NCBI GenBank assembly: GCA_016649835.1
Contig: JAENWX010000005.1
Span: 1-32,324, forward strand
DNA: 32,324 nucleotides
Direction: 5' to 3'
Origin: Minisyncoccota bacterium
Lineage (GTDB): Bacteria > Patescibacteriota > Minisyncoccia > Phycocordibacterales > UBA9973
Part shown: piece by piece, positions 1 through 32,324 of the stretch
How the letters are laid out: every line of letters starts with the position of its first letter
How positions within the stretch are numbered: the stretch's first letter is position 1
The notes under the pieces: model-generated
Databases searched by the model: none
What the model saw: only the letters and a program-made list of their open reading frames with translations
Told to the model about the DNA's origin: nothing
Program-made: the position numbers and the translations under genes

Positions 1-424
1 AGCCGTCGCTCGTCTTATAAGCGAAACCTTTTTCTTCAAGTTTCTGAATCAAGACAACCATTTCATTGATATAATCTGTAGCCTTGGTGTAAGTATCCGC
101 AGGAAGAATGTTCAAAAGGTCTCTGTCTTTATAAAATTCATTTGTATAGAATTCAGTTAATTCTTTTAGTGTTCTATTTTGAGCTTGAACTTCGCGAATA
201 ATTTTGTCCTCAACGTCAGTTATATTCATGACATGGTTTACATTATAGCCACTATATTTCAAGTATCTTTTAAGCAAATCAGTGAATATATAAGCACGCC
301 AATTACCTATATGAAGGTGATTGTATACCGTTGGACCACATGTATATAAGCCCACTTTATTATCATTAATTGGGGTAAAAACTTCTTTTTCTCTTGAAAG
401 GGTATTAAATATTACTAAAGACAT
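1..424 (-). CDS. cysS: Cysteinyl-tRNA synthetase, N-terminal part (runs off window start)
   Basis: Reverse-complement translation from ATG at 424: MSLVIFNTLSREKEVFTPINDNKVGLYTCGPTVYNHLHIGNWRAYIFTDLLKRYLKYSGYNVNHVMNITDVEDK; CGPTVYxxxHIGN is the CysRS class I signature. Confidence 0.93.
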   Translation of the reverse strand, partial: MSLVIFNTLSREKEVFTPINDNKVGLYTCGPTVYNHLHIGNWRAYIFTDLLKRYLKYSGYNVNHVMNITDVEDKIIREVQAQNRTLKELTEFYTNEFYKDRDLLNILPADTYTKATDYINEMVVLIQKLEEKGFAYKTSDG

Positions 425-1214
425 ATATAGATATTAACATTATAATTATTAAAGAAATAACTGATAAGGAAACCAATAATTTGATATTTTTGTGATTTTT
501 ATTTTCCCGTATTGAATTATTTAAGTTGTATAAATTATTTAGGTTTTTATTTTGAGATATCACCATCAGTCTAACCTCGTTGGATTCTTCTGTTATAACC
601 GATGAATAATTTTCAAAACGATCACCAAAAATTGAAACTAAATGATGGGATAAAGTTTTTAGAATTTTATTATGTGAACCAAGTATTTGTTCTACTTCGA
701 TTAATATTTTATTTTTATTAAAAACTAAAATCGGAATATTTTTATTATATGATTCAAATATTTGAGACTCTATTTCTTTTGTTTGAGATTCACTTTCCAG
801 CAACTGGTCTTTTAGACTTATGTATAAACTTTTAATTAAATAAAAAGACAACAAGTCTGTATGTTTTATCTGAAGTTGCTCAGGAAGAGTTGTGTCTATT
901 TCTAAATTATTTAAAAATTCTTTAAAGGCGATAACTGGCTTGTCGTGGATGGTCAAGATAAAACTATTATTGATAATAATTGATATTTTGTTATTAATAA
1001 CCTTGTTTTCTTTTAGTAATATTTGAGGAAAATAAAGTGAGGTAAAAATACAACCATTATTTAGTGTAGTTTTAGAGTCGTCGGTATTTGTTCTTATTTC
1101 TTCTTCTATAGATAAGGGGATAGAATATTGCTCTATAACGTGAAGAATTTCCTCTTCGCTTGGTGCCTCTAAATCTACCCAGGCTAACTCTTTATGTCTA
1201 TATTTTGATATCAT
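405..1214 (-). CDS. CorA-like protein (divergent/truncated, single C-terminal TM helix)
   Basis: Provided ORF, 269 aa; CorA-like alpha/beta then long helical layout with one C-terminal TM; overlaps cysS start by 20 bp. Confidence 0.6.
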   Translation of the reverse strand: MISKYRHKELAWVDLEAPSEEEILHVIEQYSIPLSIEEEIRTNTDDSKTTLNNGCIFTSLYFPQILLKENKVINNKISIIINNSFILTIHDKPVIAFKEFLNNLEIDTTLPEQLQIKHTDLLSFYLIKSLYISLKDQLLESESQTKEIESQIFESYNKNIPILVFNKNKILIEVEQILGSHNKILKTLSHHLVSIFGDRFENYSSVITEESNEVRLMVISQNKNLNNLYNLNNSIRENKNHKNIKLLVSLSVISLIIIMLISIYVFSNI

Positions 1215-1424
1215 ATAGGTAATATTATAACCTTTATAAAGGTTTTTACAAAATAATTTTATCCTTATTTACTCTGTCATTTTTCTATTATGGAATTTAG
1301 GGCTTGCCCCCACACCTACTTTTCTATTATTATGCTTTTTATTCTAAATTTAGAAATATTCAGGATTGCCTCGAAACCCACTTTTCTATTATTGTGCCTT
1401 AAGCCTGTTTGAGGACTTGGGCTT

Positions 1425-1489
1425 GCCCCCACACCTATATTTTTATGGCAGGCTAAAAAAGCCTGCCATAAAAATATAGGTGTGGGGGC
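1425..1489. repeat. Giant perfect hairpin (30-bp arms, 5-nt loop)
   Basis: GCCCCCACACCTATATTTTTATGGCAGGCT-AAAAA-AGCCTGCCATAAAAATATAGGTGTGGGGGC followed by TTGCTTTTTT. Confidence 0.95.
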
Positions 1490-1572
1490 TTGCTTTTTTC
1501 AAAACTTTTGTGTATTATAGTTCTTATCCAGTGATTCCATGTATTAATGGATATCTAAGGATAAAATCAATT

Positions 1573-1944
1573 ATGCCTAAAACAATCAAAACCGCAGCAA
1601 AAACAAAAAAAGCAGCTCCAGAAAATTTGGAGTTTGCCGTTATTCTTACAGGTGGCAAACAGTACAAAGTGGCTGTTGGCGATGTATTAAAAGTTGAAAA
1701 GCTTGATGGCGAATTTAAAGTTGGTGACAAGATAATTTTTGACAAAGTTTTACTAGTAGACAACGGTACAGACACAACAATCGGAACTCCATACATAGAC
1801 AAAGCTACAGTAGAGTCATTGTTTCAAAGACATGGTAGAGCTAAAAAAGTTGTTGTTGTTAAATACAAACAAAAAAGTAGATACTTAAAGAAAAATGGTC
1901 ACAAGCAACCATTTATAGAAGTTAAAATCTCAGCAATCAAATAA
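1573..1944 (+). CDS. rplU: Ribosomal protein bL21
   Basis: FAVILTGGKQYKVAVGDVLKVEKL...GRAKKVVVVKYKQKSRYLKKNGHKQPFIEVKI; start set at ATG 1573 rather than ORF-track 1480. Confidence 0.95.
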   Translation: MPKTIKTAAKTKKAAPENLEFAVILTGGKQYKVAVGDVLKVEKLDGEFKVGDKIIFDKVLLVDNGTDTTIGTPYIDKATVESLFQRHGRAKKVVVVKYKQKSRYLKKNGHKQPFIEVKISAIK

Positions 1945-1949
1945 ATCTC

Positions 1950-1987
1950 AATATAAAACACCACTCATATGAGTGGTGTTTTATATT
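1950..1987. terminator. Bidirectional terminator between convergent rplU and recR
   Basis: 38-bp perfect palindrome AATATAAAACACCACTCATATGAGTGGTGTTTTATATT. Confidence 0.85.
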
Positions 1988-1993
1988 TTTGTT

Positions 1994-2644
1994 TTATGCT
2001 CTATTTTTGAGGGCGTTTTTAATTGTTTCTCCGTCGGAGTATTCAAGTTCTGTTCCAGTAGAAAGACCACGACCAAGTGATACAATTTTAAAGCCATATT
2101 TATTTTGTAACGAAGACAATTGCTCTCTTAAATACATATCAGTATGTTCACCTTGAGGATTTAAAGAAAGAGCAATGATAACTTCGTCTAAGTTGTCCCC
2201 GCCTGAATCGCCATGCGAAGCATTGCGGGCAGGATTTTTAGAACGGCCTTCAACGATACTTTGTAATTCTTTAAGTCTCAAAAAACTGGGAGTTTCTTTT
2301 GTTACAATTGGGGCCAATCCTCCAAGTATAAAATACATTCCAGAATAATTTTTACTTCTCTTTATATTTTCATAGTCAGCATCTTTTTCAACAATCAAAA
2401 GGGAGGTTCTATTTGTTTTTGTATTACTACACACATCACAAAGCTGATTTTGTTCTCCTTTAAAAAATAAAAAACACGAAGGACACTGATGAATAATATC
2501 CTTGAGCTTTAGAATACTATCACCAAGTTCTTTTGCATAGTTTGGATTTTTATGAAGCAAAAAATAAACAAAACGCTTTGCTTGTCTTTCTCCTATTCCA
2601 GGAAATTCTTTAAAGTATTCTGTTAATTTTTCTATTGGGTCCAT
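1994..2644 (-). CDS. recR: Recombination protein RecR
   Basis: MDPIEKLTEYFKEFPGIGERQAKRFVYFLL; CxxC zinc motif (CPSCFLFF...CDVC), Toprim; start set to MDPIEKL because the ORF-track extension runs into the inverted-repeat element. Confidence 0.95.
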   Translation of the reverse strand: MDPIEKLTEYFKEFPGIGERQAKRFVYFLLHKNPNYAKELGDSILKLKDIIHQCPSCFLFFKGEQNQLCDVCSNTKTNRTSLLIVEKDADYENIKRSKNYSGMYFILGGLAPIVTKETPSFLRLKELQSIVEGRSKNPARNASHGDSGGDNLDEVIIALSLNPQGEHTDMYLREQLSSLQNKYGFKIVSLGRGLSTGTELEYSDGETIKNALKNRA

Positions 2645-2763
2645 CCCGTTTAGAAGCAGGTCGCGGTCGTTATTTAACAACTTTAACCTTACTTATTATT
2701 AATTAAATATATTTTTGTAATAATTTTATCCTATAAAAACCGTGACCGCGGCTTCTAATGGGA
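2645..2763 (-). repeat. Start-codon-abutting inverted-repeat element (SCIR), copy 1 (recR)
   Basis: On - strand: ATGGA|TCCCATTAGAAGCCGCGGTCACGG...GACCGCGACCTGCTTCTAAACGGG|ATGGACCC; 119 bp. Confidence 0.85.
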
Positions 2764-2778
2764 TCCATTCCATTCTTT

Positions 2779-4161
2779 TTAAAATTCATCCATAGCAGAC
2801 GAAGGGGCTGAGGCACTGTACTTGTTTGATTTATCAATAGACATAAAAGATGTAGTCTTTTCGTCAAAATACAAATCAACCTTACCAACTGGGCCGTTAC
2901 GGTGTTTTTCAATTAAAATTTCTGCTATATTAGTCTTTTCACTTTCATCTTTTCCTTTGTCTTCACGGTGAATAAACATTACGATATCAGCATCTTGTTC
3001 GATAGAACCTGAGTCACGAAGGTCAGATAGACGAGGGCGACCTCCACGAGATTCAACAGCACGAGAAAGCTGGGAAAGAGCCATAACAGGAACATCAAAT
3101 TCTTTTGCGAGAGCTTTTAGTGAACGTGATATTTCAGTAACTTGGTTTACCATGTTGTCATAATTTTTTGAAGTAGACATGAGCTGCAAGTAATCCACGA
3201 TAATCAAACCAATACCTTTTTCTGCTCTTATACGACGACAAACAGAACGCATTCTTATTATAGAATTTCCTGCCATATCATCAACATAAATAGGAGCCTT
3301 TGATAAAGTATCTAGAGAGTCGCGTATCTTTGCAAATTCTCCTTCAGAAGATAAGTTACCAGTTCTTAGTTTCCAAGCATCTACTCTGGATTGAGCGGCT
3401 AGCATTCTGTCTACTAATTGTTGAGTACTCATTTCTAAAGAAAAGATTACAGTTGGTGTCCCGTGGTTAAGTGCAGCTTGGCGGGCAATGTCTAAGGCTA
3501 GAGTTGTTTTACCCATAGATGGACGCGCGGCTAAAATTATTAAGTCAGATTTTTGAAGACCAGAAAGATATTGGTCTAAATCGTGGAATCCTGTTGGAAC
3601 ACCTCGAAGCTCACCTTTATTTTCATGAAGTTTTTCTAAACGTTCCCATGCTTCAGGCAAACTATCTTTCAATAATTGATATGAATGACTTCCAGCTCCA
3701 TTATTTATTCCCATCATCTTTTTTTCTGCTTGGTCTAATATTTCAAAAACATCTTCTACATCATCACGAAAACCAAGCTCAGAAATATGATCACCGGCTT
3801 CAATTATTTTTCTTAGAATATTTTTTTTACTAACTATATCTGAATAATATTTTATATTAGTAGAAGCAGGAACAGAATTAGTTAATTCACTTAAGTAACT
3901 ACTTCCTCCTATTTGATCAAGTAGTCCTTTTTCTTCAAGTTTATGTGAGACAGAAAGAATATCTATAGGCTCTCCTTTACTTGAAAGCTCTAACATTATT
4001 TTATAAATATTTGAGTGTTTTGCTGCGTAAAATGTTTCAACATTAATCATGTCATTTATTTCATGAATAGCTCCTGGTCGGAGCATAATAGAGCCCAAGA
4101 TTGCTCTCTCCGCATCTATGCTTTGTGGGGGAACTCGAAGTTTTGTTTTTTTGTCTGTCAT
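2779..4161 (-). CDS. dnaB: Replicative DNA helicase DnaB
   Basis: RVPPQSIDAERAILGSIML...LIILAARPSMGKTTLALDIARQAA...LIIVDYLQLM; DnaB/RecA-fold. Confidence 0.97.
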   Translation of the reverse strand: MTDKKTKLRVPPQSIDAERAILGSIMLRPGAIHEINDMINVETFYAAKHSNIYKIMLELSSKGEPIDILSVSHKLEEKGLLDQIGGSSYLSELTNSVPASTNIKYYSDIVSKKNILRKIIEAGDHISELGFRDDVEDVFEILDQAEKKMMGINNGAGSHSYQLLKDSLPEAWERLEKLHENKGELRGVPTGFHDLDQYLSGLQKSDLIILAARPSMGKTTLALDIARQAALNHGTPTVIFSLEMSTQQLVDRMLAAQSRVDAWKLRTGNLSSEGEFAKIRDSLDTLSKAPIYVDDMAGNSIIRMRSVCRRIRAEKGIGLIIVDYLQLMSTSKNYDNMVNQVTEISRSLKALAKEFDVPVMALSQLSRAVESRGGRPRLSDLRDSGSIEQDADIVMFIHREDKGKDESEKTNIAEILIEKHRNGPVGKVDLYFDEKTTSFMSIDKSNKYSASAPSSAMDEF

Positions 4162-4280
4162 CCCGTTAGAAGTAGATAATCTTTAGATTATCGTACATAA
4201 AATTAAATAATAATGAGGAAATTTACCAAAACTTAACAACACCCTCATTTAGAAAATTACATGCATAACTTCTAACGGGA
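4162..4280 (-). repeat. SCIR element, copy 2 (dnaB)
   Basis: On - strand: CATGA|TCCCGTTAGAAGTTATGCATG...GATAATCTAAAGATTATCTACTTCTAACGGG|ATGACAG; 119 bp. Confidence 0.88.
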
Positions 4281-4391
4281 TCATGGAAAGTATTGTATCA
4301 CAATAAAATTTATCTGAAACTTGATTTTTCTAATAAATATGTGTGTAAAATGTGCAAAACTATTTATTTTTTGGTATTATAGAGGTACTTG

Positions 4392-4507
4392 TCCCGTTAG
4401 AAGCCGCGGTCACGGTTTTAAACGGATATATATAAATATTTAAATCAATAACAATTAATTATGTAGGATAAGGTTATAAATAATGACCGCGACCTGCTTC
4501 TAACGGG
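4392..4507 (+). repeat. SCIR element, copy 3 (trpS)
   Basis: TTG|TCCCGTTAGAAGCCGCGGTCACGG...TGACCGCGACCTGCTTCTAACGGG|ATGAAA; 116 bp. Confidence 0.88.
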
Positions 4508-5482
4508 ATGAAAATAAAAAGATTACTATCAGGAATACAGCCGTCGGGGACAATTCATATAGGTAATTATTTTGGTGCTATCAAACAATTCGTTGATATG
4601 CAGGATAATTACGATTCAACTATCTTTATAGCTGATTTACACGCTATTACGACTATACAAAACAAGGATGAGTTGTCGACAAACATTATAAATGTTGCTT
4701 TAGACTATCTTGCTTGTGGACTAGACCCCAATAAGGTCTGTCTATTTAAGCAATCCGATGTGCCAGAAGTTACTGAGCTTACATGGTATTTTAACTGTAT
4801 TACAACAATGCCGTTTTTAGAGAGAGCTACTTCATACAAAGATGCCCATATGAAAGCCAAAGAAGTAAATGTTGGCTTATTTGATTACCCAGTTCTTATG
4901 GCCGCAGATATATTAATTCAAGATGCAGATATTGTACCTGTTGGAGCAGACCAAAAACAACACGTAGAATACTCTCGCGATATAGCTCAGAAATTTAATA
5001 ATATATATGGCGATACTTTTAAATTACCAGAACCATTAATACTAAAACATGTAGCAATAGTTCCTGGTGTAGATGGCAGAAAGATGAGTAAGAGTTACAA
5101 AAATACGATTCCACTTTTTGGAACCGATGATGAAATAAAAAAAGCTGTAATGAAAATAGTTACTGATTCAAAAATGCCCGAAGAACCAAAAAACCCCGAT
5201 GATTGTAATATTTTTACATTGCATAAACTTTTCTTAAAAGAGGATGAATTAAATTCATTACGCGAGAGATACACAAAGGGTGGTCTTGGTTATAAAGAAT
5301 CAAAAGATATGTTACTCGTAGAAATTATAGATTTTATAAAACCAATGAGAGATAAAAGAGAAATGTATGCAAAAGATTTAGATAAGGTGCGGGAAATATT
5401 AAAAGAAGGAGCAAAAAAAGCAAAGATTGTCGCACTAAAAAAGATTCAAATTATTAGAGATAACGTAGGGATAAATATTTAA
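4508..5482 (+). CDS. trpS: Tryptophanyl-tRNA synthetase
   Basis: LLSGIQPSGTIHIGNYFGAI...GRKMSKSYKNTIPLF (HIGN and KMSKS). Confidence 0.97.
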   Translation: MKIKRLLSGIQPSGTIHIGNYFGAIKQFVDMQDNYDSTIFIADLHAITTIQNKDELSTNIINVALDYLACGLDPNKVCLFKQSDVPEVTELTWYFNCITTMPFLERATSYKDAHMKAKEVNVGLFDYPVLMAADILIQDADIVPVGADQKQHVEYSRDIAQKFNNIYGDTFKLPEPLILKHVAIVPGVDGRKMSKSYKNTIPLFGTDDEIKKAVMKIVTDSKMPEEPKNPDDCNIFTLHKLFLKEDELNSLRERYTKGGLGYKESKDMLLVEIIDFIKPMRDKREMYAKDLDKVREILKEGAKKAKIVALKKIQIIRDNVGINI

Positions 5483-5485
5483 TTT

Positions 5486-5698
5486 ATGAAATATATAGCT
5501 ACACTTCTTCTCATTATTTTAAATTTATTTGCAGTACCTTTAAACATGCTGTATATGAAAGTTCAAAAATGGTATTTACCGATGTGGAAAAAAGATAAAA
5601 TTATTTATTTCGCATTCGCTCCATTTTATTGGATTTTAGTAGGATTAACATTTTTATTCGGATATCCATGTGACATTTTAGCAAAACTTGCGCATTAA
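5486..5698 (+). CDS. Small membrane protein, unknown
   Basis: 70 aa, two hydrophobic segments, tightly packed between trpS and aspS. Confidence 0.65.
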   Translation: MKYIATLLLIILNLFAVPLNMLYMKVQKWYLPMWKKDKIIYFAFAPFYWILVGLTFLFGYPCDILAKLAH

Positions 5699-5719
5699 TA
5701 ATATAAACTTTAATAATAT

Positions 5720-7141
5720 ATGACAGAAAGAAAATACATAAAAGATTTAAATAGTTTCGTTGGTCAAGAAGTGGTAATAGCTGGCTGGGTAGATGTGCGT
5801 CGTGACCAAGGAAAATTAGTCTTTATGGACATGAGAGACATGACCGGTATAACTCAATGTGTAGTATTGCCAAACCACACTGAAGCTATGGAGTCTGTAA
5901 AAGAAGTTAGAACTGAATGGGTTCTTCGTATTACAGGTATAGTAAACAAGCGTCCAGAGAGAAATATAAAAGAAGGTATTTTAAATGGAGATATCGAATT
6001 AGAAATTACTGCGATAAAAATACTCAACAAAGCAAACACTCCACCTTTTGATGTTACAACAGACGGAAGAGAGATAGGTGAGGAAATACGCTTGAAATAT
6101 AGATATTTAGACCTACGTCGTCCTCGTATGCAAAAAAATATAAGGAATAGACACCACTTGGCAAAATTTGTCCGAGATTTCTTGGATAAAGAATTATTTA
6201 CTGAAATAGAAACTCCTATATTGACCAAATCAACACCCGAAGGAGCTCGTGACTATATTGTCCCATCTCGTTTATACAAGGGTATGTTTTATGCCCTTCC
6301 TCAATCTCCACAACAATACAAGCAATTACTAATGGCCAGTGGTATGGAAAAGTATTTTCAAATTGCTAGATGTATGAGAGATGAAGATACAAGAGGTGAC
6401 AGACAACCAGAATTTACTCAACTAGATTTAGAAATGAGTTTTGTTGAAAAAGAAGATGTGATGGAAATAAACGAACGTCTTTTGATTGCATTGGTTGCAA
6501 AACTTTATCCAAACAAAAAAATTCAAGAAGTTCCTTTTCCTAGAATTTCATATAAAGATGCGATGGAAAAATATGGTAACGATAGACCAGATATGCGTAA
6601 CGACAAAAATGATCCTGATTTACTTTCTTTTTGTTGGGTAGTAGAGTTTCCTTTCTTTGAAAGAACAGACAAATCTGATAATCCAAACACAGAAGGTGAA
6701 TGGACTTTCACACACAATCCATTTTCAGTCCCGATAAAAGAACACAAAGAGTGGCTACTTGAAAGAAAAAATCTTGGCGAAATACTTACATCACAATATG
6801 ACATTACTTTAAATGGATATGAAATAGGAGGAGGAAGTATTAGAGCTCACGAAGCAGAAACTCTTAAAAAAGTTTTACAAATTATTGGTCATAAAGATGA
6901 AGATATTGAAAGAAACTTTGGCCATATGTTAAGTGCCTTTCAAACAGGAACTCCTCCTCACGGTGGTATTGCTTGGGGTTTTGATAGACTTATTATGTTA
7001 CTTGAAAATGAACCAAATATTCGTGAAGTTATAGCTTTCCCTAAAACAGGCGAAGGTAAAGACTTGATGATGGAGTCGCCATCATCAGTTTCAGACAAAC
7101 AATTAAAAGAATTAGGAATAGAAATAACTAAAAAGAAATAA
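5720..7141 (+). CDS. aspS: Aspartyl-tRNA synthetase
   Basis: VVIAGWVDVRRDQGKLVFMDMRDMTGITQ...LPQSPQQYKQLLMASGMEKYFQIARCMRDEDTRGDRQPEFTQLDLEMSF...GIAWGFDRL. Confidence 0.97.
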   Translation: MTERKYIKDLNSFVGQEVVIAGWVDVRRDQGKLVFMDMRDMTGITQCVVLPNHTEAMESVKEVRTEWVLRITGIVNKRPERNIKEGILNGDIELEITAIKILNKANTPPFDVTTDGREIGEEIRLKYRYLDLRRPRMQKNIRNRHHLAKFVRDFLDKELFTEIETPILTKSTPEGARDYIVPSRLYKGMFYALPQSPQQYKQLLMASGMEKYFQIARCMRDEDTRGDRQPEFTQLDLEMSFVEKEDVMEINERLLIALVAKLYPNKKIQEVPFPRISYKDAMEKYGNDRPDMRNDKNDPDLLSFCWVVEFPFFERTDKSDNPNTEGEWTFTHNPFSVPIKEHKEWLLERKNLGEILTSQYDITLNGYEIGGGSIRAHEAETLKKVLQIIGHKDEDIERNFGHMLSAFQTGTPPHGGIAWGFDRLIMLLENEPNIREVIAFPKTGEGKDLMMESPSSVSDKQLKELGIEITKKK

Positions 7142-7143
7142 TT

Positions 7144-7596
7144 ATGGATGCATGTATATTTTGTAAAATTGTAAAAGGAGAAATTCATTCCCATAAAATA
7201 TGGGAGGATGAAAAGCATTTAGCTTTTCTTACTATATTTCCAAACACTATTGGAGTTAGTGTGGTTATAACAAAAGAACACCATTCTAGTTATGCATTTA
7301 ATGCCTCAGACGAAATACTTTCTGGTTTGGTTCTTGCTTCAAAAAAGGTAGGGCTTTTGATAGATAGTAAATTCCCAGATGTAGGAAGAACAGCTATGGT
7401 TTTTGAAGGATTTGGTGTTGACCATTTACATTCAAAACTTTTCCCTATGCACGGCACTGCAAAAGAAGGATGGACTCGCATACCTTCTAACGTAGACAAA
7501 TTTTTTGATAATTATGAAGGATACATTTCAACACACGATTATAAACATGCCGACAATGAGTGGCTTGCAGAAATAGCAAAACAAATTACAGAATAA
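7144..7596 (+). CDS. HIT-family protein
   Basis: CIFCKIVKGEIHSHKIWEDEKHLAFL...VDHLHSKLFPMHG (HIT-like motif). Confidence 0.9.
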   Translation: MDACIFCKIVKGEIHSHKIWEDEKHLAFLTIFPNTIGVSVVITKEHHSSYAFNASDEILSGLVLASKKVGLLIDSKFPDVGRTAMVFEGFGVDHLHSKLFPMHGTAKEGWTRIPSNVDKFFDNYEGYISTHDYKHADNEWLAEIAKQITE

Positions 7597-7598
7597 TC

Positions 7599-8360
7599 AT
7601 GTCAGAAATTTCTTCTCCATATCAAATAAAACAAGGGACGTTTGAGGGACCACTCGAACTTCTTCTTTCTCTTATTGAGACGAGAAAACTTTTTGTTAAT
7701 GAGATATCTTTGGCGGATGTTACAAATGATTATATTGCTCATATAAAATCATTAAATGATGTACCTACAGACAAACACATTGCAGATGTCTCGTATTTCA
7801 TTTTAATAGCTGCTACTTTAATACTCATTAAATCAAAATCTCTTTTACCCAACATATCTCTGACTGATGATGAGACTGAAAAAATTATAGACCTTGAAAC
7901 TAGATTAAAATTATTTAAAATAATAAAAGAAGCTAGTATTGATGTAAGTAATAATTTTGGAACAAAAATTATTTTTATGCCAAATGAGCGTATATGGAGC
8001 GACCCGATTTTCTCTCCTGACCCACTAATATCGGTAAGTAGTATGGCACTCTCTATAGCTGATGTTATCTCTCATGTTCCAAAACCAGCTGAAAAAATAC
8101 CTGAATTGGAAATCAAAAAAATAATTAATATAGATGAAATAATAAATAGTTTAACCGAACGCATACAAGGAGCAATCAATTTATCGTTTAAAAAATTTAC
8201 GGAAAGTAGTGGTGCAGAGACCCAAGAAGAAGCAAAAGTACATGTTATTATTTCATTTCTCGCTATGTTAGAATTGGTAAGAGAGGGAATTATAGAGGTT
8301 ATACAAAACTCATCGTTTGGAGATATCGAAATTAATAAACAAGAAGTAATAGAAAATTAA
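7599..8360 (+). CDS. scpA: Segregation and condensation protein A
   Basis: YQIKQGTFEGPLELLLSLIETRKLFVNEISLADVTNDYI; start corrected to 7599. Confidence 0.93.
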   Translation: MSEISSPYQIKQGTFEGPLELLLSLIETRKLFVNEISLADVTNDYIAHIKSLNDVPTDKHIADVSYFILIAATLILIKSKSLLPNISLTDDETEKIIDLETRLKLFKIIKEASIDVSNNFGTKIIFMPNERIWSDPIFSPDPLISVSSMALSIADVISHVPKPAEKIPELEIKKIINIDEIINSLTERIQGAINLSFKKFTESSGAETQEEAKVHVIISFLAMLELVREGIIEVIQNSSFGDIEINKQEVIEN

Positions 8361-8364
8361 TATT

Positions 8365-8904
8365 ATGCAATTAGAATCAAAAATTGAGGGTTTACTTTTT
8401 TACAAAGGCGAAGATGTTGAAATAAAAACATTGGCTTCTCTTTTGAAAGTAAGTGAAGCGGAAATAGAAGAGTCACTAAAAATATTAGAATTATCCTTGG
8501 CCAATCGCGGTATTGTTTTGGTTAGAAAAGATGACTGTGTTGTTTTGGGTATAACTGGAGAACTAAGCTCTATAATAGAATCCATACGAAAAGACGAAAT
8601 AACAAAAGAACTCACCAAGTCTAGTCTTGAAACATTATCTATCGTTTTATACAAAAACGGCGTATCTCGTAGCGAAGTAGACTATATTCGTGGAGTTAAT
8701 TCAAGCTTCATATTACGTAATTTGCTCGTACGTGGTTTAATAGAAAAAATTACTGACACTAAAGACAGTAGACGAATACTATACAGACCTACTTTTGATG
8801 CACTGTCTTTTATGGGGGTTACTTCTATCGACCAACTACCAAAATATAATGAAGTAAGAACACAATTACAAGACGTGCTTAAGCAAGAAGAAACAAATGA
8901 CTAA
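8365..8904 (+). CDS. scpB: Segregation and condensation protein B
   Basis: IEGLLFYKGEDVEIKTLASLLKVSEAEIEESL...LETLSIVLYKNGVSRSEVDYIRGVNSSFILRNLLVRGLIEK. Confidence 0.93.
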   Translation: MQLESKIEGLLFYKGEDVEIKTLASLLKVSEAEIEESLKILELSLANRGIVLVRKDDCVVLGITGELSSIIESIRKDEITKELTKSSLETLSIVLYKNGVSRSEVDYIRGVNSSFILRNLLVRGLIEKITDTKDSRRILYRPTFDALSFMGVTSIDQLPKYNEVRTQLQDVLKQEETND

Positions 8905-9955
8905 TGCATTAAAAATTTTCCTACCAGCAATAATGAGTTTCGTTGTGGGTATTTTACTTACTCCTGTTGCTACACATTATTTTTATAAATATAAAATGTG
9001 GAGACGAACATCAAGAAGCGAAAACATTGCCAAAAGTGCGACTGGTGGATTTGCCCAAATCCATGACGAAAAAGCAGAAGTTTCTACTCCTCGCACAGGA
9101 GGAATGATTATTTGGATATCAGTTATTGTAACAATTGCAATTTTATTTTTGGTAGACACTATTTTTAAAAGCAATCTAAGTAGTAAATTGTATTTTATTA
9201 GTAGAAACCAAACTTTATTACCATTTTTTACTTTAATAGTAGCGTCTCTTGTTGGCTTAGGAGATGATTTTCTACAAATATTTGGCCGTGGTAAGTGGAC
9301 AACAGATCCAATTGTTTTGCGATATATAAAAGTTGGTATTATTTTATTACTAGGAACTATGATAGGTTTGTGGTTTTTTATAAAATTAGGAGTATCTGAT
9401 TTGTACATTCCTTGGTATGGATTTATAAATTTGGGTTATTTATTTATTCCATTTTTTATTTTAGTTATGTTATCTCTCTGGTCTTCTAGTGTGATAGATG
9501 GTATAGACGGACTATCTGGTGGTGTTATGGCTTCTATATTTATGGCTTATACACTTATAGCTTATTTCAATAACCAATTAGACATAGCGGCATTCTGCGC
9601 TGTTATAACAGGAGGAATAATAGCATTTCTTTGGTTTAATATTCCACCAGCACGTTTTTATATGGGAGAAACTGGGATGATAGGCCTTACTGTTACTCTC
9701 TCTGTAATAGCATTCATGACAGATACTGTTCTTCTTCTTCCTATTATTGCATTTCCACTTTTTATTACTTCACTTTCTAATGTAATACAAATGGCATCTC
9801 GCAAATTTAGAAATGGGAAAAAAGTTTTTTTATTTGCACCACTACATCACCACTTTGAAGCATTAGGATGGCCAAAATACAAAGTAACGATGAGATATTG
9901 GATTGTAGGCATAATGACATCAATAATAGGAGTTATTATTTCTTTTATTGACTAG
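8897..9955 (+). CDS. mraY: Phospho-N-acetylmuramoyl-pentapeptide transferase
   Basis: Multi-TM, STPRTGG, GLGDD, IDGIDGLSGG, FYMGETGMIGL, APLHHHFE motifs. Confidence 0.95.
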   Translation: MTNALKIFLPAIMSFVVGILLTPVATHYFYKYKMWRRTSRSENIAKSATGGFAQIHDEKAEVSTPRTGGMIIWISVIVTIAILFLVDTIFKSNLSSKLYFISRNQTLLPFFTLIVASLVGLGDDFLQIFGRGKWTTDPIVLRYIKVGIILLLGTMIGLWFFIKLGVSDLYIPWYGFINLGYLFIPFFILVMLSLWSSSVIDGIDGLSGGVMASIFMAYTLIAYFNNQLDIAAFCAVITGGIIAFLWFNIPPARFYMGETGMIGLTVTLSVIAFMTDTVLLLPIIAFPLFITSLSNVIQMASRKFRNGKKVFLFAPLHHHFEALGWPKYKVTMRYWIVGIMTSIIGVIISFID

Positions 9956-9970
9956 CAAATATTTAACAGG

Positions 9971-11086
9971 ATGAAAAATAAAAAAATAGATAAAGTATTT
10001 TTAGGAATAGTTATTGCGCTCGTGGTAATCGGATTGATTACTTTTACTTCTGCGTCCCTAGGTATTCTTGCTAAAAATGAAATCAAATTTTATGGCGTTA
10101 TATCCGGACAATTTATTTTTGGATTTCTTGGTGGATTGGTTGCTCTGTATATTGGTTTAAAAATTCCATTTAAAATACTCAGGCAATATTCATTAATTAT
10201 TTTTGTGATTTCAATTATTTTAACTGGGCTAGTTTTTATCCCAGGGATAGGGCAGTCCCATGGAGGAGCTAGTAGATGGGTAGATATTTTAGGATATTCT
10301 TTTCAGCCTGTTGAATTTTTAAAAATAGGATTTATTATTTATTTTGCAGCATGGCTGTCTTGGGCTAAGGGAAAAGTAAAAGACCCACTTTTTAGCATAT
10401 TACCTCTGTTTATTTTTTTAGGAATAATATCAGTAGTTTTACTTAAACAACCTGACACCAAAAGCTTAATACTTATTACCAGCACTGCTCTTATAATGCT
10501 TTTTGTATCCGGTACTCCCATAAGATATATTCTTGGTATTTTTGCGGTAGCTCTTCTTGCTTTTGGAGTTTTAGTATATTTCAAACCATATCTTAAAGAG
10601 AGAATTAATACTTTTATAAATCCAAGTGCAAATAGTCTTGGTTCTTCATACCAACTTCAGCAGTCTTTAATAGCTGTAGGTTCAGGAGGTCTTTTTGGAA
10701 GAGGACTTGGTCAAAGTATTCAAAAATTTAATTATTTACCTGAACCACAAGGAGATTCTATTTTTGCAGTTATAGGAGAAGAGCTTGGGTTTGTAGGTAC
10801 TTCACTACTTATTATATTATATTTATCATTTGCTATGAGAGGTTTTCGTATTGCTATTCGCAACGCACCAGACTCGTTTAGTAAGCTACTTGTTATAGGA
10901 TTCATTAGTATTATCACCGCTCAGTCTTTTATGAATATGGCATCTATAATAGGAGTCTTTCCTTTAACAGGAGTGCCACTGGTATTTATATCTCACGGGG
11001 GAACAGCACTACTTTTATCATTAGGAATGATAGGTATAATTTTAAATATTTCACGCTTTCAAAGCAAAACATTGCTAGAAAGATAA
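9971..11086 (+). CDS. FtsW/RodA/SpoVE family lipid II flippase/glycosyltransferase
   Basis: GASRWVDILGYSFQPVEFLKIGFIIYFAAWL...GRGLGQSIQKFNYLPEPQGDSIFAVIGEELGFVG...SHGGTALLLSLGMIGI. Confidence 0.93.
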   Translation: MKNKKIDKVFLGIVIALVVIGLITFTSASLGILAKNEIKFYGVISGQFIFGFLGGLVALYIGLKIPFKILRQYSLIIFVISIILTGLVFIPGIGQSHGGASRWVDILGYSFQPVEFLKIGFIIYFAAWLSWAKGKVKDPLFSILPLFIFLGIISVVLLKQPDTKSLILITSTALIMLFVSGTPIRYILGIFAVALLAFGVLVYFKPYLKERINTFINPSANSLGSSYQLQQSLIAVGSGGLFGRGLGQSIQKFNYLPEPQGDSIFAVIGEELGFVGTSLLIILYLSFAMRGFRIAIRNAPDSFSKLLVIGFISIITAQSFMNMASIIGVFPLTGVPLVFISHGGTALLLSLGMIGIILNISRFQSKTLLER

Positions 11087-11157
11087 TAAAAAATAAGATA
11101 TAATAAAAGGCAATAGCTACTAGGAACTAGATACTAGGTGCTAGCCATTCAAATTAA

Positions 11158-11225
11158 ATTTTGATAAAAGTACATATTATTAACAATAATTTATAAGATA
11201 CGTCCCATCTAATGAGGGACTATCA
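11158..11225 (+). repeat. Partial tandem copy of the murG-type SCIR element (right half only)
   Basis: TTTTGATAAAAGTACATATTATTAACAATAATTTATAAGATACGTCCCATCTAATGAGGGACTATC nearly repeats 11284-11350. Confidence 0.85.
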
Positions 11226-11238
11226 CGAGAGGGATTTA

Positions 11239-11357
11239 TCCCGTTAGAGATGTGTATGTTATCTTTCTAACAGGAGTTTAAGATTTTGATAAAGTGTATA
11301 TTATTAACAATATTTAATCAGATACGTCCCATCTAATGAGGGACTATCTCTAACGGG
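11239..11357 (+). repeat. SCIR element, copy 4 (murG)
   Basis: TCCCGTTAGAGATGTGTATGTTATC...GTCCCATCTAATGAGGGACTATCTCTAACGGG|ATGAAA; 119 bp. Confidence 0.88.
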
Positions 11358-12485
11358 ATGAAAATATTACTTACAGGCGGTGGCACAGGAGGACATTTTT
11401 ATCCTCTTATAGCTATAGCAGAAAAACTTGTTGAAGTTGCTGACAAACAAAAGATTATAGATCTGAAGCTTTATTATATGTCCGATAAACCATACGACAA
11501 ACGTATGCTTTTTGAAAACAAAATAACATTTGTTCAAATACCTTCTGGTAAAATGCGAGTGTATTTTTCTATTAAAAACTTTTTTGATATGTTCAAAACA
11601 GTAACAGGAGCATTTTTCGGTTTACTAAGTATGTTTTTTATTTATCCTGATGTTGTTATATCTAAGGGTGGATATGCAGCTTTTCCCGCTGTTTTAGCTG
11701 CTAAACTACTTCGAATACCTGTTATTGTTCACGAATCAGACTCATATCCGGGCAGATTGAATGTCTGGACGGCCAAATTTGCTTGGCATGTAGCTATTTC
11801 TTGGCCTGAAGCAGCTGAATATTTACCAGAAAGCAAAACAGCTTTAACAGGTCAGCCAATTCGTAAGGAAATTTTACACGGTGATTCCAACGGAGCTCAT
11901 GAATATTTTAAATTGGATCCTAAAATTCCTACTATTCTTGTCTTGGGTGGTTCACAAGGAGCTGAAACAATAAATAATATTATAGTAGATACATTACCGG
12001 AATTGCTTTCTGAATTTCAAATTATTCACCAGACAGGAATTAATAATATTAAAGAAGTTTTAGGAAGGTCAAAATTGATTATGGATAAAAATCCAAACAT
12101 CGACAGATACGTACCTGTTCCATATTTAAATAACTTGGCTACACGTATGGCGGCAGGATGCTCCAACCTAATTATTTCTCGTGCTGGTTCTGCTATTTTT
12201 GAAATAGCATCATGGGGGATTCCTTCTATTATTATTCCTATAACAAATTCAAACGGAGACCACCAGAGAAAAAATGCATACAACTATGCTCGTAGTGGAG
12301 CATGTGAAGTTATAGAAGAAGCAAATCTAACCTCTCATTTGTTTGTTTCCGAAGTAAAAAAGTTACTCTCATCCCAAGAAAAACTTTCTAGAATGAAAGA
12401 AAGCGCTCTTTCATTTGCAACACCTACAGCCGCAGAGAAAATTGCCCAGTCCGCAATCGATATAGCAATGACTCACTACCAATAA
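11358..12485 (+). CDS. murG: UDP-GlcNAc:lipid I GlcNAc transferase MurG
   Basis: ILLTGGGTGGHFYPLIAIAE...ILVLGGSQGAETINN...LIISRAGSAIFEIASWGIPSIIIPI. Confidence 0.96.
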   Translation: MKILLTGGGTGGHFYPLIAIAEKLVEVADKQKIIDLKLYYMSDKPYDKRMLFENKITFVQIPSGKMRVYFSIKNFFDMFKTVTGAFFGLLSMFFIYPDVVISKGGYAAFPAVLAAKLLRIPVIVHESDSYPGRLNVWTAKFAWHVAISWPEAAEYLPESKTALTGQPIRKEILHGDSNGAHEYFKLDPKIPTILVLGGSQGAETINNIIVDTLPELLSEFQIIHQTGINNIKEVLGRSKLIMDKNPNIDRYVPVPYLNNLATRMAAGCSNLIISRAGSAIFEIASWGIPSIIIPITNSNGDHQRKNAYNYARSGACEVIEEANLTSHLFVSEVKKLLSSQEKLSRMKESALSFATPTAAEKIAQSAIDIAMTHYQ

Positions 12486-12489
12486 TTAT

Positions 12490-13974
12490 ATGGATACTAA
12501 TTTAACTAAAAAAGTTGTTACTCGTTTTGCACCTTCACCAACAGGTTTTGTTCATGTGGGTAATATACGTACTGCTTTGTATGCTTGGGCTTTTGCAAAA
12601 AAAAATAATGGTACTTTTATATTAAGAATTGAAGATACAGATAAAGCTCGTGAAGTAGAAGGTTCTATTGAACATGTTATTGCTTCACTTAAATGGGTTG
12701 GAATTGAATGGAATGAGGGTCCAGATATTGGTGGACCTAATGCTCCATATAAACAATCCGAGAGATTAGATTCATATCTTAAATATGCAAAAATATTAAT
12801 AGATAAAGGTTTGGCTTATTCTGATCCATATACCGAAGAGGAAGTAGAGGTATTTCGCAATAAAGCAGATGAAGAAAAAAGACCATTCTTATATAGAGAC
12901 CATCGCCCAGAAAACCCACCGATATGGGATGGTAAAAAACCACTTCGATTTAAAGTTGCAAATGTAAAAAGTTATGAATGGGACGATATGGTTCGTGGTC
13001 ATTTAAAAGCTGGACCTGAGGCACTCGATGATTTTATTTTGATTAAAGGTGATGGATATCCAACTTACAATTTTGCTCATATTATTGACGACTTAGAAAT
13101 GGGTGTAACCCATATCATGCGTGGTGATGAGTTTATATCTTCAACACCAAAATTTCTGTCATTGTATGACGCACTAGAGATAAAAAGACCTGAACTTGTA
13201 ATGCTTCCTCCTATTATGGGATCTGGTGGTAAAAAAAAGTTAGGCAAAAGAGATGGAGCAAAAGACTTTTTAGAATACAAGAATGAAGGATATTTACCAG
13301 AGGCTATGATGAACTTTCTTGCTTTTATTGGCTGGAATCCAGGAGGTGATAAAGAAATAATTACACCAGCAGAATTTATAAATCTTTTTGACATCAAACA
13401 AATTCATATAAGTGGGGGACAATTTAACGAAGAAAAACTTGATTGGATAAATCATGAGCATTTGAAATTGCTACCTATTGATAAACAAGTAGAGTATATT
13501 TCAAATTATCTTCCAGAAAATATAAAAAAATTACCAAATTATTCTAGTGATAAACTTAAAAGTATTACTCCTATTGTTTTAGAAAGAATTCAAAATGGAA
13601 AAGATTTGGTTGAAATGGTCAACAATGGTGATATTACTTATTATTTTAGCCAGCCTACTTATTTGAAAGATTTATTATTTTTTAAATCATCTAAAATACC
13701 TCAAGATAATAAATATGAAATACTATCTTCATATCTTACTCATACAGTTTCTTTATTAAAAGAAGTTTCTGATTCAGATTTTAATAAAGATAATGTTAAA
13801 GATAAAATTTGGGCATACACAGATGAAGTTGGCAGAGGGGATGTTTTATGGCCAATGCGTTTTGCTTTGTCTGGTTTAGACAAATCACCAGACCCATTTA
13901 TTCTGGCAGAAATTCTCGGCAAAGAAGAAACTCTAAATCGTTTAAATAATGCAATAAAAATTCTAAAAATATAG
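12490..13974 (+). CDS. gltX: Glutamyl-tRNA synthetase
   Basis: VVTRFAPSPTGFVHVGNIRTALYAWAFA...LGKRDGAKDFLEYKNEGYLPEAMMNFLAFIGWNPG. Confidence 0.96.
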   Translation: MDTNLTKKVVTRFAPSPTGFVHVGNIRTALYAWAFAKKNNGTFILRIEDTDKAREVEGSIEHVIASLKWVGIEWNEGPDIGGPNAPYKQSERLDSYLKYAKILIDKGLAYSDPYTEEEVEVFRNKADEEKRPFLYRDHRPENPPIWDGKKPLRFKVANVKSYEWDDMVRGHLKAGPEALDDFILIKGDGYPTYNFAHIIDDLEMGVTHIMRGDEFISSTPKFLSLYDALEIKRPELVMLPPIMGSGGKKKLGKRDGAKDFLEYKNEGYLPEAMMNFLAFIGWNPGGDKEIITPAEFINLFDIKQIHISGGQFNEEKLDWINHEHLKLLPIDKQVEYISNYLPENIKKLPNYSSDKLKSITPIVLERIQNGKDLVEMVNNGDITYYFSQPTYLKDLLFFKSSKIPQDNKYEILSSYLTHTVSLLKEVSDSDFNKDNVKDKIWAYTDEVGRGDVLWPMRFALSGLDKSPDPFILAEILGKEETLNRLNNAIKILKI

Positions 13975-13991
13975 TATACTGTAAGGTATAG

Positions 13992-15305
13992 ATGAAAAAA
14001 TTTATTCTTTATACTGTTTTTATAATATATTGTGTATCATTATTACCGCTTCAGACTTTTGCTCTGACAGCAGAAGAGGTGCGTAAGCAAATAGATGATC
14101 TAAATAGCAAGATAGAAGTAGGAGATGAGATAATTAAACAATATAAATCTCAAATAACACAAACCAGTACACAAAAAAATACTCTAGCTAATTTAATAAA
14201 AGAATTAACCCTAACTAGAAGTAAATTAATTAAAGAAAAAGAACAAATTCAAAATAAAATATCCGCAACCGGGTTAGTAATAAAAAATATTTCCGGCAGT
14301 ATAGAAGAAAAAGAAAAATCGTTAAATATATCCAAAGAATCTTTAATTAAATTAATCAAAGATTTAAATCAAAATGAAAATGTTCCACTTATAGAAAGAC
14401 TTCTTTCAAAAGAGAGTTTTATTGATTTTAGTCGTGACTATAACAACATTTTAAGTATAAATGAAAAAATAAGAGAAAATATAATTGATGTTTCTTTAAC
14501 CAAAAAACAATTATTATCTTCAAAAACAGAAAAGGAGGAAGAGCAAACAAACCTGACATCGCTCAAGAATACATTAGTTCAAAAAGAACAGGTTGTTAAT
14601 ACAACAAAGAAAGAAAAGGATATTTTACTTAATCAAACTGAAAATGAAGAAGCTAAATACCAAAAATTACTCGCTGAACAAATAAAAAGGAGGGATACTT
14701 TTGAGAAAGCACTAGAAGAATATGAAGCAAGCCTTAAATTTATTTTAAATCCAAAATTAATTCCCAAGGCTGGATCAGAGGTGTTATCTTGGCCGCTAAG
14801 TTCCATATTAATAACATCCTTATATGGAGATAGATGTTTATTAAAATTATATGGTACTTGTAAGCCTCATTACGGATTAGATTTTAGAGCTGCAGTTGGA
14901 ACACCTGTAATGGCAATGACAGGGGGGGTAGTAGAAGGCACAGGAAACACTGATGTCGCTTGTCAGGGCGCATCTTTTGGTAGATGGATATTTATTAAGC
15001 ATGATAATGGATTATCTAGTACATATGGACACCTATCCGCAATAAATATAAAAACTGGAGATCGTGTAAAAACTGGAGATACTATTGGCCTATCTGGTGG
15101 AACAAAAGGAGTGTTTGGGTCAGGATCATCAACAGGTCCGCATTTACACGTTTCTGTTTATGCATCTGATGGAGTTAGTGTCGATACTGTTCCAAGTAAT
15201 ACCTGTAAAGGAAAGATTTTTACACAACCAATTGCAGCAAAAACTGCCCATATTAACCCAGCTGACTATTTACCAACAATAACTTCTGCAATGATTAAAA
15301 AGTAG
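13992..15305 (+). CDS. Secreted coiled-coil M23 (LytM/EnvC-like) peptidase
   Basis: Signal peptide, coiled coil, then HYGLDFRAAVGTPVMA...SSTYGHLSAINIKTGDRVKTGDTIGLSGGT...GPHLHVSVY. Confidence 0.92.
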   Translation: MKKFILYTVFIIYCVSLLPLQTFALTAEEVRKQIDDLNSKIEVGDEIIKQYKSQITQTSTQKNTLANLIKELTLTRSKLIKEKEQIQNKISATGLVIKNISGSIEEKEKSLNISKESLIKLIKDLNQNENVPLIERLLSKESFIDFSRDYNNILSINEKIRENIIDVSLTKKQLLSSKTEKEEEQTNLTSLKNTLVQKEQVVNTTKKEKDILLNQTENEEAKYQKLLAEQIKRRDTFEKALEEYEASLKFILNPKLIPKAGSEVLSWPLSSILITSLYGDRCLLKLYGTCKPHYGLDFRAAVGTPVMAMTGGVVEGTGNTDVACQGASFGRWIFIKHDNGLSSTYGHLSAINIKTGDRVKTGDTIGLSGGTKGVFGSGSSTGPHLHVSVYASDGVSVDTVPSNTCKGKIFTQPIAAKTAHINPADYLPTITSAMIKK

Positions 15306-15345
15306 TGTTTTTAAAAACATAAAGTGATATAATATAATTATAATT

Positions 15346-15681
15346 ATGAATGACGATGAAAGAAAACCAAGATTTCGTGTAAACATTTTATCATTGATTA
15401 TTTTAATAATAATCCTTGTTTTTGTGTTCAAGTCTGAAATAGCAACCCAGATTAAATCTCCAGAGTTTGAAGAGAAAATTACTAGCTTTCAAAAGAATAT
15501 ATTAATTTTTCTTGACGATAAAATTCTAACTCCTATAAAAGAAAAAGCAGTTGAATTTTTTGTAGAAACAACTAATGAAAAACTTCAAAAAATACAAGAT
15601 AATTTTTCAGAAAATGTATTAAAGCTGCCAAGTATTGAAGATGTAGAAAATGCTTCTGATTTGAATGGGGAGCCATTATAA
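15346..15681 (+). CDS. Single-TM small protein, unknown
   Basis: 111 aa, N-terminal TM segment; -10-like TATAAT upstream. Confidence 0.6.
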   Translation: MNDDERKPRFRVNILSLIILIIILVFVFKSEIATQIKSPEFEEKITSFQKNILIFLDDKILTPIKEKAVEFFVETTNEKLQKIQDNFSENVLKLPSIEDVENASDLNGEPL

Positions 15682-15725
15682 AAACTCATCTGGGGCTGGG
15701 TTTTTTAATTAATACTAAATAATTT

Positions 15726-16427
15726 ATGAAAACAAATATTATATTCCTTTCTGTATTATTTTTGCTAATAGCGGGATCAATTGTTAGTTATACCTATATG
15801 CAAAAATCTAAACAGCCCGTTGTTGTACAAGGGAACGCGTCTTTTCCAGAGATTAAAAAAGAAGAAATTATTCAGCAATCCGATACAATTGTGATTGCAC
15901 AAGTAAAAAGTCAAAATAGCTTTAAGGCCCCATCAGAAATTAGAGAAAATAATGAAGATGTCATTACAAATGTTACTCTTTCTATAGAAAAATATCTTCG
16001 TAATTATAACAATAATTCTTTTCAGGAAATTATTGTACAAACGCTTGGCGGAACTGTTGAAAATTTAACTATGAATTTTGAAGGGACACCAACTTTTAAG
16101 GATGGTGAACGTGTTATTGTATTTTTAAAGAAAAAAAATAATAATGTTTTTACTGTATATGGTTGGGCTCAAGGGAAATACTCTATTAGTAGCGACGGAG
16201 AAGTAGGAATGGGAGAGCAAGAACTTTCATATTTTCAAAATGTGTTTGGCTCAAATCTTACTCTTGCTGAAATTGAAAATCAAATTGATTTATTTAAAAA
16301 TATCCCTCCTAAAAATGACATCTCTAACCTCGATTATTCTTTAGAAAATCAGAATGGAAATGTTAATGATAAAAACAGTGAGGCTAATTCTGTGTTAGAA
16401 AAATCGATTCAAATAGAAGTGGAATAG
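15726..16427 (+). CDS. Secreted/membrane-anchored hypothetical protein
   Basis: 233 aa, N-terminal signal anchor. Confidence 0.65.
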   Translation: MKTNIIFLSVLFLLIAGSIVSYTYMQKSKQPVVVQGNASFPEIKKEEIIQQSDTIVIAQVKSQNSFKAPSEIRENNEDVITNVTLSIEKYLRNYNNNSFQEIIVQTLGGTVENLTMNFEGTPTFKDGERVIVFLKKKNNNVFTVYGWAQGKYSISSDGEVGMGEQELSYFQNVFGSNLTLAEIENQIDLFKNIPPKNDISNLDYSLENQNGNVNDKNSEANSVLEKSIQIEVE

Positions 16428-16444
16428 CGAATACATTTCATTTT

Positions 16445-16670
16445 CACACGCGAAGCACGCAGGTGCTGGGACCGTGAGTACACTTATCGATTCTTACAGA
16501 ATCTGTACACCCATTCGCTCCGATGTCCATCGGAGAACGAAAAGTCTTTCGATTCCCAGTGGGACCGTGAGTACACTTATCGGCTACCACGTAGCCATGT
16601 ACTTTTCGCTCTGGCTAATGCCAGAGAACGAAAAGTCTTTCGATTCCCACACGCGAAGCACGCAGGTGCT
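16445..16670. repeat. Tandem structured GC-rich module (two ~90-nt copies) bounded by 23-bp direct repeats
   Basis: CACACGCGAAGCACGCAGGTGCT at 16445 and 16648; modules 16467-16558 and 16560-16649 share GGGACCGTGAGTACACTTATC and AGAACGAAAAGTCTTTCGATTCCCA but carry different perfect hairpins. Confidence 0.85.
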
Positions 16671-16675
16671 TCGCT

Positions 16676-16731
16676 CTCGGGCACAATAAAAAAATTCTAG
16701 CAAAAGCTAGAATTTTTTTATTGTGCCCGAG
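16676..16731. repeat. Perfect inverted repeat (26-bp arms, 4-nt loop) overlapping tRNA-Leu 3' end; core acts as terminator candidate
   Basis: CTCGGGCACAATAAAAAAATTCTAGC-AAAA-GCTAGAATTTTTTTATTGTGCCCGAG. Confidence 0.95.
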
Positions 16732-16806
16732 GTGGGAATCGAACCCACATCCCTTACGAGACACGATTTTAAGTCGTGCGCGTATACCAGTTCCGCCACT
16801 CGGGCA
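16724..16806 (-). tRNA. tRNA-Leu (anticodon UAA)
   Basis: TGCCCGAGTGGCGGAACTGGTATACGCGCACGACTTAAAATCGTGTCTCGTAAGGGATGTGGGTTCGATTCCCACCTCGGGCA; class II variable arm, CCA not encoded. Confidence 0.95.
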
Positions 16807-16883
16807 ATTCGTCTTTAAAACCAAAACACCTTCATATAATTACATAATTTTCAAAATTTTACAAATTTTGATATACTCTTCAT

Positions 16884-18299
16884 ATGTCAAAACAGTATTA
16901 TACAACAATAGGCCTAGAGGTTCACGCTGAATTAAATACCAAATCAAAAATGTTTTGTGGTTGTATTAATAATCCCGACGAGAAAACTCCAAACGTAAAC
17001 ATTTGTCCCATATGTATGGCACATCCTGGAACATTGCCAGTCATAAATAAAAAAGCTGTAGAAAGTGTTATCCGAGTAGGTTTAGCAATAGGTGCTAAGA
17101 TAGCAGACTTTACTGAGTTCGACCGTAAAAATTATTTCTATCCAGATATTCCAAAAGCGTATCAGATTTCTCAATATAAATTTCCAATAGTTTCTGGGGG
17201 TAAATTAAATGGTGTTGATATTACACGCGTGCACCTAGAAGAAGATACCGCAACTTCAAAACACGACAAAGGGGATTATTCTCTTGTTGATTTTAACCGT
17301 GCAGGTGTTCCTCTTATGGAGCTTGTTACAGAACCAGTTATTCATTCTTCAAAAGAAGCAGGAGACTTTGGAAGAGAATTGCAATTACTTTTAAAATACC
17401 TTGGAGTGTCTGAAGCCAACATGGAAAAAGGTCAAATGCGCGTAGAACTTAATATCTCTATATCAGAAGACAAAGACAAGCTTGGAACTAAGTGTGAAGT
17501 TAAAAATATAAACTCGTTTAAAGCTGTGGAAAGAGCTGCGGAATATGAAATAAAAAGAATGTCAGAACTTCTTGATAAAAATCGTGGAGATGAGATAGTG
17601 CAGGAGACTCGAGGCTGGGATGAAAACAAACAGTCCACTTTTTCACAACGTTCAAAAGAAAATGCAAATGATTATAGATATTTTCCAGATCCAGATTTAC
17701 CAAAATTATTTTTAAGTAAAGCATTTGATAATGAAAAAATAGAAAGCAAATTACCTGAACTTCCTGAAACCAAAAGAACTCGTTATATAAATGACTTTGG
17801 AATTAAAAACGAAGATATAGAAAGTTATATTGTAGACCAAAACTTAGGAATCTATTTTGAAGAAGTTGCTAATATTTTAAATAGTAAAGATAAAATTAAA
17901 AACGCTTCAAATTATATTACTTCAGACTATCTTGGAATGAAAAAAGTAAATTCTGATATTTCGCTACCTTCTTCTAAAAATTTTGCAGAATTAATACAAA
18001 TGATAAGTGAAAGCAAAATCTCTTCTCGTGGAGCTAAGGACATACTGGCTATGATAGTATTAAAAGATGAGTCACCACTTAAAATTGCAGAGGAAAAAGG
18101 TTTAATACAAAACCATGACGAGGGCGCGCTCAAAGAAATTGTTCAAAAAATAATTGATGCCAATCCTGAAATAGTAGCTACTTACAAAGGAGGAAAAGAA
18201 AATGCAATAATGTCTTTGGTTGGACAGATTATGAAAGAAAGCAAAGGAAGTGCAAATCCTGCTTTAGTTCAAAAAATATTAAAAGAATTGTTGTCATAA
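16884..18299 (+). CDS. gatB: Asp/Glu-tRNA(Asn/Gln) amidotransferase subunit B
   Basis: IGLEVHAELNTKSKMFCGC...CPICMAHPGTLPVINKKAVE...DFNRAGVPLMELVTEP. Confidence 0.97.
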   Translation: MSKQYYTTIGLEVHAELNTKSKMFCGCINNPDEKTPNVNICPICMAHPGTLPVINKKAVESVIRVGLAIGAKIADFTEFDRKNYFYPDIPKAYQISQYKFPIVSGGKLNGVDITRVHLEEDTATSKHDKGDYSLVDFNRAGVPLMELVTEPVIHSSKEAGDFGRELQLLLKYLGVSEANMEKGQMRVELNISISEDKDKLGTKCEVKNINSFKAVERAAEYEIKRMSELLDKNRGDEIVQETRGWDENKQSTFSQRSKENANDYRYFPDPDLPKLFLSKAFDNEKIESKLPELPETKRTRYINDFGIKNEDIESYIVDQNLGIYFEEVANILNSKDKIKNASNYITSDYLGMKKVNSDISLPSSKNFAELIQMISESKISSRGAKDILAMIVLKDESPLKIAEEKGLIQNHDEGALKEIVQKIIDANPEIVATYKGGKENAIMSLVGQIMKESKGSANPALVQKILKELLS

Positions 18300-18325
18300 A
18301 TTTTAGTAGTTCAACTACTAAAATT
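18299..18325. repeat. 27-bp palindrome, copy 1 (3' end of transposase)
   Basis: AATTTTAGTAGTT-C-AACTACTAAAATT. Confidence 0.95.
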
Positions 18326-18947
18326 CTATTTCTTCTTTCCTTTTTAATGTTTCTTTCCAGGAAGATTCTGCAAACTCTAGGTAGTTTACCTTACTTTTAA
18401 AATTAGATAAAACTATTTCTTTATTACACAAACCCTTTATTTGGTCTTTTGTGTATTCTTCTAGGCTTGATTTACTAAACTCTGAAATCAAATCTCCATT
18501 TTCATTTCTATTATTAAAATTTATATAAGCACTTAAATTAAGAAGATAATTATTGTCTTCGATTATTTTTGATTTAAATCTTCCTTGAAATAAAACACCA
18601 CTCCTATCGTACTTTTCATTAAAATATCTAGTATAACCACCAACACGTTGCATAAATTTTTCTATTCCATTATCCACAACTGGAGACAGGATCAAATGGA
18701 AATGATTTTTATTTATACAATATGCAACAATAGAAACAAGTGGTTTTTTAGTAGTTGAACTACTAAAATTTAACTTTTTCTTTAAATGTTGCTGAAATAT
18801 ACTTTGGATAGGATCAACCACATTAAATTCAATAAGACTTTGCATAAATCTTTTGAGATCTTCTATATCTAAAATAATATATCTTTTATCTGAACCCCTA
18901 TTATAAATATGATAATATTTTCCTATCTCAAAAATGTGATTTCTCAT
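18318..18947 (-). CDS. Y1/IS200-like HUH transposase, REP-associated tyrosine transposase (RAYT)-like
   Basis: YYHIYNRGSDKR...IVAYCINKNHFHLILSPVVDNGIEKFMQRVGGYTRYFNEKYDRSGVLFQGRFKS: HxH (HFH) and catalytic-Tyr region; start at 18947 preceded by TATAAT. Confidence 0.88.
   Translation of the reverse strand: MRNHIFEIGKYYHIYNRGSDKRYIILDIEDLKRFMQSLIEFNVVDPIQSIFQQHLKKKLNFSSSTTKKPLVSIVAYCINKNHFHLILSPVVDNGIEKFMQRVGGYTRYFNEKYDRSGVLFQGRFKSKIIEDNNYLLNLSAYINFNNRNENGDLISEFSKSSLEEYTKDQIKGLCNKEIVLSNFKSKVNYLEFAESSWKETLKRKEEIEF
18746..18768. repeat. 23-bp palindrome, copy 2, inside the transposase CDS (in frame)
   Basis: TTTTAGTAGTT-G-AACTACTAAAA; encodes NFSSSTTKK. Confidence 0.95.
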
Positions 18948-18972
18948 AATGATATAATTATACCACACTTAT

Positions 18973-19001
18973 AAATTTTAGTAGTTCAACTACTAAAATT
19001 T
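18973..19001. repeat. 29-bp palindrome, copy 3 (5' of transposase)
   Basis: AAATTTTAGTAGTT-C-AACTACTAAAATTT. Confidence 0.95.
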
Positions 19002-19048
19002 TGTAATTTGTAGAAAGAAAATGGTATAATAAAAATTATGGAAAATAA

Positions 19049-19151
19049 CCCCGAACGAATTTTCAAAATTACTAAAGGGGTGAAATGATGTTTAGTGTGA
19101 AATTATTATTTAACAAATTTAAATTATATATGAATAAAAATTCAAACGGGG
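19049..19151 (+). repeat. Variant SCIR-like inverted-repeat element spanning the gapA start region
   Basis: Left arm CCCCGAACGAATTTT, right arm AAAATTCAAACGGGG; left arm also forms local hairpin CCCCGAACGAATTTTCAAAATTACTAAAGGGG (19049-19080). Confidence 0.6.
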
Positions 19152-20188
19152 CAAGAAAAATAAAAGTAGCAATAAATGGTTTTGGAAGAATAGGTCGTGC
19201 ATTTTTAAAAATTGCATGGGAGAGGGAAGATATTGAAATAGTTGCCGTAAATGACTTGGGTTCTATTGAAAGTCTTTCTTATCTGCTTCGTCACGATACT
19301 GTTTATCGTAATTGGGGGCATCCCGTGCGAATTGAGACCAATTCTAACGGGACAAGCAACTTGATTATTGACGACAAGGGAGTATTATTTATTTCTGAAA
19401 AAGATACAACAAAACTTCCATGGGCGTCTTTAGGTATTGATGTTGTAGTAGAATCTACAGGTCTATTTACTTCTTTTGATAAAGCAAAATTTCATCTAGA
19501 CCAAGGTGCTAAAAAAGTTGTTATTTCAGCTCCAGCAAAAGGAGAAGGTGAGACAAAAGGCGAAACTATTTTGCTTGGAGTAAATGAAGAAAAATTTGGA
19601 ACTTGTGATATTACATCAAACGCTTCTTGTACTACAAATGCCGCAAGTCCTCTTATCGCAATACTGCATGAATCAATAGGTATAGAGAAAGCAATTTTAA
19701 ACACAGTTCACGGATATACTGCATCTCAAGCACTTGTAGATGGCCCTAGCAAAAAAGATTTACGTGAAGGTCGCGCAGCTGCACAAAACATTGTACCGAG
19801 TTCCACAGGAGCAGCGATTGCTGTTACAGAAGCATTCCCTGAGCTAAAAGGACTTTTTGATGGTATCTCTATCCGTGTACCAGTACCAGCAGGGTCTATA
19901 GTTGATATTACATTTATAGCAAAAAGAAATACTACAAAAGAAGAAGTTAATGATATCTTAAAAAAAGCAGCTCTTGATCCAAAATGGGACAAACTATTTG
20001 CTATTACAGAAGACCATCTTGTTTCTTCTGATATTCTTGGAGAAAGCCATGCTTCAATAGCAGACCTAGAAATGACTCGTGTTGTAGGAGGAAATCTAGT
20101 CAAAGTTATGGGTTGGTATGACAACGAAATGGGGTATACATATACACTCGTAGACCATGTTGTTAAAACAGGAAATACAATTAAATAA
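19130..20188 (+). CDS. gapA: Glyceraldehyde-3-phosphate dehydrogenase
   Basis: IKVAINGFGRIGRAFLKIAWE...SNASCTTNAASPLIAILHE...WYDNEMGYTYTLVDHV; start likely 19130, ORF-track start 19085. Confidence 0.95.
   Translation: MNKNSNGARKIKVAINGFGRIGRAFLKIAWEREDIEIVAVNDLGSIESLSYLLRHDTVYRNWGHPVRIETNSNGTSNLIIDDKGVLFISEKDTTKLPWASLGIDVVVESTGLFTSFDKAKFHLDQGAKKVVISAPAKGEGETKGETILLGVNEEKFGTCDITSNASCTTNAASPLIAILHESIGIEKAILNTVHGYTASQALVDGPSKKDLREGRAAAQNIVPSSTGAAIAVTEAFPELKGLFDGISIRVPVPAGSIVDITFIAKRNTTKEEVNDILKKAALDPKWDKLFAITEDHLVSSDILGESHASIADLEMTRVVGGNLVKVMGWYDNEMGYTYTLVDHVVKTGNTIK
19321..19351. repeat. Mini-palindrome of the SCIR family, in frame inside gapA
   Basis: TCCCGTGCGAATTGAGACCAATTCTAACGGG; encodes PVRIETNSNG. 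Confidence 0.75.
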
Positions 20189-20189
20189 T

Positions 20190-20459
20190 ATGAAAAAAAT
20201 TATAATTAACTTAACGGGTTTAATTATTATAATTTTGGATTTGTGTTTACTTTTTGCTGTATTTTTCCCCAGAATTTTTTACGTTCAGACTTCTACATAT
20301 TTTTTACCTGTATTTCTTTCTACAAATTTAATTTACTACCTCCTTTTCAAAAAAATTGGTAATTCGATGCTACTGAAAATTATATTAATAATTTTTGCAA
20401 TAGTTGGATTGTATCTTACTGTTGGAGTAGCTGGGTTGTTTTTATCACAAATGTTTTAA
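20190..20459 (+). CDS. Small membrane protein, unknown
   Basis: Hydrophobic ~89 aa; start corrected to MKKIIINLTG at 20190. Confidence 0.6.
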   Translation: MKKIIINLTGLIIIILDLCLLFAVFFPRIFYVQTSTYFLPVFLSTNLIYYLLFKKIGNSMLLKIILIIFAIVGLYLTVGVAGLFLSQMF

Positions 20460-20539
20460 TCATATACACGTACCTCAGGTTATTTGATTTTGATATTTTA
20501 AATTTATTGCAATAATCAAAATATTGTTATATATTGACA

Positions 20540-20733
20540 ATGAAGGGAAGTGCAACACTATACCATTCGGTACAAATGTTATTTGTTGCATTGAGGGTAC
20601 ATTTACTACCCGGACCAATAGCTAAGGTAGTCACGCGAGTCGACTAAAATCAAGACAATTGGACCGAAGCTTTGGACTCATGTGCCATTAAGAGTTATAC
20701 CTTTAGAGCTGGCCAATTTGGTCAGCTCTTTAT
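20540..20733 (+). ncRNA. Candidate structured non-coding RNA, family unassigned
   Basis: No CDS; promoter-like TATATT upstream; nested stems GTGCAACA/TGTTGCAT, TACC-ATTC-GGTA, GGGTA/TACCC, TAGTC/GACTA; ends in terminator 20705-20729. Confidence 0.6.
20705..20729 (+). terminator. Rho-independent terminator of the candidate ncRNA
   Basis: AGAGCTG-G-CCAA-T-TTGG-T-CAGCTCT followed by TT. Confidence 0.75.
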
Positions 20734-21537
20734 TTATATTTCTCCCTTAAATACAAACTCAGCGGTACCTCGAAGAATTATTTCTCCTTTATTATTTTCT
20801 GATAAATAGAGTTTTCCACCAGAGAATTCTAATGTTATTTCTTTATTAAATTTCTCTTTTTTATTTAAAATCGAAAAAACTGCACAGGCTCCTGTACCAC
20901 AGGCGAGCGTAGCTCCGCATCCTCGCTCCCAAACTTTTACTTTAAAATAGTCATCACTAACTTTTTGAACAAATTCCACATTAATTTTGTTTGGAAAATT
21001 AGAATTAATTTCAACCTTTGGGCCAATATTTTTTATATCTATATCATTTAAATCTTTTACAATAGTAACAGCATGAGGGTTTCCCATAGAGACACAATTA
21101 AAATCAAATCCTTCTAATTTTAATATCTGGCCATAAGTCGGACTTATGGCTGAAGGGAAGTCCGTATGTTTAAAAACAGGCATTCCCATATTTACAGAAT
21201 AAGTATCGTCTTTATTTATTATTATTTTTTTAATTCCAGCTCTGGTATCTATATTTAATTCTTTTAAATCTCTATTAGTTTGTTTTAGGAAATATTTGGC
21301 CACACATCTTACTCCATTACCACACATTTCAGCCAAGGTTCCATCAGAATTATAATAATTCATAAAACAATCGGCTTTGTCTGAGGTTTCAAGCAAAATA
21401 AGACCGTCTGCTCCAATCCCAAAATGACGGTCACAAATAAACTTAATATAATCTTTATCTAAATTAATTTTTCCATTAAGATTATTTACCATAATGAAAT
21501 CATTACCCGCACCAGTATATTTATGAAAAGTTAACAT
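20734..21537 (-). CDS. dapF: Diaminopimelate epimerase
   Basis: FHKYTGAGNDFIMV...FNSDGT-like YYNSDGTLAEMCGNGVRC...ERGCGATLACGTGACA. Confidence 0.95.
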   Translation of the reverse strand: MLTFHKYTGAGNDFIMVNNLNGKINLDKDYIKFICDRHFGIGADGLILLETSDKADCFMNYYNSDGTLAEMCGNGVRCVAKYFLKQTNRDLKELNIDTRAGIKKIIINKDDTYSVNMGMPVFKHTDFPSAISPTYGQILKLEGFDFNCVSMGNPHAVTIVKDLNDIDIKNIGPKVEINSNFPNKINVEFVQKVSDDYFKVKVWERGCGATLACGTGACAVFSILNKKEKFNKEITLEFSGGKLYLSENNKGEIILRGTAEFVFKGEI

Positions 21538-21572
21538 ACATACAGTATATTATATGTTACAATAGACTCATA

Positions 21573-22016
21573 ATGAAAATATACATAGGAAGTGACCATG
21601 CAGGTTACGAATTAAAAGAAAAACTTAAAATATTTATTAAAGAACTTGGTTATGAAATAGAAGATAAGGGTGCTTTTTCTTTGGAGATCAATGATGACTA
21701 TCCTGATTTTATTGTACCAACAGCAGAAGCAGTTTCAGAAGATAGTGGAGCACTTGGAATAATTCTTGGTGGTAGTGGGCAAGGAGAAGCTATCTGTGCA
21801 AATAAAATAAAAGGTGTCAGAGCATCTGTATATTATGGATATACACCTGAAATAGTAAAAGTAACAAGAGAACATAATAATGCAAATATTTTATCACTGG
21901 GAGCTAGGTTTATAAATGAAGAAGAAGCCAAAGAAGCAGTTAAAATATTTATTGAAACAAAATTTTCAGAAGACGAGAGACACATTAGAAGAATTAAAAA
22001 ACTAGAAAAGAATTAA
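21573..22016 (+). CDS. rpiB: Ribose-5-phosphate isomerase B
   Basis: IYIGSDHAGYELKEKLKIFIKELGYEIEDKG...GGSGQGEAICANKIKGVRA. Confidence 0.96.
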   Translation: MKIYIGSDHAGYELKEKLKIFIKELGYEIEDKGAFSLEINDDYPDFIVPTAEAVSEDSGALGIILGGSGQGEAICANKIKGVRASVYYGYTPEIVKVTREHNNANILSLGARFINEEEAKEAVKIFIETKFSEDERHIRRIKKLEKN

Positions 22017-22019
22017 TAT

Positions 22020-22706
22020 ATGACAGAAATAACCCCCGCAATACTCGTAGAAAGTTTTAGTGAGCTAAACGAAAAACTAGCTAAATTTGTAAATGTAACC
22101 AAATTAGTACAAATAGATATTTGTGATGGTAAATTTGTTCCAGTAGTTTCTTGGCCCATGCACGAAGGGGATAAATCTAGTATTGAAAGAGTTTTAGAAG
22201 AAGAGGAAGGTTTTCCTTTTTGGGAAAGTTTGGACTTTGAGTTTGATTTAATGGTCATTAATGCTCACAAACAATTTGATTTCTTTGCCAGACTCGGTGC
22301 TAAAAAAATTGTTTTTCACTTAGAAGCAGAAACTGAATCTGACTTTAAAGAATTTTTAGAATCAATGGATCCATATTTCAAAGACAATATAAATATCGGG
22401 TTAGCAATAAATACAACAACTGATATTGCTAAATTAGATCCATTTATAAATCATATCGATTTTATTCAGTGTATGGGAATAGAAACTATAGGTTATCAAG
22501 GTGAACCATTTGACGAAAGAGTATTAAAACAAATTAAAGATATAAAAACCAAGTATCCAGAAATTAAAATAAGCGTAGATGGGAGTGTTAATGAAAACAC
22601 AGCGCCACTACTTGTAGAAGCGGGGGCCGACAGACTAGTTATTGGCTCAGCATTACTTCAAAGCTTTGACATAAGAGAAACTTATAAATATTTTGAAAGT
22701 TTATAG
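22020..22706 (+). CDS. rpe: Ribulose-phosphate 3-epimerase-like
   Basis: TPAILVESFSELNEKL...VQIDICDGKFVP...IQCMGIETIGYQGEPFDERVLKQI...ISVDGSVNENTAPLLVEAGADRLVIGSAL. Confidence 0.9.
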   Translation: MTEITPAILVESFSELNEKLAKFVNVTKLVQIDICDGKFVPVVSWPMHEGDKSSIERVLEEEEGFPFWESLDFEFDLMVINAHKQFDFFARLGAKKIVFHLEAETESDFKEFLESMDPYFKDNINIGLAINTTTDIAKLDPFINHIDFIQCMGIETIGYQGEPFDERVLKQIKDIKTKYPEIKISVDGSVNENTAPLLVEAGADRLVIGSALLQSFDIRETYKYFESL

Positions 22707-22722
22707 AATATAATATTTAAAT

Positions 22723-23559
22723 ATGGAAACTTTAAATGATAAAAAAATAAATGAATTAAAAATTATTGCAAATAATATTCGCAAGAGTATTGTTGAAATG
22801 CTTTTTAAGGCCGGTTCTGGTCATCCAGCTGGAGCTCTAGGAATGGCAGATATTTTTACTTTTTTATATTTTCATTCACTTAAACATGACCCAAAGAATC
22901 CACTATGGGTTAATAGAGACAGATTAGTACTTTCAAATGGTCATATATGTCCTGTTTTGTATGCTTCTATGGCTCATTCTGGATATTTCCCCTTAAGTGA
23001 ATTAGATACATTAAGGCAATTTGGAAGTAGACTTCAAGGCCATCCACACCGAGAATATATGCCTTGGCTTGAAAATTCATCTGGACCTCTTGGACTCGGT
23101 TTATCTCAAGCTATCGGTATGGCTATTGCTGATAAAATATATGGAGGGACAAAAACTATTTATGCATTACTTTCTGACGGAGAACATGATGAAGGAAATA
23201 CTTGGGAGGGTGTAATGTTAGCAGCGAAAGAAAAACTTTCAAATTTAATTGTTATAGTCGATAGAAATCATATTCAAATAAGTGGAAACACTGAGAGAGT
23301 AATGCCATTGGGTAGTTTAATGGAAAAATATAATTCATTTGGTTGGTTTGCACAAGAAATAGATGGAAATGACTTTAGAGAAATAAACAATGCTATTCAC
23401 AATACAAAAATTAACAAGGTTTTACCTTCCGTTATTATTGCAAATACTATTCCCGGAAAAGGAGTTAAAGCATGGGAGAATGATTATAAATGGCATGGAA
23501 AAGCACCAAATAAAATTGAGACTGAAATGGCACTTAATGAATTAAATAATTTAAATTAA
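22723..23559 (+). CDS. Transketolase, N-terminal (TPP-binding) subunit
   Basis: FKAGSGHPAGALGMADIFTFLYF...LLSDGEHDEGNTWEGVMLAAKEKLSNLIVIVDRN. Confidence 0.95.
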   Translation: METLNDKKINELKIIANNIRKSIVEMLFKAGSGHPAGALGMADIFTFLYFHSLKHDPKNPLWVNRDRLVLSNGHICPVLYASMAHSGYFPLSELDTLRQFGSRLQGHPHREYMPWLENSSGPLGLGLSQAIGMAIADKIYGGTKTIYALLSDGEHDEGNTWEGVMLAAKEKLSNLIVIVDRNHIQISGNTERVMPLGSLMEKYNSFGWFAQEIDGNDFREINNAIHNTKINKVLPSVIIANTIPGKGVKAWENDYKWHGKAPNKIETEMALNELNNLN

Positions 23560-23561
23560 TT

Positions 23562-23939
23562 ATGCAAAATAAAACATTATTAAATAATACTCAAAAAAAC
23601 ATAATAATTAATACATTATTTATGTGTATATTCTTTGGTTTTTCTTATTTTAGTTTTGCTAATTATTCATTCGACTCTTGCGATAGAGGTGAAAATGCTA
23701 GGGATATAATTATATTATTTATTTTATTTTTTACTTATTTTTTACTTATTTTCAGAAATTTAAAAATATTTAGATACATTTCTATTCTTATTCTTGGACT
23801 ACTACTAATAACTTGGGTATATTTTTACCATAACCAGATTTTGAAAGATTTAAATTTAATGTTTAAAGAATGTGAAATTAAATTTGAACAGACAATATGT
23901 GTTCCAACACCTGCAAATAACTTTGGAGCAGATTGTTAA
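23562..23939 (+). CDS. Small membrane protein between transketolase halves, unknown
   Basis: 125 aa with hydrophobic segments. Confidence 0.6.
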   Translation: MQNKTLLNNTQKNIIINTLFMCIFFGFSYFSFANYSFDSCDRGENARDIIILFILFFTYFLLIFRNLKIFRYISILILGLLLITWVYFYHNQILKDLNLMFKECEIKFEQTICVPTPANNFGADC

Positions 23940-23967
23940 ATAAAAATATATTTATTAAAAATTAAAC

Positions 23968-24966
23968 ATGCTTAATCAACCACTAAAACTAAATACAAAA
24001 ATATTCAATGAAGATGTAGAAAAAATTTCCACACGAGTTGGTTTTGGTGACGGTTTATTAAAAGCTGGAAGTGACAATGAAAATATTGTAGCTCTTAGCG
24101 CTGATTTAACCGAGTCAACAAAAGCAGATTTATTTGCTGAAAGATTTCCAGAAAGATTTATTCAAGTAGGCGTCGCCGAACAAAACCTTGCTTCCACTGC
24201 TAGTGGTATTGCAGCTATGGGCAAAATTCCTTTTATTACTTCTTACTCAATATTTAGCCCTGGAAGAAACTGGGAACAAATCCGTACTACAATTTGTTAC
24301 AACAACCAACCAGTAAAAATAATCAGCTCCCATGCAGGACTATCTGTGGGACCCGACGGAGGGTCACACCAAGCGCTAGAAGACATAGCTATAACTCGCG
24401 TGATTCCTAATCTGGTTGTTATTTCACCTTGCGATTCTATTGAGGCAAAGAAGGCAACTCTTGCTTGCTCAAAAACAATAGATCCTACATATATGCGTCT
24501 AGCACGAAACGACACTCCCATAATAACCACCGAAGATACTCCTTTTGAAATAGGTAAGGCTCAAATATTTTTTATTCCCGAAGTAGGATTAGCCAATGTA
24601 GGAATAATCGCGACAGGACCTATTTTATATAAAGCTATTATTGCAGCTCGAGAATTAGAGAAAAAGGGGATTAAAGTTAAGGTCATGAACCTGTCTACTA
24701 TAAAACCACTGGATATAAAATCTATTGTAGACCTCGCTAAAGAAACAAAAGCAATAGTAACAGTAGAAGACCACCAAATATCTGGCGGTATGGGAAGTGC
24801 TGTTGCTGAATGTTTGGCTCAGAATTACATTACTCCTATCGAATTTGTTGGTGTAAAAGATAAATTTGGTCAGTCTGGCACACCCCTAGAACTAGAAAAA
24901 TTTTACGAAATAGACACATCAAATATTATTGAAAAAGTAGAAAAAGTTTTAACTAGAAAAATTTAA
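23968..24966 (+). CDS. Transketolase, C-terminal (pyrimidine-binding) subunit
   Basis: ADLTESTKADLFAERFPERFIQVGVAEQNLASTASGIA...SSHAGLSVGPDGGSHQALEDIAITRVIPN. Confidence 0.95.
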   Translation: MLNQPLKLNTKIFNEDVEKISTRVGFGDGLLKAGSDNENIVALSADLTESTKADLFAERFPERFIQVGVAEQNLASTASGIAAMGKIPFITSYSIFSPGRNWEQIRTTICYNNQPVKIISSHAGLSVGPDGGSHQALEDIAITRVIPNLVVISPCDSIEAKKATLACSKTIDPTYMRLARNDTPIITTEDTPFEIGKAQIFFIPEVGLANVGIIATGPILYKAIIAARELEKKGIKVKVMNLSTIKPLDIKSIVDLAKETKAIVTVEDHQISGGMGSAVAECLAQNYITPIEFVGVKDKFGQSGTPLELEKFYEIDTSNIIEKVEKVLTRKI

Positions 24967-25961
24967 ACTATTATAATAGGCTTATAAAGCTCTTCGTTGT
25001 TTTTTATAAATTCTTCTAGCTCTGCTCTAGTAAGAAGTCCTTTGTGTGGACCCACAAAACCAACCACGGATTTTGCATTTGCTGCACCCCATATTAATGC
25101 TTCTGAAATTTCTTTTTCTAAAGATAGGGCTGCGACAAAAGCTCCAGAAAAAGCATCCCCAGCTCCAGTACTTTCTACAAAAGATTCATCTGGAAAGGCT
25201 TTCATAAACATAGACTCCTTGCCATCAAAAGAATACGAGCCATTTATTCCGTCTGTAATAACTACAATCTTAGGACCAAGGTTATGTATCATTTTGATTA
25301 ATTTTGTAATATCACTTTCCTGAGTCTTTAATATTGTTTGTGCTTCTTGGAGATTACAAAGAAATACTTTTGTTTTACTATAAATATCTTTAAGAGGTTC
25401 TATCCCTAATTTAATTTGAAAAGTTCCAGGCTGAAAAGCGAGTGATATATTTGGGTGACTATTTAAATAATCGCTAATTTCTTTATGATAATGAATTGAG
25501 TTAGAAGCAAGAGAAGAAAAATATATCCATTTTGGTTCTGGCAATTCTTTTGGAAATGCATAAGGGTATTCTACGTGTTTAGTTAAAATTGTATGTTCTT
25601 TTCCATACCAAAGTACATAGTGATAGTTTGACTCCATTCCACTTATAATATTTACATACTCAGTATTAACTTTTTCATCTTTGAGTTTCTCTATATTTTG
25701 TAGTCCAGTATTATCATCTCCGACATATGACATCAAATAAGAGTTTAAACCTAGTCTACTTGCACCAATAGAAACATTTGAACTATTTCCAACAGCATTA
25801 CAAACTTCAGCTGATTCATATGGTACCTTGCCTCCATAAATAAGACATACTTTGCAATGACTTCCATCTGTATCACATTTTGTCTCTGCTTCTGATTCTT
25901 TTATTTTTATAAATGGTTCAGTAGCTATATCTCCAATGGCTAAAATATCTATATTGTTCAT
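24963..25961 (-). CDS. PfkB-family carbohydrate kinase
   Basis: C-terminal ESTGAGDAFSGAFVAALSL (PfkB signature DTTGAGDxF-like). Confidence 0.92.
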   Translation of the reverse strand: MNNIDILAIGDIATEPFIKIKESEAETKCDTDGSHCKVCLIYGGKVPYESAEVCNAVGNSSNVSIGASRLGLNSYLMSYVGDDNTGLQNIEKLKDEKVNTEYVNIISGMESNYHYVLWYGKEHTILTKHVEYPYAFPKELPEPKWIYFSSLASNSIHYHKEISDYLNSHPNISLAFQPGTFQIKLGIEPLKDIYSKTKVFLCNLQEAQTILKTQESDITKLIKMIHNLGPKIVVITDGINGSYSFDGKESMFMKAFPDESFVESTGAGDAFSGAFVAALSLEKEISEALIWGAANAKSVVGFVGPHKGLLTRAELEEFIKNNEELYKPIIIV

Positions 25962-26079
25962 CCCGTTAGAAATAGGTCGCGGTCAGTATTATTACTTACT
26001 AAACACAAGCTATATAAATTAAATATTAATTAAACTTTTATTTATCATACACACACTGCAACCGTTATTTCTAACGGGA
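25962..26079 (-). repeat. SCIR element, copy 5 (PfkB kinase)
   Basis: On - strand: ATGAA|TCCCGTTAGAAATAACGG...TGACCGCGACCTATTTCTAACGGG|ATGAACAA; 118 bp. Confidence 0.88.
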
Positions 26080-26120
26080 TTCATGATGTAATTGTACCAT
26101 AATGTGATATAATTTTAAAT

Positions 26121-26990
26121 ATGAAAACTTTAAGAGAGTACATAAAAGAAGCAAAAAAAAAAGGTGTAGCCATTGGCCATTTTAATATTTCAAATATCGA
26201 AGCACTTCATGGTATCTATAATGCAGCGAAGAAATTAAATCTTCCTATTATTATAGGAGTATCTGAAGGAGAAGAAGAATTTATTGGTAGAAACGAAGTT
26301 GCAGCACTTATAAGTACTATCCGCAGAAATGACAACTATCCGATTTTTCTTAATGCCGACCATCACTATACATTTGAGTCTGTTAAGGCCGCACTAGATG
26401 CTGGTTATGATGCAGCTATTATTGATGCTGTCACACTACCACTTCAAGAAAATATTGCTCTTACAAAGAAATGCGTAGACTACGCAAAAGAATTAAATCA
26501 AAAAGAGGGAAGAGATATTCTTATTGAAGCCGAACTTGGATTCATCGGTCAATCCTCAAAACTTCTTGATGCTATTCCTGAAGGAGTTTCCGAGGCAACA
26601 ATGACAACACCAGAAGATGCAAAATACTTCGTAGAACAAACTGGAATTAATTTAATTGCGCCATCAGTAGGCAATATTCACGGAATGGTAAAAGGAGGTA
26701 ATCCAAAACTAAATATTAATAGAATCAAAGAAATAAGTAGTACTTGTGGCGTTCCTCTAGTGCTTCACGGAGGCTCTGGAATAACAGATGGAGATTTTAA
26801 AGACGCAATTACTTCTGGTATTTCAATAGTTCATATAAATACAGAGATAAGAGTCGCCTATAAAGAGGCATTGAAAAAATATTTATTAGAATTTCCAAAC
26901 GAAATAGCTCCATACAAAATCCTTAAGCCTGCAGTGCTCGCAATAGAGCAAGTAGTAGAAGCAAGGTTAAAACTATTTAACAGGTTGTAA
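26121..26990 (+). CDS. fba: Class II fructose-bisphosphate aldolase
   Basis: GHFNISNIEALHGIYNAA...NADHHYTFESVKAALDAGYDAAIIDA...HGMVKGGNPKLNINRIKEIS...LVLHGGSGI. Confidence 0.95.
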   Translation: MKTLREYIKEAKKKGVAIGHFNISNIEALHGIYNAAKKLNLPIIIGVSEGEEEFIGRNEVAALISTIRRNDNYPIFLNADHHYTFESVKAALDAGYDAAIIDAVTLPLQENIALTKKCVDYAKELNQKEGRDILIEAELGFIGQSSKLLDAIPEGVSEATMTTPEDAKYFVEQTGINLIAPSVGNIHGMVKGGNPKLNINRIKEISSTCGVPLVLHGGSGITDGDFKDAITSGISIVHINTEIRVAYKEALKKYLLEFPNEIAPYKILKPAVLAIEQVVEARLKLFNRL

Positions 26991-27088
26991 AATAAATATT
27001 TAGCTATTTATAAAATTGACTTTTTTGTTTTATTGTCCTATTCTTTTAAAAGAGTAGTTCTTTCAAAATATTCAATTTTTAGGTTTAA

Positions 27089-27135
27089 GTATGGTTCTTT
27101 GAACATCAATTCGATTGGTTTTTAAAGAACCATAC
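27089..27135. repeat. Long hairpin (12-bp perfect outer arms) upstream of a small membrane protein gene
   Basis: GTATGGTTCTTT ... AAAGAACCATAC. Confidence 0.85.
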
Positions 27136-27168
27136 TATTGTGGTATATAATACCTAAAACCAAAAAAG

Positions 27169-27630
27169 ATGAAAACAAATAAAAAGCTAACAGCTCCGTT
27201 TATTGTTTTTTTAAGCGTACTGTTATTTATGTTTGGCATAAACATGCGCCAAATATTACACGACCCAATTTATGGGGTTAAGATAGGAAACATTATGACC
27301 TTATTTGGTCTAAGCATACTACTTATGATGGCCCTAGTTGCTTTATGGGATAAAGCAGAAAAAAAACTAGTCGCCGAAGTAAAATCTATACCGGAAATAG
27401 TTTTTTCCATTAGTTTAGCAATATGGATGACACTATTTTCATTATTTTTCGTAATAAAAATGATAGTAGTAATATTATTTAATAAAATAATATTAATCCC
27501 TGTTGATGAAAAAATATTGACAATAGTTTACAGAACATTAACCTCGGAAGGATTCTGGTATGTGTTTATTTATATTAATTTATTTTTTTTAATGAGTACT
27601 TATTTTGTAATGAAAAAAAATAAAAAATAA
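27169..27630 (+). CDS. Membrane protein, unknown
   Basis: 153 aa, about four TM segments; TATAAT at 27144-27152 region upstream. Confidence 0.65.
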   Translation: MKTNKKLTAPFIVFLSVLLFMFGINMRQILHDPIYGVKIGNIMTLFGLSILLMMALVALWDKAEKKLVAEVKSIPEIVFSISLAIWMTLFSLFFVIKMIVVILFNKIILIPVDEKILTIVYRTLTSEGFWYVFIYINLFFLMSTYFVMKKNKK

Positions 27631-27665
27631 AATGATATTAAACACTACTAACGCAATCTATTCTT

Positions 27666-27700
27666 AAAACTGCACTTATTTATATAAGTTGCAGTTTTTT
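27666..27700 (+). terminator. Rho-independent terminator
   Basis: AAAACTGCA-C-TTAT-TTA-TATAA-GT-TGCAGTTTTTTT. Confidence 0.85.
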
Positions 27701-27722
27701 TATTTTTAATTAAAAAAATTAT

Positions 27723-27755
27723 CCCCCAGATAGGGCCTAAGGCCCTATCTGGGGG
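27723..27755. repeat. GC-rich perfect hairpin (15-bp arms, 3-nt loop) upstream of rplY
   Basis: CCCCCAGATAGGGCC-TAA-GGCCCTATCTGGGGG. Confidence 0.95.
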
Positions 27756-27798
27756 AATTTTGGTTGCAAAAATTGGGTTTTGATGTTATTATCTTTTC

Positions 27799-28470
27799 AT
27801 GAATAAATTAACCGCAACAAAGCGAAGTAAGGCAGAAAGGCTAGAAACTATACGAGCTAACGGTATGGTACCAGCTGTTGTCTATGGCGCTCGTGTGGAA
27901 AACACTATGCTTTCCGTTTCGAGCACAGATTTTGGAAAAATATTAAAAAAAGCAGGTGAATCTAGTACTATAGTACTAGAAGTAAAAGGCGACTCAGAAA
28001 AAGGAGGAGTTAGCCAAAATATCGATGTTCTTATACACGATATACAAGTTGACCCAGTTAAAGGATTCACCGTTCACGTTGATTTCCTTGCTATCGACAT
28101 GAACAAGCCTGTAGAAGTAACTATTCCAGTAGAATTTATAGGAGTTGCTCCAGCTGAAAAGAATAGTCTAGGTGTTCTAGTAAAAGTTATACACGAAATA
28201 GACATAGAAGCTCTTCCAAAAGATCTTCCTCACAATGTCACTGTAGATGTATCCGTTCTAGTAGCATTAGATGACCAAATACATATTAAAGATATAGTAT
28301 TACCAAAGGGAGTAAAAATGATTACAGATGAAAACGAAGTAATCGCTCTTATAGCAGCAATCAAAGAAGAAGTTGAAGAATCTGCTCCTGTTGACTTAGC
28401 TTCAATAGAAGTTGAGAAGAAAGGAAAGAAGGATGAAGAAGTAGAAGCTACAGAAGAAAAAGCTAAATAA
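27799..28470 (+). CDS. rplY: Ribosomal protein bL25 (Ctc form)
   Basis: AERLETIRANGMVPAVVYGARVENTMLSVSSTDF...VHVDFLAIDMNKPVEVTIPVEFIG; C-terminal TL5-type domain and acidic tail. Confidence 0.93.
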   Translation: MNKLTATKRSKAERLETIRANGMVPAVVYGARVENTMLSVSSTDFGKILKKAGESSTIVLEVKGDSEKGGVSQNIDVLIHDIQVDPVKGFTVHVDFLAIDMNKPVEVTIPVEFIGVAPAEKNSLGVLVKVIHEIDIEALPKDLPHNVTVDVSVLVALDDQIHIKDIVLPKGVKMITDENEVIALIAAIKEEVEESAPVDLASIEVEKKGKKDEEVEATEEKAK

Positions 28471-28481
28471 TTAAAACAAAT

Positions 28482-28516
28482 AAAAACCTCAATGAGCAAT
28501 GCTCGTTGAGGTTTTT
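28482..28516 (+). terminator. Rho-independent terminator after rplY
   Basis: AAAAACCTCAATGAGC-AAT-GCTCGTTGAGGTTTTT. Confidence 0.9.
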
Positions 28517-28532
28517 ATGTTATACTATATGT

Positions 28533-29948
28533 ATGAGTTTTAAATTTAAAAAACGTTTTTCTTTGTTGCTAGTATTAGTATTTATCATAGGCGGACTTAT
28601 TTATCAAGCACCTAAAATAATGGCTAATGTTGTTTTGGATTCTGCTCAGGCAGACAAAGCAAGACTTGAATCAGAACTAGCCAGATTAGAAATTGAAATA
28701 GCTGCTAAGCAAAAAGAGTTGGATGGCCAAAAGGGTAAATCTGTTTCTTTGGATAGAGATATATCTATACTAAAAACCCAAATTCAAAAATCTAAACTTA
28801 ATATAAATGCTAAAAATTTATTAATTAAAAAAATAGGAGGTGAGATTGATACTAAAGTTAAAAAAATAGATGCACTGTCAACCAAAATTGATAGAGAAAA
28901 AGAGTCATTAGCCCAACTAATAAGAAAAGAAAGGCAAATAGACGACAAATCTATTCTTTCATTAATCTTATCCCGAGATAGTATTTCTGATGCTTATGGA
29001 GACATAGACGCTTTTGCTTCTATTAAACAAAGTATACAAGACTCAGTTGATGAGATTAGGGGAGTTAGAGTTTTAACTCAATCCGAAAAGAAAAGTCTTG
29101 AAGATAAGAAAAACCAAGAAATAGATACCAAGGTTGAGCTAGAAAATGCAAAAGCAAAAGTAGAACTTAGTGAGGCAGAGAAAAAAACTCTTCTAAGTAT
29201 TAGTAAAAACAAAGAATCAGAATATCAAAAAGTTCTTGCTGAAAAAGCAAAAAGAAAGAATCAAATTCTTACAGCACTTTTTAATCTTCGAGACACCTCA
29301 GCTATTCCATTTTCGCGCGCTCTTGAATTTGCAAATCTGTCTTCTACTAAAACAGGAGTCCGACCAGCTTTTTTATTAGCTATTCTTACACAAGAAAGTA
29401 GTTTAGGAAAAAATGTCGGAAGTTGCAATAGAAACGAAAGCGAACCTACTTGGAATAAAATTATGCCAGGACCAATACATTATCAAAATTATCTTGATAA
29501 TAATAAATCCTGCAATGGTGCAAAATCTCCATGTTCATACCGTGACGATCAAGCGGCTTTTACAAAAATTACAACAGAATTAGGTAGACCTTTGGTAGGC
29601 ACACCGTTGTCCTGTCCCATGTCGGGAGGTGGTTGGGGTGGTGGAATGGGTCCTTCTCAATTTATTCCAGATACATGGCAAAAAATGAAAGCTAAAATTG
29701 CGATTGCTTTAGGCGTATCTACGCCAGATCCCTGGAATCCAAAAGATGCATTTATGGCTTCAGGTATTTATTTAAAAGATCTTGGCGCAAGTGTTGGTGG
29801 ATATACAGCAGAGAGAAATGCAGCTTGTAGATACTACTCAGGAAGGTCTTGTGACACCAAAAAACCAGCTAACTCTTTTTACGGAGACCAGGTTATGGCT
29901 AAAGCTAAAAGTATTCAAACAAACATGATAGACCCATTGCAAGATTAA
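28533..29948 (+). CDS. Secreted coiled-coil protein with lytic transglycosylase domain
   Basis: Signal anchor, coiled coil, then AILTQESSLGKNVG (catalytic Glu) ... GGGWGGGMGPSQFIPDTW; start corrected to 28533. Confidence 0.9.
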   Translation: MSFKFKKRFSLLLVLVFIIGGLIYQAPKIMANVVLDSAQADKARLESELARLEIEIAAKQKELDGQKGKSVSLDRDISILKTQIQKSKLNINAKNLLIKKIGGEIDTKVKKIDALSTKIDREKESLAQLIRKERQIDDKSILSLILSRDSISDAYGDIDAFASIKQSIQDSVDEIRGVRVLTQSEKKSLEDKKNQEIDTKVELENAKAKVELSEAEKKTLLSISKNKESEYQKVLAEKAKRKNQILTALFNLRDTSAIPFSRALEFANLSSTKTGVRPAFLLAILTQESSLGKNVGSCNRNESEPTWNKIMPGPIHYQNYLDNNKSCNGAKSPCSYRDDQAAFTKITTELGRPLVGTPLSCPMSGGGWGGGMGPSQFIPDTWQKMKAKIAIALGVSTPDPWNPKDAFMASGIYLKDLGASVGGYTAERNAACRYYSGRSCDTKKPANSFYGDQVMAKAKSIQTNMIDPLQD

Positions 29949-29979
29949 TTAAATCGTGATAATATCACAGAATATATGG

Positions 29980-30099
29980 TCCCGTTAGAGATGTGTATGT
30001 TATCTTTCTAAGGGGAGTTTAAAATATTGATAAAGTTGAAGTTAATAAATTATAATTAATAAGAAACGTCCCATCTAAGGAGGGACTATCTCTAACGGG
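29980..30099 (+). repeat. SCIR element, copy 6 (rpmE)
   Basis: ATGG|TCCCGTTAGAGATGTGTATGTTATC...GTCCCATCTAAGGAGGGACTATCTCTAACGGG|ATGAAA; 120 bp. Confidence 0.88.
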
Positions 30100-30318
30100 A
30101 TGAAAAAAGATATACACCCAAAATATAGTAATAAATCAGAAGTTAACTGCGCATGTGGAGCAACTTTTCCAGTTGGCTCTACTATGGAGAAAATAAATGT
30201 TGAAATTTGTAGTCAATGTCATCCTTTTTACACAGGTAATGAAAAGGTTCTAGATACTGCCGGACGTGTAGACCGCTTCAAAAAGCGCGCAGCTGCATCT
30301 TCAAAAACAAAGAAGTAA
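30100..30318 (+). CDS. rpmE: Ribosomal protein bL31 (zinc-binding form)
   Basis: MKKDIHPKY...[30 protein letters not shown]...RVDRFKKR. Confidence 0.96.
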
Positions 30319-30322
30319 CTAT

Positions 30323-30437
30323 AAAAAATCATAAATAGTATTATTAGAGGGGCTTGCGAAGCTGTCGAGCTGAGCACGAGGAATTTTTTACCAAAAAAAT
30401 ATCCGTGCCCTCTAAGAAGAGCTATTTATGATTTTTT
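30323..30437. repeat. 115-bp inverted-repeat element with nested stems (3' of rpmE)
   Basis: AAAAAATCATAAATAG ... CTATTTATGATTTTTT (16-bp arms) enclosing TTAGAGG/CCTCTAA and GCACG/CGTGC. Confidence 0.85.
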
Positions 30438-30471
30438 TATTAAATATCTTCACAAAATATTTAATAAAAAA
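30433..30471. terminator. Bidirectional terminator-like hairpin
   Basis: TTTTTTATTAAATAT-CTTCACAAA-ATATTTAATAAAAAA (15-bp arms). Confidence 0.8.
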
Positions 30472-30605
30472 GTCCTCAGATTGGTAGGGCAGACTCCCAT
30501 TCCTTACAGGAACAGTACACCTTTTGGATACTTTGATTACAAAGATATCTCAAAAGGTCTTGCAAAAGCTTCAAGTATTCGCTTTCTCACCCCTCTGATA
30601 AGACT
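30471..30605 (+). ncRNA. Candidate structured non-coding RNA, family unassigned (strand uncertain)
   Basis: Closing stem AGTC/GACT + TCAGA/TCTGA + GGG/CCC; 40-nt apical hairpin 30519-30558; hairpin TTCCT-TAC-AGGAA; no CDS. Confidence 0.5.
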
Positions 30606-30652
30606 AGTTTTTATTTTTATCTATTTTTAATGTTATACTATTAAAATACTTG

Positions 30653-30771
30653 TCCCGTTAGAAGTAATATATGTTATATTTTTAAAGGGAAGATTTATTA
30701 AAATATATTTTAAATTTTGATTTTATTTATTAATTTATGAAAGTCTTGTAATCAAGACAACTTCTACCGGA
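30653..30771 (+). repeat. SCIR element, copy 7 (prfA), degenerate right arm
   Basis: TTG|TCCCGTTAGAAGTAATATATG...GTCTTGTAATCAAGACAACTTCTACCGGA|ATGAAA; 119 bp. Confidence 0.82.
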
Positions 30772-31746
30772 ATGAAATTTGATTTAGAACAATTGAAGAA
30801 AGAACACAAAACTAGTTATTTTGCTCTTGAATACGAGCGCCTTTTAGGTGAGGAAGAAAAAGTACTAGAAATGATAAAAGAAGATGCAAGCCTTCGTGAT
30901 TTAGCTGATGAAGAAATTTTAAATATTAAATTCCAAAAAGACGCTATTGAAAGACAGCTTGAAGAAATGGCAAAGAGTGAACAAGAAGAGGAAGAATTCC
31001 CTAATGAAATAATTTTAGAAGTCAGAGCTGGAGCAGGTGGAGATGAAGCCTCACTTTTTGCATGGGAGCTATCACACATGTATGAAAGATTTTCTGAAAT
31101 AAACAACTGGAGTTGGAAAATTTTAAATGAATCTCTAAGTAGTGCTGGTGGATATAAAGAAGTGTCAGTGGAAGTGCGAGGTAAAGATGTTTACAAACTT
31201 CTTCGCTTTGAAACTGGAGTTCATAGAGTACAACGTATTCCGAGTACAGAAAAAAATGGACGCATACACACTTCTACTGCATCAGTCGCTGTTCTTCCTT
31301 TAAAAAAGAAAACTACTATCGTTATCAATCCTGCAGATATAGAAATAGAATATTCACGTTCAGGTGGTGCCGGAGGACAAAATGTGAACAAGGTGGAAAC
31401 TGCAGTTCGTCTAATACACAAGCCAACAGGAGAAGATGTCCGATGTACAACAGAGAGAACTCAATTAGGCAACCGAGAAAAAGCCATGATGATGCTTACT
31501 TCCAAGCTGCAAATGATAAAAGACGAAGAAGATGCAAAAAAATATTCAGGAGACCGTAAATCTCAAATTGGAACAAATGACAGAAGTGAAAAAATTCGTA
31601 CTTATAATTTTCCTCAAGATAGAGTTACTGACCACCGAATAAAACAATCCTGGTCAAACATTCCGGGTATAATGGAAGGAAATATAAATAAAATAATAGA
31701 GGCACTTTCAAGTGGAGTAGTGGGTGATGAAGAGGATGCAGAGTAA
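30772..31746 (+). CDS. prfA: Peptide chain release factor 1
   Basis: [25 protein letters not shown]...[21 protein letters not shown] (PxT)...[18 protein letters not shown] (GGQ)...[14 protein letters not shown]. Confidence 0.96.
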
Positions 31747-31797
31747 TTACCAATTAATAATTACTGATTAATAATTAGAGATTTAAAACACAAGGGC

Positions 31798-31834
31798 AAA
31801 AACACTAAATTTACTTCGTAAATTTAGTGTTTTT
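31798..31834. terminator. Bidirectional terminator hairpin after prfA
   Basis: AAAAACACTAAATTTAC-TTC-GTAAATTTAGTGTTTTT (17-bp perfect arms). Confidence 0.9.
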
Positions 31835-32063
31835 AATTAGTCATTGTTAATTGTTAATTAGTAATTACTACAGTTGCTATCTTTTTGCTTGTCTGTTATA
31901 ATTTACTATAGTAGTTGTCACATGTTTTGGTATTAGTTTCATCCTTCGTTGTTTTAAACACTGAGGTATGTAAATGAGATCGGGCTTTGCGATTACATTT
32001 ATAAATTAGTTTTCTTCAATTAGTGGATATGCAAGTATTGCTATGAGAAGCATAGTGTCATAT

Positions 32064-32324
32064 ATGGCAAAAAAGTTATATGTTGGTGGTCTTCCTTATA
32101 AGACTACAAACGATGAGTTAAAAGCTCATTTTAGTACTGTAGGAGCTGTTTCTTCTGCAACAATTATCATGGATAAGATGACAGGTCGCTCAAAGGGTTT
32201 TGGTTTCGTTGAAATGGAAAACGATGCCGATGCAACTTCAGCAATCTCAATGTTTGATGGAAAGGACTTCGAAGGAAGAAACCTTACAGTAAACGAAGCT
32301 CGTCCTATGGAAGAACGCCCACAA
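32064..32324 (+). CDS. RRM (RNP-1) RNA-binding protein, partial at window end
   Basis: MAKKLYVGGLPYKTTNDELKAHFSTVGAVSSATIIMDKMTGRSKGFGFVEMENDADATSAI; RNP2 LYVGGLP and RNP1 KGFGFVEM. Confidence 0.93.
   Translation, partial: MAKKLYVGGLPYKTTNDELKAHFSTVGAVSSATIIMDKMTGRSKGFGFVEMENDADATSAISMFDGKDFEGRNLTVNEARPMEERPQ

Follow-up and report, generated by a model that had tools for sequence, protein, structure and literature searches.

Organization of the locus downstream of tRNA-Leu(UAA)

The window analysed here is the entire stretch of 32,324 nt from contig JAENWX010000005.1 of a Minisyncoccota bacterium, whose assembled genome comprises 735 kb in 56 contigs and is 92% complete. Within it, two structured modules are situated between the 3' end of tRNA-Leu(UAA) and a convergent gene. 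The relevant features are as follows:

16445..16467, plus strand: CACACGCGAAGCACGCAGGTGCT, truncated T-arm end with a copy of the GCAG hairpin (direct-repeat search)
16466..16559, plus strand: module 1, second, tandem core with loop TTACA (match to covariance model R1, 81.5 bits)
16559..16650, plus strand: module 2 (R1 match, 124.9 bits over 16559-16675)
16639..16650, plus strand: TTCGATTCCCAC, inverted copy of the T-arm 3' half of the adjoining tRNA-Leu, identical at 12/12 positions
16653..16674, plus strand: perfect 9-bp hairpin GCGAAGCAC-GCAG-GTGCTTCGC, loop CTGC in tRNA orientation (sequence; helix 5 of the 115-copy alignment)
16676-16683: CTCGGGCA, 8 nt, inverted copy of the tRNA acceptor 3' strand (based on the inverted acceptor copy statistics)
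16676..16731, no strand: 26-bp perfect inverted repeat with a 4-nt centre, arms 16676-16701/16706-16731 (inverted-repeat search)
16723..16805, minus strand: tRNA-Leu(UAA), the host gene (ARAGORN; Rfam RF00005, 61.7 bits)
18318..18968, minus strand: Y1_Tnp (IS200-like HUH) protein of 216 aa, candidate mobiliser (PF01797, E=1.3e-8)

The last 20 nt of tRNA-Leu(UAA), TTCGATTCCCAC-CTCGGGCA, are the source of the sequence copied into the element. The inverted repeat at 16676-16731 begins within the 3' end of the tRNA and forms an A/T-tract hairpin, which reads as a terminator-like structure and is regarded here as a putative terminator; it was not among the features listed by a consensus scan for terminators and promoters. 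The GCAG hairpin separates the T-arm copy from the acceptor copy and is placed precisely at their junction. Module 2 consists of an outer stem, GTGGG/CCCAC, which has T-stem sequence, the mini-hairpin GTG-AGTA-CAC, a 5-bp hairpin with loop CCACG, and a long hairpin. Module 1 is devoid of a complete GCAG hairpin of its own, and its long hairpin has a broken lower stem (CCATTCG versus CGAAAAG); its appearance is chimeric, with the CCCCATTCG/CGAATGGGG stem of the tRNA-Glu locus as the apparent partner. From its sequence, the segment at 16445..16467 is probably the remnant of another tandem unit. The folds are far outside what shuffled sequences give: RNA folding yielded z = -5.3 for module 2 and z = -3.1 for module 1, and for the region 16445-16745, folded as single-stranded DNA, z was -20 and none of 100 shuffles equalled it.

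An earlier note on this DNA had described two tandem modules at 16445-16670 with a constant framework and exchanged perfect hairpins. All strings it named are present where it placed them, the modules share identical blocks of 23 nt (16467/16560) and 26 nt (16533/16624), and the hairpins GATTC-TTACA-GAATC, GGCTAC-CAC-GTAGCC, CTCCGATG-TC-CATCGGAG and CTCTGGC-TAAT-GCCAGAG are perfectly paired. However, the extent was set too small, as the unit runs on via the inverted repeat 16676-16731 into the tRNA-Leu gene. The direct repeat of 23 bp, which had been taken for a boundary, is exact over 23 nt and conserved at 93% over 28 nt (16440/16643), but it is not a border: it consists of the terminal part of the T-arm copy together with a GCAG-hairpin copy, which is intact at 16653-16674 and cut short at 16445-16467, and so reflects tandem duplication. 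The note missed that the modules are linked to tRNA and tmRNA 3' ends and that host tRNA sequence is copied into the arms of the element.

A repeat family behind tRNA and tmRNA genes

Searching the genome of the window at the DNA level yielded 32 matches, and the covariance model R1, which was built from 17 copies, yielded 43. Beyond this genome, R1 matches 36 of 41 relatives, including all 23 other genomes of the genus. When 12 candidates were scored per genome, matches were obtained in 121 of 297 genomes and 72 of 165 genera of an order-wide sample, while in a sample of the phylum 12 of 380 genomes matched, only two of which lie outside the order. An exact pattern, searched in GTDB genomes, led to records named Nomurabacteria, Vogelbacteria and Paceibacterota, and the hosts of the family within the order are Nomurabacteria, Vogelbacteria and other Paceibacteria. 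Many further copies thus exist in the same genome and in relatives, which the earlier note had proposed to look for. Its failure to recognise a known family is likewise borne out: at the gathering cut-off, a search of Rfam 15 returned only the tRNA, in addition to tmRNA and one DUF3800-V RNA at other loci, and left the modules unmatched. The latter RNA (RF02964, 66.7 bits; L065 2321-2435, G000 C55, where G000 denotes the window's genome) is located elsewhere in the genome. No earlier description of tRNA-linked palindromes in Patescibacteria was found in Rfam and the open-access literature.

The address of the family is highly specific. In the window's genome, 30 of the 43 matches lie in antisense orientation at most 450 nt from the 3' end of a tRNA or tmRNA gene, and none is found there in sense orientation. 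At least one unit accompanies 22 of the 36 tRNA/tmRNA genes, and several of the 14 exceptions are located at contig ends. A set of 115 modules was drawn largely from nine genomes of the genus, which contributed 103. Of the 115, 93 are found in antisense orientation within 400 nt behind a tRNA/tmRNA gene, 76 of these at a distance of 29-56 nt, and the remainder of the 93 are second or third tandem units; tandem units occur at Gln, Phe and Leu of G008. The 60 stretches that supplied the modules had been picked for a strong R1 match and not for tRNAs. Moreover, in distant families and the two genomes outside the order, 16 of 20 loci face a tRNA by our own count.

Several loci depart from this arrangement. 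In orphan units (L062 (G000 C49), L082, L183, L208 (925-1040), L212, L221 and L234), the last nucleotides of the tRNA and the terminator hairpin are kept while the tRNA is missing, and some orphan units of different genomes share one upstream sequence. In L192 (G005 C7:220446), a tRNA-Arg ends after its D-arm and is fused directly to the terminator hairpin of the unit. In addition, assembly contigs of G000 end at or within palindromes (C50 end, C16 end, C18 end, C1 start); at C50, the fold-back consists of an inverted tRNA-Lys copy, which is likely an assembly artefact.

Anatomy and host-matched arms

Read in the direction of the tRNA, the tRNA itself is followed by the A/T-tract hairpin of the unit, whose far arm ends with an inverted copy of the last 8 nt of the tRNA. 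Next comes a hairpin of about 9 bp with a loop that is mostly CTGC, and then the inverted 3' half of the T-arm, 12 nt long. The subsequent core is a three-hairpin cloverleaf made up of the long hairpin, a 5-bp hairpin with loop TGTAA and the mini-hairpin; it is followed by GGTCC, which in some units continues as the tRNA 3' end repeated in direct orientation. The CTGC hairpin divides the inverted 20-nt tRNA end precisely at the boundary between T-stem and acceptor. Taken together, tRNA, terminator hairpin and element constitute one long interrupted inverted repeat.

The match of the arms to the adjoining tRNA was assessed in 73 modules with a recognised T-arm, with permutation as the control. 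The T-arm 12-mer agrees with the module's own tRNA at 11.4 of 12 positions (permuted 8.6, sd 0.13) and the acceptor 8-mer at 7.5 of 8 (permuted 4.5, sd 0.13), while the T-stem 5-mer reaches 4.3 (permuted 3.0, sd 0.08). For the distal direct acceptor copy the match is 5.0 (permuted 3.7, sd 0.11); these direct copies are mostly eroded or absent, and the own acceptor copy ties with or beats the others in 31 of the 73 modules.

The cores behave differently from the arms. Among 85 cores, in a genome sampling that is uneven and uncorrected, the nearest neighbour belongs to another tRNA in another genome in 52 cases and to the same tRNA in another genome in 12, where 2.4 would be expected at random. 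Hence, there is some vertical descent besides much exchange.

Pairing and covariation of the stems

In the alignment of 115 copies, 93.5% of stem cells are paired and 35 of the 37 pairs show double changes. Covariation amounts to 0.671, compared with 0.152 after shuffling and at most 0.09 after sliding, and 1163 double changes are counted versus 314 in shuffles, which bears out the earlier view of a constant framework with compensatory stem changes. This alignment was fitted to the structure; an unfitted MAFFT alignment of 17 copies gave the same picture. The GCAG hairpin (helix 5) is paired at 97.5% with all nine of its nine pairs covarying. The outer GTACA/TGTAC pairing of the earlier note, by contrast, is not the conserved one: GTAC is nearly constant, and the small stem that covaries (helix 2) is GTG-AGTA-CAC, of which GCG/CGC and ATG/CAT variants also occur.

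G-T pairs are absent from the TTACA hairpin (0/535) and account for 1.9% and 1.7% in the long and GCAG hairpins, respectively, as against 6.5% and 6.3% in the acceptor and T stems of the tRNAs at the same loci; the outer and mini helices have ordinary G-T shares. A low G-T share is expected in young stems made by template switching, whatever their function, and is therefore no proof of a role as DNA; it speaks more for the copying mechanism than for a function as DNA. A single template-switching event is known to be capable of both making and mending perfect stems (PMC8794818). A comparison of the tRNA-Leu(UAA) locus between G000 and G005 illustrates how stems change: the tRNA is identical, the upstream 60 nt agree at 93% and the core at 95%, while the stems of both the terminator and the CTGC/GCAG hairpin have been swapped for other paired stems. 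Replacement of whole stems in this manner is the kind of change that template switching brings about (PMC8794818).

Possible origin and spread of the element

The sequences establish a family with a common anatomy, an address at tRNA/tmRNA 3' ends, arms that match their own tRNA, covarying Watson-Crick stems and tandem duplication. The earlier suggestion of a structured RNA stands with respect to a repeated, covarying structure, but a palindrome at the DNA level is the better reading, because the element lies beyond the terminator-like hairpin of the tRNA, is found on the antisense strand and has fewer G-T pairs than the tRNAs. The explanation favoured here, to which we assign an even chance, is that the modules are DNA-level palindromic repeats which are anchored at tRNA/tmRNA 3' ends, spread between them and have their arms rewritten by hairpin-templated copying. 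The element would accordingly act and change as DNA hairpins, not as a dedicated RNA. Cores would swap between tRNA loci because the T-arms are alike, and at a new locus, template switches inside the hairpin while it is being replicated would adapt the arms to the tRNA now adjoining them, a process that could at the same time keep the stems perfect. If a mobilising enzyme participates, the multiple Y1 transposases of the IS200/TnpA_REP type would be candidates. A side effect on transcription, namely bidirectional termination behind the tRNA, is plausible. With respect to movement, no event was observed, and no clean pair of filled and empty loci was found among the loci compared; a clean empty site at tRNA-Arg(CCT) in G005 was considered and set aside as ambiguous, as it may represent loss.

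That loops and address have been strongly conserved throughout an order points to a function beyond this explanation. It is possible, if rather unlikely, that the family is a previously undescribed, order-wide element of Paceibacteria which is addressed to tRNA/tmRNA 3' ends, has its arms rewritten each time by a dedicated DNA-hairpin copying machinery and fulfils a cellular role at tRNA genes.

As a tentative alternative to the spreading palindrome, the modules may be cis-acting elements that perform a function in the cell and are selected at each tRNA gene individually, which we consider improbable without dismissing it. Such an element might serve as a structured double-sided transcription stop or insulator, or as a pre-tRNA 3' trailer or antisense RNA that pairs with the T-arm. 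Order-wide presence at a constant address and spacing, perfect A/T-tract hairpins directly behind the tRNA, arms complementary to the T-arm and acceptor of the own tRNA, and the partial vertical descent of cores are all consistent with such a role. On the other hand, the core is located past the terminator hairpin, cores are shuffled between loci, no promoter was found near the module by the consensus scan, and 14 of the 36 tRNA/tmRNA genes of the genome do without a unit, though some merely through contig ends. Moreover, the genes downstream of Gly-CCC and Arg-CCT run in the tRNA's own direction, so that blocking of antisense transcription is not the common factor; as a general purpose, it was rejected on account of these two genes.

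Five Y1_Tnp matches are present in the window's genome, one of which (18318..18968) lies 1.6 kb from the modules, and Y1_Tnp genes occur in 26 of the 41 relatives; modules are also present in G009, G029, G034 and G036, where no Y1_Tnp candidate was detected. At E <= 1, no solved structure matched the Y1 protein of the window in sequence. Copies of a perfect palindrome, TTTTAGTAGTT-N-AACTACTAAAA, bracket its gene, and a further copy lies inside it (18301-18323, 18746-18768 and 18976-18998); the palindrome contains GTAG, differs in sequence from the module and occurs nowhere else in the genome. Separately, GTAG-tagged hairpins such as CCAGTAGGCGAATGTACTCATTCGC are nested in module loops, just after TTAC or before GCAG, and are found in TTACA loops (L054, L019/L027, L087, L226) as well as GCAG loops (L008, L012). 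A strict scan gave four clear GTAG examples, a loose search many chance hits, and an earlier, narrower scan few. IS608-type TnpA inserts 3' of TTAC.

On these grounds, the modules could be non-autonomous elements whose folded single-stranded DNA is moved by Y1/HUH transposases of the RAYT/TnpA_REP type, that is, relatives of REPs targeting tRNA 3' ends, which we judge distinctly unlikely. The number of Y1_Tnp genes in 735 kb, the proximity of one of them and their frequency in relatives speak in its favour, as do the GTAG-tagged hairpins inserted in TTAC^A and GAA^GCAG loops; yet Y1 genes and modules do not strictly co-occur, the palindrome at the window's Y1 gene is confined to its three copies there, the module is no GTAG-tagged palindrome of 20-40 nt, and the nested examples are a handful among the many chance hits of the loose search. 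An obligatory mobilisation by Y1 transposase was rejected on account of the incomplete co-occurrence and the private nature of that palindrome.

The recombination-cassette array envisaged in the earlier note is retained as far as tandem units and direct repeats of the tRNA 3' end are concerned, but integron features were not seen, and a search for Phage_integrase genes in the 92%-complete genome yielded none. That the modules are remnants or att arrays of integron- or island-like elements that a tyrosine recombinase had inserted at tRNA 3' ends is very doubtful: some units (Glu, Gly-CCC, His) terminate in a direct copy of 16-23 nt from the tRNA 3' end, tandem units occur, orphan units are joined to foreign sequence and a Phage_integrase domain is present in 39 of the 41 genomes of the set, but this is mostly one Xer-like protein per genome, as expected of Xer, none was found in the 92%-complete genome of the window (perhaps owing to a gap in the assembly), the units carry no genes, the distal direct copies are largely eroded, and such integration does not make inverted target copies.

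Relation to known systems

By analogy, the module family appears to work most like REP/BIME-type palindromes and mitochondrial hairpin elements. With the REP/BIME/REPIN systems and their TnpA_REP (RAYT), which are GTAG- and CGTC-tagged (PMC3733652; PMC8266576), the modules share their short, intergenic, perfectly paired and multicopy nature, their single or tandem occurrence and, in the window's genome and many relatives, accompanying Y1 transposase genes. Insertion of REPs inside longer palindromes has been described as well (PMC3733652). In contrast to the 20-40 nt stem of a REP, however, the module is a multi-hairpin cloverleaf of about 120 nt whose consensus is devoid of a GTAG (or CGTC) foot tag, GTAG being carried by rare nested hairpins only. 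Furthermore, modules are strictly located behind tRNA/tmRNA genes, copy the host tRNA in their arms and persist where no Y1 genes were detected. Mitochondrial GC clusters (yeast GC42, PMC4478555) and sponge RHE (PMC2800124) are likewise GC-rich hairpins of AT-rich genomes that merge, nest and shuffle, and these elements are mobile (PMC4478555; PMC2800124); the modules differ by being bacterial, anchored at tRNA 3' ends and equipped with host-matched arms.

Like MITEs, the modules are repeated, noncoding sequences of 70-300 nt with terminal inverted repeats, but these repeats vary by copy, track the adjoining tRNA and lack a common terminus, and no parent (autonomous) transposon was found in a non-exhaustive search. 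Integron attC arrays and tRNA-integrated islands resemble the family in their folded tandem sites and tRNA 3'-end direct repeats, whereas the units of the family are geneless, have inverted tRNA copies besides direct ones and come with no integron integrase that was seen. The perfect stems of RNA hairpins formed by template switching (PMC8794818) are replaced or repaired en bloc as are those of the modules; these hairpins reside in RNA genes, while the template copied into the module includes the end of a tRNA gene. Finally, the covarying structure found in the module is a feature of structured non-coding RNAs and is also expected of a DNA palindrome.

Significance

A structured repeat behind most tRNA/tmRNA genes is unexpected in Paceibacteria, since their small genomes have few repeats. 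The palindromes also confound genome assembly, as reflected by contig ends, as well as the automatic annotation of tRNA ends and terminators. If the element is mobile, it would be a palindrome with an unusual, tRNA-guided address. Because the copies fit their own tRNA and stems are swapped whole, the family constitutes a natural record of how perfect hairpins originate and are maintained, and evolution by template switching thereby becomes directly testable in bacteria.
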